From: Synechococcus sp. LTW-R
Lineage (GTDB): Bacteria > Cyanobacteriota > Cyanobacteriia > PCC-6307 > Cyanobiaceae
Direction of reading: 5' to 3'
Assembly (NCBI RefSeq): GCF_014217875.1
Contig: NZ_CP059060.1
Coordinates: forward strand, 868,001-932,000
Length of the DNA stretch: 64,000 nt
The notes under the pieces were generated by a model. It ran no database searches and was not told the DNA's origin. It was given only the letters and a program-made list of their open reading frames with translations. How positions within the stretch are numbered: the stretch's first letter is position 1; each line of letters starts with the position of its first letter. The position numbers and the translations under genes are program-made. Shown piece after piece: positions 1 through 64,000 of this stretch.

Positions 1-65
1 GTCACCGCAGCGGGCTTGCGCCGCTGAATGGTCTGCAGGGCAGCAAAACGCTCAGCGCTTGGCAT
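1..65 (-). CDS. Partial hypothetical CDS running off left edge
   Basis: An open frame on the minus strand begins with ATG at 65 and reads to the edge without a stop (MPSAERFAALQTIQRRKPA and on). It starts 48 bases after the stop of the upstream minus-strand gene, so it could be the next gene of the same run. No Shine-Dalgarno sequence is clear. Only about 21 residues are visible, so no function can be proposed. Confidence 0.35.
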   Translation of the reverse strand, partial: MPSAERFAALQTIQRRKPAAV

Positions 66-113
66 GGCCACTTTGGTATCAGAGTGACACCATCATCGGG
101 GACGGCCTGCCAG

Positions 114-356
114 CTAGCGCAGGGTGCGCCAGTCGCCACTGGGGGTGCGGCGCTCAAGGCCCACGAACTGGGTCATCAATTGCTCCTGCAGCTCCGCAGG
201 GAAGGCCGGATCAATCAGACCCTGATGGACCAGCCAAGCCAGTGCGGTGCTCTGGGCCAGCTCAACGCTCTCAAACAGGTCATCAAGCACCGGATGGGGC
301 TCGCCGCCTCGATCCGTCAGCCGGAATTCCACGGGGAGGGGACGCAAGAGGGACAT
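114..356 (-). CDS. Conserved small hypothetical protein (80 aa)
   Basis: A short acidic soluble protein starting MSLLRPLPVEFRLTDRGG, with no signal peptide or membrane segment. I chose the ATG at 356 because the 13 residues upstream of it in the same frame are alanine-rich and lack a good ribosome site. It lies about 65 bases downstream of pirin on the same strand and may share its transcript. The family is not recognised; the residue pattern resembles small picocyanobacterial unknowns. It could also be non-coding, but the composition is protein-like. Confidence 0.6.
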   Translation of the reverse strand: MSLLRPLPVEFRLTDRGGEPHPVLDDLFESVELAQSTALAWLVHQGLIDPAFPAELQEQLMTQFVGLERRTPSGDWRTLR

Positions 357-421
357 CGCCCCAACACTGGCGGCAACAGCTGATCCGTGCAGCAACGCAG
401 AACACAGCCGCGCGTGTCCGG

Positions 422-1114
422 CTAACTCAGTTCAAAGAGCAGCAGATCCACCCCCGCCGCTCCAGCCTCAAGGGACGGCGGGGCCTCACCGGCCGCCAGG
501 CCCAGGCCATCGCCGCGGCACAGGGGCTGGGGGGCCGCCAAGCCGCCGTTGATGATCTGAATCCAACTGGCGCAGCTGCCGCTAGCGGGCCAAGGCAGTT
601 GGGTTCCGGCGTCCACCTGGGCCCGCCAGAGCCGAACGGGCCGATGGATCGCCATCGCCTCACCAGCGGCTTCCGGATCGATCAAGGCGGTCCAGCCCTG
701 CTGCAGGGCGAAGGGTTTCTGTTCGTAGGCCGGGGCGATGCCGGCCGTGGCCGGTTCGATCCAGATCTGCAGCAGGCGGCAGGGGGCCTGCCCACCGTTG
801 ACCTCGCTATGGACCACGCCGGTGCCGGCGCTCATGCGCTGCACCTCGCCGGCGCGCAGCACCTCGGCATGGCCCATGGAATCGCGGTGGTGCAACTCCC
901 CCTCGACCATCACCGTGATGATCTCCATGTCCCGGTGCGGGTGCATACCAAATCCTTGGCCCGCGGCGATCACGTCATCGTTGATGACGCGCAGGGGACC
1001 AAAGCCCATCCAGGCCGGGTCGTAGTGGCTGGAAAAGGAGAAGCTGTGCCAGCTGTCGAGCCAATCGAGCTGGCTGTGAAAACGCTCAGCTGCGGAGCGC
1101 AACAGCGGGGGCAT
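422..1114 (-). CDS. Pirin family protein
   Basis: Cupin-fold pirin, 230 residues. The N-terminal cupin carries the metal-binding set seen in the family: MHPHRDMEI with two histidines near residues 58-60, then a histidine and glutamate in VVHSEVN near 102-104. Many bacterial pirins act as quercetin 2,3-dioxygenases or as redox-sensing partners of enzymes; the substrate here cannot be told. Its ATG at 1114 overlaps the stop of the FMN reductase gene (ATGA), so the two are translationally coupled, and an oxidoreductase gene lies before that. The context suggests a redox or quinone/flavonoid-type oxidative function. Length is slightly short for the family (about 230-290). Confidence 0.88.
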   Translation of the reverse strand: MPPLLRSAAERFHSQLDWLDSWHSFSFSSHYDPAWMGFGPLRVINDDVIAAGQGFGMHPHRDMEIITVMVEGELHHRDSMGHAEVLRAGEVQRMSAGTGVVHSEVNGGQAPCRLLQIWIEPATAGIAPAYEQKPFALQQGWTALIDPEAAGEAMAIHRPVRLWRAQVDAGTQLPWPASGSCASWIQIINGGLAAPQPLCRGDGLGLAAGEAPPSLEAGAAGVDLLLFELS

Positions 1115-1623
1115 CACTCAGGGGCTTGAAGCGTCTGCAGTCTGGCGAGCAGGTCCGCAATGCTGTCGTCTTGAGCTGGCTGGTTCTTGTTGCTGACCAG
1201 CTGACGACCAACGACGTGGGCTCCTAAGTGCGCCAGCTGGAGGCGCAGGGCGGTCATGACCGTGGTGCCACCGCCGCCGGAGTGGGTGGCGATCACCACC
1301 GGCCGGCCATTGAAGAGGGCACGGAAGTCGCTGCCCTGGACCGAGAGCCAAGCAATGGCGCTGGTGAGCACCGGCGGTATCGAACCGTTGTATTCCGGGG
1401 CGCAGATCACCCAGCGCGGGGTCTCCATCAGCGTATGCTGCAGCGCCGCAAGGGCAGCCGGAGTGCCCTGCTCCTGGGCCCGCGGGGTGAACAGCGGCAG
1501 AGCAACGGCGGTGAGATCCAGCACCTCAGCGCTGCGGCCTTGGCTGCGGGCGGTCGCCGCAAAGCGCTCCGCCAGCTTGAGGTTTTCCCCGTTGCTGGCG
1601 GCCAGGACGAGAACGTCAGCCAC
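1114..1623 (-). CDS. NADPH-dependent FMN reductase-like flavoprotein
   Basis: A flavodoxin-fold protein of 169 residues. It has the family signature PEYNGSIPPVLTSAIAW near residues 96-112, where the GS loop contacts FMN and the segment shapes the NAD(P)H-dependent reductase site, followed by the glycine-rich HSGGGGTT stretch. Such enzymes reduce FMN, quinones, azo compounds or chromate using NAD(P)H. The start is GTG at 1623, sharing one base with the TAG stop of the upstream oxidoreductase. The gene sits between a sulfide:quinone oxidoreductase-type enzyme and pirin in one minus-strand run, so a role in quinone or flavin redox balance is likely. Confidence 0.85.
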   Translation of the reverse strand: MADVLVLAASNGENLKLAERFAATARSQGRSAEVLDLTAVALPLFTPRAQEQGTPAALAALQHTLMETPRWVICAPEYNGSIPPVLTSAIAWLSVQGSDFRALFNGRPVVIATHSGGGGTTVMTALRLQLAHLGAHVVGRQLVSNKNQPAQDDSIADLLARLQTLQAPE

Positions 1624-2849
1624 TACTTCACCCCGGGGATGAAGCGGCGCTCGTGGTCACCACCCTTCAGCATCCGGTTCCAATAGACCCAGGGCAACAC
1701 CGCGGTCTTCATGACCCACATGCTCCAGCGCTCCTTGGTGGGATCCAGGGGGAAGGAGGGAACGGGCTGCTGCTCGTAGTTGAACTCGGCCATGATCGTC
1801 TTGCCGTAGCCGGTGATCAGCGGGCAGCAGCTGTAGCCGTCGTAGGAGCCCTGACCTTGGCCGCCTTCGAGCTGGGCCAGCAGGTTGGTCACCAGCACCG
1901 GGGCCTGACCGCGAACCGCGGCTGCGGTCTTGGAGTTGGGCATCCCGCTGACATCGCCAATGGCGAAGACGTTCGGGAAACGAACGTGCTGGAGGTTGTG
2001 CTTGCCCACCTCGACAAAACCACTGGCGGCAGCCAAGGAGCTTTGGGCAACGACATCGGGGGCCGCCATCGGCGGGGTGACGTGCAGGAGCTCGTAGTTG
2101 ATGACCTCCTCGCGGGGCTCCTCACCCTCTTTGCTGACCTTGAAGACCGCCTCTTTGCTGGCCGGACGGACTTCGATCAGGGTGTGGGAGTAGCGGGCAT
2201 CGATGCCCTTCCGCGCGACCACCTCCCGCAGGGGGGCGGCATAGGTCGGAACGCCAAAAATGCCAGGGGTGGCCGTCGCGTAGATGACCTTGCTCTTGGC
2301 GGCGATAGCCGGATCACGCTTGATGGCGTCGTCGGCCAGATAGGCGATCTTCTGGGGCGCACCGGGGCACTTGATCGGCATCGGCGCGCAGGTGAAGACC
2401 GCGTTGCCGCCCTTGAAGTTCTGAATGCACTCCCAGGTGTAGGCCGCGAAATCCTTGGAGTAGTTGCTGCAGACGCCGCCTTTGCCCAGGGCGTCCGGGA
2501 GGCCCTTGATGGCGTCCCAGTTGAGCTTCATGCCGGTGGCCACCACGAGCGCGTCGTAGCTGATGGTTTGGCCGCCGCTCGTGCTGACGCTGTTGCTCTC
2601 AGGAGCGAAGCCCGCGACGGACTCGCGGATCCAGCTGACGCCAGCGGGGATCAGGCTGGCCTCATTGCGGCGGGTCTGCTCGAGGCTGAAGACCCCGCCA
2701 CCCACCAGGGTCCAACCCGGTTGGTAGTAGTGATCGCTCGAAGGCTCAAGGATGGCGATATCCAAGGCCGGGCGGGCTTTCTTGAGGCGAGCCGCCACGG
2801 TGATTCCGGCGGCACCGCCGCCCACGATCAATACCTGGTGATGGCCCAT
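1623..2849 (-). CDS. sqr: Sulfide:quinone oxidoreductase-type FAD enzyme
   Basis: FAD/NAD-linked oxidoreductase of 408 residues. The N-terminal FAD-binding loop is VLIVGGGAAGITVAARL, and a second flavin motif (NVFAIGDVSG) lies near 293-302. Cysteines at about 127, 154, 161 and 341-342 fit the type II SQR family, in which two cysteines handle the sulfur during sulfide oxidation; the C-terminal GYSCCPLITGYGK segment is typical of that group. The product should move electrons from sulfide to the quinone pool at the membrane surface and makes polysulfide or persulfide. It heads a tight unit with FMN reductase and pirin. In an oxygenic phototroph it probably serves sulfide detoxification or sulfur recycling. 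A general NDH-type quinone reductase is the alternative. Confidence 0.85.
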   Translation of the reverse strand: MGHHQVLIVGGGAAGITVAARLKKARPALDIAILEPSSDHYYQPGWTLVGGGVFSLEQTRRNEASLIPAGVSWIRESVAGFAPESNSVSTSGGQTISYDALVVATGMKLNWDAIKGLPDALGKGGVCSNYSKDFAAYTWECIQNFKGGNAVFTCAPMPIKCPGAPQKIAYLADDAIKRDPAIAAKSKVIYATATPGIFGVPTYAAPLREVVARKGIDARYSHTLIEVRPASKEAVFKVSKEGEEPREEVINYELLHVTPPMAAPDVVAQSSLAAASGFVEVGKHNLQHVRFPNVFAIGDVSGMPNSKTAAAVRGQAPVLVTNLLAQLEGGQGQGSYDGYSCCPLITGYGKTIMAEFNYEQQPVPSFPLDPTKERWSMWVMKTAVLPWVYWNRMLKGGDHERRFIPGVK

Positions 2850-3053
2850 GGCCCCTGAAAGAAGACGCGCTTATCCCAGATCTAACCAGAGGGGGGCGAA
2901 CTCGGCAGCCCTGCTTCGGGATTCAAAGCCGCAATAGATAAATAAGTAAGGACTCCAAGCGCCCGAACCCTAGGTAGAAATACTCAACAACCATCACGTA
3001 GTCATAACGACTTCGACCTAGCGGCTAGACTTGGTGCAGTCGATGCAAGACCG

Positions 3054-3740
3054 ATGGACCACGGCACCCTGCAGAACCTCGAAGCGGCCTTTGGCGGCGA
3101 GAGCATGGCCAACCGCAAATACTTGTTTTTCGCCGATCTGGCCAAGCAGTTCGGCCACGGCGACCTGGCGCGGCTGTTCCGCGAGACCGCCCAACAGGAA
3201 ACCGAACACGCCTTTGCCCACTTCCGGCTGCTGCACCCCGAGCTGGTGGTGGAGAACCCAGACGCCCTGGACCAAGAAGCCAAGAACGCCCTCTTGGCGC
3301 GCTGCCTGGAACTGGCGATCGAAGGTGAGACCTACGAATACGAGGTGATGTACCCCTCATTCGCTGCCCAAGCCCAGCGGGACCGCGATGCCCAGGCCGT
3401 GGCGGAATTCAACGAGCAGATGGACGAATCCAAGGAACACGCCGGGATCTTCAAAACCGCCGCCCGCAATTTCGGCCTGCTCGCCCCCGTGGAGCAACAC
3501 CACGCCGGGCGCTACGGCCAAGTCCTGGCCACCCTCACCGGGGCAGGCGAAGAACCCCAAGGCGCAGACATTTCAAGCGGCCGCTGGATCTGCAAGGTCT
3601 GCGGCGTGATCTACGACCCGGCCCAAGGGGATCCCGATTCCGGCATCGCCGCGGGCACACCGTTTGAGGCCATCCCCGACGACTGGAGCTGCCCAATCTG
3701 CGGCACCCGCAAGGCGAACTTCATCCCCTACGCGGGTTAA
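3054..3740 (+). CDS. rbr: Rubrerythrin
   Basis: A 228-residue rubrerythrin. The N-terminal ferritin-like diiron domain (residues 1-150) carries paired glutamates, for instance in [15 protein letters not shown]. The C-terminal rubredoxin domain has two CxxC iron-binding knuckles, CKVCG near 180-183 and CPICG near 213-216. Rubrerythrins reduce hydrogen peroxide with electrons passed through the rubredoxin iron. ATG at 3054 was chosen because the ferritin-like helix starts at once after it. It is monocistronic: upstream is about 200 bases of intergenic DNA and downstream a convergent small gene 3 bases away. Confidence 0.93.
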
Positions 3741-3743
3741 GCG

Positions 3744-3983
3744 TCAGTTCGAGGCACCCATGGACATCGCGCGGTTCAAGACCAAAGTTTTGATCACCGC
3801 GCGATCCCGCTCCACATACATCTCTTCCCAGTGGGAAGGCTTGGACTTACCGAGCAAGACCTGGACATCATCGTCGATCTCTGCAAACAGTTCGTCCACA
3901 AATGCATCGGGATGGGACCCAAAGGTTTTGTAATCAGCGAGTGCTTTATCAAGACGCTTGATCAAGCGAGTCGTACGCGACAT
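3744..3983 (-). CDS. Small hypothetical protein (79 aa)
   Basis: A 79-residue charged protein, MSRTTRLIKRLDKALADYK at its start, predicted largely helical and cytoplasmic. It ends 3 bases from the rubrerythrin stop and is convergent with it. Local base composition is less GC-rich than the flanking genes, which can mark a recently gained or fast-evolving gene. The family is not recognised. Confidence 0.55.
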   Translation of the reverse strand: MSRTTRLIKRLDKALADYKTFGSHPDAFVDELFAEIDDDVQVLLGKSKPSHWEEMYVERDRAVIKTLVLNRAMSMGASN

Positions 3984-4048
3984 GACCTTTCCCGAACCCG
4001 ATCCAGGCTAATCAAGCCGAGCGTATCGAGGTATACAACTGCTGCAGG

Positions 4049-4258
4049 TCACCGCCAGAGAGGCGGAAGCAGCGGGGAACCCGGCTGATCACAACGAATC
4101 AACGCGGATTGCCCTGTGTCCAAGTTCTCTAACCGCTGCAGCTCAGTGCCTGTCTCCGTCGCCCAAAGACAGGCTTCTCGCGCTGCTGTCTCGAGATCAT
4201 CGAACGCAAGCTCCATCAGAACTGGCGCTCCGTCGCAATCAACGCGATAGACAGGCAA
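4049..4258 (-). CDS. Small hypothetical protein (69 aa)
   Basis: Sixty-nine residues beginning with a TTG-initiated MPVYRVDCDG; an ATG at 4216 would give a shorter form that loses an apparent first beta strand. The body (LAFDDLETAAREACLWATETGTELQ shortened here to its theme of acidic helix) is soluble. A GC-rich 8-bp hairpin sits directly upstream at 4268-4287. No family is recognised; it lies 65 bases upstream of the 79-residue gene on the same strand and could be cotranscribed with it. Confidence 0.5.
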   Translation of the reverse strand: MPVYRVDCDGAPVLMELAFDDLETAAREACLWATETGTELQRLENLDTGQSALIRCDQPGSPLLPPLWR

Positions 4259-4601
4259 AAGAACGCTCCAGCCTGGAATCAGGCTGGCAGCAAACCAACG
4301 GTCATCGCCTTAAACGCTTGTTAATCACCTGCGGCAAAGGAGCGATGACAAGTAGCCACCCATTCGCGCCATGGGCGGCTACTTGTCATCGCAGTCCTCT
4401 CTGCAAACCAGCGGTGCTCCTATCTTGGTCAGACCTCCAGATGCGTGATGCAACAAGCATCACATTGAGGGGTTTTCGACAACACAACAGTCATAAGTAG
4501 GCGGACACGATCTCGAGCCACGACCGTGCTGGAGATGACAACGAGCTGTGCTTGCTTGAGCACCCAGGACTCCAAAGAATAAAGAGATCAAGACTTGATC
4601 G
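4259..4601. other. Gene-poor intergenic stretch with hairpins
   Basis: No convincing gene is present. The stretch holds a GC-rich hairpin (4268-4287), a weak pair of TTAA repeats at 11-base spacing (4309 and 4320), a long inverted repeat (4342-4392), and a smaller one, GTGATGC(5 nt)GCATCAC at 4445-4463. Composition is lower in GC than the neighbouring genes. No ribosome site or conserved RNA could be assigned. Confidence 0.6.
4342..4392. repeat. Long inverted repeat, 22-bp arms, 7-nt loop
   Basis: Arms at 4342-4363 and 4371-4392 are reverse complements apart from one A/C mismatch, separated by the loop TCGCGCC. No T-run follows on the + side, so this is not a standard intrinsic terminator. 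It could be a structured RNA, a palindromic mobile remnant or a protein site. Confidence 0.85.
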
Positions 4602-4736
4602 ATGTCTGATCGCAAGTTGATTGTCCTGTCATTCGCCATCGCAATCCTGGCGGCACAGGGCCTCACCCGCCTGGGAGTCCCGGTTGGCCCTGCCTTGTCC
4701 GGTCAAACAGGATTGGTGATCTCGGAATCCAAGTAA
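4602..4736 (+). CDS. Possible small secreted or membrane peptide (44 aa)
   Basis: An ATG-started frame of 44 codons: MSDRKLIVLSFAIAILAAQ, then a hydrophilic tail. The basic N-terminus followed by a hydrophobic stretch looks like a signal peptide or single membrane anchor. It ends 24 bases before the glycosyltransferase start on the same strand, so it could be a leader gene of that unit or the broken N-terminus of something longer. A GAGATC stretch upstream is only a weak ribosome site. Coding status is uncertain. Confidence 0.4.
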   Translation: MSDRKLIVLSFAIAILAAQGLTRLGVPVGPALSGQTGLVISESK

Positions 4737-4760
4737 GTCGCCTGGCACAGAAGAGAGCAG

Positions 4761-6248
4761 ATGGTTTGGTTTGTCCTGGGACTGGGGTTCTGTCTTCGCC
4801 TTCTGCTGGCTGCACTGCTCCCACCGGGATACGACGAGGCCTACTACGTCTTCTACGGCAGACAACTTGATCTCAGCTACTTCGACCACCCCGTTGCCGT
4901 TGGGATCTGGTCCTGGGCTGGACAACAGATCGGCGGAAACACCTTGGCCCTGCGGCTGCCCTCGCTGCTGAGCTACACCGCGGCCTTGGTCCTTCTCGCC
5001 GATGCAACGAAGCGCTGGTACGGCAAGTCGGCTCACTTCTGGCTGGTGCTGCTCGGAAGCAGCTGCCCGCTGCTCTTTCTCTGCGGAGGCGTTTTCCTGC
5101 TGCCAGATAGCCCCCTGCTACTCGGCCTGGCCCTGCTGCTCTGGTGGCTGTCCCGGCACCCGCAGCTGACACCGACGACGGCCCGTGAAGCGCTTGAGCT
5201 TGGCGCGATTGCCGCAGCAATCACACTCTCGAAATATCACGCCTTCATCGTCCTTGGCTCGCTGCTTCTGGCCTCATTCAGCAACCCAAGGTCAAGGCAG
5301 CATTGGCGGCAACCCTGGCCTTACCTCAGTCTTCTGATCTGGGCCACTCTGGCTGCGCCCCTCTGGCTTTGGAATAGCCAGAACGACTGGATTTCATTCG
5401 CCTTCCAATCGGGCAGAACGGGAGCAAGCAACAGCTTCGTGCTCGGCCACTCAGTCCTCTTTCTGCTGACACAGCTCGGGCTGCTGTTCCCCACCGCCGG
5501 GATCACACTGCTTTCGGTGCTGTGGCCGAGGCATCGCGGTGACTGGAACGACAAACCGGCCACACCTCTCCTGCGGATGCTCGCGATACCGCAGCTCTTG
5601 GTCTTTGCCGTTCTGGCTGGACGCATGCAGGTGATGGCCAGCTGGCTGGTGCCCGCCTGGTGGGTCGCTCTGCCGATGGCCTCTGCCTGGATCGCATCCA
5701 AGGGTTGGGCGTCCCGCAGGGTGCGCGGCGGCGCCCTCTTCACGGGCTGCACCCTGCCGCCTCTTTTGTTGGTGGCAGGGCTGCAAATGCGATGGGGAAT
5801 CCTTCAGAGCTGGCTACCAACTCGGGAGGATCCATCCGCCCAGTTGATGCAGCCCGCCGAAGTGCGAAAGGCGTTGCAGTCCAACCCGGAGATCTGGTCC
5901 GCCGTACAGGCGGCGGAGGTCATCGCCTCCCACCGCTATGAGATCCCGGGCTTTCTGGCCCTGGCGCTTGGGGAGGAGGGCCCGGGGCGTTTCACGACCT
6001 TGAGCAACGACCCGCGCGGCTTTGCCTACTGGCCCTCCCTCAACCCAAGTAGTCCAAGCCAAGGGGTTTTGATTGCACCGGTAGAAGTGGGTTCACCACT
6101 CTCCAAACGAGAATTTCCTGCTCCCATCCAAGCGGTGAAATCCCTCGGCAGTATCACCGTGCAACGCGCCGGCCGAGATGCGCTTGAGCTTGAGGTCGCC
6201 AGCTTTAAGGCGGGCCCCGGCGTCTACCCGTGGCCCTATCGGCGATAA
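4761..6248 (+). CDS. Membrane glycosyltransferase, GT39/ArnT-like (PMT_2)
   Basis: A polytopic protein of 495 residues with roughly ten hydrophobic segments. Just after the first membrane helix it carries the acidic PPGYDEAYYVFYG motif, and then YFDHPV, which are the first-loop signature of lipid-linked GT-C sugar transferases (family GT39/GT83, dolichyl/undecaprenyl mannosyltransferase or ArnT type). The acidic pair DE is the expected catalytic/metal site. It should move a sugar from a polyprenyl-phosphate donor to lipid A, protein or a cell-wall polymer on the outer face of the inner membrane. The acceptor cannot be told. The soluble C-terminus (about 370-495) is periplasmic in such enzymes. 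Confidence 0.85.
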   Translation: MVWFVLGLGFCLRLLLAALLPPGYDEAYYVFYGRQLDLSYFDHPVAVGIWSWAGQQIGGNTLALRLPSLLSYTAALVLLADATKRWYGKSAHFWLVLLGSSCPLLFLCGGVFLLPDSPLLLGLALLLWWLSRHPQLTPTTAREALELGAIAAAITLSKYHAFIVLGSLLLASFSNPRSRQHWRQPWPYLSLLIWATLAAPLWLWNSQNDWISFAFQSGRTGASNSFVLGHSVLFLLTQLGLLFPTAGITLLSVLWPRHRGDWNDKPATPLLRMLAIPQLLVFAVLAGRMQVMASWLVPAWWVALPMASAWIASKGWASRRVRGGALFTGCTLPPLLLVAGLQMRWGILQSWLPTREDPSAQLMQPAEVRKALQSNPEIWSAVQAAEVIASHRYEIPGFLALALGEEGPGRFTTLSNDPRGFAYWPSLNPSSPSQGVLIAPVEVGSPLSKREFPAPIQAVKSLGSITVQRAGRDALELEVASFKAGPGVYPWPYRR

Positions 6249-6263
6249 GCGTCGTGATGCCGG

Positions 6264-6851
6264 CTACTCGCCGGTACGATTGATTTCGATCACCCAGCTG
6301 CCGAGGTAGCCAGAGATCGGAACCGCACCCGGAGCCTGGCCGAGGGCGTTGAACTGATACATGCCTGCGCTCGGGTTGAAGATCTGCATGTAAACGCCGA
6401 TGGTGGTCCCGGTCGGCACAGGCCGATCGGGGAAAATCTCAATCGCGGTGCCATCGGGGGCGACCTCCACCGTCGCCGGGATGGTCTCAAGACAACGGGT
6501 CTTTGAGGCAATGCCGCCCTGCTTGATCGTGCAAAGACTCACGTCAGAAGCATTGATCTTGGCGTCGAAATAGGACGGGACTGAAATCGCGAGCTTGAGC
6601 AGGGCGGTTTTGCGGTCTTTCGGACCCAGCACCAAGTAGTAATCCGAGCGAGCTTCCGCATCCGCCAGGGTCAAGAAGTAGTAGAGCTTTCGGAAGTCGC
6701 GAGAGTTATCCCAGCGAAACTCGAAGCCGGAACTGGAGCCTGCCTGCGCGTAGGCGACTGGTGCTGACAAGGGAGCTGCAAGTGCCAAGCAAGAGGCCGA
6801 GAGCGGCAGCAGTCGTTTGATCAACTGGGTGGATCTTTTACGCATGGCCAA
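6264..6851 (-). CDS. DUF2808 family secreted protein
   Basis: A 195-residue exported protein. The N-terminus is basic and then hydrophobic, ending APVAYAQA, a good signal peptidase I site near residue 36. The mature part, with FRWDNSRDFRKLYYFLTL and the PDRPVPTGTTIGVYMQIFNP segment, matches the cyanobacterial DUF2808 family, whose role is unknown but which is periplasmic or envelope-located. An internal ATG two codons later (6845) is an equal candidate for the start. It is convergent with the glycosyltransferase. The four-repeat Pho-box region at 6971-7011 lies about 120 bases upstream and could also serve this gene. A second DUF2808 gene lies at 45194-45760. Confidence 0.8.
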   Translation of the reverse strand: MAMRKRSTQLIKRLLPLSASCLALAAPLSAPVAYAQAGSSSGFEFRWDNSRDFRKLYYFLTLADAEARSDYYLVLGPKDRKTALLKLAISVPSYFDAKINASDVSLCTIKQGGIASKTRCLETIPATVEVAPDGTAIEIFPDRPVPTGTTIGVYMQIFNPSAGMYQFNALGQAPGAVPISGYLGSWVIEINRTGE

Positions 6852-6970
6852 ACTTTATCGAGCGAAGCCCCATCTCAATCCTGGACAGCCCATCAAGTGA
6901 CTAGAGACGGGAGTCGATCGCCTTCAACAACAAGGGAGGCGTCCAAGAAATTCAAGGGGAGACTTGGCTC

Positions 6971-7011
6971 CAGTTAAGAAGCGGTTAAGGATGAACAAAG
7001 ATACATTTAAG
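6971..7011. promoter_or_regulatory. Putative multi-repeat Pho box before porin
   Basis: On the + strand, 8-mers CAGTTAAG (6971), CGGTTAAG (6982), GAACAAAG (6993, degenerate) and CATTTAAG (7004) recur exactly every 11 bases. Read on the minus strand these become CTTAACTG, CTTAACCG, CTTTGTTC and CTTAAATG, the Pho-box form bound by PhoB/SphR. A -10-like AATATT lies at about 7019, pointing at the porin, which starts at 7154. Confidence 0.65.
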
Positions 7012-7091
7012 AGATGCAATATTCAACGCCAGCTTGTATGCAGGCACACAATCTATTTGCAGCCGTAATTACCGAATGGTAATTTTTCGCT

Positions 7092-7124
7092 AGCTAATTT
7101 TTAGCTGACCCATTTTTTTGGGTC
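7092..7124 (+). promoter_or_regulatory. Tandem hairpins in porin 5' leader
   Basis: Two small stem-loops abut each other: AGCTAA-ttt-TTAGCT (7092-7106) and GACCCA-tttttt-TGGGTC (7107-7124). They end 29 bases before the porin ATG and leave the GTGAGG ribosome site free. They could stabilise the leader or act as a translational control. Confidence 0.5.
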
Positions 7125-7153
7125 GTCTCAATTCCTCTATTGGTGTGAGGACC

Positions 7154-8842
7154 ATGAAACTGTTCCAGAAGCTTCTTCTGGCGCCTGCAGCTCTGGGCCT
7201 TCTGGCTCCTGTCGCTGCAAACGCCGCTGACGTCAACCTCTCCGGCTTCAGTGCTTACGGCACCGAAGAGCAGGTGACTTCGATCACCCAGTTCTCCGAC
7301 GTGCAGCCCACCGACTGGGCTTATCAGGCACTGAGCAACCTGATCGAGCGCTACGGCTGCGTCGCTGGCTACCCCAACGGCACCTTCCGCGGCAACCGTG
7401 CGATGACCCGCTACGAGGCGGCCGCACTGCTGAATGCTTGCCTCGATCGGATCACTGAAGTGACCGACGAGCTCAAGCGTCTGATGAAGGAATTCGAGCG
7501 CGAGCTCGCCATCCTCAAGGGCCGCGTTGACGGCCTCGAGGCCCGCGTGGGCGAACTGGAAGCAACCCAGTTCTCCACCACCACCAAGCTCGAAGGCGAC
7601 TACTACTGGGCCCTGGGCGGCGTCACCGCCACCGGCGGCAAGAGCAACAGCGCTGGTACCGGCAGCCGCGACTGGTACAACAAGAACTACGGCGCCCTGC
7701 ACATGGTGTACGACGCTCGCTTGAACCTCAAGACGAGCTTCACCGGCAAGGACCTGCTCTACACCCGCCTGCGCGCTGGCAACTTCGACAACAGCCCCTT
7801 CGACGGCAAAGGCTTCAAGCTGACCAAGTTTGACAAGGCCGAAGCCACCGATAACGCCATCAAGGTCAGCCGCCTCTACTACCGCTTCCCCGTCGGTAAA
7901 GAGTTCAAGTTCGCTGTTGGCCCCGTTGCTCGTAACACCGAGTTCCTGGGCACCAAGCCCTTCTATTACAAGGGTTGGTCCGGTCTGGACTTCTTCCAGC
8001 TCTTCGGTGCTCCTGGCACCTACAACAAAGCCACCGGCTCCCTGGTTGGCGCGATCTGGAAGCAGAAAGTGAAGAAGGGCCAGCCCTACTTCACCGTTTC
8101 CAGCAGCTATGTCACCTCAGAAGGCAACGACGGTGACAAAGGCATCATGACGGCCAAGAGTGAGGCCTCGACCCTGACTCAGCTGGCCTACAACGCCAAT
8201 CAGTGGAAGGCCAGCTTCGGCTGGAACTACACCCAGTGCGGTGACGACACCACCCGTGAGGGCACGGAAGCCACCATGGTTGACATCCCTTGCAATGGCA
8301 TCGATGGAAACATCGTTGATGCCAAAACCAAGGGCAACCGCAACGGCTTCGCCGCGACTCTTGCCTGGCGTCCGAAGAACACCGGCCTGATCCCCTCGAT
8401 CAGCACCGGCTGGGGTTACAACGCTTACTCCTACAGCACCCCTTACACCGGCAGCAAGCCTGCTCAAACAGGTGCTGCTCTGAAGAGCAGCGGTAAGCCC
8501 AACGTCGCTGGCAACCTGAATGTCATGAACATTCAGTCCACCCAGTCCTGGACTGTGGGTCTGCAGTGGGATGACGCCTTCGCCAAGGGCAACACTGGTG
8601 GCTTTGCTATCGGTCAGCCCACCTTCGTGACCAGCACCCGCAACGGCACCACCCCGTTCGATGCTGGCTACGTGATGGAAGGCTTCTACAAGTTCCAGGT
8701 CAGCGACAACATCGCTGTGACCCCGGTGCTCTTCTACATGAGCAACCCCAGCTCTGCTGGTGCCGGCTACGCCCAGACCTCCGACCAAGGCTCCAACCTC
8801 GGCGTCTTCGGTGGCGCTCTGACCACCCGCATCAAGTTCTGA
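7154..8842 (+). CDS. som: SLH-domain outer-membrane porin (Som/iron-uptake porin type)
   Basis: A 562-residue outer-membrane protein. The signal peptide MKLFQKLLLAPAALGLLAP ends near ANA-AD. Then comes an SLH domain (about 45-110, with FSDVQPTDWAYQALSNLI and TRYEAAALLNACLD) that binds peptidoglycan-linked polymer, a short coiled coil (about 115-150) and a C-terminal OprB-like beta-barrel ending in phenylalanine. The ATG at 7154 was preferred over the earlier in-frame start because a GTGAGG ribosome site and a proper signal peptide follow. The gene stands alone, with a Pho-box region upstream and a strong terminator downstream. Together with phoBR 350 bases on, this suggests a phosphate-stress porin. 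Fine specificity is inferred. Confidence 0.93.
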   Translation: MKLFQKLLLAPAALGLLAPVAANAADVNLSGFSAYGTEEQVTSITQFSDVQPTDWAYQALSNLIERYGCVAGYPNGTFRGNRAMTRYEAAALLNACLDRITEVTDELKRLMKEFERELAILKGRVDGLEARVGELEATQFSTTTKLEGDYYWALGGVTATGGKSNSAGTGSRDWYNKNYGALHMVYDARLNLKTSFTGKDLLYTRLRAGNFDNSPFDGKGFKLTKFDKAEATDNAIKVSRLYYRFPVGKEFKFAVGPVARNTEFLGTKPFYYKGWSGLDFFQLFGAPGTYNKATGSLVGAIWKQKVKKGQPYFTVSSSYVTSEGNDGDKGIMTAKSEASTLTQLAYNANQWKASFGWNYTQCGDDTTREGTEATMVDIPCNGIDGNIVDAKTKGNRNGFAATLAWRPKNTGLIPSISTGWGYNAYSYSTPYTGSKPAQTGAALKSSGKPNVAGNLNVMNIQSTQSWTVGLQWDDAFAKGNTGGFAIGQPTFVTSTRNGTTPFDAGYVMEGFYKFQVSDNIAVTPVLFYMSNPSSAGAGYAQTSDQGSNLGVFGGALTTRIKF

Positions 8843-8887
8843 TTCTCAGAACCACTCCTCACGCACAACTCACACACCAAACCCATC

Positions 8888-8917
8888 AGCCTCCTGCTTC
8901 GGCAGGGGGCTTTTTTC
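8888..8917 (+). terminator. Intrinsic terminator of the porin gene
   Basis: The stem AGCCTCCTGC / GCAGGGGGCT encloses a TTCG tetraloop and is followed by a run of six T. It lies 45 bases past the porin stop codon. Confidence 0.9.
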
Positions 8918-8981
8918 TGCGCTTACCAATCGCCACGCGAGGGGCGCCGCTTTAGTGTGGGATTCAGGACAAAGCAACGGC

Positions 8982-9164
8982 ATGGGGCCCGACAGCATCA
9001 GCCAACAGCCAAGCCAGGACGCCAAGCAACGCTCGGCCTCCAGCACCAGCCTCAAATGGGGAAGCGATGGCGAGCTCTCCCCTGTAGATCTGCAGAAGGT
9101 CCTCGAGCGGCTGACCAATCCCGATCTCATCCAGTGCGAACTGGATGAAGACAAAAAGGCCTGA
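8982..9164 (+). CDS. Small hypothetical protein upstream of phoB (60 aa)
   Basis: A 60-residue acidic protein from ATG 8982 (MGPDSISQQPSQDAKQRSA), ending LIQCELDEDKKA; an in-frame GTG at 8955 would add nine residues. The second half (VDLQKVLERLTNPDLIQC) looks like a short amphipathic helix pair. It lies 52 bases before phoB on the same strand. Not recognised; it may be the first gene of a phoBR transcript, or end at the inverted repeat 9175-9200. Confidence 0.5.
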   Translation: MGPDSISQQPSQDAKQRSASSTSLKWGSDGELSPVDLQKVLERLTNPDLIQCELDEDKKA

Positions 9165-9174
9165 GCACAGCCCT

Positions 9175-9200
9175 GTTGTGTCCTGCGCGACAGGCACAAC
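9175..9200. promoter_or_regulatory. Inverted repeat just upstream of phoB
   Basis: GTTGTG-T-CCTG, spacer CGCGA, CAGG-CACAAC: near-perfect arms with one extra T. It sits 17 bases before the phoB ATG and is not followed by a T-run, so an operator or leader hairpin is more likely than a terminator. Confidence 0.45.
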
Positions 9201-9216
9201 TCGACAAAATGCAGGG

Positions 9217-9921
9217 ATGATCAACGTCACCGCTGCCACCAACACAGCGCGCCTGTTGGTGGTCGAAGACGACGACACCATCCGTGAGACGGTCTGCGAG
9301 GCGCTGGAGCTCGAAGGCTTTAGCGTCACTCCGGCGACCAACGGCCAGAGCGCCTGGGATCGCCTGAAGAAAGAACCGTTTGAGCTGATCGTTCTCGATG
9401 TGATGCTCCCGGGCATCAACGGCCTTGATCTCTGCCGCAAATTGATCGAACTGCCGCAGCGGCCCCTCGTGCTGATGGTCAGCGCCCGGGACACCGAAAC
9501 CGATCGCGTGCTCGGGCTCGAGCTGGGGGCCGATGACTACCTAGTCAAACCCTTCGGCATCCGGGAACTGGTGGCCCGCTGCCGCGCCCTGCTCCGGCGC
9601 CATCAACCGAGTGAGCAACAGGCGAGCGAACTGAAGACGGAGAACCTGAGCCTGTTCCCGGCGGAATGCCGCGTCTGCCTGGACGGGCTCGAGCTCAAGC
9701 TCTCCCCCAAGGAGTTCAAGTTGCTCGAGCTCTTCATGCAGCACCCCAAACGGGTCTGGAGCCGCGAGCAATTGATTGAGCAGGTCTGGGGGTTCGACTA
9801 CATCGGTGACAACAAAACCGTGGACGTCCACATCCGCTGGTTGCGCGAAAAGATCGAAGAGGACCCCTCCAAACCCACGAAGCTGGTGACGGTGCGGGGC
9901 TTTGGCTATCGCTTCGGATAG
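9217..9921 (+). CDS. phoB: Phosphate response regulator PhoB (OmpR family)
   Basis: A 234-residue response regulator. The receiver domain (1-125) has acidic residues EDDD near 17-20, the phospho-acceptor aspartate near 61 (LIVLDVMLPG) and the conserved lysine in DDYLVKPFG. The C-terminal winged helix (about 140-234) is of OmpR/PhoB type (LSPKEFKLLELF, VDVHIRWLREKIE, GFGYRFG). ATG 9217 follows CAGGG. It is followed after 3 bases by the histidine kinase phoR, and then by the convergent ptrA; this order is the known phosphate-control locus of picocyanobacteria, which supports PhoB over other OmpR members. It should bind the 11-base-spaced Pho boxes found through this island. Confidence 0.9.
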   Translation: MINVTAATNTARLLVVEDDDTIRETVCEALELEGFSVTPATNGQSAWDRLKKEPFELIVLDVMLPGINGLDLCRKLIELPQRPLVLMVSARDTETDRVLGLELGADDYLVKPFGIRELVARCRALLRRHQPSEQQASELKTENLSLFPAECRVCLDGLELKLSPKEFKLLELFMQHPKRVWSREQLIEQVWGFDYIGDNKTVDVHIRWLREKIEEDPSKPTKLVTVRGFGYRFG

Positions 9922-9924
9922 GCG

Positions 9925-11064
9925 ATGAGTGCGGAAACAGCCCTGCAGCTGGCGCTCGGCTTTGGCCTCGGCGCCCTCAGCGTTGGACTCTGGCGGGGCG
10001 TGACGCGCAAGCGCGTGTCCGTGCCGACGCAGCTGCGTCGCCGGCAACCGATCCCTGACCTTCAGTTGCGCGAATGGATCAGCGCCGCGCCCCAGGGCTG
10101 GCTGGTCCTCGATGGCGCGAACCGGATCGAGATCATGAATGAGCGGGCTGAATCACTCCTGGTTCGCGGGGGCTCCCTGGCCCCGCAGATTCAACACCTC
10201 AATGACCTCGAGCCCAGTGCCGAGCTCCTGCACCTGCTGGAGCTGTGCCGCAACACCGGTCTGGCCCAACGCGGCGAATGGAGCATCGGCCGCAACGATC
10301 TCTCCGTCCGGGTCATGCCCGGAGAACGGAGCTGGCTGGCGCTGCAGATCGAAGGCAGCAACCCGCTCAAGCTGCAACTGCAGCAACAGGAGCAGTGGGT
10401 CAGCGATGTGGCCCATGAGCTCAAGACACCGATCACCGCACTGCGGCTGGTCAGCGAAAGCCTCTCGCTCAAGGCCGAAGGTCGCCAAGCGGTGCTCGTG
10501 GAGCGCCTGGAGAAAGAGCTCGAGCGACTGCAGAAATTGGTGGGCGACCTGTTGGATCTCTCGCGATTGGACAACGCCCTGGCCAGCCGCAGCCGGCCAC
10601 CGGCCGCCATCGACCCCAGGGACGTCATTGGTCAGGCCTGGGCGACCCTGCAGGAACTCGCGATCCCGCGGGGCATCGAACTACAGATCGAGCCCAAGCG
10701 GGACCAGGCCAGACAGGTCTGCGTTGAACCGGCTCGGTTGCACCAGGCAGTCTTCAACCTGATCGACAACGCCCTGCGCTACAGCCCCGACGGCAAGAGC
10801 ATTGACCTGAGCATCGAAGAACGGGACCGCTGGTGCCTCATCGCCGTTCGTGACCACGGACCGGGCTTCAGCGCAACCGATCTCGATCGCATGTTCGAGC
10901 GGTTTTACCGAGGGGACCCTGCCCGGGCCCGGGGCCCCAGGAATGGCAGCGGCCTTGGCCTCGCGATCGTGCGTCAGATCGCCCTCAGCCAAGGGGGCCT
11001 GGTGCGGGCCCGCAACCATCCAGGGGGAGGAGCCGTCGTGGAACTGCTCCTCCCAAGGGCCTGA
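9925..11064 (+). CDS. phoR: Phosphate sensor histidine kinase PhoR
   Basis: A 379-residue kinase. One N-terminal hydrophobic segment (about 5-25) anchors it, then a PAS-like region (about 50-150). The dimerisation box WVSDVAHELKTPITALRLV carries the phospho-histidine near 164. The ATPase domain shows the N box (NLIDNALRYSP), the G1 box (DHGPGFS) and the G2 box (GSGLGLAIV). It phosphorylates PhoB and probably senses phosphate status through the Pst transporter, as in other bacteria. Only 3 bases separate it from phoB. It ends 3 bases from the convergent ptrA stop. Confidence 0.9.
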   Translation: MSAETALQLALGFGLGALSVGLWRGVTRKRVSVPTQLRRRQPIPDLQLREWISAAPQGWLVLDGANRIEIMNERAESLLVRGGSLAPQIQHLNDLEPSAELLHLLELCRNTGLAQRGEWSIGRNDLSVRVMPGERSWLALQIEGSNPLKLQLQQQEQWVSDVAHELKTPITALRLVSESLSLKAEGRQAVLVERLEKELERLQKLVGDLLDLSRLDNALASRSRPPAAIDPRDVIGQAWATLQELAIPRGIELQIEPKRDQARQVCVEPARLHQAVFNLIDNALRYSPDGKSIDLSIEERDRWCLIAVRDHGPGFSATDLDRMFERFYRGDPARARGPRNGSGLGLAIVRQIALSQGGLVRARNHPGGGAVVELLLPRA

Positions 11065-11067
11065 GGA

Positions 11068-11697
11068 TCAGGCCGCTTCGCTGAGGGGCAGGTTGCTGAT
11101 CACCAGCTGGCGCTGACCGTTGAGCTTGAGCCAGCCCTCTTCCCGCAGCAACCCCAAGACCCGGGTCACGGTGACGCGGGTGGTGCTCAAGGCACCGGCA
11201 ATGTCCTGATGGGTCAGGCGCAGGTTGAGGCGCAGGCCCTCCTCACAGGGCTGGCCGTACTCCTCGGCGAGCAACTCGAGGAAGCCGCGCACCCGATCTT
11301 CCACCCGGCGCAGTCCGAGCAAGGCGATCAAGGCTTCGGACTGACGGGTGCGGCTGATCAAGGCCAACATCAAGGTGCTGACCAGATGCGGGGTCTGCTG
11401 GATCTCCTCCATCGGCAGGCAGAGCAGATCGCAATCGCTCAGGGTCGTGGCCTCGTAGAGGTCCAGGTTGCTGAGGGGCTCGCCGAAGGGTTCATTCGGA
11501 CCGGCAAGAGCCAGGAGAACATCTTCCCCCTGCTCGTTCATCGAGCTCAGCTTGACCATGCCGCGCGCCACCAACCAGACGTGGTTGCGCAGCATCGGCA
11601 CGCGGCTACCGGCGGTCAGGGTGACCAGATCGCGGCGCTGAAAGGTCTCTTCGAGCATTCCGCGAAGGCTCGAGGAACGGCTAGGCGTGAAAACCAT
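11068..11697 (-). CDS. ptrA: CRP/FNR-family regulator PtrA
   Basis: A 209-residue CRP-type regulator. The N-terminal cyclic-nucleotide-like beta-roll (about 15-115) is followed by the dimer helix and a C-terminal winged helix whose recognition segment reads LTHQDIAGALSTTRVTVTRVL. The usual cAMP-binding arginine/serine pair is not evident, so another signal or none may be used. Its position beside phoBR matches ptrA of marine Synechococcus, reported as a second-tier activator during phosphate stress. A Pho box (11772-11790) lies 75 bases upstream, so PhoB should activate it. Confidence 0.85.
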   Translation of the reverse strand: MVFTPSRSSSLRGMLEETFQRRDLVTLTAGSRVPMLRNHVWLVARGMVKLSSMNEQGEDVLLALAGPNEPFGEPLSNLDLYEATTLSDCDLLCLPMEEIQQTPHLVSTLMLALISRTRQSEALIALLGLRRVEDRVRGFLELLAEEYGQPCEEGLRLNLRLTHQDIAGALSTTRVTVTRVLGLLREEGWLKLNGQRQLVISNLPLSEAA

Positions 11698-11771
11698 GGA
11701 GCGGTGTGCTCAGGCGTCCAGTGAAATGTATGGAGGCCAACCGGAGGCGCCACAAAGGCTGGGTAGCCATT

Positions 11772-11790
11772 TGGTTAAGCGTCGGTTAGC
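11772..11790 (-). promoter_or_regulatory. Putative Pho box upstream of ptrA
   Basis: On the minus strand GCTAACCG and CTTAACCA lie 11 bases apart, close to the box before the GAPDH-arsJ pair (CCTAACCG, CTTAACCA). It overlaps the last codons and stop of the CHAD gene and lies 75 bases before the ptrA start. Confidence 0.7.
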
Positions 11791-12692
11791 CCCAGCAGCC
11801 GTTGATACAGGCGCAAGCGATCCCCCTTGGTGCGCCAGGCCTGGGAGAGCTCCAACCAACGCAGCCAGGCCTGATCGTGCGCGGCATCGAGGAGTTCCGT
11901 GAACCGCGGCAGCGCCTTCTTGGGATTGAGATCGAGGCTGCTACGCAGGGCTCCCCGCAACACAACCAGGTCATTGAGGTCCCCCAGACAATCCTGCAGC
12001 GCCTTGAGCTGGGCCAGCAGGGAGCCGTGGTCCACGACGGCGGCCTGATGGAAATGGGCCAGGCCGTAGCGGAGCGTTTTCAGGCGCTTGCGCAACTGAT
12101 GCAGAACGGCAGCCGACCCCGGCTCACGCGCCTCAGGAGCCGTCCAACCCGGCAGCAGAAAGAGATCGCCAATGAGCTGCCCCTGGAGCTCGGGCAGCCA
12201 ATCGCGCACCGGCTCCGCCGCTTGAGCCGTACCCGTGGGGCTCTTAATCCAGACCTGCAAGCGAGAGAGCAACTTCAGGTAGCGCTGGCTAGGGAGGGTT
12301 TCGCTGAGCTCAGCAAACGCCAGTCGACGCTCCCGCTTGAGCTGCTTGCGAAACGGTTTGATCGCCACCACTTCGGCCTCGGGCAGGAGCGGCAACCAGG
12401 ACACCTCAATCCGCTGACGCAGGACATCCAGATCGCGGGTGAGTCCAAGCCGACGGCCCAGTTTGGCGATGCGGGGGGCACTGAGCTCCTCAGGCCAGAC
12501 CCCGAGCGCCGAGAACTGAAGCCGAAGGGTTTTCAGTTGCCGCAGGTTGACCCTGAGCTGATGCAAAGGTTCTGGATCCTGATCCGCCAGAACATCGGAC
12601 TGAAGGGCGACGATCCGCCTGAGGTTGTCGTGCATGGCCCCCTGCACGTAGGCCAAGCAGGTGACATCATTCGCAGGTCTGAATTTCACCAC
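11775..12692 (-). CDS. CHAD domain protein
   Basis: A 305-residue all-helical protein with GTG start. It shows the CHAD pattern: repeated histidine- and arginine-bearing helices such as PEPLHQLRVNLRQLKTLR near the N-terminus and AAVLHQLRKRLKTLRYGL in the second half. CHAD proteins bind inorganic polyphosphate through their conserved histidines and basic face and are found on polyphosphate granules. The gene sits between ptrA and polyphosphate kinase, which supports that role. A TTAA pair at 11-base spacing (12744, 12755) lies upstream and may be a weak Pho box. No catalytic activity is expected. Confidence 0.88.
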   Translation of the reverse strand: MVKFRPANDVTCLAYVQGAMHDNLRRIVALQSDVLADQDPEPLHQLRVNLRQLKTLRLQFSALGVWPEELSAPRIAKLGRRLGLTRDLDVLRQRIEVSWLPLLPEAEVVAIKPFRKQLKRERRLAFAELSETLPSQRYLKLLSRLQVWIKSPTGTAQAAEPVRDWLPELQGQLIGDLFLLPGWTAPEAREPGSAAVLHQLRKRLKTLRYGLAHFHQAAVVDHGSLLAQLKALQDCLGDLNDLVVLRGALRSSLDLNPKKALPRFTELLDAAHDQAWLRWLELSQAWRTKGDRLRLYQRLLGLTDA

Positions 12693-12740
12693 GGCCTGAG
12701 CAGCGGCATGCTCCAGAGCTAACGCCGCTGACGGGCCGAT

Positions 12741-12760
12741 GGATTAACGGCGAATTAATG
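12741..12760. promoter_or_regulatory. Weak Pho-box-like repeat upstream of CHAD gene
   Basis: Minus-strand 8-mers ATTAATTC and GTTAATCC lie 11 bases apart, about 50 bases before the CHAD start. The TTAA cores fit the Pho-box spacing but the flanks fit less well than the other boxes in this window. Confidence 0.4.
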
Positions 12761-12768
12761 CCAAGCGA

Positions 12769-12951
12769 TCAAAAAAAGAGGCGCGCGGGTGTTGATCCAC
12801 GCTCCAGGAGTTGCTCGCGCCAGCGGACGTCGCAATCCTGCGGGTCTGCAGCGCCAGGGACTGATTGCTCAGACGCGTCCACGCGAAGCGGTTCAGAGAC
12901 GCCAGGGACGTGCGACTGAGAGCCGGGGGAATGGTCTTTGGAATGGCTCAC
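12769..12951 (-). CDS. Doubtful small ORF (60 aa)
   Basis: A 60-codon frame starting MSHSKDHSPGSQSHVPGV and ending in two phenylalanines. The C-terminal half (VRWREQLLERG) looks like a short helix found in small cyanobacterial proteins; the first half is low complexity. It lies between CHAD and ppk in a 327-base stretch that is otherwise free of genes. No family is recognised. Confidence 0.35.
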   Translation of the reverse strand: MSHSKDHSPGSQSHVPGVSEPLRVDASEQSVPGAADPQDCDVRWREQLLERGSTPARLFF

Positions 12952-13019
12952 GGATGTGATCCAAAACCCAGTTCTAACGTCGCAAGAACGCGCCGTCCGT
13001 TAACAGCCAAGAAGAAAGA

Positions 13020-13268
13020 TTAAAGAGCGCGTAACACTGGCGCGGAATCTGGTGATGACGAGGCAGCCACACGCTGAATCTGAGTCACCGCGACAAGGCA
13101 AAGACCCTGAATCAAGAGGCAGGAGAGTGAAGACCGGAGCCAGCTCACGCCCATCCAAAAGCAAGTGCTGTATTGCAACAGAAGAGTCACTCGCGCAGCC
13201 GTGATCAGGGCTACAGACAAGAGAATGGTGAGCCACAAAGCAAGGCCAGGGCGCCTTAACCGGTCCAT
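13020..13268 (-). CDS. Possible small membrane protein (82 aa)
   Basis: An 82-residue frame divergent from ppk. It carries two hydrophobic stretches (LALWLTILLSVALITAA and SLSCLLIQGLCLVAV), suggesting a two-helix membrane protein. Its ATG at 13268 lies inside the putative Pho box 13255-13273, which weakens the case for it being a gene, or would make the start site lie downstream. No family is recognised. Confidence 0.35.
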   Translation of the reverse strand: MDRLRRPGLALWLTILLSVALITAARVTLLLQYSTCFWMGVSWLRSSLSCLLIQGLCLVAVTQIQRVAASSSPDSAPVLRAL

Positions 13269-13273
13269 AACCT
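13255..13273 (+). promoter_or_regulatory. Putative Pho box upstream of ppk
   Basis: CTTAACCG (13255) and CATAACCT (13266) lie 11 bases apart on the coding strand, 35 bases before the ppk start codon. Confidence 0.6.
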
Positions 13274-13284
13274 TGGCCGGTTAA

Positions 13285-13308
13285 AGGAGTGCTGGGCATC
13301 CAGCACGA
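13285..13308 (+). promoter_or_regulatory. Hairpin between ribosome site and ppk start
   Basis: The Shine-Dalgarno AGGAG (13285-13289) is 18 bases from the ATG at 13308, too far for normal initiation. The gap is filled by a perfect 7-bp hairpin, GTGCTGG-gcat-CCAGCAC (13289-13306). Folding would bring the two signals close. Confidence 0.6.
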
Positions 13309-15416
13309 TGGACGGAGACGCGGTAAAAGCGAAGCGGTATATCAATCGTGAGTTGAGCTGGATTGCCTTCAATCAACGGGTTCTTAGTCTTGCCTTGCAG
13401 AGCAAGTCACCGCTGCTTGAGCAAGCCAAGTTCAGCGCAATTTTCAGCAATAATCTCGATGAGTTCTTTATGGTCAGGGTGGCCTCCCTGATCGCGCAAC
13501 TGGAATCCAATTCCAGCCGACTCAGCATTGATGGACGCTCGGCGGCTGAACAATTACAAGCGATCCACCAACAGCTAGGTCCCCTCCTCAATCAGCAGCA
13601 CCACCATCTCCAGCATCGGCTTCTGCCCCAACTGGAGCAGCGAGGCATTGGCATCCTGGACTACCCACAACTGTCCAGACGTCAAAAGGATTGGCTGACG
13701 AGTTATTTCCAGGCCCAGATTCAGCCGGTCCTTACGGCGACACGACTGAATACACCAGGAAAACCATTTCCCTTCATCAGCAGCCTGAGCCTCAACCTCG
13801 CCGTTGAGATTCAAGGTTCGGACCTAGGCGGGAACGAACTGATTCGCCTGAAGCTTCCCACAAAGAACATTCCGCGCTGGATCACCCTTCCGGTGGCCTT
13901 GCACGGAGAACGCGCTGGTGCCCTTCACCTCTGCGTCCCGCTCGAGCAGGTGATCCGCCACAACCTCAGGGCCCTCCTTCCAGGACGCCGGATCAGCAGC
14001 ATCAGTCTCTTCCGGGTCACCCGTGACGCCGATCTCGCCCTCCAAGAAGAGGAGGCCGAGGATCTGATGGAGGCGATGCAAAGCAGTCTCCGGCGCAGAA
14101 AAGCCGGTGGCGACGTCGTGCGCCTGGAACTCAGCGGCGACACCCCCCGCAGGGTTCAACAGCAACTGATCGCTGGCATGGGGGTGGACAGCAATTGGGT
14201 GCAACGGGTGGACGGATTCCTCGGTCTCGAGGACCTGATGGCGCTGCAGGGCGTCCATGCACCAGACCTCAAGGACCGCCCCTTCCATGGCTCAACCCCC
14301 GCCCCCCTCAGGGACTGCCAGTCTCCAGAAGAGGGACGACACGCTCGCGAGAGCATCTTTACGGCGATTCGACGGGGTGATGTCCTCCTGCACCATCCCT
14401 TTGATCGCTTTACATCCACGGTGGAGGAATTCATCCACCAAGCCGCCTGCGACCCGGACGTTCAAGCGATCAAGATCACGCTGTATCGCGTCTCCAAGGA
14501 TTCCCCGATCATCGCCAGCCTGATCGCTGCGGCGGAACGCGGCAAACAGGTGTTGGCACTCGTCGAACTCAAGGCACGCTTCGACGAAGACAACAACATC
14601 CGCTGGGCACGGCAACTGGAGCGCTCAGGGGTGCATGTGGTGTATGGGGTGATCGGCCTCAAGACCCACACCAAAATTGCGCTGGTGATCCGACGTGAGC
14701 GTGAGAAAGGAGCGCTTCGGACCTATAGCCACGTCGGCACCGGGAACTACAACTCCAAAACAGCCGCGCTCTACACCGATCTGGGCTTGCTCTCAGCGGA
14801 TGCCGACTTGGGGCAAGACCTGATCAGCCTCTTCAACTACCTGACCGGCTTCTCCAAACAGAGTGCCTACCGGAAATTGCTCGTGGCGCCGACAACCCTC
14901 AGGGAACGGATGCTGGAGCTGATCGAGCGAGAAATCGAGCACGCCCGTGCCGGGCGCCGCTGCGGGATCAAAGCCAAGATGAATGCATTGGTGGATCAAC
15001 GCCTCATCGACAAGCTCTATGAGGCCTCAACGGCAGGGGTTCCGGTCGAGCTGATTGTGAGGGGGGCCTGCAGCTGCACCAGCGGAGTCGCTGGGCTGAG
15101 TGAGCAGATCAGGATTCGCAGTGTGGTGGGCCGCTTTCTTGAACACTCACGCGTCTTCTGGTTCGAGAACGACAACGCGCCCCAGGTCTGGCTGGGAAGC
15201 GCCGATTGGATGCCTCGCAACCTGGACCGCAGGGTGGAGGCCGTCGTACCGATTGAGCAGCCCGACCTGGTGGAACGGCTACGGGAACTACTGACGCTCT
15301 ACATCGAGGACAGCTCCGCGGGCTGGCTGCTTCAGGCCGACGGCCGCTACAGCCCACCCGGGCAGGAAAAGCCAGGTAGCAGCGCCCAGGAGCAGCTGAT
15401 GCAGAGCAAGCGATGA
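13308..15416 (+). CDS. ppk: Polyphosphate kinase PPK1
   Basis: Full-length PPK1, 702 residues. The start YINRELSWIAFNQRVL is the N-terminal family hallmark. The two HKD-like catalytic segments are present: GLKTHTKIALVIR near 450 and SHVGTGNYNSKTA near 474, where the histidine is the autophosphorylated residue, plus SADWMPRNLDRRVEA near 631. It reversibly transfers the gamma-phosphate of ATP to polyphosphate at the membrane. It overlaps chrA by 4 bases at its end. A Pho box and an unusual start-site hairpin lie upstream, so phosphate stress and translation may both control it. Confidence 0.97.
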   Translation: MDGDAVKAKRYINRELSWIAFNQRVLSLALQSKSPLLEQAKFSAIFSNNLDEFFMVRVASLIAQLESNSSRLSIDGRSAAEQLQAIHQQLGPLLNQQHHHLQHRLLPQLEQRGIGILDYPQLSRRQKDWLTSYFQAQIQPVLTATRLNTPGKPFPFISSLSLNLAVEIQGSDLGGNELIRLKLPTKNIPRWITLPVALHGERAGALHLCVPLEQVIRHNLRALLPGRRISSISLFRVTRDADLALQEEEAEDLMEAMQSSLRRRKAGGDVVRLELSGDTPRRVQQQLIAGMGVDSNWVQRVDGFLGLEDLMALQGVHAPDLKDRPFHGSTPAPLRDCQSPEEGRHARESIFTAIRRGDVLLHHPFDRFTSTVEEFIHQAACDPDVQAIKITLYRVSKDSPIIASLIAAAERGKQVLALVELKARFDEDNNIRWARQLERSGVHVVYGVIGLKTHTKIALVIRREREKGALRTYSHVGTGNYNSKTAALYTDLGLLSADADLGQDLISLFNYLTGFSKQSAYRKLLVAPTTLRERMLELIEREIEHARAGRRCGIKAKMNALVDQRLIDKLYEASTAGVPVELIVRGACSCTSGVAGLSEQIRIRSVVGRFLEHSRVFWFENDNAPQVWLGSADWMPRNLDRRVEAVVPIEQPDLVERLRELLTLYIEDSSAGWLLQADGRYSPPGQEKPGSSAQEQLMQSKR

Positions 15417-16555
15417 TCAGCCTCATGGAGCTGGGACTGAGCTGCCTGCGCTTAGGGGCTGTGGCGTTTGGAGGTCCCCAGGCCCATATGGCGCTGTTGC
15501 GGGAGACGTTTGTTGAACAACGCCTCTGGGTCAAAGCGGAAGACTTTGAAGAGGGCCTCGCCCTCTGCGAAGCCTTGCCGGGACCGGCTTCAAGCCAGAT
15601 GGCGATCTTTCTGGGCTGGCGCTGCCGCGGTGTGGCCGGGGGATTGGTGAGCGGCCTTGGATTTCTGCTGCCTGGGTTACTCGTGGTCCTCGCCTTGAGT
15701 GCCCTATGGCGCTCCAGCAGCGACCTCGCGGCACTCCGGGGAATCTCCTCGGCGATCCAACCGGTGGTGGCCGCTGCCATCTGGGCCTTCGCCACACAAC
15801 TCATCCAGCGCAAGCGCCCGACCTGGGAGCGCTGGAGTGCAGGCCTGGTCTTTGTGCTGTTGGCCGCCTGTCAACTGTGGGACGTCAACGCGCCGCTTGG
15901 CCTCGTGCTGCTGGCGAGCGGCCTGCTGCGCATGGCATGGCAGCAGAGGACGCGTTCTCTATCCCTGGCTCCATGGCTGGGGTTGGAACTGCTCGTGGCG
16001 ACCCAGCCCAAGCTCCACCTCCTCGCTGAATTGTTCGACGTCTTCCTGCGGGCAGGTCTGCTCATTTTTGGAGGCGGCTTTGTGATCATCCCGCTGCTGG
16101 AGGGGCCGGTTCTCGATCACGGCTGGATGAGCAGCGGTGCCTTTCTCGATGGCATCGCCATAGGTCAACTCTCCCCAGGACCAGTGGTGCTCACCAGCGC
16201 CTTCGTGGGATTTCAAGCCGGGGCCAACCTGGCAGGGGGCTGGTTCGCGAGCGCGGCAGCCCTAGTCGCCACAACGGCCATCTTCCTGCCGAGTTTTGCC
16301 TTCATCCTGGCGGCAGCACCACTGATCGAGAGGATTCGAACCCGGCCCATGGTTCAGGCGTTTCGAGACGGCGTCATCGCGGCTGTTCCAGCCGTGGTTG
16401 CCATAGCGGCCCTACGCCTGAGCCAGGAGAGCTTGCATGGGCTTGGCCAGTGGTCGGTCCTACTCGTCGCCTTCGTGCTGCGACTGCACTGGAAGGTCCC
16501 ACCGGCGGCACTGCTGCTGGGGGCAGCGGGGTTTGGACTGCTGGTGGCCCGCTAA
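15413..16555 (+). CDS. chrA: ChrA-type chromate/anion transporter
   Basis: A 380-residue two-domain CHR family membrane protein. The family repeat appears twice: an N-terminal copy with LGAVAFGGPQAHMALLRETF and PGPASSQMAIFLG, and a C-terminal copy with LLIFGGGFVIIPLLEGPV and GQLSPGPVVLTSAFVG. Around ten membrane helices are seen. Family members export chromate or a related oxyanion, and some have no known metal phenotype. Its ATG overlaps the ppk stop (ATGA), so it should be made together with polyphosphate kinase. This pairing suggests an anion linked to phosphate physiology, which is inference only. Confidence 0.9.
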   Translation: MISLMELGLSCLRLGAVAFGGPQAHMALLRETFVEQRLWVKAEDFEEGLALCEALPGPASSQMAIFLGWRCRGVAGGLVSGLGFLLPGLLVVLALSALWRSSSDLAALRGISSAIQPVVAAAIWAFATQLIQRKRPTWERWSAGLVFVLLAACQLWDVNAPLGLVLLASGLLRMAWQQRTRSLSLAPWLGLELLVATQPKLHLLAELFDVFLRAGLLIFGGGFVIIPLLEGPVLDHGWMSSGAFLDGIAIGQLSPGPVVLTSAFVGFQAGANLAGGWFASAAALVATTAIFLPSFAFILAAAPLIERIRTRPMVQAFRDGVIAAVPAVVAIAALRLSQESLHGLGQWSVLLVAFVLRLHWKVPPAALLLGAAGFGLLVAR

Positions 16556-16558
16556 GAC

Positions 16559-16819
16559 TCAGGCTTCAAACAAGTGGGAGCGGCTCAAGCCCAACTCACT
16601 CCAGAGTTTTTTGATCTCGTCGTAGGCCGCATCCTGGGTGATCTTTCCATTGCCCTGCAAGCCAACGATCAGGCCAACGCGGTCTGCAAAGCGTTCAAGG
16701 TTTTGATGAAAGAGCAACCGCTCCGGTGACCAGTCCGGTCCCCTGTAGTGGCTGAAGGCCTCGAGCGGACTGTGGCCTTCGTCCGAGCGGTCAGGCTCAT
16801 TGGGCTGAAAGGAGTGCAT
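16559..16819 (-). CDS. Conserved cyanobacterial small protein (probably DUF7219)
   Basis: An 86-residue protein starting MHSFQPNEPDRSDEGHS. The core FHQNLERFADRVGLIVGLQ and DEIKKLWSELGLSRSHL matches a family of short cyanobacterial proteins that I take to be DUF7219; function unknown. The ATG at 16819 is chosen; an in-frame start at 16834 touches the pstB stop. It lies 15 bases downstream of pstB and may end the pstCAB transcript. It converges with chrA (3 bases apart). Confidence 0.7.
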   Translation of the reverse strand: MHSFQPNEPDRSDEGHSPLEAFSHYRGPDWSPERLLFHQNLERFADRVGLIVGLQGNGKITQDAAYDEIKKLWSELGLSRSHLFEA

Positions 16820-16834
16820 GGCGTTAGCTCGCAA

Positions 16835-17632
16835 TCAACCAAAGCGCCCTGAGACATAGTCCTGGGTGGCCTGTTGACGCGGTGCTTTAAAGATCGTTTC
16901 GGTATCCGCAAATTCCTCCAGACAGCCCACCTTGCTATCGGTGTCCTCAAAGGTGTTGACATTGAAGAAGCCCGTCATGTCACTCACACGGACGGCCTGT
17001 TGCATGTTGTGGGTGACGATGACGATCGTGTAGCTGTTCTTGAGCTCATGGATCATCTCTTCGATCTTCAAGGTGGAGATGGGGTCCAAGGCGGAGCAGG
17101 GTTCATCCATGAGGATCACCTCCGGCTCAACAGCAATGGTGCGGGCAATGCAGAGGCGCTGTTGTTGACCACCGGAGAGGGCATAGCCACTTTCGGCCAG
17201 CTTGTCCTTGGTCTCGTCCCAAAGTGCGGCCTTGCGCAGCGAGCGCTCAACAAGCTCATCCATGTCGCCGGAATAGCCATTGATGCGCGCACCAAAAGCA
17301 ATGTTCTCGTAGATGCTCTTGGGGAAGGGATTGGGCTTTTGGAACACCATGCCGATGCGCCGCCGCACCTCGACCGGGTCAACGGCAGACGAATACATGT
17401 CGTGGCCATCGAAGATCACCCGCCCCTGCAGCGAACAACCATCGATCAGATCATTCATGCGGTTCAGCGCACGCAGCACCGTGCTCTTGCCGCAACCAGA
17501 GGGTCCAATAAAGGCCGTGACCTGGTGCCGAGGGATCTGCATGTGCACCCCGCGGACGGCCACGTTGGAGAAGTAGCTAATGCTGACGTTCTCCAGTTCG
17601 AGGCAAGGGGAGGAGGCAACGGCTTGGTTCAT
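16835..17632 (-). CDS. pstB: Phosphate ABC transporter ATP-binding protein PstB
   Basis: A 265-residue ABC ATPase of the phosphate family. Walker A is [19 protein letters not shown], the Q-loop lies in [18 protein letters not shown] (a PstB hallmark), the signature is [17 protein letters not shown] and Walker B is [13 protein letters not shown], then the H-loop [10 protein letters not shown]. It powers import of phosphate through PstA/PstC. It follows pstA by 42 bases. Like other PstB it may also pass phosphate status to PhoR. Confidence 0.97.
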
Positions 17633-17674
17633 GGCAACTCGGGGAATCAGGACAGGAGGGTGTAAAGGGAGGGA

Positions 17675-18559
17675 CTAGTTGGATGTGACCCGCGAGATCC
17701 AGCGCGCCAGGAGATTGGAGAGCAAGATCATGACCACCAACACAAATGAAGCGGCCCAAGCCAAGTTGTTCTGGAATTCCAGCGGCATGATCGCGAAGTT
17801 GTAGATCAGCACCGACATCGAGGCGATCGGGCCGAGAATGCCTTCGGGCCAGAAGGGAGAGAAGAGCGCGGTAAAGATCAAGGGAGCTGTTTCACCCGCG
17901 GCGCGAGCAATGCCCAACACAACACCCGTCGCGATCGAGGTCAATGAAGCCGGCAGGGTGACCTGCGTGACCGTGACAAACTGCGAGGCCCCCAACCCAA
18001 GGGCGCCCCAGCGCAATTCATTCGGCACCAATTTCAGCGCTTCATCAGTGGTCTTGATCACCGTCGGCAACATCAAGACCGCCAGTGCAATTCCTCCAGC
18101 AAGGGCGCTGTAGCTCTGGCCGAAGAGCAACCGGGTACTCACGATCAAGCCATAGACAAAGACGCCGCAGATGATCGAGGGCACCCCAGCCAGGACGTTG
18201 GTTCCGAAGCGAACAAAGGAGGCGAAGGAACCGGAACGGGAGAATTCCGCGAGATAGATGCCGCCGCCAATGCCAACGGGAATGGCAATGACGCTGGCAA
18301 TCAAGGTGACGATGATGGTGCCGACGATGGCGTTGCCGATTCCGCCCTCCTCAAGACCTGGAGGAGGGGGCAATTCGGTCAACAGCGAGACAGACAGGAA
18401 GGATCCGCCCTTCAGAAGCACGTAGCCCAGCACCAGCACGAGCGGAAGAACCGCGATGCAGGAAAACGCAACAGCAACAGCTGTCAACGCAAAATTCCAG
18501 CGATTGCGGGGCAGGTTCGGGTTGAAATAAAGCGTGCGATTCGGCCTAGAAGTCGACAT
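17675..18559 (-). CDS. pstA: Phosphate ABC transporter permease PstA
   Basis: A 294-residue permease with about six membrane helices. The EAA-type cytoplasmic loop reads ELRWGALGLGASQFVTVTQVTLP, and the upstream motif NVLAGVPSIICGVFVYG is typical of PstA. The ATG at 18559 was chosen because an AGGAGGAAG ribosome site lies 4 bases before it; the longer frame starting at 18607 overlaps pstC. It begins 11 bases after the pstC stop. It pairs with PstC to form the channel. Confidence 0.95.
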   Translation of the reverse strand: MSTSRPNRTLYFNPNLPRNRWNFALTAVAVAFSCIAVLPLVLVLGYVLLKGGSFLSVSLLTELPPPPGLEEGGIGNAIVGTIIVTLIASVIAIPVGIGGGIYLAEFSRSGSFASFVRFGTNVLAGVPSIICGVFVYGLIVSTRLLFGQSYSALAGGIALAVLMLPTVIKTTDEALKLVPNELRWGALGLGASQFVTVTQVTLPASLTSIATGVVLGIARAAGETAPLIFTALFSPFWPEGILGPIASMSVLIYNFAIMPLEFQNNLAWAASFVLVVMILLSNLLARWISRVTSN

Positions 18560-18570
18560 GGTTCTTCCTC

Positions 18571-19548
18571 CTAGGCGTACTTCAAACTGAGCCGACGCAC
18601 AATCCACTGCGCCAACATGTTGACGATCAGCGTCATAATCATCAAGACAAACGCTGCATACATCAGAGCGGAGATCTGAATACCGTCTGCTTCACCAAAC
18701 TGGTTGGCCAGCATGGCTGAGATGGTGTTCGCAGGAGCCAAGAGGCTCAAGCTGAAGTTGTTGGAATTACCGATGATCATGGTGACCGCCATGGTTTCCC
18801 CCATCGCCCGCCCCAAGGCCAACATCACACCACCGGTGATCCCCGAGACAGCAGCGGGCAAGATCACCTGAACAATGGCCTGCCAACGGGTCGTGCCGAC
18901 TCCGTAGGCCGCTTGGCGGAGTTCATTCGGCACTTGCTGCAGTGAATCCCTGGCAATCGCGGTAATGATGGGCAAGATCATCACCACAAGGATCAACACA
19001 GCAGGAGCCATCCCAGGCCCCAAGGGTTCGGTCGCGAAGAAGGGCATCCAGCCCAATCGGTCGTGCAAGACCTGAAGAATGGGCCGAAGGAACGGCTCCA
19101 TCACAAAAATGGCCCAGAGGCCGAGCACAACCGAAGGAATCGCCGCGAGCAGCTCGACCATCAAGCCGATCACCTGCCGGTAGCCGGAAGGAATCAAGTT
19201 CTCGGTAATAAAGATGGCCGTTCCCACACCCAACGGCACCGCAATCAGGATGGCCAACACGGACGACACCAACGTGCCGTAGATCGCCGTGAGTGCGCCA
19301 TAGCTATTGAGGCCAGGGTCCCAATCGGAGACAACCAAAAAGGACAAACCGAATTCGGCCATCGCCTCCCTTGATCCCCACAGAACGGTGATCAAAATCC
19401 CAATTAGTACCAAGCCCACGATCGAGGCCAAAGCGACAACAAGTCGCCTGAACCCCTCATCAACCAACTTCTCGGAAGTAGGCCGTTGTCGCAGCGTGTA
19501 AACCGGAGGAGCCCCCTGCTCACGGGAGGGAGGCACGGTCTGATCCAC
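18571..19548 (-). CDS. pstC: Phosphate ABC transporter permease PstC
   Basis: A 325-residue permease with about six membrane helices. It shows the PstC patterns LFLVVSDWDPGLNSYGALTAIYG-like periplasmic loop (residues about 60-85) and the EAA loop ELRQAAYGVGTTRWQAIVQ. The frame begins with GTG at 19548 and no strong ribosome site is visible; the first membrane helix begins near residue 38. A TTAA repeat pair (19597 and 19608) lies 50-67 bases upstream. It is followed by pstA and pstB. It is separated from pstS by two terminators, so pstCAB has its own promoter. Confidence 0.95.
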   Translation of the reverse strand: MDQTVPPSREQGAPPVYTLRQRPTSEKLVDEGFRRLVVALASIVGLVLIGILITVLWGSREAMAEFGLSFLVVSDWDPGLNSYGALTAIYGTLVSSVLAILIAVPLGVGTAIFITENLIPSGYRQVIGLMVELLAAIPSVVLGLWAIFVMEPFLRPILQVLHDRLGWMPFFATEPLGPGMAPAVLILVVMILPIITAIARDSLQQVPNELRQAAYGVGTTRWQAIVQVILPAAVSGITGGVMLALGRAMGETMAVTMIIGNSNNFSLSLLAPANTISAMLANQFGEADGIQISALMYAAFVLMIMTLIVNMLAQWIVRRLSLKYA

Positions 19549-19879
19549 AACGAGAAAGTCGCTTCGTATAAGCTGTCACAACATAGGCAAAACTTCCTTA
19601 AGAGCCGCTTAACAACAGCGCCCCTTACCCACAAACAGAAGGTTGACAATCTTCCCTTCTTCGTATCAAGGAATACTCCGCGCAAGAACGAAAGCCAGTA
19701 TTTTCAACAACATCTGCATCACTTCATTGCTGGTCAGCACCCCATTTGGATCCATCAGCTTCGTGCCCGGGTGCGGATGGGTGAACAGTGCCAGCCAGAA
19801 CGGTCAGACTGGGAGGAGCAAGAGGCGGAACAAAGAAAAAGATGAACAGCCACAAACAATCGACAAGAAATAATCCTCA
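19549..19879. other. pstC upstream intergenic stretch
   Basis: No credible gene. Besides the Pho-box-like pair at 19597-19615, only short AT-richer sequence is seen, with a possible minus-strand -10 (TTATAC, near 19566-19571) for pstC. The + strand frame across it (19486-19845) lacks protein-like composition. Confidence 0.6.
19597..19615. promoter_or_regulatory. Putative Pho box upstream of pstC
   Basis: CTTAAGAG (19597) and CTTAACAA (19608), 11 bases apart on the + strand; because TTAA is palindromic the box reads almost equally well toward pstC (GTTAAGCG, CTTAAGGA). It lies 50 bases upstream of the pstC start. Confidence 0.55.
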
Positions 19880-19918
19880 CACAAAAAAGCCACCCCCAAA
19901 GAGGGTGGCTTTTTTGTG
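19880..19918. terminator. Bidirectional terminator downstream of pstS
   Basis: A 16-bp perfect stem: CACAAAAAAGCCACCC (19880-19895), 7-base loop, GGGTGGCTTTTTTGTG (19903-19918). A T-run is produced in either direction. Confidence 0.9.
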
Positions 19919-19936
19919 ACTCGACTCAGCTTGCAA

Positions 19937-19967
19937 GAAAAAAGGGCAGGGGATGAACCCTGCCCTT
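19937..19967 (-). terminator. pstS terminator (first of two)
   Basis: A 10-bp stem AAGGGCAGGG / CCCTGCCCTT with a 6-base loop at 19942-19967, followed on the minus strand by six T. It lies 24 bases after the pstS stop and before the second terminator. Confidence 0.9.
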
Positions 19968-19990
19968 CATGAATCAGTCATCCCGAAGGA

Positions 19991-20971
19991 TCACTTGCCG
20001 ATCTTGTTCACAGCAGCGCGGGCTTTCGAGAGGATCGCGCCCTTGAGGGGAACGAAACCGAGGTCGTCTGCCTTGGCCTGAGCCTGGTCGCTCAGCATGT
20101 AGTTGAAGGTCTTCTTGATGGTGTCGGCGTTGGCACCATTGCCCTTGGCATAGGCCAGAGCCCAGGTCAGGGTCGCGATGGGATAGGCGCCCTTGGCGGT
20201 CGGGTTGGGGTTCGTGCCAGCCAGGTTCTGATCGAGCTTGATGCCGTTCAGAGCTTTCGCACCGGAGCTGTAGCTGGGCTTGATGAACTCACCCGATTTG
20301 TTCTGCAGAGCAGCAGCCTTGACAGCACCACGGATGTAGGACTGGTTGACGTAACCAATGGCGCCTTGCTTGTTAGCGATCACGCCAGCAACGCCGGAGT
20401 TGCCCTTGGCACCCACGGCGTTCGCACCAGGCCACTTCACGGACTTACCAGCGCCGAGCTTCCACTCAGGGGAGAAAGCGGAGAGGGAGTTGGTGAAGGC
20501 CTTGGTGGTTCCGGAACCATCCGAGCGGTGCACCCAGGTGATGGCGCCGGCGGAGCAGCCCAGGTCCTTCCAATCGGTGATCTTGCCGATCGCCACTTGG
20601 ACGGCTTGCTTCTGGGTCAGCTTGAGGTCACAGCCGGGCTTGTTGTAACCGAAGGCGATGGTGCCGCCCACCATGGGGATCTGCACCAGACCACGGGTCA
20701 CCTTGGCGATGTCCTTGGCCTTCATCGGATCGTCAGAGGCCGCGAAGTTCACGGTCTGGTCGATGAAAGCCTTACGGCCGGAGCCGGAGCCAACGGCTTG
20801 GTAGTTGACCTGGGGGCCACCAGCCTTCGCCAGGTCAGCGAACCAGCGCTGATAGATCTTGGCGGGGAAGGTTGCGCCAGCAGCACTGAGGCGGTCTGCG
20901 GCCGAGGCGGACATGCCGGTGCCGACGGCCAGCAGGGAGCCGATCAGAAGGGCCTTCTTCGCGAAGGTCAT
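19991..20971 (-). CDS. pstS: Phosphate-binding protein PstS
   Basis: A 326-residue periplasmic phosphate-binding protein. The signal peptide ends MSASAADR near residue 22-24. The mature protein carries the phosphate-contact motifs LSAAGATFPAKIYQRW, QAVGSGSGRKAFIDQ, FAASDDPM and VHRSDGSGTTKAFTNSL. ATG at 20971 follows ACCCCCAAGG; the 14 residues upstream in frame are not signal-like. It captures phosphate for PstCAB. It is set apart from pstC by tandem terminators and is preceded by an extended Pho box of four repeats, as expected for a gene that must be made in excess. It may bind arsenate poorly, which ties it to the ars genes beside it. Confidence 0.97.
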   Translation of the reverse strand: MTFAKKALLIGSLLAVGTGMSASAADRLSAAGATFPAKIYQRWFADLAKAGGPQVNYQAVGSGSGRKAFIDQTVNFAASDDPMKAKDIAKVTRGLVQIPMVGGTIAFGYNKPGCDLKLTQKQAVQVAIGKITDWKDLGCSAGAITWVHRSDGSGTTKAFTNSLSAFSPEWKLGAGKSVKWPGANAVGAKGNSGVAGVIANKQGAIGYVNQSYIRGAVKAAALQNKSGEFIKPSYSSGAKALNGIKLDQNLAGTNPNPTAKGAYPIATLTWALAYAKGNGANADTIKKTFNYMLSDQAQAKADDLGFVPLKGAILSKARAAVNKIGK

Positions 20972-21023
20972 GGATAAAAACCTTGGGGGTTCCTCTCCAT
21001 GTACGCAACACACGATCCGGCCC

Positions 21024-21064
21024 GCGTTAGGAGCGGGTTAAGGCTGCGTGAACATTGCGTGAAT
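21024..21064 (-). promoter_or_regulatory. Four-repeat Pho box upstream of pstS
   Basis: On the minus strand, ATTCACGC, GTTCACGC, CTTAACCC and CCTAACGC follow one another at exact 11-base steps (21057, 21046, 21035, 21024 on the + numbering). The block ends 53 bases before the pstS start and reaches back to the arsR stop codon. Confidence 0.75.
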
Positions 21065-21375
21065 CAGCAGCAGGACTGGGCTTTTGACGGCGCAGTTGTC
21101 TGCAAACGCTCAAGCCAATCGCCCAACTCCGCGATCGCCTCTGGCCGCAGGCGGTAGTAGATCCAGCGTCCTTGCACTCGGGAGTCCAGCAGGCCCGCCT
21201 CTCGCATCACCTTGAGGTGAAAGGAGAGCTTGGACTGGGCCACACCCATCTGCTCGGTGAGCTCACAGACGCAGCGCTCTCCAGCCGCCAGCGCCAGCAC
21301 CACCTCCAGGCGCCGGGGGTCGGCCAAGGCCTTGAACAGGGGGCAGAGCTCCTGGGCAGTCGTGACTGGGGTCAT
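21064..21375 (-). CDS. arsR: ArsR-family arsenic-responsive repressor
   Basis: A 103-residue winged-helix repressor. The metalloid-sensing motif is ERCVCELTEQ, with two cysteines at about 35 and 37 in helix alpha3, and the recognition helix is in QSKLSFHLKVMREAGLL. The C-terminus ends in a Cys-Cys pair. The ATG at 21375 follows a run of upstream residues that are not family-like. It is divergent from the GAPDH-arsJ pair across an 82-base region with a palindrome (21418-21431) that is the likely operator. Arsenite or antimonite binding should release it. The stop codon touches the pstS Pho box. Confidence 0.92.
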   Translation of the reverse strand: MTPVTTAQELCPLFKALADPRRLEVVLALAAGERCVCELTEQMGVAQSKLSFHLKVMREAGLLDSRVQGRWIYYRLRPEAIAELGDWLERLQTTAPSKAQSCC

Positions 21376-21388
21376 GGCTCGGGCCGCG

Positions 21389-21407
21389 CCTAACCGGACC
21401 TTAACCA
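21389..21407 (+). promoter_or_regulatory. Putative Pho box before GAPDH-arsJ pair
   Basis: CCTAACCG (21389) and CTTAACCA (21400) are 11 bases apart on the + strand, 51 bases before the GAPDH start and upstream of the ArsR palindrome. Confidence 0.65.
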
Positions 21408-21417
21408 ATCAAGAAAC

Positions 21418-21431
21418 CTTGATGCATCAAG
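21418..21431. promoter_or_regulatory. Likely ArsR operator palindrome
   Basis: CTTGATGCATCAAG is a perfect 14-base palindrome. It is flanked by further TTGATT/AATCAA half-sites (21407-21413 and 21432-21444), the pattern expected for a SmtB/ArsR site. It sits between the divergent arsR and GAPDH genes. Confidence 0.75.
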
Positions 21432-21457
21432 ATTGATTGATTGATCGGGTGCGACGC

Positions 21458-22462
21458 ATGCGGATTGGCATCAACGGCTTCGGGCGGATCGGACGGCTGG
21501 TCTGCCGCGCCCTCTGGGGACGACCCGGCATCGAGATCGTTCTGATCAACGACAACCAGGCCACCGCTGAATCCGCTGCGCACCTGCTCTGCTTCGATTC
21601 CGTCCATGGACGCTGGGATCGTCAGGCGGAGGCGACCAGCGCATCCGAACTGCTGATCGACGGACAACGCCTGGGCTTCAGCCGCTGCGCCGCCCCCGCC
21701 GAGGTGGCCTGGGCGGCCGCCGGGGTGGAACTGGTGCTCGAGTGCAGTGGGCGCTTCAAGACCACGGAGACCCTCGAGCCCTACTTCAGCCAGGCCGGGA
21801 TCAAGCGTGTGGTGGTGGGCTGCCCGGTGAAGGGAGCCTTGAACGTCGTCTACGGGATCAACCATGCTCTCTTTAACCCAAGCGAACACCGGCTGCTGAC
21901 GGCGGCGTCCTGCACCACCAACTGCCTGGCTCCGATCGTGAAGGTCGTCCACGAGCAGTTCGGCATTCGGCACGGCTCGATCACGACCCTGCACGACGTC
22001 ACCAACACCCAGGTCGTCGTTGATGCCTTCAAGAGCGACCTGCGGCGCTCACGCTCCTGCCTGCAATCGCTGATCCCGACAACCACCGGTTCAGCCAAGG
22101 CGATCGCGATGATCTTCCCGGAACTCGAGGGCAAGCTCAACGGCCATGCCGTCCGCATTCCCCTGCTGAACGCCTCCTTGACCGACGCGGTCTTTGAGCT
22201 GGAGCGACCCACCAGCACAGAAGCGGTCAATCAAGCCTTCCAAGAGGCCTCCCAAGGGGCGCTCCAAGGCATCCTCGGCTACGAAACCAGACCTCTGGTC
22301 TCGGTCGATTACGTCAACGACAACCGCAGCGTGGTGGTCGATGCCCTCTCGACGATGGTGGTCGACGGCACCCAGCTCAAGGTCTACGGCTGGTACGACA
22401 ACGAGTGGGGCTACAGCTGCCGGATGGCCGATCTGGTCTGCCACGTGATCGAGCAGGGATGA
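21458..22462 (+). CDS. gapJ: Ars-linked glyceraldehyde-3-phosphate dehydrogenase
   Basis: A 334-residue GAPDH. The NAD-binding start is [18 protein letters not shown] and the active-site motif [11 protein letters not shown] has its catalytic cysteine near 152. In ars operons a dedicated GAPDH joins arsenate to glyceraldehyde-3-phosphate, giving unstable 1-arseno-3-phosphoglycerate, which ArsJ exports. ATG 21458 was chosen over an in-frame TTG seven codons earlier because RIGINGFG must begin at the N-terminus. It overlaps arsJ by 4 bases. A glycolytic role is less likely in this context. Confidence 0.93.
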
Positions 22463-23688
22463 GCAGCCTCACCGCCCTGGAGCAGTACCAGCGGGTCACC
22501 GCGAACTACTGGGCCTTCACCCTGACGGATGGGGCCCTGCGGATGCTGGTGGTCTTCCACTTCCACCAGCTGGGCTACACCAGCTTGGAGATCGCCTTTC
22601 TTTTTCTCTTCTACGAATTCTTCGGGATCCTCACGAACCTCTATGGCGGCTGGCTCGGGGCTCGTTTTGGCCTGCGCCTGACCCTCTGGCTGGGCACCTG
22701 GCTGCAGATCGGCGCCCTGCTGATGCTCATTCCCGTGGCGGACTCCTGGCCGAAGTGGTGGAGCGTCGCCTATGTGATGGCCGCCCAGGCCCTGAGCGGG
22801 ATCGCCAAGGACCTCAACAAGATGAGCGCCAAAAGCGCGATCAAGACCGTCGTCAAGAGCAACGACGGCGATCAGCAACTCTTCCGCTGGGTCGCACTCT
22901 TGACCGGCTCGAAGAACGCCCTGAAAGGAGTGGGCTTCTTCCTCGGTGGCGTCCTGCTGACGGGCCTGGGCTTCAACGCCTCAGTGGGCGTAATGGCCGC
23001 GGGATTAATGCTGGCCTTTCTCGTCACCCTGGGGCTGCCCGCGGACATGGGGCAGATGAAACGCAAGCCCAAGGTCCTCTCCCTGCTCTCCAAACGCGAA
23101 GGCATCAACGTCCTCTCCCTGGCGCGGCTGTTCCTGTTTGGCGCCCGCGATGTCTGGTTCGTGGTCGCCCTGCCGGTCTTCCTGGAGACGGCCTTGGGCT
23201 GGCGCTTCTGGGAAGTCGGCAGCTTCATGGGTCTCTGGGTGATCGGCTACGGCATCGTCCAGGGGTCCGCGCCAGCCCTGCGCCGCAGCTGGGGGCAGAC
23301 CAGCAGCCCGGGCGTCAGCGCCGTCCAGTTTTGGAGCGCACTCCTCACCGCCATTCCCGCGTTGATCGCCATCGCCCTCTGGCGGCAGGTGGCGGATCCA
23401 GGGCTGGCGATCGTCGCTGGACTCGCCGCCTTTGGCGTGGTCTTTGCCATGAATTCCTCGATTCACAGCTACATGGTTCTGGCCTACTCCGACAGCGAGT
23501 CGGTGAGCCTCGATGTCGGCTTTTACTACATGGCCAATGCCGCAGGACGCCTACTCGGAACGCTGCTCTCCGGGGCGGTCTTCCTGATCGGCGGGCTTCA
23601 GGCCTGCCTTTGGTGCTCCTCGGCGATGGTTGCTCTGGCCTGGCTCTTCAGCCTGCACCTGCCGCCGCCGCATGCGGTTCAAAGCTGA
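22459..23688 (+). CDS. arsJ: ArsJ organoarsenical (1-arseno-3-phosphoglycerate) exporter
   Basis: A 409-residue MFS permease with about twelve membrane helices. The N-terminus [17 protein letters not shown] and the loop [19 protein letters not shown] are typical of ArsJ. It exports 1-arseno-3-phosphoglycerate made by the GAPDH in front of it; the compound then breaks down outside to arsenate. Its ATG overlaps the GAPDH stop (ATGA). Export of this product protects cells that take arsenate in through Pst. The 3' end overlaps the convergent 110-residue gene by 10 bases. Confidence 0.93.
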
Positions 23689-24011
23689 AAGAGGGTTCGA
23701 ATTTTGGGGCTGCGCTCCTGGCAGAGCATCGGCGTGTAGTAGCGAACCGCCGCGGTTTCCACCTCATCCACGCTGATCCCTTCAAAGGCAATGCCCTCCC
23801 GCTCAAAGTCCTCCGCCAAGCGCGCCTGCTGAGCCAGGAGCAGCGCCGGTTGGTCAAAGGACTCGCAGAGCAGCTGGGCGTAGAGACGGGCCGCACAACC
23901 GGTGTGACCAAAGCGGCGGACGCAATGGGCGACGGGCTCTTGGGGCTGCGCGTTGGCCCCAGCCGCCCACATCAGCACGGTCCACGCGGCGGAGAACAGA
24001 CGGAGCCGCAT
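23679..24011 (-). CDS. Hypothetical secreted protein (110 aa)
   Basis: A 110-residue protein with an N-terminal signal peptide (MRLRLFSAAWTVLMWAAG, cut near ANA-QP). The mature part has four cysteines and is likely periplasmic. It starts at the last base of the lipoprotein gene stop and overlaps the arsJ end. The two genes may form a small envelope unit. Not recognised. Confidence 0.65.
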   Translation of the reverse strand: MRLRLFSAAWTVLMWAAGANAQPQEPVAHCVRRFGHTGCAARLYAQLLCESFDQPALLLAQQARLAEDFEREGIAFEGISVDEVETAAVRYYTPMLCQERSPKIRTLFQL

Positions 24012-24532
24012 TAACGCAGCTGCTCCGTTGAGCAGGCCAAAAAGCGCTTGAGTTCTGCCGCATCCAGGCTGGGGGGCTTCGCTTGGCTCAAGAGGGCCGG
24101 GTGAATCGTGCGCAGCTGATCGGCGAGCTGATCCCGTTCGGTGATCGCCGCCTCCTGCCGCTGCTGCTGGGCGTCCCGCCAGACCAGACGACGCTTGGCT
24201 TCGCTGCGCCGCCAGTCGGCCACGGCTTGCTCGTACTGCTCCTGCTCGGTCTGCTGGTCGTAGATCGTCAGCAGGCGCTGCTCCTCAGGATCAAGGGGAA
24301 GCGGCGCCAGGGCAGGGGTAAAGGACTCCTCCTCAATAGCCTTGAGACGCGACTCGGTTTCGCGATAGCGCTCCACCAAAGGCGGCAGGCTCTCGCGGTA
24401 ACGGCGGCACTGCACCAGGGCTTGGCGCTTCGCCTCTGTGTCCTGCTTTGGCGCCTCCTTCTGCTGGCGACCTGAACAACTCGCCAAGAGCAACAGCGCC
24501 AGCACCACGGCCCCAAGCCGAGGAAGAGCCAT
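24011..24532 (-). CDS. Hypothetical lipoprotein (173 aa)
   Basis: A 173-residue protein whose start MALPRLGAVVLALLLLASC ends in a lipobox (LASC, cysteine near 19). The mature part is mostly charged and helical (many Glu, Arg, Gln), suggesting a long coiled-coil-like body. ATG 24532 is chosen; the upstream frame to 24727 has no homolog-like features and lies over the CP12 promoter. It runs into the 110-residue secreted gene. Confidence 0.65.
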   Translation of the reverse strand: MALPRLGAVVLALLLLASCSGRQQKEAPKQDTEAKRQALVQCRRYRESLPPLVERYRETESRLKAIEEESFTPALAPLPLDPEEQRLLTIYDQQTEQEQYEQAVADWRRSEAKRRLVWRDAQQQRQEAAITERDQLADQLRTIHPALLSQAKPPSLDAAELKRFLACSTEQLR

Positions 24533-24650
24533 CCCATCCATCCGGGAGAGTGCGCCCATGCTCGCAGGCTTTGGGCGGCATCGACCCCATATGGGGGTAT
24601 CGAGGGAACGGCGTGCAGATCTAGCTGTACTGCGCAGCAAAGATGAGCTC

Positions 24651-24869
24651 TTGGACAGCATCGACGCCCACATCGCCCAGGACCGCAGCGAGCTGGAACA
24701 GGCCCGCAACACGGGCGACAAATCCAAGGCCGCTCACCTGGAAGCCGAGCTTAAGGATCTGGAGGCCTACAAGGCCCACCACCCCGAGGAGAGCAAGGAC
24801 CCCACCCCCATGGAGGTCTACTGCGATCTGAATCCCGACGCTCCCGGCTGCCTTGTCTACGACGACTAG
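24651..24869 (+). CDS. cp12: CP12 domain protein, Calvin cycle regulator
   Basis: A 72-residue CP12. The C-terminal PMEVYCDLNPDAPGCLVYDD signature (here split: EVYCDLNPDA and CLVYDD) holds two cysteines that form the redox disulfide for GAPDH binding. The N-terminal cysteine pair seen in plants and many cyanobacteria is absent, as is common in picocyanobacterial CP12. The start is likely TTG at 24651, since no ATG begins a proper frame and the residues DSIDAHIAQD match the family N-terminus. CP12 links GAPDH and phosphoribulokinase into an inactive complex in the dark. A 77-residue gene follows after 4 bases. Confidence 0.85.
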   Translation: MDSIDAHIAQDRSELEQARNTGDKSKAAHLEAELKDLEAYKAHHPEESKDPTPMEVYCDLNPDAPGCLVYDD

Positions 24870-24873
24870 TCCA

Positions 24874-25107
24874 ATGACCGCCCCCCAAGCCCCGAGCATC
24901 ACCATTGGTGAGTTAGAGGCGAACTATCAGCTGTACTGCAAGGCACTCAAGATGCTGATCGCAGAACAGCGCACCCTCAACAAGATCAAAAAGACGGTGT
25001 GCTGGGGGAAATTGGAGACCCTCCATCACTGCCTCCCCAGGCAGTACAAATCCCCGGATTATCTCTACGCCCAACTGGTGAAAGCCGTGTCCAAGCCAGC
25101 TGAGTGA
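24874..25107 (+). CDS. Conserved small hypothetical protein (77 aa)
   Basis: A 77-residue soluble protein MTAPQAPSITIGELEANYQ, rich in lysine and aromatic residues in its second half. It starts 4 bases after the CP12 stop, on the same strand, so the two are likely cotranscribed, and a terminator follows at 25150. Function unknown. Confidence 0.65.
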   Translation: MTAPQAPSITIGELEANYQLYCKALKMLIAEQRTLNKIKKTVCWGKLETLHHCLPRQYKSPDYLYAQLVKAVSKPAE

Positions 25108-25149
25108 GCCGACGCCCGGACTGGGGATCGCGTCAACTAAAGATTAACC

Positions 25150-25187
25150 AAGCCCGCACATGTGACTCATCATGCGCGGGCTTTTTA
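25150..25187 (+). terminator. Terminator after the CP12 unit
   Basis: Arms AGCCCGC (25151-25157) and GCGGGCT (25175-25182 region) with inner CATG/CATG pairing, followed by a run of five T. Confidence 0.8.
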
Positions 25188-25303
25188 TTGAGCCCATTTT
25201 TTAAACGAAATACGTCGGTTTAAGGCAAAGACTCCGCCGCGGCAGGCGCCAACCCATGATGGATGTAGCCCCGACGGGCCAGCCCTCCGCTCAGGAGTGA
25301 GCG

Positions 25304-25990
25304 ATGGATCTCACCCCCTATCTCCAGACGCTCCAGGGGAGCAACCTTGACGAGGTCCTGCTCTCGGTTGCGGTCAGCGGCAAGGTCGCCCTGGCCATGA
25401 AGGGGCGCTTCTTCCTGCGTTGCCTCTGCGAGAGCTTCCGCGAGACCGAGCTGATTGGCTGCGCCGTCACCGATGAAAAGAGCTGCCTGGGCTACCTCGC
25501 CAAGGAGCCCTATGAGCTGCTGATCTGCACCGACTTCCTTGAGAGCGGCAGTGGCTTTGACCTCGCCAAGAAAGCCAAAGCGCTGCAGCCCCAGCTGAAG
25601 GTGGTGATGCTCTCCCTGGGGGATGCCATTCCGGTGGAACACGCCGACGCGCCCTGGCTGGAGGCCGTGGTGGCCGAGGCGGACTTCATCGAAGACCAAA
25701 AACCCCTGGAGGCCGCCGTCTTGGCGGTGATGGGGCACCACTCCTACCGGAGCCCCTCACTGCGGTCCGGACAGCTGCCGTATCTGAGCTGCCCCCGGCT
25801 GACCCCTAGGGAGTACGAAGTGCTCGACCTGCTCGCCAGCGGGCTGACGGACAGGGAAATCTCCGAACAGCTGGTCGTCAGCGAGGAGACAGCACGCACC
25901 TACACCAAACGTCTGCTGAAGACCCTGGAGGTCAACAACAGAGTCCAGGCGGTGCTCAAAGGCATGCGTTGCGGGATGGTGAAGATCTAG
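25304..25990 (+). CDS. LuxR/NarL-family response regulator
   Basis: A 228-residue regulator. The N-terminal half has receiver-like character, with a candidate phospho-acceptor in LLICTDFLESGSGFDL near 71, although the usual acidic pocket is not clear. The C-terminal LuxR helix-turn-helix (about 162-225) reads LTPREYEVLDLLASGLTDR and EISEQLVVSEETARTYTKR. AGGAGTGAGCG precedes the ATG at 25304. No kinase is adjacent. It could be an orphan regulator. Confidence 0.8.
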   Translation: MDLTPYLQTLQGSNLDEVLLSVAVSGKVALAMKGRFFLRCLCESFRETELIGCAVTDEKSCLGYLAKEPYELLICTDFLESGSGFDLAKKAKALQPQLKVVMLSLGDAIPVEHADAPWLEAVVAEADFIEDQKPLEAAVLAVMGHHSYRSPSLRSGQLPYLSCPRLTPREYEVLDLLASGLTDREISEQLVVSEETARTYTKRLLKTLEVNNRVQAVLKGMRCGMVKI

Positions 25991-26032
25991 ACCCAAACGT
26001 GGCTAGAAACGAGATATCTGCCCCCGCCTGCC

Positions 26033-26317
26033 ATGGCCAGCCACACCATCAAGCTTGAAGCGGGTGGCTCCTTCCCATGCAATAGCGAGCAGTACATCCT
26101 GGATGCGGCTGAAGCCGCCGGACTAGAACTCCCCTTCTCCTGCCGGGCGGGGGCCTGCAGCAGTTGCGCCGCGAAAGTGCTGCAGGGAAGCGTGGACCAG
26201 GCCGACCAGAGCTTTCTCGATGAAGCACAAATCCAGCAGGGCTATGCACTGCTGTGCGTCAGCTATCCCCGCAGCGACTGCCTGATCAAACCCGACGTAG
26301 CCGCCGAGCTGAATTAA
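26033..26317 (+). CDS. petF: Plant-type [2Fe-2S] ferredoxin
   Basis: A 94-residue ferredoxin. The cluster cysteines at 37, 42, 45 (CRAGACSSC) and 75 (ALLCVSYP) are all present. It resembles the photosynthetic PetF type. It is separated from the LuxR gene by 42 bases and from the next gene by 7. It should accept electrons from photosystem I or serve a ferredoxin-dependent enzyme. A minor isoform is possible, since many cyanobacteria have several. Confidence 0.9.
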
Positions 26318-26324
26318 GCCCAAG

Positions 26325-27131
26325 ATGCGCGCACCCCTGCCTGGAGCCGCCGCGATGGGCCTCGCTCGCGTTGTTCTGCCTGCTGCCCTCCTCTTGGCAG
26401 CTTTTCCGGTGCCCGCCAGCCAAGCGGCTTCCGCCAAGTGCCCGAGCAGCACCGGACGCTTCGCGGTCTGGGGGGCCGGTGTCATCGCCAACCGCAAGAC
26501 CCCAACCGCCCGGCTCATGGAGGAGCGCTGGCTCCCGGATGGGCGCGTCGAAGGACTGATCGTGGAGCGCCGCGGCCAGGGCGAACGCCGCAGTGCCTAC
26601 ACCGGTCAGCGGACGATCGGCAGCAACTGTGTCGCCGTCATCCAGCGCACATTGCCCTGGGGCGTCGACCGCAGCGAGGTCGTGCTCGATGGGCGCGGCC
26701 GCCCCGTCTACGGCTTGATCCGCAACACAGGACAGGTGCTCAGTGAAAGCTGGCTCCCGATGGCGACGGACCGCTGCAACAGCGCCAACCTCAATGGGCT
26801 GGCGGTCAGCCGGCAGGTGGGCCTCAGCCAAGTCAATGGCGGCTGGAGCCCCAATGCCGTGGTGCAACGGGAACGCTGGACCAACGGCAGCGTGGAGGGC
26901 ATCGCCCTCTCCAGCTACGGCGGAGACAACGAAAGCGTCAGCTACAGCGGCGCCCTCAGCCTGAGCCCCAAGAGCTGCTGGGGAACGATCCAGGAAACCG
27001 ACCAGAGCGGACGGACCTACAACTACAGCGCCCTGATCGTGAACGGCCGCCGCAGCAAGGGCGCCCGCGGCTACCTCTACCTGCAGCGCGATCCGGCTGA
27101 TCTGACCGTGGGCTGGCTGGTGCGTGACTAG
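26325..27131 (+). CDS. Hypothetical secreted protein (268 aa)
   Basis: A 268-residue protein with an N-terminal signal peptide ending near ASQAAS. The mature part has repeated short beta-like segments (GRVEGLIVERRGQGERRSAYTGQ-type units) and a few cysteines (KCPSS, NSCVAV, KSCWGT), suggesting a disulfide-bearing beta-rich fold outside the cytoplasm. A later internal ATG at 26355 is an alternative start. It overlaps the SelD-fusion gene by 4 bases at the 3' end, convergent. Not recognised. Confidence 0.65.
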   Translation: MRAPLPGAAAMGLARVVLPAALLLAAFPVPASQAASAKCPSSTGRFAVWGAGVIANRKTPTARLMEERWLPDGRVEGLIVERRGQGERRSAYTGQRTIGSNCVAVIQRTLPWGVDRSEVVLDGRGRPVYGLIRNTGQVLSESWLPMATDRCNSANLNGLAVSRQVGLSQVNGGWSPNAVVQRERWTNGSVEGIALSSYGGDNESVSYSGALSLSPKSCWGTIQETDQSGRTYNYSALIVNGRRSKGARGYLYLQRDPADLTVGWLVRD

Positions 27132-29182
27132 GCCTTCAACACCCGAGCGATCACGGCCGCCTGGGCAAACCCCATTGCGTGCAGGCCAGCCAGGGCCGCC
27201 TCCGCCCGGGACGCCGGCAGGGCCGCCAGCAGCGGTCCGCAGGTCTGGGGATCGATCCACAACTGCTGATCGACGGCCGTGGCGGGCGTCAAACAACGCA
27301 TGCCCGAGCCGGGATCGAGATGGGCCAAGGCCCGGGCGTTGGAGGGGGCCAGGGTGCTGGCCAGCCCCTGCGCAAGCAGTTCCCGCGCTCCAGGCAGGGC
27401 CGCAACGGCGCCGGGGTCCAGCTCCACCACTTGGCCCGTGCCGAGCATTTCAGCGAGGTGACCGAGCAGGCCAAACCCCGTGATGTCCGTGCAGGCACGG
27501 CAACCGTGCTCCTGCAACAGCTCCACCAGGGGAGCTTGGTTCTGCTGCATCGTCTCCAAGGCGGAGTCGATCCACTCGGGCTTGGCGAGCCCGGCCATCG
27601 CCGCCGCAAACAGCACCCCGGTGCCAATCGGCCGGGTCAAGAGCAAAACCTGGCCGTCCTGCAGGGGGCCCTTGGGCCAGTGGCGCTCAGGGGCGACCGA
27701 TCCATTGACGCTCAAGCTCAGTCCCAGGCCGGCGCCATCGCGTCCCTCCAGGGTGTGACCGCCCAGCAACGGCACCCCGAGCGGATCGAGCACTGAGCGC
27801 ACGCCGGCCAGGGTTTGAAAGAGCAGCTCCTGCTGCAGGGACGCGGACGCCTCCGGCAGGGTGACCAGGGCCTGCACACTCTGCAGCTGGGCACCACAGG
27901 CCCAGAGGTCGCTGCTGGCATGCAAGGTCGTCAACCGTGCATTCAGCCAGGGGTCATCCACCAGGGCCGGAAAGCCATCAAGGCTCTGCAGCAACAGCGC
28001 ACCACTGGAGCTGGACGCCAGCACCGCCGCATCCTCCGGCGGCGGACAACCGGCCTCCGGCTCCAGCCGGGCCAGGGCGCGCTGGAGGGGATCCGCGGCG
28101 ACCTTGGCGGCACAGCCCCGGCAGGCCATCGCCTCCCCGCCCGCCATGACCGCGCCGCGCGCAAACCCCTCCATGAAGCGCCGATCAATGCGCTGCTTCC
28201 AGCGCCAGAGCAGCAGGGAGGGTCCGAAGGCCCTGGCGCCGTAGAAGGCGACGGCACGCGCTCCCCCGTCACCGAGCAATTGGAGTGCGCGGGCCTGGGG
28301 ACGCCAGGACGTCAAGCGCCGCTGGGGCTCCTCGATGCTGCGCTTGAGGTTGCGGGCCAGCAGCGGTGCGGCCCGCACCGCCCAGACCCCCGAGGCGGGC
28401 CGGGGATCGCGGCGAATCAAGCCGCAGTCACCCGAGGCAAACAGCTGGGGATGGCCCTCCACCGCCAGGCTCGGCTCCGTCCAAACCCGGCCGCTCAGGG
28501 GATCGCAGGGCAGGCCACTGGCCGCCAACCAGGGCGGAGCCTCCGAGCCCGTGCAGGCCAAATCCGCCGGTGTGTCCGGGCCCACATGGCGGCTCAGGGG
28601 AATCCCCGCCTCGGCCAGCAGGCGCTCCCCGGCGCGGTTGGCCGCCGGCGAACCCAGGTGCAGCTGCTCAGACCGCAGCAGCAAGCGGGGCTGATGGCCG
28701 CGGGCGACCAACGCGAGAGCCAGCTCCACCGCCGCTGCCCCGCCACCGCGGATCGTGATCGCGCGCGGTGCCTGCTGCAGCCACGCCAGGAAGGGCTCCA
28801 GCGGTTTAACCCCGAGCTGCCCGGCGGCCTCCCGGGTCTGGCAGCCCAGATCCAGGCTGAGGCGATCAAAGGCCAGCGGTGGCCGCCCGGCCAGCAGCAG
28901 CTGCGCGCCCGGCAGATCCAAGCCCGTGATCTCGGCTCGCACAAAGGTCACACCGACTCGCGCGCAGAGATCGCGCAGATCAATCGAGCACTCACTCAGG
29001 CCGTAAAGCCCCGCCACCAAGCCCGGCACCATCCCCGAATACAGGGCCGTGCTGCCGCGATTCACCAGCACCACCTGGGTGTCCTTGGGCTTGAGCTGCG
29101 GCCGCATCAACCAACGCCGCAGCAGCAGGGCGTGGCTGTGGCCACCACCCGCCAGAAGCAGCAGCTGGCGGGGACGGGTCAT
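27128..29182 (-). CDS. selD: FAD-oxidoreductase/SelD fusion (selenophosphate synthase)
   Basis: A 684-residue two-domain protein. Residues 1-330 form a pyridine-nucleotide/FAD-type oxidoreductase like the NDH-2 group (dinucleotide loop LLLLAGGGHSHALLL, later LFASGDCGLI). Residues 345-684 are selenide, water dikinase: the active-site segment ACRGCAAK (Cys354, Cys357, Lys360), the DDAAVL-like ATP site (here EDAAVLA) and GGHTLEG. It makes selenophosphate from selenide and ATP for tRNA 2-selenouridine or other selenium use. No selenocysteine is encoded. The fused flavoprotein might supply reduced selenide. Its ATG overlaps the MFS gene stop, and it ends a six-gene operon. Confidence 0.93.
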   Translation of the reverse strand: MTRPRQLLLLAGGGHSHALLLRRWLMRPQLKPKDTQVVLVNRGSTALYSGMVPGLVAGLYGLSECSIDLRDLCARVGVTFVRAEITGLDLPGAQLLLAGRPPLAFDRLSLDLGCQTREAAGQLGVKPLEPFLAWLQQAPRAITIRGGGAAAVELALALVARGHQPRLLLRSEQLHLGSPAANRAGERLLAEAGIPLSRHVGPDTPADLACTGSEAPPWLAASGLPCDPLSGRVWTEPSLAVEGHPQLFASGDCGLIRRDPRPASGVWAVRAAPLLARNLKRSIEEPQRRLTSWRPQARALQLLGDGGARAVAFYGARAFGPSLLLWRWKQRIDRRFMEGFARGAVMAGGEAMACRGCAAKVAADPLQRALARLEPEAGCPPPEDAAVLASSSSGALLLQSLDGFPALVDDPWLNARLTTLHASSDLWACGAQLQSVQALVTLPEASASLQQELLFQTLAGVRSVLDPLGVPLLGGHTLEGRDGAGLGLSLSVNGSVAPERHWPKGPLQDGQVLLLTRPIGTGVLFAAAMAGLAKPEWIDSALETMQQNQAPLVELLQEHGCRACTDITGFGLLGHLAEMLGTGQVVELDPGAVAALPGARELLAQGLASTLAPSNARALAHLDPGSGMRCLTPATAVDQQLWIDPQTCGPLLAALPASRAEAALAGLHAMGFAQAAVIARVLKA

Positions 29183-30612
29183 GGCCGTTCGTGGGCCGCA
29201 TCACCCAGATCCATGCCCTTCGTCTCGATGCGATAGATCCAGGTCACCGCCGCACCGACGAGCGAGGAGAGCACCAGCAGCGGCAGCAGCCGTTGCGTGC
29301 CCCATTGCGCCAACAGGACCGGAAACAGAAAGGCCGTGAGCACCGCACCGACCTTTCCCGCCGCGGCCGCCACACCAGCCCCCAAGCCCCGCAGGTGGGT
29401 CGGGAAGAGTTCACCAGCCAACAGATAGGTCTGGGCATTGGGCCCGACGTTGGTCATGAACTGGAAGACCACAAAACCGGCCAGAATTAAGGGCAGGCTT
29501 TGGCCCCAGGGGCCATCACCGGAGCCCAGGGCCGCCAAGGTCAAGCCCACGGCACAGCCGATGAAACCCAGCACCTGCAAAGGGATGCGGCCCCAGCGAT
29601 CCGCCAGGGCAATCGCCACCGCGATCCCGGCGACGAAGGCCAGGTCGACAAAGGCCGCGCCCTTGGCTCCGAGCAGGTCGTCATAGATGACCGCGCTCAC
29701 GCTGTGACCGCCCATCTCCGTGCCAAAGAAGGCGCCGATGATCACCGGAGTGAAGATCCCGATGCCGTAGGTCGAGATGTCCTGGAGGAACCAGGGCACC
29801 GAGGAGAGCACCGTGGCCCGCAGCAGTCGCCCCTGGAACAGCTCCCGCCAGGAACCGTGGGCGGCGGCGGTGCTCTCCATGGGATGGAGCTCCACGTCGG
29901 AGCGGTTCAAGAGCAGACCCAACTGCTGCGCGGCGCCGCGCAGGTCACCGCGCGAAGCCAACCAGTGGCTGCTCTCCGGCAGCAGCAATCGGCCCCAGGC
30001 CACCAGGGCCACGGGGAGGACCGGATAGAGATAGAAGCTGCGCCAGGCCTGCAGTTCAGGGCGCAAGAGCAACACGCCGATGCCCAAGGCGGTGGCCGCC
30101 AGGGCCCCCAGGGCCTGAAAACTGAAGGCCCCCAGCACCAAGCGACCCCGGATCGCTGAGGGGATCGATTCAGAAATCACAAGATGGGCCGTGGGGTAGT
30201 CCGCCCCGAGGGCCACCCCCACCAGGAGCAGACAGCCCAGCAGCAGAGCAAAACTCGGACTGAAGGCCGCACCGATCAAGCCCAGCAACAGCAGGAGCAT
30301 CTCGGCGATAAAGACCGGTTTGCGCCCCCAGCGATCCGCCAAGCCGCCCAACACCAGGGCACCCAGCAGGATTCCGAACAGGGGAGCCGCCGTCAGCAGG
30401 CCAAGTTCCGCCGCATTCAGGGCGAATTCCTCGTGGACCAGCGGCAGGGCAATGCCACCGATGAAGACGATGAAGCCTTCAAAAAATTTGCCCGCCGAGG
30501 CCAGCACCCAGACCAGCCACTGCATCGAGGAGAGGGGCGGGCCGGCCAGACCTTCCCCGCTGGACCAGCGGGGCACCTCTTCGATGTAGGCCTGAACGTG
30601 GCGCCGCTCCAT
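29179..30612 (-). CDS. MFS transporter (sugar porter-like)
   Basis: A 477-residue permease with about twelve membrane helices. The family loop LGGLADRWGRKPVF lies between helices 2 and 3 and ALADRWGRIPLQ in the second half, as in sugar-porter and related MFS proteins. The start codon follows directly on the stop of the ABC ATPase gene. The C-terminal end overlaps selD by 4 bases. Substrate unknown: sugars, organic acids or anions are possible. Confidence 0.85.
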   Translation of the reverse strand: MERRHVQAYIEEVPRWSSGEGLAGPPLSSMQWLVWVLASAGKFFEGFIVFIGGIALPLVHEEFALNAAELGLLTAAPLFGILLGALVLGGLADRWGRKPVFIAEMLLLLLGLIGAAFSPSFALLLGCLLLVGVALGADYPTAHLVISESIPSAIRGRLVLGAFSFQALGALAATALGIGVLLLRPELQAWRSFYLYPVLPVALVAWGRLLLPESSHWLASRGDLRGAAQQLGLLLNRSDVELHPMESTAAAHGSWRELFQGRLLRATVLSSVPWFLQDISTYGIGIFTPVIIGAFFGTEMGGHSVSAVIYDDLLGAKGAAFVDLAFVAGIAVAIALADRWGRIPLQVLGFIGCAVGLTLAALGSGDGPWGQSLPLILAGFVVFQFMTNVGPNAQTYLLAGELFPTHLRGLGAGVAAAAGKVGAVLTAFLFPVLLAQWGTQRLLPLLVLSSLVGAAVTWIYRIETKGMDLGDAAHERP

Positions 30613-31356
30613 TTAGGCAATCTGGCTCAGGAATTGCCGCGTGCGCTCGTGTTGGGGCGCGCTGAAGAACTGCTCGGGCGGCGCAATCTCCACCACTTCC
30701 CCCTCCGCCATCAGCACCACCCGGCTCGCCACCTGACGGGCAAAGCGCACCTCGTGGGTGACCACCACCATCGTCATGCCCTCGCGGGCCAGTTCCTGCA
30801 TCACCTCCAGCACCTCCTGCACCATCTCCGGGTCCAGGGCACTGGTGGGTTCATCGAAGAGCATCACCCGCGGCTCCATGCAGAGGGAGCGGGCAATCGC
30901 CACCCGTTGCTGCTGACCGCCGGAGAGCTGGCCGGGGTATTTGTGCGCCTGCTCGCGGATGTTGACCCGCGCCAGCAGCTCCAGGGCCTCGCGCTCCACC
31001 TCCGCCTTCTCCCGCTTGCGCACCAGCACGGGCGCCAGGCAGAGGTTCTCGAGCACCGTCAGGTGCGGGAACAGGTTGAACTGTTGAAAGACCATCCCCA
31101 CCTCCCGGCGGATGGCATCGATGTTGCGCACGTCATCGGAGAGCGCCATCCCATCGACGACGATCTCCCCTCCTTGAAAATCCTCGAGGGCATTGAAGGT
31201 GCGAATGAAGGTGCTCTTGCCGGAGCCGGAGGGCCCCATGATCACGACCACCTCACCGCGGTAGACGTTCAGGTCCACACCGCGCAGGGCGTGGTAGCCG
31301 TTGGGATACCACTTCTCGACCCCGCGGGCCTCGATCATCAGGTCGCGATCCGTCAT
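30613..31356 (-). CDS. aapP: Polar amino-acid ABC transporter ATP-binding protein
   Basis: A 247-residue ABC ATPase of the GlnQ/AapP group. Walker A is IMGPSGSGKSTFIRTFN, the Q-loop GMVFQQFNLFPHLTVLEN is characteristic of polar amino-acid importers, the signature is [13 protein letters not shown] and Walker B is VMLFDEPTSALDPE. The ATG at 31356 is chosen over an upstream frame starting at 31443 that overlaps the permease. It is 8 bases from the permease stop. Confidence 0.95.
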   Translation of the reverse strand: MTDRDLMIEARGVEKWYPNGYHALRGVDLNVYRGEVVVIMGPSGSGKSTFIRTFNALEDFQGGEIVVDGMALSDDVRNIDAIRREVGMVFQQFNLFPHLTVLENLCLAPVLVRKREKAEVEREALELLARVNIREQAHKYPGQLSGGQQQRVAIARSLCMEPRVMLFDEPTSALDPEMVQEVLEVMQELAREGMTMVVVTHEVRFARQVASRVVLMAEGEVVEIAPPEQFFSAPQHERTRQFLSQIA

Positions 31357-31364
31357 GGCAAACC

Positions 31365-32579
31365 TCAGGCGGGTTGGGGGTTGGTGTTCAGGCGGGTTTC
31401 CAGGGCGCGGCTCCCCAAACCCAAGGCAGCGCAGCAGCACCAAAACAGCACCGCCAGCACCAGATAGACCTCGGCGTCTTTACCGATGAAGGCCGGATTG
31501 GCCATCACCGCCCGGGCCGTCCCCAGCAGCTCAAACAGGCCGATCAGCGAAAGCAAGGTGGTGTCCTGCAGCAGGTTGATGAACTGCCCGACCATGGCCG
31601 GCAAGGCCACCCGCAGGGCCTGGGGCAAGACCACCTGGAGCATGGCCTGATGGACCGGCAAGCCCAGGGCGCGGGCCGCCTCCATCTGACCGGGGGGCAG
31701 GGCCACCAGTCCGGAGCGGACCGCTTCGGCGACATAGGCCGCCGCAAAGAAGGTCAGCACCCAGGCCGCCCGCCAGACCCGATCCGGGGTGAAGCCGCCC
31801 GGCAGCAGCAGGCCCAGGATGTTCTGCCCCAAAAAGAGCAGGGTGATCAACGGCGCACCGCGGATGAACTCGATGTAGAGAACCGAGAGCCAACGCAACA
31901 GCGGCAGGCTGCTGCGCCGGCCCAGGGCGAGCAGCACCCCCAGGGGGAAGCAGAGCAGGATCGCGAAGCAGGCCTCAATCAAGGTCAAGAGCAATCCACC
32001 CCAGCGGTAGGGGGAGACCGCGGGCACGCCGAATCCACCGGCAATCAAGGTCATGCCGAGCAGATAGAGCAGCGGCCAGATCAACGGCCAGCCGCGGCGG
32101 GCGATGGCGGGCAGGGCCGTACCCCAACGCCCGGCCAACCAACGGCTGGCCATCAGGAGGGCCGTGATCAACCACCAGCGCAGGGCGATGGCAGCGCTCA
32201 ATTGCAAGACGAGCGGAACGAGCACGCCCAAACCGCTCAGCAGGGCCACCGCGAACCGGTCATTGGTGGGCCAGAGCACCGCACGGCGATCGGGGCGGGG
32301 CAAGGCGCGCAGCAGCCCCCAACTCAAACCCGTGGCCACCGCCAGCAGCGTGGTGAGCAACCAGAGACGCCACTGCTGATCCAATGGGTAGCGGCCGACG
32401 GCGAACAGGGTGCTGTTGACCTGGATGACCGCCCACTGGGCCTTGAAGACGAGCCAGTGGAGCAGGGCGTGGCCACCGGCGAGCAAGGCCGCCAGCAGCA
32501 CAACCGTGATCAGCCCATCGAGGGGAGAGGCGAACAGGGCGGCCCGCAGCCGCTGCAGCGCAGAGGGACGTTCCATCAA
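31365..32579 (-). CDS. aapM: Amino-acid ABC transporter permease (AapM-type)
   Basis: A 404-residue permease, longer than simple GlnP types, with an extended N-terminal set of membrane segments as in AapM of general L-amino-acid transporters. The EAA-type loop near the C-terminus is GQMEAARALGLPVHQAMLQVVLPQAL. It overlaps aapQ by 4 bases (ATGA). The N-terminal part holds an extra hydrophobic region (about 25-200). Confidence 0.92.
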   Translation of the reverse strand: MMERPSALQRLRAALFASPLDGLITVVLLAALLAGGHALLHWLVFKAQWAVIQVNSTLFAVGRYPLDQQWRLWLLTTLLAVATGLSWGLLRALPRPDRRAVLWPTNDRFAVALLSGLGVLVPLVLQLSAAIALRWWLITALLMASRWLAGRWGTALPAIARRGWPLIWPLLYLLGMTLIAGGFGVPAVSPYRWGGLLLTLIEACFAILLCFPLGVLLALGRRSSLPLLRWLSVLYIEFIRGAPLITLLFLGQNILGLLLPGGFTPDRVWRAAWVLTFFAAAYVAEAVRSGLVALPPGQMEAARALGLPVHQAMLQVVLPQALRVALPAMVGQFINLLQDTTLLSLIGLFELLGTARAVMANPAFIGKDAEVYLVLAVLFWCCCAALGLGSRALETRLNTNPQPA

Positions 32580-33532
32580 CGGCTCCTCAGCTGGACGGCC
32601 CGGTTCAGCCCGTTCATCAAGGCGGAGATCACCAGGTCAATCGCCAGGTACGCCCCCAGCAGGATCACCATCACCTCCACGGCCCTGCCGGTTTGGTTCA
32701 AGGTCGTCTCCGCCACCGAGTAGAGGTCCGCGTAGCCGCAGGCGATGGCCAGAGACGAGCTCTTCGCCAAGGAGATGTACTGGTTGTTGAGGCCCGGAAC
32801 AATCACCGGCAGGGCCTGGGGCAGCACCACCCGCCGCAGAGTTTGCAGGGGCGTGAAACCCAAGGAACGGGCCGCCTCCCATTGCCCCTTGGGCACCGAG
32901 GCAATCCCGCCGCGCACCACCTCGGAGATGAAAGCGGAGATGTAGACGATCAATCCCGTCAACAGGGCGGCGAATTCAACACTCAGGCGAATCGGCGCCT
33001 GCCAGACCCCGTTCACCAATTCGGGCATGCCCAGGTAGAGGCCCGACTGGGCCAACACCAACCCGGGCCACTGGATCGCGTTGGCCCCACCGGGTAGGGC
33101 CAGGAAGACCACGAAATACCAAAACACCAACTGCAGCAGCAGCGGGATGTTGCGGATCAACTCGACGTAGACCCGCGCCAGCCCCCGCAGCAGGGCATTG
33201 CCGCTGAAGGAGGCCACCCCGACGGCGGTGCCGACGATCGAAGCGCCAATCAGACCGATGACGACAACCCGCAGGGTGTTGACCAGTCCGGCAAGCAGCG
33301 CCCACCAGTAGGGCTGCTCCGCACTGAAGGGCAACCAACTGCCGGCGATGTCAAAGCCGGCGGGGTTGCCGATCCAGCGCCAGGTCAGCAACAACCCAGC
33401 GGCCGCCAGGTTGCGCACCAAGTTCCCCACGAGGAAGGCCACCAGGACCAGCACCACCACACCGACGGCGGCCTGAACAAGCCACGGGATCAGGCGGCGG
33501 TTGCGCCACCACGGGGTGACCGGCGGCGCCAT
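32576..33532 (-). CDS. aapQ: Amino-acid ABC transporter permease (AapQ-type)
   Basis: A 318-residue permease. The EAA loop GQWEAARSLGFTPLQTLRRVVLPQAL is present, and the N-terminal extension (VVLVLVAFLVGNLVRNL) is typical of AapQ. It starts at 33532, sharing one base with the binding-protein stop (TAATG-type overlap), and overlaps aapM by 4 bases. With AapM it forms the channel. Confidence 0.92.
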   Translation of the reverse strand: MAPPVTPWWRNRRLIPWLVQAAVGVVVLVLVAFLVGNLVRNLAAAGLLLTWRWIGNPAGFDIAGSWLPFSAEQPYWWALLAGLVNTLRVVVIGLIGASIVGTAVGVASFSGNALLRGLARVYVELIRNIPLLLQLVFWYFVVFLALPGGANAIQWPGLVLAQSGLYLGMPELVNGVWQAPIRLSVEFAALLTGLIVYISAFISEVVRGGIASVPKGQWEAARSLGFTPLQTLRRVVLPQALPVIVPGLNNQYISLAKSSSLAIACGYADLYSVAETTLNQTGRAVEVMVILLGAYLAIDLVISALMNGLNRAVQLRSR

Positions 33533-34608
33533 TAGCGGAAGGGAGGCGAGTAGATCAGACCGCCATCGGTCAACTGACGGTTGGTGCCCCGCTCGAGGTT
33601 GATGCGGGTGTTCACGCCCAGGTTGCGATCAAAGATCTCGCCGTAGTTGCCGGTGGCCTTGATCACCTGAACGACGAAGTCAGCCGGCAAACCCAGCTGC
33701 TGGCCCAGCTGACCATCCACCCCCAGGAAGCGACGCAGATCGGCCTGGTTGGGATCGGCCTTTGCTTCGGCGAGCTTCGCCTCGACATTGGCCTGGGTGA
33801 TGCCGGACTCCTCGGCCTGCATCAAGGCGTAGGTGATCCAGCGCACCGCGTCGGCCCAGACCGGATCGCCATTCACCGTGGCCGTCGCCAGGGGCTCTTT
33901 GCTCAGGTCGCCGGCCAACAGCACGTGGGCCTTGGGGTCGGGAAAGCTGCTGCGCTTGGCCGCGAGCAGGGCCCGATCGCTGGTGACCGCCACGCAGCGT
34001 CCCTGGAGGTAGGCCGCGTAGGTCTGGCCGTCGTTCTGGAACTTCAGCGGCATGTAGGCGGCGTTGAGCTCGCGCATCCGATCGGCGAGGTTCAACTCCG
34101 TCGTGGTGCCCGTGGTGACGCAGATCGGTTTGCCGGCCAACTGCTTCAGCGTGGTGATGCCGCTGCCGGCGTTCACCATCACGGCCTGGCCGCCATAGAA
34201 GTGAATCGGGCCAAAACTCAGGGCATTGCCCCCCGCCGCATCGCGGCTCAGGGTCATCGTGGTGCTGCGGGAGAGCAGATCCACCTCACCGCTGTTCACC
34301 GCCGCAAAGCGCTCACTGGCGCTGAGGTCGCGGAACTGCACCCGTCCAGGATCACTGAGCACACCCGCGGCCACGGCCCGGCAGAGGTCCACCTCGAAGC
34401 CCTGGTAGCGGCCATCCGGGGCGACAAAGCTGAAGCCCGGCAACTTGCCATCAACGCCGCAGACCAATTCGCCCCGCGCCTTCACCGCGGCCAGCTTTTG
34501 GCTTTGCAGCCCGGAGCCCTCCACCGCACAACCGGTCAGGGCCAGGCCAGCGAGCAGGGGAAATGCTCGAAGCACCTTGCCGATGAGCGAGGGGGGATGG
34601 GGCATCAA
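33532..34608 (-). CDS. aapJ: Amino-acid ABC transporter substrate-binding lipoprotein
   Basis: A 358-residue family-3 solute-binding protein. The lipobox ALTGC near residue 27 indicates membrane anchoring. The ligand-binding segments are present: LVCGVDGKLPGFSFVAPDG, GFEVDLCRAVAAGVL, and GKPICVTTGTTTELNLADRM. It resembles AapJ/NatF, which binds neutral, acidic or broad L-amino acids. It opens a six-gene unit that continues through two permeases, an ATPase, an MFS protein and the SelD fusion. Confidence 0.93.
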   Translation of the reverse strand: MMPHPPSLIGKVLRAFPLLAGLALTGCAVEGSGLQSQKLAAVKARGELVCGVDGKLPGFSFVAPDGRYQGFEVDLCRAVAAGVLSDPGRVQFRDLSASERFAAVNSGEVDLLSRSTTMTLSRDAAGGNALSFGPIHFYGGQAVMVNAGSGITTLKQLAGKPICVTTGTTTELNLADRMRELNAAYMPLKFQNDGQTYAAYLQGRCVAVTSDRALLAAKRSSFPDPKAHVLLAGDLSKEPLATATVNGDPVWADAVRWITYALMQAEESGITQANVEAKLAEAKADPNQADLRRFLGVDGQLGQQLGLPADFVVQVIKATGNYGEIFDRNLGVNTRINLERGTNRQLTDGGLIYSPPFR

Positions 34609-34642
34609 TCGGGGCTCATTTCGCGAATTGTGCCATCGGTTT

Positions 34643-34921
34643 TTAGGGCTGGGGCGAAGCCAGCAACTGCTCCTGCACCGCTTGGGCCGTGAGGCCCTCC
34701 ACCTGAATCCACTTCATCCGACTGGTCTGGCCGCGGACGAGCACGACGCTGCGGGGCCGCACACCCAGGGCGCGAGCGACAAAGCGCAGCAGGGCCGCAT
34801 TGGCCTCCCCATCCACCGGGGGAGCCTTGAGCTGAATCGCAATCGCCCCATCCCGCAGACCCTGCACCTGATCGCGGCTGGCGCGGGGCTGCACTCGGAT
34901 CGCGACCAACTCCGCCGTCAA
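34643..34921 (-). CDS. DUF167 (YggU-type) small protein
   Basis: A 92-residue protein containing the DUF167 pattern IRVQPRASRDQVQGLRDG, then KAPPVDGEANAALLRFVA, where the polar residues line a conserved groove. YggU-type proteins are of unknown role. TTG at 34921 is the likely start; the longer frame upstream (to 35131) lies over the divergent gene start and is not family-like. It is 34 bases upstream of the aapJ start, so might share its promoter region. Confidence 0.8.
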   Translation of the reverse strand: MTAELVAIRVQPRASRDQVQGLRDGAIAIQLKAPPVDGEANAALLRFVARALGVRPRSVVLVRGQTSRMKWIQVEGLTAQAVQEQLLASPQP

Positions 34922-34981
34922 ACAAATCCAAGGACTGGCCTGCCTAGGGTCACCCCATCTATCGCTGCATGCAACGCGTCG

Positions 34982-35551
34982 ATGAGCTCCATCAAGCGTC
35001 TGAGCTGGGCCATTGAGAACGTCTTTGAGCGTTGGCTCTGGAAATTCCGCTTGATCGCGATCGTTCCCGTGGTGATGAGCCTGCTGGGGAGCGGCGCCAC
35101 CTTCATCAGCGGGACCTCTGAGATCTGGCACTCGATGGGGTTGTTGCTCGATGCCTCCCCCGACGACAGCCGCACCGTGGCCCTGCTGCTAGGGGAACTG
35201 GTGGGCGGCGTCGATCTCTATCTGATTGGGATCGCGCTGATGATTTTTGGCTACGGCGTCTACGAGCTGCTGATCTCCGACATCGAAGCGGCCCGCAGCC
35301 CGGGCGCCGGCGGCAACGGCCTCCTGGACATCCGCAGCCTGGATGTCCTCAAGGAGAAGTTGGTCAAGGTGATCCTGGTGGCCTTGATCGTGGCTGCCTT
35401 CAAATCGATGTTGATCTTCCCGATCGACAACACCACCAACCTGCTCGTCTTCTCCGGCTCGGTGCTGCTGCTGGCCCTCTCGGCCTACCTCGTCTCCGGC
35501 GGCCCCAACCGCTCCACCTGGAACCAGCCGCGGGAGACGCCCTTCGAGTAG
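34982..35551 (+). CDS. YqhA/UPF0114 family membrane protein
   Basis: A 189-residue integral membrane protein starting MSSIKRLSWAIENVFERWL. The conserved pattern VDLYLIGIALMIFGYGVYELLIS lies in the middle and EKLVKVILVALIVAAFKSML after it, typical of UPF0114 (YqhA) with four membrane helices. Function unknown. ATG 34982 was chosen since the longer frame covers the divergent DUF167 gene. It ends 27 bases before pyrC. Confidence 0.88.
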   Translation: MSSIKRLSWAIENVFERWLWKFRLIAIVPVVMSLLGSGATFISGTSEIWHSMGLLLDASPDDSRTVALLLGELVGGVDLYLIGIALMIFGYGVYELLISDIEAARSPGAGGNGLLDIRSLDVLKEKLVKVILVALIVAAFKSMLIFPIDNTTNLLVFSGSVLLLALSAYLVSGGPNRSTWNQPRETPFE

Positions 35552-35578
35552 GGCCAGCGCGTTGTGTAAAACAAAGGC

Positions 35579-36667
35579 ATGAGCAGCACCCTCACGATCC
35601 GCACCCCGGACGACTGGCATCTCCACCTGCGGGATGGGGAGATGTTGCAGGCCGTGGTCGGCCACACCGCACGGCAATTCGCCCGGGCGATCGTGATGCC
35701 CAACCTCAAGCCGCCGATCACGACGGTGGAGCAAGCCCAGGCCTACCGCGATCGGATCACGGCCGCCCTCCGCGCCAGCCAAGGGCCTGATGCCGCAGCG
35801 GGCTTCACGCCACTGATGACCGCCTATCTGACGGAGACGATCAACCCCGCCGAACTGGAGCGGGGCCATGGCGAAGGGGTCTTCACCGCCGCCAAGCTCT
35901 ACCCCGCCGGCGCGACCACCAACTCCGATGCCGGGGTGCGCGATCTCGCCAACATCCAATCCGTGCTGGAGACGATGGAGCGGATTGGCATGCCGTTGCT
36001 GATCCACGGCGAGGTCACCGATCCAACCGTCGACATCTTTGATCGCGAGGCGGTCTTCATCGAGCAGCAGCTCATCCCCCTGCTCCAGCGCCATCCGGGC
36101 TTGAAGGTGGTGCTCGAGCACATCACCACCGCCGACGCGGCGGACTTCGTTGCCACCGGACCGGACAACCTGGCGGCGACGATCACCCCGCATCACCTGC
36201 ACATCAACCGCAACGCCCTCTTCCAAGGGGGCCTGCGGCCGGACTTCTACTGCCTGCCGATCGCCAAACGGGAACGGCATCGCCTCGCCCTGCGGGCGGC
36301 GGCAACCGGCGGCAGCAGCAAGTTCTTTCTGGGCACCGATTCAGCGCCCCACCCGAGGGGATCGAAGGAATCGGCCTGCGGCTGCGCCGGGATCTACAAC
36401 GCACCGTTTGCCATCGAGAGTTACGCCCAGGTCTTCGAGGAGGAGGGGGTGCTCGATCGCCTCGAGGCCTTTGCCAGCGTGCATGGCCCGACCTTCTACG
36501 GGCTTCCGCTCAACACCGGCACGGTGCAGCTGGAACGCAACGACAAGAGCGAGGCGGTTTCTGGCTTGATGGAACTCGAGAACGGCAGCACGACGCCAAC
36601 CACCCTGGTGCCGTTCCACGCCGGTGAACCACTGAATTGGCGGCTCAATCGGGCCCAATGGCACTGA
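35579..36667 (+). CDS. pyrC: Dihydroorotase (class II)
   Basis: A 362-residue metal-dependent amidohydrolase of the homodimeric PyrC type. The metal motif WHLHLRDG is at the N-terminus, the carboxylated lysine lies in AAKLYPAGATTNS (about 103), the histidine ligands in LLIHGEV and VLEHIT, and the catalytic aspartate in LGTDSAPHPRG. It closes carbamoyl-aspartate to dihydroorotate in pyrimidine synthesis. A paralog function as another amidohydrolase is unlikely. Confidence 0.96.
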   Translation: MSSTLTIRTPDDWHLHLRDGEMLQAVVGHTARQFARAIVMPNLKPPITTVEQAQAYRDRITAALRASQGPDAAAGFTPLMTAYLTETINPAELERGHGEGVFTAAKLYPAGATTNSDAGVRDLANIQSVLETMERIGMPLLIHGEVTDPTVDIFDREAVFIEQQLIPLLQRHPGLKVVLEHITTADAADFVATGPDNLAATITPHHLHINRNALFQGGLRPDFYCLPIAKRERHRLALRAAATGGSSKFFLGTDSAPHPRGSKESACGCAGIYNAPFAIESYAQVFEEEGVLDRLEAFASVHGPTFYGLPLNTGTVQLERNDKSEAVSGLMELENGSTTPTTLVPFHAGEPLNWRLNRAQWH

Positions 36668-36729
36668 GGAACGCGCAGGCGTAACGCCCTCAACCTCGCC
36701 AAGATGGGATCGCCTTTTCGAACGCCACG

Positions 36730-37971
36730 GTGATCCCGCGCGGCCTCGCCACTGGATCCCTGGGCTGCCTGCTGGGACTGCTGCTTGGGGCGGGCGCCTG
36801 GGCAGGCGAAGTCGACACGCCCAGCGCGGAAGCCTCGGCAGATCAGTCCTTCAGCCTGCAGCAGGCACTGAAGCTGCCGGATTGGCTGCGCGTCTCGATC
36901 AGTTACACCGCCGAGCCCATGGCCAACCCCATCGGCGGGTCGGCGCAGACATCGGCCTGGATCCAAGACACCGCACTTGATCTCCAGGTCGGAGCTGGCC
37001 TGGGCAAGGCCTCCACGGACTGGGTCGAGCTGGACCACTGGAGCCTGAACCTCAACGTCAACCACGTCGCCGGCGATAACAGCTACGCCGGCCGGATTGG
37101 CGCCTTTCTCACCCCACAAACCCTGGCCTACCCCGCCGGGTTCTACCCAACGGAACTTTCGCTGGAGCGTGACGCAGGAACCGGCTGGCTTGGAGTACGC
37201 GCTGGTGTCATCCCGATCAATAGCGATTTCGACGGGACCTTAATGACGGCCCCGATCCTCGATAGCTATGTGCACTCGGCGCTGAACAACACCTACAACA
37301 TCTATGCGGGGAACATTCCGATTACGCCCTTCTCTGCCCTCGCGGCACGGCTGGATCTGCATCCCCACGAGACCCTCGCCGTCTACTACGGCTGGTTTGA
37401 CCTGAAAACAGCGATCCCTGTGATCACCTCCCTGGGGGCGCCGGTGAACCTCACACCCACCAAGGTCGGCGATGCCCACATCCTGCAGCTGAACTACACG
37501 CCAAAGGGTTCCGTTGCCGCCACCCCCACCTTGCCTGCTGCGCTGTTGTCGGTGGGGGGCTTCACCACGGACTTCCAGGGCGAAGGCGTCTATGGAAGCG
37601 CGACGTGGAAGAGCGGATTACGCCTGGGACTCGATGATCGGGTCTGGATCAGCGCGGCCTACTCGCCGGACTTCAGCCTGAACCAGGCCCCCAGCTTCAT
37701 CGGCGGTGGCGTGGTGATCCAAGGCATCGTCCCCAACCGCCCACAGGACCTGCTGATCCTGGGGGGCAGCCACGCCGGCCTGAGCGCCAGTGCACCACCG
37801 GCCTATCCCAACCGCCCCTATGAGGGCGTCCTGGAACTGGGCTACCGGCTGCAGCTCAATCCCAACCTGAATCTGCAACCCACCCTGCAGTGGATCTTCG
37901 ATCCAAGCGGGCGCGAGCAACCCACCCCAGGGATCCTGACCACCAGCGTCCAGATCAGTCTGAGCTTGTGA
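36730..37971 (+). CDS. OprB-family carbohydrate-selective porin
   Basis: A 413-residue outer-membrane protein with a signal peptide (GSLGCLLGLLLGAGAWAG) and GTG start. The rest has the OprB beta-barrel pattern: alternating hydrophobic strands such as WSLNLNVNHVAGDNSY and a C-terminal segment ending ISLSL. It lacks the SLH domain of the porin at 7154. It could admit sugars or other small solutes. Its end overlaps DUF2252 by 17 bases. Confidence 0.83.
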   Translation: MIPRGLATGSLGCLLGLLLGAGAWAGEVDTPSAEASADQSFSLQQALKLPDWLRVSISYTAEPMANPIGGSAQTSAWIQDTALDLQVGAGLGKASTDWVELDHWSLNLNVNHVAGDNSYAGRIGAFLTPQTLAYPAGFYPTELSLERDAGTGWLGVRAGVIPINSDFDGTLMTAPILDSYVHSALNNTYNIYAGNIPITPFSALAARLDLHPHETLAVYYGWFDLKTAIPVITSLGAPVNLTPTKVGDAHILQLNYTPKGSVAATPTLPAALLSVGGFTTDFQGEGVYGSATWKSGLRLGLDDRVWISAAYSPDFSLNQAPSFIGGGVVIQGIVPNRPQDLLILGGSHAGLSASAPPAYPNRPYEGVLELGYRLQLNPNLNLQPTLQWIFDPSGREQPTPGILTTSVQISLSL

Positions 37972-39328
37972 GACGACCTGAGGCCATCGCCTGCAGCAGG
38001 GCGCGGTGGTCCTCTTCCACCTGATCGCTGTAGGCCACGGCAAAGCTGGCCATGGCCCGATCAAACGCTTTGTCATCCCCCAGGGCCCCATGGAGCGCTT
38101 GGCGCTGTCCGCTTCTGGCGTGGGCCCGGGCGAGGACCGACGCGCAGAGCTTGGCGTAGGCCTTCAAGGAGGAGGGCTTCATCGCCTCCAGGGACACCGA
38201 CGCTTTCCAATCCCGGAGCTGCCGCCAAACCATCGGGATCCCCTTCGGCGTTGATGTCCAGCCCAGAAAGGGATCCGAGACGCACTGAATCAGGCGCTGA
38301 CCTTCAACAATCCGCTGACCGTCATGCCCTGAGCCGCCTCCCAACTGCTGGTTGACGCAGGAGGGGAGAGCCTGCTTGCTTTGCAGCAGCAGCCAATCCT
38401 CGGGGTGCGGCCCCTTCATCAAACCAATCGCACAGCGGGTCCCCACGGAACCGACACCGACGGCCTTCAGGGCGGTGTCGATCAAGGCGAAGTCCTGCAG
38501 TTGATGGCGGCGATGGGGCGGCAGGCTCTCGCGATAGCCCGCCAGAAGGAAGGCGATCGCTTTGCTGTGGCTTGGAATGGAGGCCGGGTCCAAGTCCGGT
38601 TCTGAGGTCCAGAGCAGTCGGGGATCCAGCAGGGCATGGCGCCAAATCAGCGGGGGCTGATGGCGGATCTGCGCGGTCCCATCCGGCAGAAACTCACAGT
38701 GTTTCTGGATGGCGTGGCGGCCGGAGCGCCGCAGGGCATTGGCGACGGCCGCCTCGAGGTGGGAGCGAAAGGCCGTCTGCGGGAGGGCCTCAACAAAGCG
38801 CTCGACATGCAGCAGACAGTTCCAGAGCTTCAATGTGGGGAGCTCGGCGTACTCCGCCATCGCCTTGCGGTAGGCCCCCGCCACCTTGCGGGCCAAGCGG
38901 GCTTGCTCCTCGCCATCGAGCTGCCATTGCCGCGCCACCAAGACGACACTGACGAGGAGACGTTTGACATCCCACTCAAACGGTCCAGGAGACGTCTCAT
39001 CAAAGTCGTTGATGTCGAAGACCAAGCTGCGCTCGGGGGAGGCATAGAAGCCGAAGTTCAGCAGGTGGGCATCGCCGCAGAGTTGGACCCGGTGGGCACT
39101 GCGGGGCAGCGGAGCCAGGTCTGCCGCCATCTGGGCGGCCGTCCCTCGAAACCAAGCAAAGGGGCTCTCGGCCATGCGCCGATGGCGCTCCGGGATCAAC
39201 CAGGGCAGGCGGGTGCTGTTCTGCTCCTCAATCCGCTCGATCGGGTCCAGCCGATCGATCAGCGGTTGCCAGAGCGCCAGGTCCTCCCATCCAGGATTGC
39301 TCGAGCTCACCGACCTGCAGACCTGCAC
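37955..39328 (-). CDS. DUF2252 family protein
   Basis: A 457-residue protein of the DUF2252 family, recognised by PFAWFRGTAAQMAADLA near the N-terminus and then LCGDAHLLNFGFYASPE, FDINDFDETSPGPFEWDVKR. These resemble the catalytic and metal residues of the protein-kinase/aminoglycoside phosphotransferase fold (HxxN-like and DxxD-like), so a phosphotransferase activity is possible but unproven. It is divergent from the ATP-grasp ligase 72 bases away. Confidence 0.85.
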   Translation of the reverse strand: MQVCRSVSSSNPGWEDLALWQPLIDRLDPIERIEEQNSTRLPWLIPERHRRMAESPFAWFRGTAAQMAADLAPLPRSAHRVQLCGDAHLLNFGFYASPERSLVFDINDFDETSPGPFEWDVKRLLVSVVLVARQWQLDGEEQARLARKVAGAYRKAMAEYAELPTLKLWNCLLHVERFVEALPQTAFRSHLEAAVANALRRSGRHAIQKHCEFLPDGTAQIRHQPPLIWRHALLDPRLLWTSEPDLDPASIPSHSKAIAFLLAGYRESLPPHRRHQLQDFALIDTALKAVGVGSVGTRCAIGLMKGPHPEDWLLLQSKQALPSCVNQQLGGGSGHDGQRIVEGQRLIQCVSDPFLGWTSTPKGIPMVWRQLRDWKASVSLEAMKPSSLKAYAKLCASVLARAHARSGQRQALHGALGDDKAFDRAMASFAVAYSDQVEEDHRALLQAMASGRLTSSD

Positions 39329-39400
39329 CTACTACCGACTTAGCTGTGGCGCGGGCAAAACGGAAGAACCTCGCAAAGATGGAGAGGCGCGCCCTGCCCC

Positions 39401-40900
39401 ATGGCCCTCTCGTTTCGGGAACTCCAAGCGCAACTGCAGCCGGGCTGGGGCTGTGAGCACAGCGGCAAGAGCGGTCAATTCGATGTGCTCGTGGTGCCCT
39501 CCCTGACGATGGACAAGGCCCTGATGGCCTTGGTCACCGGAGCGCACCACTACGAGGAACGGCAGCTCTTCTCCTTGATTCGGCTCCGGGACCCCGGGGT
39601 GCGGGCGATCTACGTCACGAGCAAGTTGCTGCCGGAGCTCGTCGTCGATGCGGTGCTGGAACTCCTGCCCGGTGTCCCCACCTCCCATGCCCGCCGGCGG
39701 CTGCAGCTCTTTGACACCGATGACGCCTCCAACCGTCCCCTGACCGAAAAGCTGCTGGAGCGCCCCGCCCTGCTGGCCCGGATCAAGGAGCAATTGCGCC
39801 CAGGCCGCAGCTTCATCAGCTGCTTCGTGGTGACCGAGCTGGAAAAACGCCTCTCGGAAGCCCTGCAGATTCCCCTGCTGGGCACCGACCCCGCCCATGG
39901 CCACTGGGGCAGCAAGGCCGGCAGCCGTGAGCTCTTTGCCCGTTGCGCCGTGCCCCATCCGCAGGGGAGCGATCTGGTGCACAACCTCGACGACCTGAGC
40001 GAGGTCACGGCCACGCTCTGGGAGGAGCACCCCGAGCTCAAGCGCTGTGTGGTCAAGCTCAACGAGGGGATCAGCGGTGAGGGCAACGCCGCCCTCGATC
40101 TCCTGCCGCTGGACCTCGACGCGTGCTCGGCGGCCGGCCGGCGCCAGCGGCTGCGCCAGGAACTGGAGCGCCTACCGATGCCCGCCCAAGGCTGGCTCAC
40201 CCTGCTGGCGGAGCAGGGGGCGTTGGTGGAGGCCTGGCTGGAGGGGGGCGATCAACTCAGCTCCCCGAGCGTGCAAGGAACGATTCACCCCGGGGGGCGC
40301 GTCGAGGTGCTCTCCACCCACGAACAGATCCTGGGGGGAGCCAACGGCCAGACCTACCAGGGCTGCCGCTTCCCCGCAGATCAGGCCTATCGCCTCGCCT
40401 TGATGCGCCATGGCCAAGCGGTCGGCGAAGCCCTCGCCGCCGAAGGGGCCCTGGAGCGCTACGCGGTCGATTTCATCGCCCGCCTGATCGATGGGCAGTG
40501 GGACCTGCAGGCGATCGAGGTCAACCTGCGGCAAGGAGGCACCACCCATCCCTACATGGCCCTGCGGGCGATCACCACGGGCAAGCTCCATCCGGAGTCC
40601 GGGGAATTTCTCTCTCCCACCGGCCAGGCCTTGCACTACATGGCCACCGACAACCTGACCCATCCCAACCTGCGGGGATTGCTGCCGGCGGACCTGATCG
40701 ACATCGTCGCGGAAGCGGATCTGCACTACGACCCCGCCCGCCTCAGGGGCAGCGTCTTCCACCTCCTCGGCTGCCTCTCGGAGTACGGCAAGTTGGGCAT
40801 GACCTGCGTGGGCCGCAGCGCCGAGGAGGCGGAGCAGGTCTACGCGGCGACCGCCGGTCAGCTCATCCAGCAGGCCACCAGCGTTCAGGGCGGGGCCTAG
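39401..40900 (+). CDS. ATP-grasp ligase, PGM1/carboxylate-amine type
   Basis: A 499-residue protein with the ATP-grasp layout: a nucleotide-binding domain (CVVKLNEGISGEGNAALDL) and a metal-site segment (YAVDFIARL, then QAIEVNLRQGGTTHPYMAL). It resembles the peptide ligase PGM1-related group, which couples carboxylates to amines by acyl-phosphate. Substrate unknown. The C-terminal region (about 400-499) may be a family-specific domain. The DUF2252 gene is divergent, and the convergent UspA gene overlaps its end by 4 bases. Confidence 0.78.
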   Translation: MALSFRELQAQLQPGWGCEHSGKSGQFDVLVVPSLTMDKALMALVTGAHHYEERQLFSLIRLRDPGVRAIYVTSKLLPELVVDAVLELLPGVPTSHARRRLQLFDTDDASNRPLTEKLLERPALLARIKEQLRPGRSFISCFVVTELEKRLSEALQIPLLGTDPAHGHWGSKAGSRELFARCAVPHPQGSDLVHNLDDLSEVTATLWEEHPELKRCVVKLNEGISGEGNAALDLLPLDLDACSAAGRRQRLRQELERLPMPAQGWLTLLAEQGALVEAWLEGGDQLSSPSVQGTIHPGGRVEVLSTHEQILGGANGQTYQGCRFPADQAYRLALMRHGQAVGEALAAEGALERYAVDFIARLIDGQWDLQAIEVNLRQGGTTHPYMALRAITTGKLHPESGEFLSPTGQALHYMATDNLTHPNLRGLLPADLIDIVAEADLHYDPARLRGSVFHLLGCLSEYGKLGMTCVGRSAEEAEQVYAATAGQLIQQATSVQGGA

Positions 40901-41367
40901 TCCTGGCCGCGGCCGGGGTAGACCAGCACCGGCAGATCGGCGTGGGTGAGCACCCGTTGGGTTTCACTCCCCAGAACCAGACCCGCCAACCCGCGGCGGC
41001 CATGGGAGGCCATGAAGATCAGATCGCAGCCGTTCTCACTGGCCGCCTCCAGGATCGCCTCGTAGATCACGGCATTGACCGAGGTGGCACCAGCGGCCGA
41101 GACCCCCTTGGCGCTGGCCTTGGCCTTGGCCTGCGCCAAGACCGATTCGGCGTACTCCGCGTTGGCCTTGTTGAACTGCTCGCTCAAGAGCGGATCGAGC
41201 ACCAACCCTTCGCCATAGAGGGCCACATCGGGGCGCCCATAGAAGCTGGGTTGCACGTGGAAGAAGGTGACCTTGGCGCCGATTTCACTAGCCATCTCCA
41301 GCGCCTGATCCACCGCCAACTGGGAGAGCTCCGAGCCGTCCGTGGGCACCAGGAAATGACGAAACAT
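40897..41367 (-). CDS. Universal stress protein (UspA family)
   Basis: A 156-residue UspA protein. The start MFRHFLVPTDGSELSQLAV is typical, and the C-terminal ATP-binding motif GRRGLAGLVLGSETQRVL fits the GxxGLxGxxLGS pattern. ATG 41367 lies 9 bases after AAGGA; the three residues upstream from TTG 41376 have no such site. The protein should bind ATP and accumulate under stress. Confidence 0.92.
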   Translation of the reverse strand: MFRHFLVPTDGSELSQLAVDQALEMASEIGAKVTFFHVQPSFYGRPDVALYGEGLVLDPLLSEQFNKANAEYAESVLAQAKAKASAKGVSAAGATSVNAVIYEAILEAASENGCDLIFMASHGRRGLAGLVLGSETQRVLTHADLPVLVYPGRGQD

Positions 41368-41400
41368 CGGCCGCAATCCTTCGCGCTACCCGCAAGCTAG

Positions 41401-42060
41401 TCAGCCTGGACCAATCCAACCGGCCAGCTGTGAGGGCGCCTGGGAGCGGGCCAGGGCCCGGGCGGCGGGTAGAGCCGGCTCGAGTTTGGCGGAGCTGAAG
41501 GGCGGCAATTGACGACTGCGCAGCCAGGCACCCCAGCGGAACTCGTGGAAGGGAATCAGCGGCGCCGACGCGATCACCTTCTCGCGCTTCAACTTCCAGA
41601 CCAAGCTGCGGTAGGGATCGTCCTGGGTTCCAAGAAGGGTCGGGGGCAGGACGGAGGGGTGCTGCGGCCCCAAGCCGCGGCCGTCATAGAGGTAGAGCCA
41701 GCCGCGGCGATGCAGCTCAGCGAGCACAACGGCGGGGTCCGCGCTGGGCACCTCGAGGGCGACATAGCCAAAGGCCGTGGCCTTGGGGTCCAGCTCCAGC
41801 AGAGCCCGCAGACGGTGGTGGCGATCCACCATCCAGAGCTCACCGGCGGCACTGCGGACCAGCGGCGTGGGTTTGCGCTTTAAGTACTGCCGCTGCTCTT
41901 TCGGGTCATCCTCAGCAAAATCCCCTTGGCGGCTCACGATCTCCGCCATGCCCACACAGAGCTGAGTCGGATGCAGATCCTGAATAGGGACCTCGAACAG
42001 CGCCTGTTTGCCCTCCGTCGGGGGCGGCAGGGGATGAAACGGAGGCAGACGCAAAGCCAT
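41401..42060 (-). CDS. ParB/Srx-like domain protein (ParBc_2 type)
   Basis: A 219-residue protein. The first half has the ParB-like fold (IQDLHPTQLCVGMAEI, then MVDRHHRLRALLELDP) of the ParBc_2 group, as seen in some putative nucleases and sulfiredoxin-fold kinases. The HHR motif is a plausible active site. The C-terminal half (about 105-219) is not recognised. It is not part of a parAB pair. The secreted protein gene on the + strand overlaps its 5' end. Confidence 0.75.
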   Translation of the reverse strand: MALRLPPFHPLPPPTEGKQALFEVPIQDLHPTQLCVGMAEIVSRQGDFAEDDPKEQRQYLKRKPTPLVRSAAGELWMVDRHHRLRALLELDPKATAFGYVALEVPSADPAVVLAELHRRGWLYLYDGRGLGPQHPSVLPPTLLGTQDDPYRSLVWKLKREKVIASAPLIPFHEFRWGAWLRSRQLPPFSSAKLEPALPAARALARSQAPSQLAGWIGPG

Positions 42061-42519
42061 CGTCCGAACTTAAACCGGTTTTTTCAGCTGCTGCTGTCGC
42101 TCTTCGCCGTTTTCTGTGTCGGTGTGAACAGTGCGCTGGCTGCGACCTGCCACTCCCTCTCGGACACCCAGGTCGCAGCCCTGTTCGACCGCTGGAACGA
42201 GGCCTTGGCCACAGGGGATCCAGCCCAGGTCAGCGCCCTCTACCAAGCCGATGCCCTGCTCCTGCCCACCCTCTCGGATCAGGCCCGCACCACGACAGCC
42301 GGGATCGAGGACTACTTCAAGGGCTTTTTGAGCAAACACCCCACCGGTCGCATTGATGAGCGGGTGATCCAGAGCGACTGCAACGTCGCCATCGATGCAG
42401 GCAACTACAGCTTTGAACTCGATGGCCAGGGCTGGGTGCAGGCCCGCTACACCTTTGTCTATGCCTACCGGGATGGGGAGTGGCGCATTGAGCACCACCA
42501 CTCCTCGCTGCTGCCCTAG
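42034..42519 (+). CDS. Secreted SnoaL-like (SgcJ/EcaC-type) protein
   Basis: A 161-residue protein with a signal peptide (FFQLLLSLFAVFCVGVNSALA) and a SnoaL/NTF2-like cone fold: QVAALFDRWNEALATGDPAQ, then a pocket strand pair ending WRIEHHHSSLLP. Members bind or turn over small hydrophobic molecules or have calcium/calmodulin kinase association ancestry; no reaction can be assigned. ATG 42034 was chosen; it lies inside the divergent ParB-like gene's first codons (27-base overlap). Confidence 0.78.
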   Translation: MKRRQTQSHRPNLNRFFQLLLSLFAVFCVGVNSALAATCHSLSDTQVAALFDRWNEALATGDPAQVSALYQADALLLPTLSDQARTTTAGIEDYFKGFLSKHPTGRIDERVIQSDCNVAIDAGNYSFELDGQGWVQARYTFVYAYRDGEWRIEHHHSSLLP

Positions 42520-42962
42520 GCCGCCAGCTGGAGCATGTAGCGCAGCTCCCCCTTGGGCAGCTCCGTCAACACCGACGGCACGGCGGGAGACGCCGTTTTC
42601 ACCCGGGAGCCCTCCTGGTGCTCACGGATGGTCAGGCCGTAGATCTCGAGGAAAAAATCGCGATCGGCGACCGAGCCGGTCAAACCGGATTGGCGATAGA
42701 GCTCCCGCAGGGGGGTCCAGGGACGGTCCATGACGAGTCCGTGGAGCTGATGCAAGCGGAAACGTCTCAGGGCCTTGAGCGGTGGTTCACCGCAATGGCT
42801 ATGGAAGAGGTTCTGCAGGGTGCGCACACTGACATGCACATGGGCCGCGAGGTCCGGCATGCGCAGATCACTCGCGTAGTTCTCCGCGACATAAGCCGCC
42901 AAGGCCTGCATCACCGCAGCGTCCGCTGGATCGATGGCTCGGTTTGGAGCAGAACGATCCAA
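42516..42962 (-). CDS. Short AraC-type regulator
   Basis: A 148-residue protein made of little more than the AraC double helix-turn-helix: LRMPDLAAHVHVSVRTLQNLFHSH near 33-55 (split over this text), and a second motif with LREL-type helix near 85-110. Family members usually carry an N-terminal sensing domain of 150 or more residues, which is missing here. The gene may be an independently acting short activator, or a truncated remnant. It converges with the SnoaL-like gene by 4 bases. Confidence 0.75.
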   Translation of the reverse strand: MDRSAPNRAIDPADAAVMQALAAYVAENYASDLRMPDLAAHVHVSVRTLQNLFHSHCGEPPLKALRRFRLHQLHGLVMDRPWTPLRELYRQSGLTGSVADRDFFLEIYGLTIREHQEGSRVKTASPAVPSVLTELPKGELRYMLQLAA

Positions 42963-43064
42963 GGGGAGAGGCGCGCTGATGGCTGCGGAAACTTAGAGCC
43001 CACGCCAAGGCCAAAAAGCCTTATGTCACGGAATCCAGCGCACCATGCAAAACCTGCATAACGC

Positions 43065-43235
43065 TCAGCACGAACGGCCCGCTGCGGTAGGCCTTGATGG
43101 TGCAAGCAAACAGTGGGGCGCACTGCGCCAGCGGCGCTGACGGCGGCGCTGCAACCAGGTGAGCGCCAGCCGCAGGGCGATGAAGCCGTAGAGGGCCAGC
43201 AAGACCAAGCTCGCGGCGTCTTTCGAACTCGGCAT
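43065..43235 (-). CDS. Possible small membrane protein (56 aa)
   Basis: A 56-codon ATG frame: MPSSKDAASLVLLALYGFIA begins it, giving one membrane helix followed by a basic tail rich in arginine. This layout is common in small cyanobacterial membrane proteins. No good ribosome site is visible upstream, and it is too short to be certain. It lies between the AraC gene and DUF427. Confidence 0.4.
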   Translation of the reverse strand: MPSSKDAASLVLLALYGFIALRLALTWLQRRRQRRWRSAPHCLLAPSRPTAAGRSC

Positions 43236-43308
43236 CGCCAGGCTCAGCGCGCAACCGCTTCATCCAAGCGACGCCCCAAAGGGCGTCAATCGGCATTTGT
43301 GCCGAGTC

Positions 43309-43587
43309 TCAGCTGACCTTGACCCCCTTCCAAAAGGCCACCCGTTCCGTGATTTCAGCCGCAGCGGGCTTGGGGGTCTCGTAGCTCCAGGCGCAGTTGG
43401 CATTGACCTCACCGTTGACCACCACATCCCAGTAGCGACAGGTGCCTTTCCAACCGCAGCTGCTGGTGTGGCTGCTGTCGCGGAAGAACTCCTGCTTGAG
43501 GGCCGCGCGGGGGAAATAGGGATTGCCCTCCACCACAACGATGTCGTCGCTCTCGGCGATGACAGTTCCATTCCAGCTGGCTTGCAT
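43309..43587 (-). CDS. DUF427 domain protein
   Basis: A 92-residue DUF427 protein. It shows the pattern WNGTVIAESDDIVVVEGNPYFP, then a cysteine pair region CGWKGTCRYWDVVVNG (split), WSYETPKPAAAEITERVAF. The conserved tryptophan and tyrosine residues form a small beta fold of unknown function. The ATG at 43587 is 24 bases from the start of the divergent permease, so the two genes share a promoter region. Confidence 0.88.
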   Translation of the reverse strand: MQASWNGTVIAESDDIVVVEGNPYFPRAALKQEFFRDSSHTSSCGWKGTCRYWDVVVNGEVNANCAWSYETPKPAAAEITERVAFWKGVKVS

Positions 43588-43611
43588 GCTTGAGATGATG
43601 CAACTGCCGCC

Positions 43612-45213
43612 ATGATCGTGCCTGACTCGAGCAAGCCGGGACCGCGCTGGTGGGTCAGCGGCGACCTGGATGGCTTTCTGGGCTTGAGCCTGGACAACCT
43701 GATCCAGATCCTCTTGATCCTTGGGCTCTGCCGGGGGGTTCTGGGCTACCCCGATGCCCTGGTCTTTGGCACGATCCTGCCCGCCACGGGCATCAGCCTG
43801 CTGATCGGCAATGGCGCCTACGCCCTGCAGGCCTATCGGCTGGCGCAGCGGGAGGGGCGCGATGACCGCACGGCCCTGCCCTATGGCATCAACACGGTCA
43901 GCCTCTTCGCCTACATCTTTTTGGTGATGCTGCCGGTGAAACTCACCGCCTTGAGCCAGGGCCTCGATGAGGCCTCCGCCGTGGAGCTCTCCTGGCAGGC
44001 GGGTCTGGTGGCCTGCCTGGGCTCGGGCCTGATCGAAGCCTGCGGAGCCTTCTGCGCCGATTGGCTCCGGCGCTGGCTGCCGCGGGCGGCCCTGCTCTCC
44101 ACCCTGGCCGGCATCGCGCTGGGCTACATCGCCTTGGGCTTCCTGCTGCGCACCTACGCCCAACCCCTGGTGGGGCTGGCGGTCTTGGGGGTGATCCTGG
44201 CCACCTACTACGGCAAGGTCCGCTTCCCGATCCCCGGCGGGCTGCTCGCGGTGCTGGTGGGCAGTGTCCTGGCCTGGAGCAGTGGCTTGATCGACGCTGA
44301 TCCCCAGCGCTGGGCCCAGGAGGCGACCCAGATCGGCTGGCGCTGGCCCCACCTGGAGCTCGGCAGCCTCTGGGCGGCGCGCGGACAACTGCTGCCCTGG
44401 CTAGGGGTGATCGTGCCGATGGGCCTCTTCAACGTGCTGGGTTCCCTGCAGAACATCGAGAGCGCCGAGGCCGCCGGGGACCGCTACCCCGAGCGCAGCT
44501 CCCTCTTGATCAATGGCCTGGGCACCGTGGTCGCGGCGGGGATGGGGTCCTGCTTTCCGACCACGATCTACATCGGACATCCCGGCTGGAAAGGGATGGG
44601 GGCCCGCATCGGCTACTCCTGGTTGAACGGCCTCTTGATGGGGGCGGCCTGCCTGCTGGGGCTCTTTGGCGTCGTGGGCCAGATCGTGCCGATCGAAGCC
44701 GGAATGGCGATCGTCCTCTACATCGGTCTGGTGATCACCGCCCAGGCCTTTGAAGCCACCCCCCGCGCCCATGCCGCCGCGGTCGCCCTTGGGCTGATGC
44801 CCGGTCTGGCCGGGTGGGGGGCGCTGCTGATTAAGGCGGGGCTGCGGGCCGGCGGAGCCGGCGGTCCAGGCACCCCCTTCGGCCCAGCGCTGCTGGAGGG
44901 ACTGCAGCAGTCCGATGTCTGGGCCGCCGGCGCCTTTGCCTTGGAGCAGGGGCAGATCATCACGGCGATGCTCCTGGCCGCGATGGTCGTCTACGCGATC
45001 GAACAACGCTTTAAAGCCGCCTGCCTGACGGCCCTGGTGGCCGCCGCCTGCTCCTGGTTCGGCGTGATCCATGCCTGGCAGTTCAGCGCCAGCGACACGA
45101 GCCTGCAGTTGGGCTGGGGCACAGGGGCGGCCTGGGCCCAGGGCTATCTGGCGATGGCCGTGGTCTTCGCCGCCGCCAGCTGGCGGAGCGGGATCACCAA
45201 AAACGGCTCATGA
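43612..45213 (+). CDS. NCS2/xanthine-uracil permease-like transporter
   Basis: A 533-residue membrane protein with about fourteen helices in the NCS2 fold. Signature regions include GTILPATGISLLIGNGAYALQ and the helix-10 segment MGSCFPTTIYIGHPGW, where polar residues contact the base in NCS2 carriers. It should import purine or pyrimidine bases by proton symport, or a related compound. It overlaps the DUF2808 gene by 20 bases at its 3' end. Confidence 0.8.
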   Translation: MIVPDSSKPGPRWWVSGDLDGFLGLSLDNLIQILLILGLCRGVLGYPDALVFGTILPATGISLLIGNGAYALQAYRLAQREGRDDRTALPYGINTVSLFAYIFLVMLPVKLTALSQGLDEASAVELSWQAGLVACLGSGLIEACGAFCADWLRRWLPRAALLSTLAGIALGYIALGFLLRTYAQPLVGLAVLGVILATYYGKVRFPIPGGLLAVLVGSVLAWSSGLIDADPQRWAQEATQIGWRWPHLELGSLWAARGQLLPWLGVIVPMGLFNVLGSLQNIESAEAAGDRYPERSSLLINGLGTVVAAGMGSCFPTTIYIGHPGWKGMGARIGYSWLNGLLMGAACLLGLFGVVGQIVPIEAGMAIVLYIGLVITAQAFEATPRAHAAAVALGLMPGLAGWGALLIKAGLRAGGAGGPGTPFGPALLEGLQQSDVWAAGAFALEQGQIITAMLLAAMVVYAIEQRFKAACLTALVAAACSWFGVIHAWQFSASDTSLQLGWGTGAAWAQGYLAMAVVFAAASWRSGITKNGS

Positions 45214-45760
45214 TTTCAAGCCGGGCGACCCCCAAGGGAGCCGGCACCGGATTCGGCCCCGCCGGCAGGGCCTGCACGGCAAAGACATAGGTATCGGCCC
45301 AGGTGGGATTGAGGGGGGGCAGGAGCGCCAGGGTCACCACCTGCCCCGGCTGGGGAGGCTCGGGGAAGACCGCCCGCAGGGTCCGGGTCGCCTGATCAAA
45401 GGTTGCCTCCACGGGTACGGCGGCCCCTTCCCGGCGGGGGCGGCCGATGAAGGCCCGGGCCCGCTTGGGCGCCAGCGAGAAGCTGCGATCCACGCCGCGG
45501 ATCTGCGTGATCACCAGCCCCCCCAAACCAGCTCCCGCGTTCTCAGCGAGGGTGACCGTGAAGTAGTACTCCCCCTGGGCCTGGTTGACGTACCAGTAGT
45601 AGTTGGTGAAATCCACCTTCCAGGGCGGATTCGTGAAGTAGGTCTGCCCCCGGAGCTCAAGGGCCGACACGGCCTCAGGCCGGAGGCCATCCGCCACCCC
45701 GGAGAGAAGCAAACCCAGCGCCGTACAAGCGGCAGCCGATGACGCTCTCCAAGCGGCCAT
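45194..45760 (-). CDS. DUF2808 family secreted protein
   Basis: A 188-residue paralog of the DUF2808 protein at 6264. An N-terminal hydrophobic stretch (AAACTALGLLLSGVADG) looks like a signal peptide. Mature segments KVDFTNYYWYVNQAQGEYYFTV and PGQVVTLALLPPLNPTWAD match the family. Function unknown and probably periplasmic. Confidence 0.8.
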   Translation of the reverse strand: MAAWRASSAAACTALGLLLSGVADGLRPEAVSALELRGQTYFTNPPWKVDFTNYYWYVNQAQGEYYFTVTLAENAGAGLGGLVITQIRGVDRSFSLAPKRARAFIGRPRREGAAVPVEATFDQATRTLRAVFPEPPQPGQVVTLALLPPLNPTWADTYVFAVQALPAGPNPVPAPLGVARLEIMSRFW

Positions 45761-45815
45761 AGCAGCGTTGATGTGGATGGTTGAACGCTAGCCAGCGTTT
45801 CTAAGAGCAGTTGAT

Positions 45816-46016
45816 ATGTTCAAAGGACTGCAGCGCACCTCGATGAACCGGGCTGAACTCGATGCCATCGAACTGATGCTGCGTGATCTGAACACCCGCC
45901 ACGAAGAGATTCGTCACCGGGCGGCCTTCCGCGGCTGCACCCGCGAGCTGGTGGTGCTCCAACAGGAACTCGTGCAGTACCTGACGGACAAGAAAGCCCA
46001 AATCAGCGGCCGTTAG
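45816..46016 (+). CDS. Small hypothetical protein (66 aa)
   Basis: A 66-residue charged, helical protein: [19 protein letters not shown] is the start. It is likely a coiled-coil-forming soluble protein. It lies in the gap before the convergent GST gene, overlapping its stop by 4 bases. Not recognised. Confidence 0.6.
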
Positions 46017-47269
46017 GCCTCGGCGAGAAAGGGAACCGGGTTCTGGTCGCGGCGGTGCTGCACCGGCAGGGGCGCGGGCTGCTCCGGACTATCCAGGGCG
46101 GCCGTGGCCTCCAGGGCAGTGCGCAGGAGGCGAGCGGCATGCAGTGACATATCCCGCGGCACCGAGATGCGATCGCGCAGGTACCGCAGTCCCACCGCCG
46201 TACCCGCCGGAGGTGTGATCACTCCGTTGTTGGGCTTGAGCAGCAGGGTCAAGGCCGAGCGCAGGGCTTGATCCAGGGCGGGCCCCGCCGCAGGATTCAC
46301 CGCCATCAGCCGCTCACGGTGACGCAACACCCGCGCGACCGCCTCGAGCTGGGCGCCCTCGGGCTGCTCCTGGCGTGTTTCGATCACCGCCGGATCGGCC
46401 AAGGGCCAAGGCCCCTGATCGATCAGCTGGGCAACGCGCCGTTGCTCGGCGCCACCGCTGGCCAAACAACAACCCATCTGCGGCGGCAGGTCATGGGCGT
46501 GGGTGTGGAAATCGCTTTGGGTCCCCAGGTAGGTGCGGCGCTGCTCGAGGGCCGTGAACCAACGGTCGATGGCGGGGTGCTGCTGACGAATTCCGTAACC
46601 CTTGTAGTAGGCGAGGGAGGCGTTCATCCGCTCGAGGTAGGGGATGAAGATCACATCGGCGCTGCTGAAGCGCTCCAGGAAGAACGGACCGGGTGTGGCC
46701 TCGAGGGCCTCCTCCACCAAGCCTGCGATTCGTGCGAAGTGCTGCTCCGCGGGGGCGCTGTGGGGGCCCTCGCCATCGCAGTAGCAAAGCCACTGACACC
46801 AGGCTCGAAAGAGACGACGCTCGAGCTGCCGCAGGGGGAAGACATCGGGATCACTCAGCCCGGCCTCGAGGGGCCCGAAAGCATTTTCAAGGGCCTGCAG
46901 GATCACATCGCTCTCGGTGTGCACCCGGCCATCGAGCTCCAGGGCGGGGAGCATCCCGGAGGGCACAACCTGCTTGTACCAGCGCTCCTTCTCGCCGTAA
47001 CAGAACATCGTGACCTTGCGGATCCGGTAGGGGATCCGCTTCTCCTCGAGCCAAAGCCAGACCTTCTGGCAGTAGGGGCACCAGGCGTGGTGATCGCGGT
47101 AGAGGGTGACGCGCACCTCGGACTCCGGCCGGCCAAACAACCGCAGGCGCGCCTGGGCATTGGTGGGCCCCTCCTGGCGCAGCTGCAGCAGTTGCTCGTC
47201 GCTCTGCAGGGGCAGGAGTTCAGCGAGGTCGTCCCAGCTCAGTGCTTGCGGGCCCGGGGAGCTGAACAT
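46013..47269 (-). CDS. Glutathione S-transferase-like protein (418 aa)
   Basis: A 418-residue protein. Residues 52-130 form a thioredoxin-like domain with the glutaredoxin-type CPYC (Cys64, Cys67: [21 protein letters not shown]) and a cis-proline site [10 protein letters not shown]. The next 130 residues form the alpha-helical GST domain. The N-terminal 45 and C-terminal 160 residues go beyond usual GST length (about 220). It probably performs glutathione-dependent thiol exchange or conjugation. It is divergent from glutathione reductase, which fits. The longer frame upstream to 48508 lies over that gene and is rejected. Confidence 0.85.
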
Positions 47270-47362
47270 CAACGGGAGGGCGGGACGGGTCTCTGTTTTA
47301 GGGAATCCAGGCGGCAGCTCGGGCCCCTCTAGGCAACACTTGGGGCAGGCAAGGGCGATGGC

Positions 47363-48724
47363 ATGAGCGAGCACTTCGATCTGATCGTGATCGGGGCCGG
47401 ATCTGGCGGACTGGCCGCCGCCAAGCGCGCCGCGTCCTATGGAGCCCGGGTGGCCATCGTCGAAGGGGACCGGGTGGGCGGCACCTGCGTGATCCGCGGT
47501 TGCGTCCCCAAAAAACTGATGGTCTATGGCTCGGCTGTCCGCCATCAATTGAGCGATGCCGCGAGCTACGGCTGGAGCATCGGCGTGATCAGCCACGACA
47601 GCAGCGTCCTGCTCAGCAAGGTGCGCGCGGAGGTGGATCGCCTCAACCAACTGCACATCGGCTTCCTCGAGAAGGCGGGGGTGGAGTTGGTACGGGGCTG
47701 GGGGCGCTTGGCCGATGACCGCACGGTCAGCGTGCAGGACAGCACTGGCAGCGAAACGCGGCGGCTGACGGCCGAGCGGATCTTGATCGCGGTCGGAGGC
47801 CGGCCCCATCGCCCCGAGATTCCAGGGGCCGAGCTGGGCTGGGTCAGTGATGACCTGTTCGAACTGCCGCAGTTCCCCAAGGAGGTCGTCGTCGTCGGCG
47901 CCGGCTTCATCGCCTGTGAGTTCGCCTGCATCCTCAATGGCTTGGGCGTGAAGGTCACCCAACTGGTGCGCGGCGATCACCTGCTGCGGGGCTTCGATCG
48001 GGAATGCGGCCTGGCGGTGCAGGAGGCGATGGAGGCCGAAGGCATCACGGTCCGCCTGGCCCACAGCCCGGCCGCCATCGAAGGCGAACCGGGGGCACTG
48101 ACGGTGGTCACCCAGAGCGGCGAGCGCATCGCCTGCAACGGCGTACTGCTGGCCACAGGCCGCCGCCCCTTCCTGGCGGGGCTCAACCTCGAAGCCGCCG
48201 GCGTCGCGGTGGAAGGCCATCGCATTCCGGTCGATGCGGATCAGCGCACCAACGTGCCCCACATCTACGCCGTGGGAGACGTCACGGACCGGATCAACCT
48301 GACCCCGGTTGCCATTGATGAGGGACGGGCCCTCGCGGACACGATCTGGGGCAACAAACCCCGCCAGGTGGACCATGACCTGGTGGCCGCTGCCGTCTTC
48401 TCCCAGCCGGAGCTCTCCAGCGTGGGCCTCAGCGAAGAGGCCGCGATGGCGCGCTTTGGTCCAGACGGCGTCAAGGTGCACCGGGCGCGCTTCCGGCCGA
48501 TGAGCCAAGCCTTACCGGCCCGTGATCCGAAGGTGCTGCTGAAGCTCGTGCTCGAGGCCGCCAGCGGCAAGGTGGTGGGCTGCCACATGGTCGGCGAGCA
48601 CGCCGCCGAGATCATTCAGATGGCAGCGATCGCGATCGGCATGGGGGCCACCAAGGCCGATTTCGACCGCACGATGGCGCTGCATCCGACGATCTCGGAA
48701 GAGTTCGTCACCCTGCCCAACTAA
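47363..48724 (+). CDS. gor: Glutathione reductase
   Basis: A 453-residue pyridine nucleotide-disulfide oxidoreductase. The FAD loop [18 protein letters not shown] begins the protein, the redox disulfide is [13 protein letters not shown] (Cys42, Cys47), an NADPH-binding loop [14 protein letters not shown] follows near 172-185, and the C-terminal [13 protein letters not shown] carries the proton-relay histidine and glutamate. It keeps glutathione reduced with NADPH. The divergent neighbour is a GST-like protein. An SDR gene follows 4 bases on. Confidence 0.94.
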
Positions 48725-48728
48725 GGCG

Positions 48729-49436
48729 ATGCGCACACTCCTGATCAGCGGCGCCAGCCGCGGCATCGGCCGGGCCATGGCGGAGCGGCTCTTACGCGAT
48801 GGCCATCGCTTGAGCCTGGGCCTGCGCAACCCAGACGACCTCAAGGGGAGTCCCCTCGACCCGGAGCGGGCCGGGGCCGATCGCGTCCTGCTGCATCCCT
48901 ATGACGCGGCGGTACCCAGCGATGCCGACGCCTGGGTGCAGGCGACGCTGGAGCACTTCGGGCGATTCGACAGCGTGATCCACTGCGCGGGGATCTTCTC
49001 GCGGGTGCCCGTTGTCTTTGAGAACGGCCAAGAGGAGGAGATCCAGTGCCTCTTCGACATCAATGTGATGGGGCCCTGGTGGCTGACCCGTGCCGCCTGG
49101 CCGCAGCTGGCCGCCCATGGCTCCGGCCGCATCGTCGTGCTGGTGTCGATGAGTGGCAAACGCACCAAGGGGCGCCTGGCGGCCTACAGCACCAGCAAGT
49201 TCGCCTTGATGGGGCTCTGCCAGACGATGCGCAATGAGGGTTGGGAGAGCGGCATCCGCGTGACGGCGATCTGCCCGAGTTGGGTCAACACCGACATGGC
49301 TGCCGCCGTGAAAGCGTTGCCGCCCGAGCAGATGACCCAAAGCGAAGACCTCGCCGCCCTCACCAGCCAGCTGCTCGAGCAACCCAACAGTTGCGTGCCC
49401 TTTGAGCTGGCGGTGAACTGCAATCTCGAGGCCTAG
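48729..49436 (+). CDS. Short-chain dehydrogenase/reductase
   Basis: A 235-residue classical SDR. The cofactor motif is TLLISGASRGIGRAMAERL and the active site has the serine (VLVSMSG) and YSTSKFALMG motif. A NADP(H)-dependent alcohol/ketone oxidoreductase is expected; substrate unknown. It begins 4 bases after gor, on the same strand, and its stop overlaps the convergent agcS by 4 bases. Confidence 0.9.
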   Translation: MRTLLISGASRGIGRAMAERLLRDGHRLSLGLRNPDDLKGSPLDPERAGADRVLLHPYDAAVPSDADAWVQATLEHFGRFDSVIHCAGIFSRVPVVFENGQEEEIQCLFDINVMGPWWLTRAAWPQLAAHGSGRIVVLVSMSGKRTKGRLAAYSTSKFALMGLCQTMRNEGWESGIRVTAICPSWVNTDMAAAVKALPPEQMTQSEDLAALTSQLLEQPNSCVPFELAVNCNLEA

Positions 49437-50764
49437 CGCTCGAACTGGTACTCACGGGTCAGCTTGAAGACCGTGCCACTGAGCAGCAGGAGCGCAATCA
49501 GGTTGGGGATGGCCATCAGTCCATTGAGGATGTCAGCCACGGTCCAGATCAGATCAAAACTGGCCACTGAGCCCAAGACGACAACGGCAACCCAGACCAA
49601 GCGAAACGGCTTAATCCCCTTCACGCCAACGAGAAACTCCAGGCAGCGCTCGCTGTAGTAACCCCAACCCAGGATCGTGGTCGCGGTGAAGAAGACCGTG
49701 CCGAAGGTCACCAACCAAGCACCACCGGGCAGCCCCCAATCAAAGGCTGCCATCGTGAGGGCGACGCCCTGAGGTGCAGTCGCACCTTCCATTGGCAGCC
49801 AGGCGCCACTGATCACGATCACCAGCGCAGTCATCGTGCAAACGATGATCGTGTCGATAAAGGTGCCCAGCATGGCGACAGAGCCCTGCAGCACCGGATC
49901 ACCAGGCTTGGCGGCCGCTTGGGCGATAGGGGCCGTACCCAAACCAGCCTCGTTGGAGAAGACACCTCGGGCAATCCCCTTCTGAATCATGACGCCGATC
50001 GCACCACCAGCGAGGGCTTGAGCCGTGAAGGCGTCCTGGACGATCAAGGACAGAGCAGCAGGTATTTCGCCCAGGTGAGCCAACAGGATCGTGAGCGCAC
50101 CACCCACGTAGACGATGGCCATGAACGGCACTACCGCGGAGGCGACACGGCCGATCCGTTCGATACCACCGATGATCACCGCAAAGGTGATGGCGGCAAA
50201 CACCACCCCGGTTACGAGCGGGGTTATCCCAAGACTCACGTTCAACGCCTTGGCCAGCTCATGGGCCTGAACACCATTGCCAATCCCAAAGCCCGCCAGG
50301 GTGCCAAACACCGCAAACAGAACCGCCAGCCAACCCCATCCCTTTCCGAGGCCGTTACGGATGACGTACATCGGTCCGCCGACATGCTCGCCAAGCTCAT
50401 CCACCTCGCGGTGGTGAACAGCCAAGAGGGACTCGGCGTACTTGGTGGCCATGCCCACCAGAGCAATCAGCCACATCCAGAACACGGCTCCTGGACCACC
50501 CACCCCAATGGCCCCAGCCACACCGGCGACGTTTCCCGTGCCGATCGTCGCTGCGAGGGCGGTCATCAACGACTCGAACGCCGTCACATCACCTTCGCCA
50601 TTGGAGTGACGAATGGAGGCCCAGGTCTGCCGGACGGCATAACCGATGCGGCGGAGGGGCATCAAGCGAAGCCCCACCATCAAGTAGAGCCCCGTTAGTC
50701 CGATCAACCAGAGGGTGTAGGGCCCCCACACCACTGAATTGATCTGATTGAGCAGATCCTGCAT
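49433..50764 (-). CDS. agcS: Sodium:alanine/glycine symporter (AgcS family)
   Basis: A 443-residue membrane protein of about eleven helices. AgcS motifs are ALAATIGTGNVAGVAGAI in the N-terminal half, GIGNGVQAHELAKAL and KGIARGVFSNEAGLGTAPIAQ in the middle. It imports alanine or glycine with sodium. A long hairpin ends 2 bases before its ATG. It is 49 bases downstream of the DUF3386 gene on the same strand. Confidence 0.92.
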   Translation of the reverse strand: MQDLLNQINSVVWGPYTLWLIGLTGLYLMVGLRLMPLRRIGYAVRQTWASIRHSNGEGDVTAFESLMTALAATIGTGNVAGVAGAIGVGGPGAVFWMWLIALVGMATKYAESLLAVHHREVDELGEHVGGPMYVIRNGLGKGWGWLAVLFAVFGTLAGFGIGNGVQAHELAKALNVSLGITPLVTGVVFAAITFAVIIGGIERIGRVASAVVPFMAIVYVGGALTILLAHLGEIPAALSLIVQDAFTAQALAGGAIGVMIQKGIARGVFSNEAGLGTAPIAQAAAKPGDPVLQGSVAMLGTFIDTIIVCTMTALVIVISGAWLPMEGATAPQGVALTMAAFDWGLPGGAWLVTFGTVFFTATTILGWGYYSERCLEFLVGVKGIKPFRLVWVAVVVLGSVASFDLIWTVADILNGLMAIPNLIALLLLSGTVFKLTREYQFER

Positions 50765-50766
50765 CC

Positions 50767-50794
50767 GATCCCGTCAGTACAAGCTGGCGGGATC
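50767..50794 (-). promoter_or_regulatory. Hairpin directly before agcS start
   Basis: An 11-bp stem, GATCCCGTCAG (50767-50777) with CTGGCGGGATC (50784-50794), one pair being G-U in RNA, and a 6-base loop. It ends 2 bases before the agcS ATG on the minus strand and would mask the ribosome site. No T-run follows. Confidence 0.65.
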
Positions 50795-50813
50795 GTGTCA
50801 CATCTGGCGGGGT

Positions 50814-51491
50814 TCAGCTATTGGCGTTGAGGGCTTCGAAACGGAAGACCTGACGACCGGCAGGGGTGTCCCCAAAGGCCTCGGTTTCCACCACCCGCTC
50901 GCTCAGCACCCAGGGGCCTTCACCGGCCAGGGGCACGAAGGTGTCGGTGAAGGTGCTCTTGCCGCCGCGGGCAGCGCCGCTGGCTGGATCGGCGTATTGG
51001 CTGGTGTAGGTGTGGCTCAGGTAACCGCTACCAGTGTCGGTGGTGCTCTCGGTGAAGATCGTCACCACGGTGCCGTGGATGTGGCGGTGCACCATCGTCA
51101 CCACGTCGTCCTTGATCCGGTAGCGGTCGCCGGCGTTCTTGCCGCCCACAATCACCTCGGTGCCCACTGCATCGGTCTCGCCGGCGGTGAAGGTGTTCTC
51201 GCCGTGGGTCTGCTCGAAGCTGCGGCGGACCCGGTGGATGCAGACCTCCCAGAGCTGGGAGGCGATCGCCTTGTGGATCTCCTCGTTCTCGATGCCCTCC
51301 ACCTGGGCCTTGAGGTCAGCGCCCACCTTGAAGCTGCTTTCCACACGCTGGTCGTCCTGTTCCCAGACGCAACGACCGCTGTAGCCGCCGAAGCCAGGGG
51401 CCCAGGTGTAGCGGTTTTCATAGGCCGCCCGGAAGGCAGCCGTGCAGTCGGAGCCAGAGCTAACCGGAGCAGAGCTAGAGGCGACGGTCAC
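50814..51491 (-). CDS. DUF3386 family protein
   Basis: A 225-residue protein of the cyanobacterial DUF3386 family: AAFRAAYENRYTWAPGFGGYSG at the start and KDDVVTMVHRHIHGTVVTIFTES in the middle. No signal peptide. Function unknown. It lies upstream of agcS in the same orientation. A 16-base palindrome lies 44 bases upstream of its start (51535-51550). Confidence 0.85.
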   Translation of the reverse strand: MTVASSSAPVSSGSDCTAAFRAAYENRYTWAPGFGGYSGRCVWEQDDQRVESSFKVGADLKAQVEGIENEEIHKAIASQLWEVCIHRVRRSFEQTHGENTFTAGETDAVGTEVIVGGKNAGDRYRIKDDVVTMVHRHIHGTVVTIFTESTTDTGSGYLSHTYTSQYADPASGAARGGKSTFTDTFVPLAGEGPWVLSERVVETEAFGDTPAGRQVFRFEALNANS

Positions 51492-51534
51492 GGATACGCA
51501 TTCAGCAAGCGATCAGCGTAGGGGGATGGAGCGA

Positions 51535-51550
51535 TCCGTGAATTCACGGA
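51535..51550. repeat. Perfect 16-base palindrome
   Basis: TCCGTGAATTCACGGA lies between DUF3386 and the divergent higBA pair. It could be an operator for either or for a regulator elsewhere. Confidence 0.6.
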
Positions 51551-51605
51551 CGCCTTAGCTCCACGCAGCCCATAGCGTGGAAGCCATGGGAGCAGGAACC
51601 AATAC

Positions 51606-51627
51606 TTCTGCGAAACAGAACTAAAAT
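51606..51627 (+). promoter_or_regulatory. higBA operator and -10
   Basis: TTCTG-cgaaa-CAGAA is a perfect inverted repeat (51606-51620) directly before a -10-like TAAAAT (51622-51627). The toxin GTG starts at 51634, so the leader is nearly absent. HigA proteins bind such palindromes at the promoter. Confidence 0.6.
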
Positions 51628-51633
51628 GAACGG

Positions 51634-51912
51634 GTGATCCGCTCGTTTCGATGCGCAGACACCGAGCGACTAGCTCACGGATGGGCGATCCCCCGCTTTC
51701 AGGCCTTCGAACGGGTGGCCCGGCGCAAGCTTCGCCAGCTGGACATTGCCTCGCGCCTGGAGGATCTGCGCATTCCCCCCGGCAATCGACTGGAGGCACT
51801 GCGCGGCGACCGAGCTGGAGAACACAGCATCCGGATCAACGACCAATTCCGCCTTTGCTTTATTTGGTCAGATTCCGGCCCTGAAGCCGTTGAGATCGTT
51901 GATTACCACTGA
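51634..51912 (+). CDS. higB: HigB-type toxin (RelE family)
   Basis: A 92-residue RelE-fold protein with GTG start. The HigB pattern appears: MIRSFRCADTERL, ARRKLRQLDIASRLEDLRIP, then GDRAGEHSIRINDQFRLCF and the C-terminal EIVDYH. It would cleave mRNA on the ribosome. It is followed at once by higA. The toxin comes first, as usual in this family. Confidence 0.9.
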   Translation: MIRSFRCADTERLAHGWAIPRFQAFERVARRKLRQLDIASRLEDLRIPPGNRLEALRGDRAGEHSIRINDQFRLCFIWSDSGPEAVEIVDYH

Positions 51913-52214
51913 TGACTGCCACACATCGCCTAAGCCCTATTACCCCAGGTGAACTGCTCGTTGAGGAGTTTCTGGTTCCGCTTGGGGTCAGCCAGTACCG
52001 ACTGTCGAAGGCCATCAAGGTGCCGGCATCCAGGATCAGCGAAATCGTCTCCGGTCAGCGATCGATCACTGCGGATACCGACCTGCGACTCTGCCGCTTC
52101 CTGGGCCTCAGTCCTGGGTACTGGCTTCGTGCTCAAGCCGCCTACGACACAGAGATTGCTGGAGCGGAGCTCGCTGAGGAGATCGCCAAGATTCAGCCCT
52201 TGGTGAACAGCTGA
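51912..52214 (+). CDS. higA: HigA-type antitoxin
   Basis: A 100-residue protein with the HigA/VapI helix-turn-helix: SQYRLSKAIKVPASRISEI, then ITADTDLRLCRFLGLSPGYW. It should block HigB and repress the promoter via the TTCTG/CAGAA repeat. Its ATG shares one base with the toxin stop. It ends 4 bases before the convergent carB. Confidence 0.92.
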   Translation: MTATHRLSPITPGELLVEEFLVPLGVSQYRLSKAIKVPASRISEIVSGQRSITADTDLRLCRFLGLSPGYWLRAQAAYDTEIAGAELAEEIAKIQPLVNS

Positions 52215-52218
52215 GTCC

Positions 52219-55512
<3,294 letters not shown>

Positions 55513-55639
55513 AGGAGGGGGCCGGCAGCCAAACCCATCCAGCCTCTCACGCGGTCGAAACGCCTCGCTGTTAAGCCAGACCCAGCCAACGATCCAGCCG
55601 TGGCTAGTGTTGTCGGCAACACGCCTGTTGCATCCCCCC

Positions 55640-56275
55640 ATGAGCGAACTCCAGCGCCTGAAGGGGTTGCTGCCTCCCGAGATGCAGAGCTGGGTGTTTG
55701 TGGAAGCCGCGGCCTCAGCGGATCCGCCGTTGATCACCATCGAGGAGATCGGCCGCGATGAGGTGGAGGTCCAGCTCGACCTTCAGAAGTGGGACGCCCT
55801 GGCGATCGATCACCGCAACCTCCTCTTCTGGCACGAGGTGGGGCGGATTCAGAACGACTCTGTGCCCCGCGACGGCTGGGAGATGGCCGCGCTCGCCATC
55901 GGCCTGGGTGGCGCCATCGGTGAGCTCTGGGTCCAAGACGGCCTGCTGCTGCTCATGGCCCTGGGCTTGTCCGGTTTTGCCGGCTATCGCCTCTATCTGA
56001 AGAACAACTCCGAGAAGCGCCTGCAGGACGCCATCGCCGCCGATGAGCGGGCGATCGATCTGGCCTGCCGCTTCGGCTACACCCTGCCCAACGCTTACAA
56101 GAGCCTCGGCGGCGCCCTCAAGGAACTGGTGGAGCAGACCCGCAAGAAGAAGAAGCGGGGCTTCTATGAAGACCGGCTGGAGGCGCTGCGCAAGAGTGCA
56201 GGGAAAGCCCGGGCCGAGATGGCCCAGCAACAGGGCTCCCGTCACTCCGTGAGCAGCGAGAACGTTTATGGCTGA
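55640..56275 (+). CDS. DUF3318 family protein
   Basis: A 211-residue protein starting [19 protein letters not shown], of the cyanobacterial DUF3318 family. It has two hydrophobic segments ([17 protein letters not shown] and [15 protein letters not shown]) near 90-125 that may be membrane-embedded, then a basic helical tail (KKKKRG). Function unknown. It overlaps rsfS by 8 bases and starts a four-gene unit. Confidence 0.85.
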
Positions 56276-56681
56276 GGCCCAAGCCACCAAGCCCAGTCCC
56301 GACCCCAACCGACCCCGGCTCGACCTCGACGACAGCAAAGCCCTGGCCATGCTGGCCGCCGATGCCTGCGACGACCGCAAGGCGACCGACATCGTCCTGA
56401 TCCGCGTCGAGGAGATCTCCTCGATTGCCGATTGGTTCGTCATTGCCAGTGGCTTCACCGATGTCCAGGTGCGCGCCATGGCCCGCTCCGTTGAGGACAA
56501 GTTGGAGGAACACACCGGCCGCCTGCCCCTCCGAAAGGAAGGACAAAACGAGGGCCGCTGGGTGCTGCTCGATTACGGCGAGGTCATCGTTCATTGCCTG
56601 ACCCCCGATGAGCGCAGCTACTACGACCTGGAGTCCTTCTGGGGCCACGGTGAGAAGGAGAGCTTCGTAAGCTCGGCCTGA
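56268..56681 (+). CDS. rsfS: Ribosome silencing factor RsfS
   Basis: A 137-residue RsfS/DUF143 protein: MLAADACDDRKATDIVLI, SIADWFVIASGFTDVQVR, EGRWVLLDYGEVIVHC. It binds ribosomal protein L14 and blocks subunit joining under nutrient limitation. It overlaps DUF3318 and lies 12 bases before the CGLD27 gene. Confidence 0.95.
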   Translation: MAEAQATKPSPDPNRPRLDLDDSKALAMLAADACDDRKATDIVLIRVEEISSIADWFVIASGFTDVQVRAMARSVEDKLEEHTGRLPLRKEGQNEGRWVLLDYGEVIVHCLTPDERSYYDLESFWGHGEKESFVSSA

Positions 56682-56693
56682 GCAGAACACGCC

Positions 56694-57206
56694 ATGGCTG
56701 GCAGCGATCCATCGCAGGGGCTCAGCAGCAACACGCCCTGTCCGGTCCCCCCTGAACAGCGTCCCCTCGAGCAATACAAGGAGCTGCAGAACTCCCTGTT
56801 CTTTGCCTGGGCCCAAAAGAACATCGCCCAGCCGCTGATCCAGAGCTGGCTGATCGCGATGCCGCTCACCCTCTATCTGGCCACGGGGAGCTTTCAGTTG
56901 CGCCATGACCCCGCCGCCCTGACCGCCGCCGGTGCAGCTGGGGCCTGCGTGGTGCCGCTGCTGATGCTCACCCGTCAATGGCTGGGCTGGCGAACCGTGC
57001 TGCGGCGCCTGACCTCGACCCAGGTGGAGTACGAGGAATCCGGTTGGTACGACGGTCAAGTCTGGGAAAAACCACTGGCTTGGCGGCAACAGGACCTGCT
57101 GGTGGCCACCCATGAGGTGAAACCGGTGCTGCGCCAGATCCAGCTGGCCCTGGCCACCACAGTTGGACTGCTCCTGCTCGCCACCGGCCTCTGTCAGGCT
57201 CTCTGA
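56694..57206 (+). CDS. CGLD27 family membrane protein
   Basis: A 170-residue protein with CPVPPEQRPLEQYKELQNS near its N-terminus and three hydrophobic segments, fitting CGLD27 (DUF1230), a family of cyanobacteria and plastids. Loss in plants has been linked to photosynthesis and iron, but the mechanism is unknown. Directly followed by asparaginase after one base. Confidence 0.88.
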   Translation: MAGSDPSQGLSSNTPCPVPPEQRPLEQYKELQNSLFFAWAQKNIAQPLIQSWLIAMPLTLYLATGSFQLRHDPAALTAAGAAGACVVPLLMLTRQWLGWRTVLRRLTSTQVEYEESGWYDGQVWEKPLAWRQQDLLVATHEVKPVLRQIQLALATTVGLLLLATGLCQAL

Positions 57207-57207
57207 C

Positions 57208-58182
57208 ATGACCTTCTCCAGCAGCTTCGGCAGCCGCCCTGGGGTGCCTCCCCTTGAGGTGCGCCTGACCCGCAATGGGATCGGTGAATCGCTGCACCGC
57301 GTCCATGCCGTGGTCTGCGACCAGCGCGGCCGGATCCTGATGCGCGCTGGAGATCCGCAACAGCTGAGCTTCATCCGCTCGGCCCTCAAACCCTTCCAAG
57401 CCCAGGTGTTCGTCAGCAGTGGTGCCGCTGACCTGGGCGAGCACGACGACCGCGCCCTGGCCATCGCCTGCGCCTCCCATGCCGGCGAGGCCGGCCAGGC
57501 CCGCGAAGCCTTCAAGATCCTCTGGAAGGCCGACCTGGAGAGCGAGCAACTGCAATGCCCGACCCCGGCGGGCCGCCAGAGTCCGCTCGAGCACAACTGC
57601 TCCGGCAAGCACGCCGCCTTCCTGGCCACTTGCCGCAAGATGCAGTGGCCCCTGGAGACCTATCTCCAGATCGAACATCCACTGCAGCAGCAGGTGCTCA
57701 AGCGCGTCGGCGAACTGCTCGGGATGCCCGCCGCCGAACTGATCACCGCCCGCGATGATTGCGGCGCGCCGACCCTGCAGCTGCAGCTGGCGCAGATGGC
57801 CCTGCTCTTTGCCCACCTCGGCGCCGGTCAACACGCGGAGCTGGAGCGCCTCTGCCGCTCGATGCTGGCCCACCCCGACCTGGTGGCGGGCGAAGGCCGT
57901 TTTGACACGGCCGTGATGCGCAGCAGCCACGGTCAGGTGCTGAGCAAGGGCGGAGCCGAAGGCATCCAATGCCTCAGCCGCGTCGGCGAAGGGCTGGGCT
58001 TGGCGATCAAGGTCGAGGACGGCGCCCGGCGGGCCAAGCAGGCCGTCGCCCTGCACCTGATGCAACAGCTCGAGTGGCTCACCCCGATGACCCTGGAGGA
58101 GCTCAGCGCTCAGTTCCTTGTGCCGAACACCGCGGTCAAGCTCGAGGTCAGCGGCGAACTGCGCTTCGACAACGGCAACTAG
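57208..58182 (+). CDS. L-asparaginase II-type
   Basis: A 324-residue protein of the thermolabile (Rhizobium etli-type) asparaginase II family: PLEVRLTRNGIGESLHRVHAV at the start, then HNCSGKHAAFLATCR, DDCGAPTLQLQLAQMA, and HGQVLSKGGAEG. The SGKH and RDDC residues lie near the active site. It hydrolyses asparagine to aspartate and ammonia. The ATG at 57208 was chosen. It ends the run DUF3318-rsfS-CGLD27. The transaldolase gene converges with it by 4 bases. Confidence 0.9.
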   Translation: MTFSSSFGSRPGVPPLEVRLTRNGIGESLHRVHAVVCDQRGRILMRAGDPQQLSFIRSALKPFQAQVFVSSGAADLGEHDDRALAIACASHAGEAGQAREAFKILWKADLESEQLQCPTPAGRQSPLEHNCSGKHAAFLATCRKMQWPLETYLQIEHPLQQQVLKRVGELLGMPAAELITARDDCGAPTLQLQLAQMALLFAHLGAGQHAELERLCRSMLAHPDLVAGEGRFDTAVMRSSHGQVLSKGGAEGIQCLSRVGEGLGLAIKVEDGARRAKQAVALHLMQQLEWLTPMTLEELSAQFLVPNTAVKLEVSGELRFDNGN

Positions 58183-58826
58183 AGCGCATCCCGCTCGAAT
58201 TGGGCCGCCGCCGCCTCGGTGGCCTCGACGCTGAAGAGGCCCTCGGCAATGGCTGGGCTGATCGTGAACGTGTTCAATCCCTCGGCCGCCAGGCGCGGCA
58301 GGTCGGAGGGGCCGCGCAGGCTTGCCACGAGCAGGCGCAGGGTGGAGCCCAGCGCATCGATGCAGCGCTGCATCTGGATCAGCTCGGCGTGGCCGTCGCG
58401 GCCGAGGTCGCTGATGCGCCCGAGATAGGGCGCGATGTAATCAACACCCAGGGCCGCCGCCAAGAGCACCTGCTGGGGCTCATAGCAGGCCGTCAAGGTG
58501 ATCCGGCAACCCTCCTGCTGCAGGGTCCGGGCCGCGTCCAGGCCGTGGCGGGTGATCGGCAGCTTCACCCAGATCCGCTCCGGGGCGATCGCGGCGAGGG
58601 CGCGGCCGCAGCCCACCAGGTCGCTGCCCCAGGCCTGTAGGTGCAGCTCCTGGACGCCATGGGCCAGGGCCCGGTCAGCCAAGCCATGGAGGTGCTCCAG
58701 CCGGCAGGGCTGAGCGGCGCGCTTCAGCAGGGTCGGGTTGGTCGTCACCCCAGCAAAGAGGCCCGTCGGCAACCACGCATCCCAGGCGTTGACGTCGGCC
58801 GAATCCAGCAGCAGGTGCAGCGCCAT
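58179..58826 (-). CDS. Transaldolase-like protein (TalC/FSA type)
   Basis: A 215-residue single-domain TIM-barrel aldolase. The pattern FAGVTTNPTLLKRA, the Schiff-base lysine in IWVKLPITRHGLDAARTL and ITLTACYEPQQVLLAAALG fit the short TalC/fructose-6-phosphate aldolase group. The ATG at 58826 is chosen; ATG 58844 is an alternative. Longer, normal transaldolase is about 320 residues, so this one may act on another sugar phosphate. It precedes the tRNA gene on the opposite strand. Confidence 0.85.
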   Translation of the reverse strand: MALHLLLDSADVNAWDAWLPTGLFAGVTTNPTLLKRAAQPCRLEHLHGLADRALAHGVQELHLQAWGSDLVGCGRALAAIAPERIWVKLPITRHGLDAARTLQQEGCRITLTACYEPQQVLLAAALGVDYIAPYLGRISDLGRDGHAELIQMQRCIDALGSTLRLLVASLRGPSDLPRLAAEGLNTFTISPAIAEGLFSVEATEAAAAQFERDAL

Positions 58827-58899
58827 GGGAGCAATCGGCTCCATCCATCCTGGCTCCATTGCCGGAGGGATCCGCTGTGCTGTAAGTTTCTGGGGTCGC

Positions 58900-58976
<77 letters not shown>

Positions 58977-58982
58977 ACTCCA

Positions 58983-59019
58983 AAAGCCCCGGCCTTCTCT
59001 GAAGCGCCGGGGCTTTTTT
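58983..59019 (+). terminator. Intrinsic terminator after tRNA-fMet
   Basis: Stem AAGCCCCGGC / GCCGGGGCTT with a 12-base inner part (58983-59014) and six T. The T-run ends within a few bases of the next gene's possible start. Confidence 0.9.
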
Positions 59020-59020
59020 G

Positions 59021-60655
59021 ATGGCTGAAACCCTGATGGCTGCAAGCAACCCTGACGCGATCGTCGTCGGCTCCGGGGCCACCGGAGGGGTGGCAGCCAT
59101 GGCCCTCGCCCAAGCGGGGATGCGGGTTCTCGTCCTAGAGGCGGGCCCAGAGCTCAGCGCCAAGCGGGCCTTTGGCAGCGAGCCGCTCAACAGCCTGAAA
59201 CGCCTCAGCAACATCAGCAGCGGCCGGCAGCGCATCGCCGCGAATCACCCCGGCTACTGGAAAGCCAACCCGGAGCTGTTCGTCGATGAGCAGCGCAACC
59301 CCTACTCCACCCCCGGCGATCGCCCCTTCCTCTGGACCCGGGGGAGACAAGTGGGGGGCAAAAGTCTCACCTGGGGAGGCATCACCCTGCGGCTCTCCGA
59401 CTACGAGTTCAAGGGGGCCAGCCGGGATGGCCATGGGATGGATTGGCCGATCGGCCACAGCGACCTCGCCCCCTGGTACGCCCGGCTCGAAACCCTCCTG
59501 GCGATCAAGGGCCAGCGCGACGGCCTGCCCCAACTGCCCGACGGGGAGTTCCAGGCGCCGATGCCCCTGACGCCGGCGGAGGAGCACCTGGGCCGCTCCA
59601 TCCAGCGGGACCTGGAGCTGCCCTTGATCCACTCCCGCGGCTTTGAGCTGCACCGCAGCCCCCAGACCCGCTGGCCGCGCTCCTGCTCCCAGGGCGGCGC
59701 CCTGGCGATCGCCCTGGCCACAGGACGGGTGGAGCTGCGCAGCAACAGCGTCGTCAGCCATGTCTTGATCGATCGCGCCAGCGGCCGCGCCGAAGGCGTC
59801 GAAGCCATCGATGGCGCCAGCGGCGAGCACTTCTGCGCCAAGGCCCCGCTGGTGGTGCTCTGCGCCAGCACCATCGAAAGCCTGCGCTTGCTGCTGCACT
59901 CCCAGCAGCAGAGCGGCCTGGAGGACGTCAGCGGCCAGCTCGGGCGGGGGCTGATGGATCACATCTCCCGCAGCTGCTTCTTCTCCATCCCCGATCAGCC
60001 GGCCCCGAGCCACAGCGAACTCTCGGGGGCGGGCAGTTGCTTTATCCCGAACACCCTGGAGTCCCGCTCGTTCAAACGGGGCTACGGACTCTGGTGCGGC
60101 ATTCAACGCTTTGACCCTCCCCAACTGCTGATGCGCGAGCGGGGTAGCGCCGTGGGCTTCCTGATCGGCCATGGCGAGGTCCTCAACCAGGGCCACAACC
60201 AGGTCAGCCTTCACCCGGAGCGCCGGGATGCCTGGGGCCTTCCCATCGCCCACATCGATTGCCGCTGGGGGGCGAATGAGGAGGCGATGGTGGCCCACAT
60301 GGGCGAGCGCATGGAGGCGGTCGTTGGCTCCGCCGGGGGCCGGATCAAGCCCCTCTCGGATCTGTTCGTGATGCCCCTGATCGAGCCCCTCGTGCAGGGG
60401 AGCCTGGCCCTCTCACCGGGGGCGGCCCCTCCGGGCTACTACATCCATGAACTCGGGGGAGCGCCGATGGCCGCGCGGGAGGACCAGGGCGTACTCAACC
60501 CCTGGAACCAGCTCTGGCGAACCCCCAACCTGCTGGTGACCGACGGCAGCTGCTGGCCGAGTGCGGGCTGGCAGAGCCCAACGCTCACAGAAATGGCCCT
60601 CACCTGGAGGGCCTGTGACCACGCTGCAGCGGCGCTGAAGCGCGGGGAACTCTGA
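59021..60655 (+). CDS. GMC-type FAD oxidoreductase
   Basis: A 544-residue flavoprotein with N-terminal DAIVVGSGATGGVAAMALA (FAD loop) and the GMC family features GGKSLTWGGITLR and the C-terminal TDGSCWPSAGWQSPTLTEMAL. Such enzymes oxidise alcohols such as glucose, choline or sugars; substrate unknown here. The ATG at 59021 lies directly after the tRNA terminator T-run, so ATG 59036 (MAASNPDAIVVG) may be the true start. It ends 8 bases from the convergent DUF2811 gene. Confidence 0.85.
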   Translation: MAETLMAASNPDAIVVGSGATGGVAAMALAQAGMRVLVLEAGPELSAKRAFGSEPLNSLKRLSNISSGRQRIAANHPGYWKANPELFVDEQRNPYSTPGDRPFLWTRGRQVGGKSLTWGGITLRLSDYEFKGASRDGHGMDWPIGHSDLAPWYARLETLLAIKGQRDGLPQLPDGEFQAPMPLTPAEEHLGRSIQRDLELPLIHSRGFELHRSPQTRWPRSCSQGGALAIALATGRVELRSNSVVSHVLIDRASGRAEGVEAIDGASGEHFCAKAPLVVLCASTIESLRLLLHSQQQSGLEDVSGQLGRGLMDHISRSCFFSIPDQPAPSHSELSGAGSCFIPNTLESRSFKRGYGLWCGIQRFDPPQLLMRERGSAVGFLIGHGEVLNQGHNQVSLHPERRDAWGLPIAHIDCRWGANEEAMVAHMGERMEAVVGSAGGRIKPLSDLFVMPLIEPLVQGSLALSPGAAPPGYYIHELGGAPMAAREDQGVLNPWNQLWRTPNLLVTDGSCWPSAGWQSPTLTEMALTWRACDHAAAALKRGEL

Positions 60656-60663
60656 GGCGGCGC

Positions 60664-61260
60664 TCAGGACTCAGCAGCGCTGACGAAGAGACCGTTCAGG
60701 TAGTGCTGGGTGACGGACTGGTCGCTGCAGCCGTTCTGGAAGAGGAAGCCGGCCAGTGCCGAGGTGATCACCCGGTATTGATCCCAGTCGGGGCGATTGC
60801 TCAAGAAGGCCTTCATGCCATCGAAGAGGGCTTCAGGCACCTCAGCCTCCAGGCTGATCCGGGGGGCCCCCTGGGGCTGCTCTGACTCCGGTTCGAGCTC
60901 GGGCTCGGGCTCGGGCTGTTTCAGGCAACGGCTCAGGTGAGCTCGCTCAAGGTCGTCACCAAACAAGGGGTGACCGGACGCCTTTCGCTCGGGCTTGTGG
61001 TGCGCATCAACGGCCTGCAGGCCTTCAACACCCTGATGATCCAAGCGGCTGCGCTCCAACAATTCACTCCTGCGACGTTGCCCATCAATCCACACAGCGA
61101 CAGCCCCCGTCAAAGCGTGTTGCAAAGCCAACAACGACGCCCGAGACACACTGAGACTGCAGTCACAGCCAAGGGTCTCGAGCTGATTCCCAGGCCGCTC
61201 AACCCGTCGGCTAATCAGGTCCACAGAGCTGTCAAGCGCGCAGTGAACGAAACCACGCAT
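60664..61260 (-). CDS. DUF2811 family protein with uncertain N-terminus
   Basis: The C-terminal 60 residues match cyanobacterial DUF2811: LEAEVPEALFDGMKAFLSN, WDQYRVITSALAGFLFQNG and TQHYLNGLF. An acidic proline-glutamate linker (PEPEPELEPESEQ) precedes it. The first 100 residues from 61260 are an open frame with a protein-like core (SRASLLALQHALTGAVAVW) but no homology I recognise; an alternative TTG start at 60966 gives a 100-residue protein, the usual family length. Function unknown. Confidence 0.6.
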   Translation of the reverse strand: MRGFVHCALDSSVDLISRRVERPGNQLETLGCDCSLSVSRASLLALQHALTGAVAVWIDGQRRRSELLERSRLDHQGVEGLQAVDAHHKPERKASGHPLFGDDLERAHLSRCLKQPEPEPELEPESEQPQGAPRISLEAEVPEALFDGMKAFLSNRPDWDQYRVITSALAGFLFQNGCSDQSVTQHYLNGLFVSAAES

Positions 61261-61353
61261 TCCCCAGGATTGGCACTACCGCAAGCAAGCAGGTCGCGCA
61301 AGCTGTGGAAAACGCAATTTTTTCCTGGGGAAAAGCCCGGATACCTGGGGAAA
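61260..61353. promoter_or_regulatory. Cluster of TTTCCCCAGG and TTTTCCACA-like repeats
   Basis: TTCCCCAGGA occurs at 61260, its complement CCTGGGGAAA at 61324 and 61344 (20-base spacing), and TGTGGAAAA, which is the reverse of the cyanobacterial DnaA-box form TTTTCCACA, near 61303-61312. They lie between DUF2811 and the chelatase gene. Confidence 0.5.
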
Positions 61354-61427
61354 GCAAAAAACGATCAGCAGGGCTTATGCAGGCCAGTCTCGTGGGACGC
61401 GCTTGGATTCGAGACGGCTGAGCGGGC

Positions 61428-62570
61428 TTAATCCGAGGGGTTTTCTTCCGATTTCGGACGCGGCTTGTAAAGGGTCTTCGGACCCAGGGGGTGCTCCGCG
61501 TGGGGATAGGGGGTGTGGGTGTGGGTGTGCCCGTGATCGTGGCTGTGATCGTGGGAATGGTCGTGGTCGTGATGGTGGTGATGCCCCAGGGGGATGGGGA
61601 TGCCGTCGGGTTGGCAGGCACCGGTGCACTCGAGCTCACAGAGGGTGCAGCCCTCAATCAGCCCCTCGACATGGTGGTGGTGGCTCTGCTGCGGGGCACC
61701 CACCTCGGTCTCAAACCCGAGCACCTGGGCGCGGTACTTACAGAGCGAGCAGTTCATCTGGGTCTCGCCGCGCACGACCTCCTCGACCCGCTCTTTGAAG
61801 GTGTCGATCACCAAGGGGTGATCCCCTAAATACGAGGCATCCACGAACTCCACCTCGGGGTGGTCGGCCGCCACCAGCTGGGTGTGCTGGCGGATGCGGC
61901 TCACCAGCACCCCGGAGAAGAGGAAATAGGGGAAGACGATCACCCGCTTGAAGCCCAGGCGCACCACGTGGCGCAGGCCGGGCTCCACCAGGGGGAAGGT
62001 GACCCCCGAGTAGACGGTCTCGCCCCAGCCAAAGCCAAAGCCCTCGACCAGCATCCGCGTCACCTTGGAGACGTTGGAGTTGGCATCGGGGTCCGAGGAG
62101 CCGCGGCCGACCACCACCAGCAGGGTCTCCGCCAGGGGCACCTCGGCCTGGGCGTTGACCCCATCAAGGGCTTCGCGGATCCGGGCGCCGGCGGCCTGGA
62201 TCATCTTGAGATCCACCCCCAGCTCCCGGCCGTAATCAATGCGGAGGCCGGTCTCAGCCGCGTAGCTATTGAGAACAGAGGGAATGTCGTTCTTGGCGTG
62301 CCCCGCGGCAAAGAGCATTCCGGGCACCGCCAGGACGCGCTTGACCCCTTGGGCCCGCAGGCTGTCAAGCCCGTCCCGCAGGATCGGGCGGGCAAATTCC
62401 AGATAGCCGTATTCAACCGGAACGTCCGGCAGCTGGCGGCGCAGCCCCTCGGCCAATTGGGCGAATTCGGTGACGGCCTGTTTGTTGCGGCTGCCGTGGC
62501 CGCAGATCATGACCCCGATCGGACCACCGTCGACCGCCTGAAGATCCAGTTGCTGCGTGGGGTCTGTCAT
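61428..62570 (-). CDS. cbiX: CbiX-type sirohydrochlorin chelatase with Cys/His-rich tail
   Basis: A 380-residue protein. The N-terminal two-thirds carry chelatase motifs: GVMICGHGSRNKQAVTEFAQL, LAVPGMLFAAGHAKNDIP and FPYFLFSGVLVSRIRQH. The tail has cysteines NCSLCKYR and GCTLCELECTGAC that may hold an iron-sulfur cluster, then a histidine run (HHHHHDHDHSHDHSH). It should insert cobalt or iron into sirohydrochlorin (cobalamin or siroheme). The His tract likely binds metal. The ATG at 62570 was chosen. It is divergent from the 224-residue gene. Confidence 0.88.
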   Translation of the reverse strand: MTDPTQQLDLQAVDGGPIGVMICGHGSRNKQAVTEFAQLAEGLRRQLPDVPVEYGYLEFARPILRDGLDSLRAQGVKRVLAVPGMLFAAGHAKNDIPSVLNSYAAETGLRIDYGRELGVDLKMIQAAGARIREALDGVNAQAEVPLAETLLVVVGRGSSDPDANSNVSKVTRMLVEGFGFGWGETVYSGVTFPLVEPGLRHVVRLGFKRVIVFPYFLFSGVLVSRIRQHTQLVAADHPEVEFVDASYLGDHPLVIDTFKERVEEVVRGETQMNCSLCKYRAQVLGFETEVGAPQQSHHHHVEGLIEGCTLCELECTGACQPDGIPIPLGHHHHHDHDHSHDHSHDHGHTHTHTPYPHAEHPLGPKTLYKPRPKSEENPSD

Positions 62571-62631
62571 GGGAAGGCCTGCCTGCCTTGACCCTATCGG
62601 CCTAGGGTGACCCAAAGCCAAGCGTCAAAGC

Positions 62632-63306
62632 GTGCAGACGAGCGAGAACCACCGGTCCGGCGAGCTGAAGGAACTGGGCTGGAGCCCCGAAGACTGCCGT
62701 AAATACGAAGAGCTCTGGGAATACCGCCACCGTTGGGGCGCCATCAACCTCGAGCGCGAGGACCGGATCTTCCTGCGCAAGGCCGAAGCCGCCCTGCCGA
62801 AGATCGTCACCGGCAAGGCCGAGAAGAAGAAGCTCCAGGACAAGTCCTATTACCGCTGGCTCGCCTTCTACCGCGATGCCATGGCGACAAGCGATAGCGC
62901 CGCTGGCCTGGGTGAGAGCGAAGTGGCCGCCTGGCCGATCCTCCTGCAGGAAGAGCTGCGGGCCATCGATTACTACCAGCCGGTCCTGGGTCTGCCTGAC
63001 ACCCTGAAGGCCAAGGAACTGATCGCCGTTCGCGAGCAGCTCGCCGGCAAGGCGGCCGCCGCGGGCCGCGTCGCCCAGTTCGGCTTCGTGGATGTCCTCG
63101 AAGAGCTCAAGCGCAACGAGAAGACCAGCTGGAAACCCCTGCGCGGGGATGGCAACAGCGAGACCAGCTATCCGGTGCTGCCCGCCGATGCCGCTGAGTC
63201 CTTCCGACAGGAAGCCCGCTCAACCCTGACGTCGGCCATCCGCGAGCTGTTCCCGTCCTTGAAGGAGAGCGACAAGGAACCCCCGGCTGCCGACTGGCAG
63301 CCCTGA
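62632..63306 (+). CDS. Conserved hypothetical protein (224 aa)
   Basis: A 224-residue soluble, mostly helical and charged protein with GTG start (MQTSENHRSGELKELGWSP). Conserved-looking segments include YEELWEYRHRWGAINLERED and SYYRWLAFYRDAM. Not recognised; it resembles picocyanobacterial proteins of unknown role. It stands alone, ends before a bidirectional terminator, and is divergent from the chelatase. Confidence 0.8.
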   Translation: MQTSENHRSGELKELGWSPEDCRKYEELWEYRHRWGAINLEREDRIFLRKAEAALPKIVTGKAEKKKLQDKSYYRWLAFYRDAMATSDSAAGLGESEVAAWPILLQEELRAIDYYQPVLGLPDTLKAKELIAVREQLAGKAAAAGRVAQFGFVDVLEELKRNEKTSWKPLRGDGNSETSYPVLPADAAESFRQEARSTLTSAIRELFPSLKESDKEPPAADWQP

Positions 63307-63333
63307 GCGGGCGCTCCACGCTCCAGACAGTAA

Positions 63334-63364
63334 AAAGCCCCCGGCGCTGAACGCCGGGGGCTTT
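63334..63364. terminator. Bidirectional terminator
   Basis: Stem AAAGCCCCCGGCG / CGCCGGGGGCTTT, 5-base loop CTGAA. It separates the + strand hypothetical gene from the convergent HLIP gene, ending both. Confidence 0.88.
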
Positions 63365-63386
63365 GTTGTGCCGATGGCTGCGGCGA

Positions 63387-63530
63387 TCAGCCGAGGCCGA
63401 TTTGGGTCAGGATGCCCTGGCCGGTCAGCAGTTCGGTGGCCAGGCCGATCACGAAGCCCATCATGGCCAGGCGGCCATTCCAGGTCTCAGCGAAGTTGAC
63501 GAAGCCGAAACGGGTGTTGGAGTCAGCCAT
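63387..63530 (-). CDS. hli: High-light-inducible protein (HLIP/SCP)
   Basis: A 47-residue protein: MADSNTRFGFVNFAETWNG begins it, then a single membrane helix. The chlorophyll-binding motif ETWNGRLAMMGFVIGLATE has the glutamate, asparagine and arginine of the family. HLIPs bind chlorophyll and carotenoid near photosystem II or chlorophyll synthase under light stress. ATG 63530 is chosen; the longer frame to 63620 is not family-like. Confidence 0.95.
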   Translation of the reverse strand: MADSNTRFGFVNFAETWNGRLAMMGFVIGLATELLTGQGILTQIGLG

Positions 63531-63629
63531 TGGAGGCGTCGTTACGAAACGTGTGGAGACTGTAAAGCCTTGTGAAGCTGGTTGGGTGTGACCGGGGCGA
63601 CGGTTTCCCGTGCTTGGCAAGCGGCCGAC

Positions 63630-64000
63630 TCAATCTTTGTTTTTACGTAGCTCGACCCCTTCCACCCAATGGCGATACACGGTCTGCCGGGTGCCATCCA
63701 TGTCCTGGAAGCGCAACCAGGAATTCCAGACGCCGGCTAAGGCCGCGCTGTCCCAGGGCAGCTGCCGCGCCGCCGGCAGGCTCTTGAGCGGCTGGGGCAC
63801 CAGCAAGGTCAGGTTGGGTTGCAGCACATTCCAGGAGGCCCCCTGCTGCGCGGTGACCAAAACCGCATCGAGCCGTCCCGCCTGAAGTGCCTTCAGCAGT
63901 TCAGCGGTGCCCTGGTCACTGATGAATTTGGCCTGGGGCAACCAACCACTCACCAGCCGCAGCAGGAAGGGGGCGTCAAAGCCCAGGCCCACCCGCAGGC
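63630..64000 (-). CDS. Solute-binding protein family 3, partial (5' end off the window)
   Basis: The C-terminal part of a periplasmic solute-binding protein; the frame is open to the right edge. It shows the second lobe pattern ELLKALQAGRLDAVLVTAQQ and the C-terminal SWLRFQDMDGTRQTVYRHWVEG typical of family 3 proteins. Substrate cannot be told. The start lies beyond 64000. Confidence 0.7.
   Translation of the reverse strand, partial: LRVGLGFDAPFLLRLVSGWLPQAKFISDQGTAELLKALQAGRLDAVLVTAQQGASWNVLQPNLTLLVPQPLKSLPAARQLPWDSAALAGVWNSWLRFQDMDGTRQTVYRHWVEGVELRKNKD

Follow-up and report, generated by a model that had tools for sequence, protein, structure and literature searches.

A predicted composite promoter with a Pho box abutting ArsR operators at the arsenate-export genes gap-arsJ of Synechococcus sp. 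LTW-R

Introduction

Arsenate enters cells by way of phosphate uptake, so that phosphate-poor water exposes cells to it exactly when their phosphate gates are open. In Synechococcus sp. LTW-R the genes of a predicted arsenate exporter lie close to a cluster of phosphate genes and are separated by a short intergenic region from a divergent gene for an ArsR repressor, which raises the question of whether phosphate and arsenic signals are combined at this promoter and, if so, by what logic. A preliminary description of this DNA had proposed that the export genes take both PhoB and ArsR input, and that phosphate hunger would arm detoxification in advance of arsenic build-up. Here the locus is analysed in the window, that is, the whole 64,000-nucleotide stretch examined (bases 868001-932000 of a genome that consists of one contig of 2,415,533 bp), and compared with its counterparts in related genomes; positions are those of the window. 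Cross-control between Pho and arsenic regulation is already established in Agrobacterium (PMC7965956) and Halomonas (PMC7533571). The literature cited by PMC number is represented here by excerpts.

The gap-arsJ locus and its genomic setting

The arsR gene (21064-21375, minus strand) encodes an ArsR/SmtB repressor of 103 amino acids that matches NF033788 (HTH_metalloreg) at 101.7 bits and PF01022 at 62.5 bits. Divergent from it are two adjacent genes on the plus strand: gap (21458-22462), encoding an ArsJ-associated glyceraldehyde-3-phosphate dehydrogenase (NF033735, 537.7 bits against a cut-off of 450), and arsJ (22459-23688), encoding an MFS organoarsenical efflux permease (NF033734, 582.2 bits against a cut-off of 400), with the start of arsJ overlapping the stop of gap by 4 bp. 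Both proteins score above the curated cut-offs and represent the gene pair of the GAPDH-ArsJ arsenate export pathway; arsenate export is the function predicted for them, with either 1-arseno-3-phosphoglycerate or arsenate as the exported species. The coordinates, strands and family matches agree with the divergent arrangement first described, and the region between arsR and gap spans 82 bp (21376-21457). The closest named records with ArsJ are from Synechococcus, Cyanobium and Prochlorococcus.

The gene order in this part of the window is a PhoB-like and a PhoR-like gene, ptrA, ppk, a chromate transporter gene, pstB-A-C, pstS and arsR, followed by the divergent gap-arsJ. The best NCBIfam model for the PhoB/SphR-like response regulator (9217-9921, plus strand) is TIGR02154 PhoB at 227.5 bits, which is below the cut-off of 296.2, and the PhoR models also score below their curated cut-offs for the PhoR-like gene; the location of these two genes beside pst, ptrA and ppk supports their identity. 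Three members of this region have Pho boxes of their own: the gene for PtrA, a CRP-family phosphate-stress regulator (11068-11697, minus strand; NF053664, 334.3 bits, cut-off 300), with a box at 11773-11790; ppk, encoding polyphosphate kinase (13308-15416, plus strand), with a box upstream at 13255-13272 on the plus strand; and pstS (19991-20971, minus strand), with a box at 21025-21042 on the minus strand. The stop of ppk overlaps the start of the chromate transporter gene at 15413 (TIGR00937, 238.5 bits). A further strong Pho box, at 6972-6989 on the minus strand, precedes a small frame (6264-6848, minus strand) for which there is no NCBIfam match; this box has the top matrix score in the window, yet it is itself part of the training set. 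The small frame is a candidate phosphate-stress gene, and the frame divergent from it (7154-8842, plus strand) is porin-like by our own reading of the sequence.

A Pho box between arsR and gap

On the plus strand at 21389-21407, dyad search and matrix score identify two 8-bp CTTAACC-type units joined by a 3-bp linker (CCTAACCG gac CTTAACCA), both units being found with 0 mismatches. SphR/PhoB boxes of cyanobacteria have the same 8-3-8 form (PMC1906773), and the site is the sole zero-mismatch match to CYTAACC-N4-CYTAACC in the 2,415,533-bp genome. Dyads with one mismatch number six genome-wide, four of which lie inside the 64-kb window (2.65% of the genome), namely those upstream of pstS (21025), ptrA (11773), ppk (13255) and the small frame (6972). 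When up to two mismatches are allowed there is no genome-wide excess (34 dyads vs 78 for a reversed-pattern control), so that only near-perfect Pho sites are meaningful. Spacing the 7-mers by N3, an incorrect period, gave 291 matches vs 744 in the control; the 11-bp period was used instead.

The site was also scored with a matrix whose training set, 19 sites elsewhere, excluded gap promoters and included the four other strong window sites. Its score of 23.5 compares with 13.4 for the next window site outside the training set, and it was not reached once when the 82 bp were dinucleotide-shuffled 20,000 times. The motif is validated independently of the arsR/gap site by the pstS genes of the window and of the genus regions holding pstS, 13 of 19 of which have a dyad (at most one mismatch) about 54 bp upstream. 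The Pho box claimed for this intergenic region is thus borne out by a perfect dyad that is unique in the genome. Both Pho units and their spacing are kept in all four genomes of the window clade (the window and its three closest relatives); an initial view that the box was restricted to these four was revised once family scans found it more widely.

In Synechocystis the rule is at least three tandem Pho units, the third of which is described as needed (PMC1906773). Two clear units are found at arsR/gap, which falls short of this rule, and the pstS, ptrA and ppk sites are likewise defined by the dyad alone. A weak possible third unit (AAGAAACC, 21411-21418, plus strand) matches at 3 of 8 letters, lies inside the first ArsR operator and is held with low confidence.

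Tandem ArsR operators and arsenic sensing

Directly abutting the Pho box is a putative ArsR operator of the form ATCAAN6TTGAT (operator 1, ATCAAGAAACCTTGAT, 21408-21423), and a second lies 18 bp from it, start to start (operator 2, ATCAAGATTGATTGAT, 21426-21441). These two, between arsR and gap, are the only exact occurrences of ATCAAN6TTGAT in the 64-kb window, and even with three mismatches allowed the genome has no second tandem pair of this kind. The inverted repeat thus lies in the promoter of arsR itself, and ArsR binding to it is predicted. A similar ATCAA-N6-TTGAT site has reportedly been found for the ArsR of Synechocystis. The palindrome first put forward as the ArsR site, CTTGATGCATCAAG, does exist at 21418-21431, but it is the seam between operators 1 and 2 and is ruled out as the operator, the conserved unit being ATCAAN6TTGAT.

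Conservation was assessed in 121 gap-arsJ promoters, comprising 21 of the genus and, among the matches listed, 100 of the family; the latter are the most similar matches, mostly in rank order, rather than a random draw. Four were dropped (L283, L301, L307 and L333), leaving 117 usable promoters. ArsJ itself is present in 22 of 25 genus genomes and in 299 of the 400 genomes of the family search. Among the matches listed, the exact operator occurs in 110 of 117 gap-arsJ promoters, against a shuffle mean of 0.02, and with up to one mismatch in 113; two operators exactly 18 bp apart are found in 40. The same motif also precedes an arsR-acr3 pair (locus L190).

The ArsR protein has a CVC motif at residues 35-37, as do all 127 relatives whose residues aligned, and this pair suggests As(III) sensing. 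A Vibrio ArsR in which the motif is changed is argued to sense probably As(V) (PMC9601151). The search for a route to As(III) covered two reductase-type families, PF03960 and PF01451; the PF03960 match in the genome is an Spx/MgsR-like protein and the PF01451 match is phosphatase-like and below cut-offs. ACR3 had no match in the window genome in a search that matched 7 of 14 control genomes.

Distribution of the Pho box among related promoters

The 60 bp before the operator were scanned on the coding strand with a matrix derived from published Pho boxes and non-ars genus sites. Among the matches listed, 30 of 113 operator-bearing promoters contain a Pho dyad in this slot, and 83 (15 of 21 in the genus) do not. 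The scores are bimodal, at least 11.0 or, for the next best, at most 1.3, on either side of the 99% null level of 6.0, at which about 1 of 113 would be expected. The dyad starts 19-21 bp before the operator in 29 of the 30; the distance of 16 in the thirtieth (L282) comes from an overlapping operator call. Among the matches listed, Pho promoters occur in eight genera: g1 (6/21), g6 (13/29), g30 (4/6) and g45 (3/13), with one each in g35, g44, g47 and g48. When mapped on a quick GAPDH tree, the Pho label changes at least 5 times on well-supported branches and 10 times in all (26.6 in shuffles); it is clustered, yet has been repeatedly gained or lost.

An opposite-strand control yielded three promoters at the 99% level (L008-L010), with boxes that face arsR. 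At the 95% level it yielded 30, equal to the coding-strand count, and 26 of these are the Pho promoters themselves, which we attribute to the self-complementary TTAA core. When all 260 bp were scanned on each strand irrespective of operators, 41 dyads scoring at least 11 were found, of which 29 are in the slot and 12 are outside it. Seven of these 12 come from three operator-less promoters of genus g34 (L311, L319 and L329), one (L290) lies in the slot of that promoter's second operator, one (L315) overlaps its operator, and three (L271, L008 and L009) are on the other strand.

Several variants deserve mention in their own right. Three of the four operator-less promoters, all of genus g34 (among the matches listed), carry Pho dyads, which in L311, L319 and L329 lie at -70/-81 and on the other strand, with no ATCAAN6TTGAT within one mismatch; in some cases PhoB may therefore act on gap-arsJ with no such operator present, and any gating by ArsR is to that extent not universal. 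In L008, L009, L010 and L021, CTTAACC-like units are present on the arsR-facing strand instead of the gap-facing one, and Pho control of the arsR side is possible there. The L109-L118 promoters, mostly from Prochlorococcus-titled records, have a direct repeat with an 11-bp period about 34 bp before the ArsR operator (CTTAAATATAGCTTAAAT, exact in L115 and present as near copies in the others), which is possibly an AT-rich Pho box.

A second type of site in Pho-less promoters

Promoters without a Pho dyad often have a different palindrome in its place. Of the 83 Pho-less promoters among the matches listed, 47 have GTGTT-N4-AACAC, with up to two mismatches, no more than 60 bp ahead of the operator (shuffle mean 0.7), and 36 have it at exactly 19-21 bp (shuffle mean 0.04). 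In the 30 Pho promoters among the matches listed it is found 0 times in the slot and once elsewhere. An alignment of 46 sites, themselves selected for likeness to the pattern, shows no variation in GTG and CAC. The resulting GTG-N8-CAC palindrome, for example GTGATCCAGAACAC in the Pho-less promoter of L017/G001, looks like a CRP/NtcA-family site, the NtcA site being GTA-N8-TAC. It is a candidate PtrA target, and we offer as a hypothesis that PtrA is its binder.

At up to two mismatches a Pho box lies 90-95 bp upstream of ptrA at 21 of 30 loci, and the ptrA of the window has one as well. In the window and 20 genus regions, slot palindromes (at most one mismatch, within 300 bp upstream) precede gap in seven regions and ptrA in none. 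In 4 of 19 pstS regions (L174, L183, L184 and L185) a palindrome of the same type precedes pstS by 108-122 bp; the palindrome also occurs inside genes, so that these cases lend PtrA mild support. PtrA is present in most census genomes, and its presence or absence therefore hardly separates the promoter classes; four genomes (G005, G018, G024 and G288) have two PtrA-family matches each. At up to two mismatches the palindrome is found in 0 of 20 usable Prochlorococcus-titled loci (L111 and L119, in which the upstream region is cut, were dropped); as a control this carries little weight, given the base composition and the mention of a PtrA-related regulator in Prochlorococcus (PMC10119275).

Composite elements at other genes

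The combination of Pho dyad and operator is also found beyond gap-arsJ. A pattern made of dyad, 1 nt and operator, with up to three mismatches, occurs at 15 places in 14 of 400 genomes, compared with 1 for the control, and these places comprise six gap-arsJ promoters and nine sites beside an SphX/PstS-like gene. The nine sphX-type composites are from five other genera, and the neighbouring gene scores above the TIGR02136 cut-off in all nine; eight are in the orientation of the gene, and the ninth (L191) is opposite, the site there being nearly symmetric. A looser pattern matched 76 of 400 genomes (8 control matches); among the 30 loci listed, 18 are at gap-arsJ, 6 beside sphX and 1 before pstS, and 5 have no recognised neighbour. 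In L211 (G056), where pstS lies beside arsJ, the pstS promoter has a Pho-type unit followed directly by an ArsR-type operator.

The same genes as in the window are found together in cyanobacterial sphX-gap3 and arsR-sphX-gap-arsJ clusters (PMC1906773, PMC9846622, PMC4284471). For sphX-gap3 of Nostoc 7120, Su et al. 2007 predicted Pho boxes (PMC1906773 Table 1). Units 2 and 3 of the published boxes of alr1094 (sphX-gap3) and Ava_3716 (sphX) contain ATCAAN6TTGAT, so that part of the 2007 Pho call may be an ArsR-type operator (PMC1906773). In these published boxes the operator motif falls within units 2 and 3, whereas in the window the Pho dyad and the operator are separate.

Core promoter

A putative -10-like element, CAAGAT, is located at 21428-21433 on the plus strand, inside operator 2. 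Among the matches listed, NANNNT lies 38 or 39 bp from the start of the Pho dyad in 28 of 29 distinct Pho-type promoters (it is also found at 40 in 6 promoters and at 41 and 46 in 1 each), and it lies at 38-40 bp in the nine sphX composites. Pho-less promoters among the matches listed instead have TANNNT 17 bp (39/83) or 35 bp (26/83) after the operator start, 65 of 83 in total, and TANNNT is found at those positions in 0 of the 30 Pho promoters listed. A fixed distance from PhoB to the -10 was rejected as a general rule, as plain Pho promoters do not show the NANNNT spacing; for this reason, and since many of the promoters are related by descent, the -10 assignment is tentative.

Regulatory logic

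Dual PhoB and ArsR input at arsR/gap, as originally proposed, is well supported by sequence: a Pho box of a type validated at Pho genes of the same genome and genus abuts ArsR-type operators. As to how the two inputs are combined, we lean towards a gated composite promoter with AND-like logic, in which strong expression of gap-arsJ would need both phosphate stress and intracellular arsenic. Phosphate shortage would bring phosphorylated PhoB to the dyad at 21389-21407 and would switch on the neighbouring pst uptake genes, through which arsenate would be imported. ArsR, placed by inference on the tandem operators at 21408-21441, next to the Pho box and spanning the probable -10/start region, would block gap-arsJ and its own divergent gene until it has bound arsenic, and phosphate stress alone would produce at most a leaky rise of gap-arsJ. 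With ArsR sites occupying the DNA from the Pho box to the tentative -10, the repressor should override PhoB for as long as arsenic has not displaced it; if the -10 is placed correctly and is covered by ArsR, the repressor must leave before PhoB can act, which yields AND logic. Counting against this reading are the 83 listed operator-bearing promoters with no dyad in the slot, the g34 promoters with dyads and no operator, the sub-cut-off scores of the PhoB-like and PhoR-like genes, the tentative core promoter, the weak third Pho unit, the rise of gap in Nodularia on phosphate limitation, and the outcome of the searches for a route to As(III).

The wiring originally envisaged is an anticipatory one, of OR or additive type, in which PhoB alone pre-arms gap-arsJ and ArsR adds an independent second increase. 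It would gain from the strength and intactness of the Pho box and from the three g34 promoters in which Pho dyads occur without an ArsR-type operator, and a review cites induction of arsB by phosphate starvation in Crocosphaera (PMC4284471). Three phosphate contrasts in Nodularia gave log2 values of 1.57, 2.41 and 0.09 for the ArsJ-associated gap, a rise in two of them, with 0.29, 1.20 and -0.25 for arsJ and -1.21, -1.14 and -0.78 for arsR in the same contrasts; the rise is described on phosphate limitation, and the excerpt mentions no arsenic (PMC9846622). These data leave room for some response to phosphate alone, under a gene order unlike that of the window; the arsenate-related genes of Nodularia were mostly without clear change (PMC9846622). 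Anticipatory arming would require leaky or absent ArsR control, whereas the window operators abut the Pho box and sit between it and the gene, filling the stretch up to the tentative -10, and in Synechocystis the loss of ArsR makes arsBHC constitutive, indicating that ArsR alone can hold an operon off (PMC4010505). Arming by phosphate hunger alone is accordingly not favoured, and we regard it as rather doubtful.

It could also be argued that ArsR alone controls gap-arsJ, the Pho box being a relic of the lineage or a passenger of the neighbouring pst locus. The many operator-bearing promoters with no dyad in the slot and the 5 to 10 changes of the Pho label on the tree would suit this reading; against it, both units and their spacing are kept in 4/4 window-clade genomes, the dyad recurs at a near-fixed distance in eight genera among the matches listed, and a different activator-type site is present within 60 bp in 47 of the 83 Pho-less promoters listed, in 36 cases in the slot itself. 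We consider a relic improbable. Least probable of all, to a degree that leaves it little room, is binding of ATCAAN6TTGAT by a CRP/FNR-family regulator such as PtrA in place of ArsR: the sites of such regulators are also short palindromes, ptrA lies in the same island and a PtrA-related regulator is mentioned in Prochlorococcus (PMC10119275), but the motif accompanies arsR in gap-arsJ, acr3 and sphX arrangements, is confined within the 64-kb window to the region between arsR and gap, and occurs in promoters of Prochlorococcus-titled records, while genus g17 (small genomes, presumably Prochlorococcus) has no PtrA match at E 1e-40.

Comparison with known systems

The gated promoter favoured here has partial counterparts elsewhere. 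In the ars1/pst1-phoB1 region of Agrobacterium tumefaciens 5A, phosphate and arsenic control are interlocked as in the window, and repression by ArsR extends to promoters of the phosphate system that adjoin the ars locus; ArsR1 there acts on the phosphate genes pstS1 and phoB1, whereas in the window both inputs would meet at the arsenate-export operon, and the Agrobacterium ArsR motifs, with one exception, lie mostly 100-150 nt upstream rather than abutting a Pho box (PMC7965956). The aioBA operon of Halomonas sp. HAL1 likewise has a Pho box, bound by PhoB in that organism, before an arsenic-metabolism operon; it encodes arsenite oxidase rather than arsenate export, and the excerpt describes no adjoining ArsR operator (PMC7533571).

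The var operon of Vibrio cholerae (arsR-varG-varH-arsJ) resembles the window in being an ArsR-repressed, arsenate-inducible GAPDH-ArsJ resistance system, for which free arsenate is argued to be the exported species. It differs in its single promoter ahead of arsR, its extra phosphatase VarH and the changed residues in the As(III) motif of its ArsR, and phosphate starvation is unmentioned in the main text (PMC9601151). In Synechocystis, a cyanobacterial ArsR represses the arsenic-export operon arsBHC, as proposed for the window, but arsR is unlinked, the pump is ACR3 and no phosphate input is reported in the excerpt (PMC4010505). The literature search covered mostly open-access papers, and in these neither a promoter with abutting PhoB and ArsR sites nor a PtrA motif at gap-arsJ was found described; this is weak evidence of absence.

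Conclusions

Taken across relatives, the sequences make it possible, though we put this forward tentatively, that picocyanobacteria share a modular arsenate-defence promoter, in which an interchangeable slot for a phosphate-stress activator is followed directly by ArsR operators. Depending on lineage, the slot would hold a PhoB dyad or a GTG-N8-CAC site (perhaps for PtrA, itself under PhoB control), and the cassette of Pho box and ArsR operator would also drive sphX; the arsenic AND phosphate-stress logic would be kept while the activator is swapped. Such a slot swap would point to a motif that PtrA may bind and would be a clear example of one regulator replacing another under unchanged logic, and the operator motif offers an easy way to search picocyanobacteria for ArsR targets. 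The logic at gap-arsJ, whether AND or anticipatory, is testable with one reporter. If both signals are indeed integrated within about 50 bp, this promoter would explain how abundant phytoplankton time a costly detoxification.
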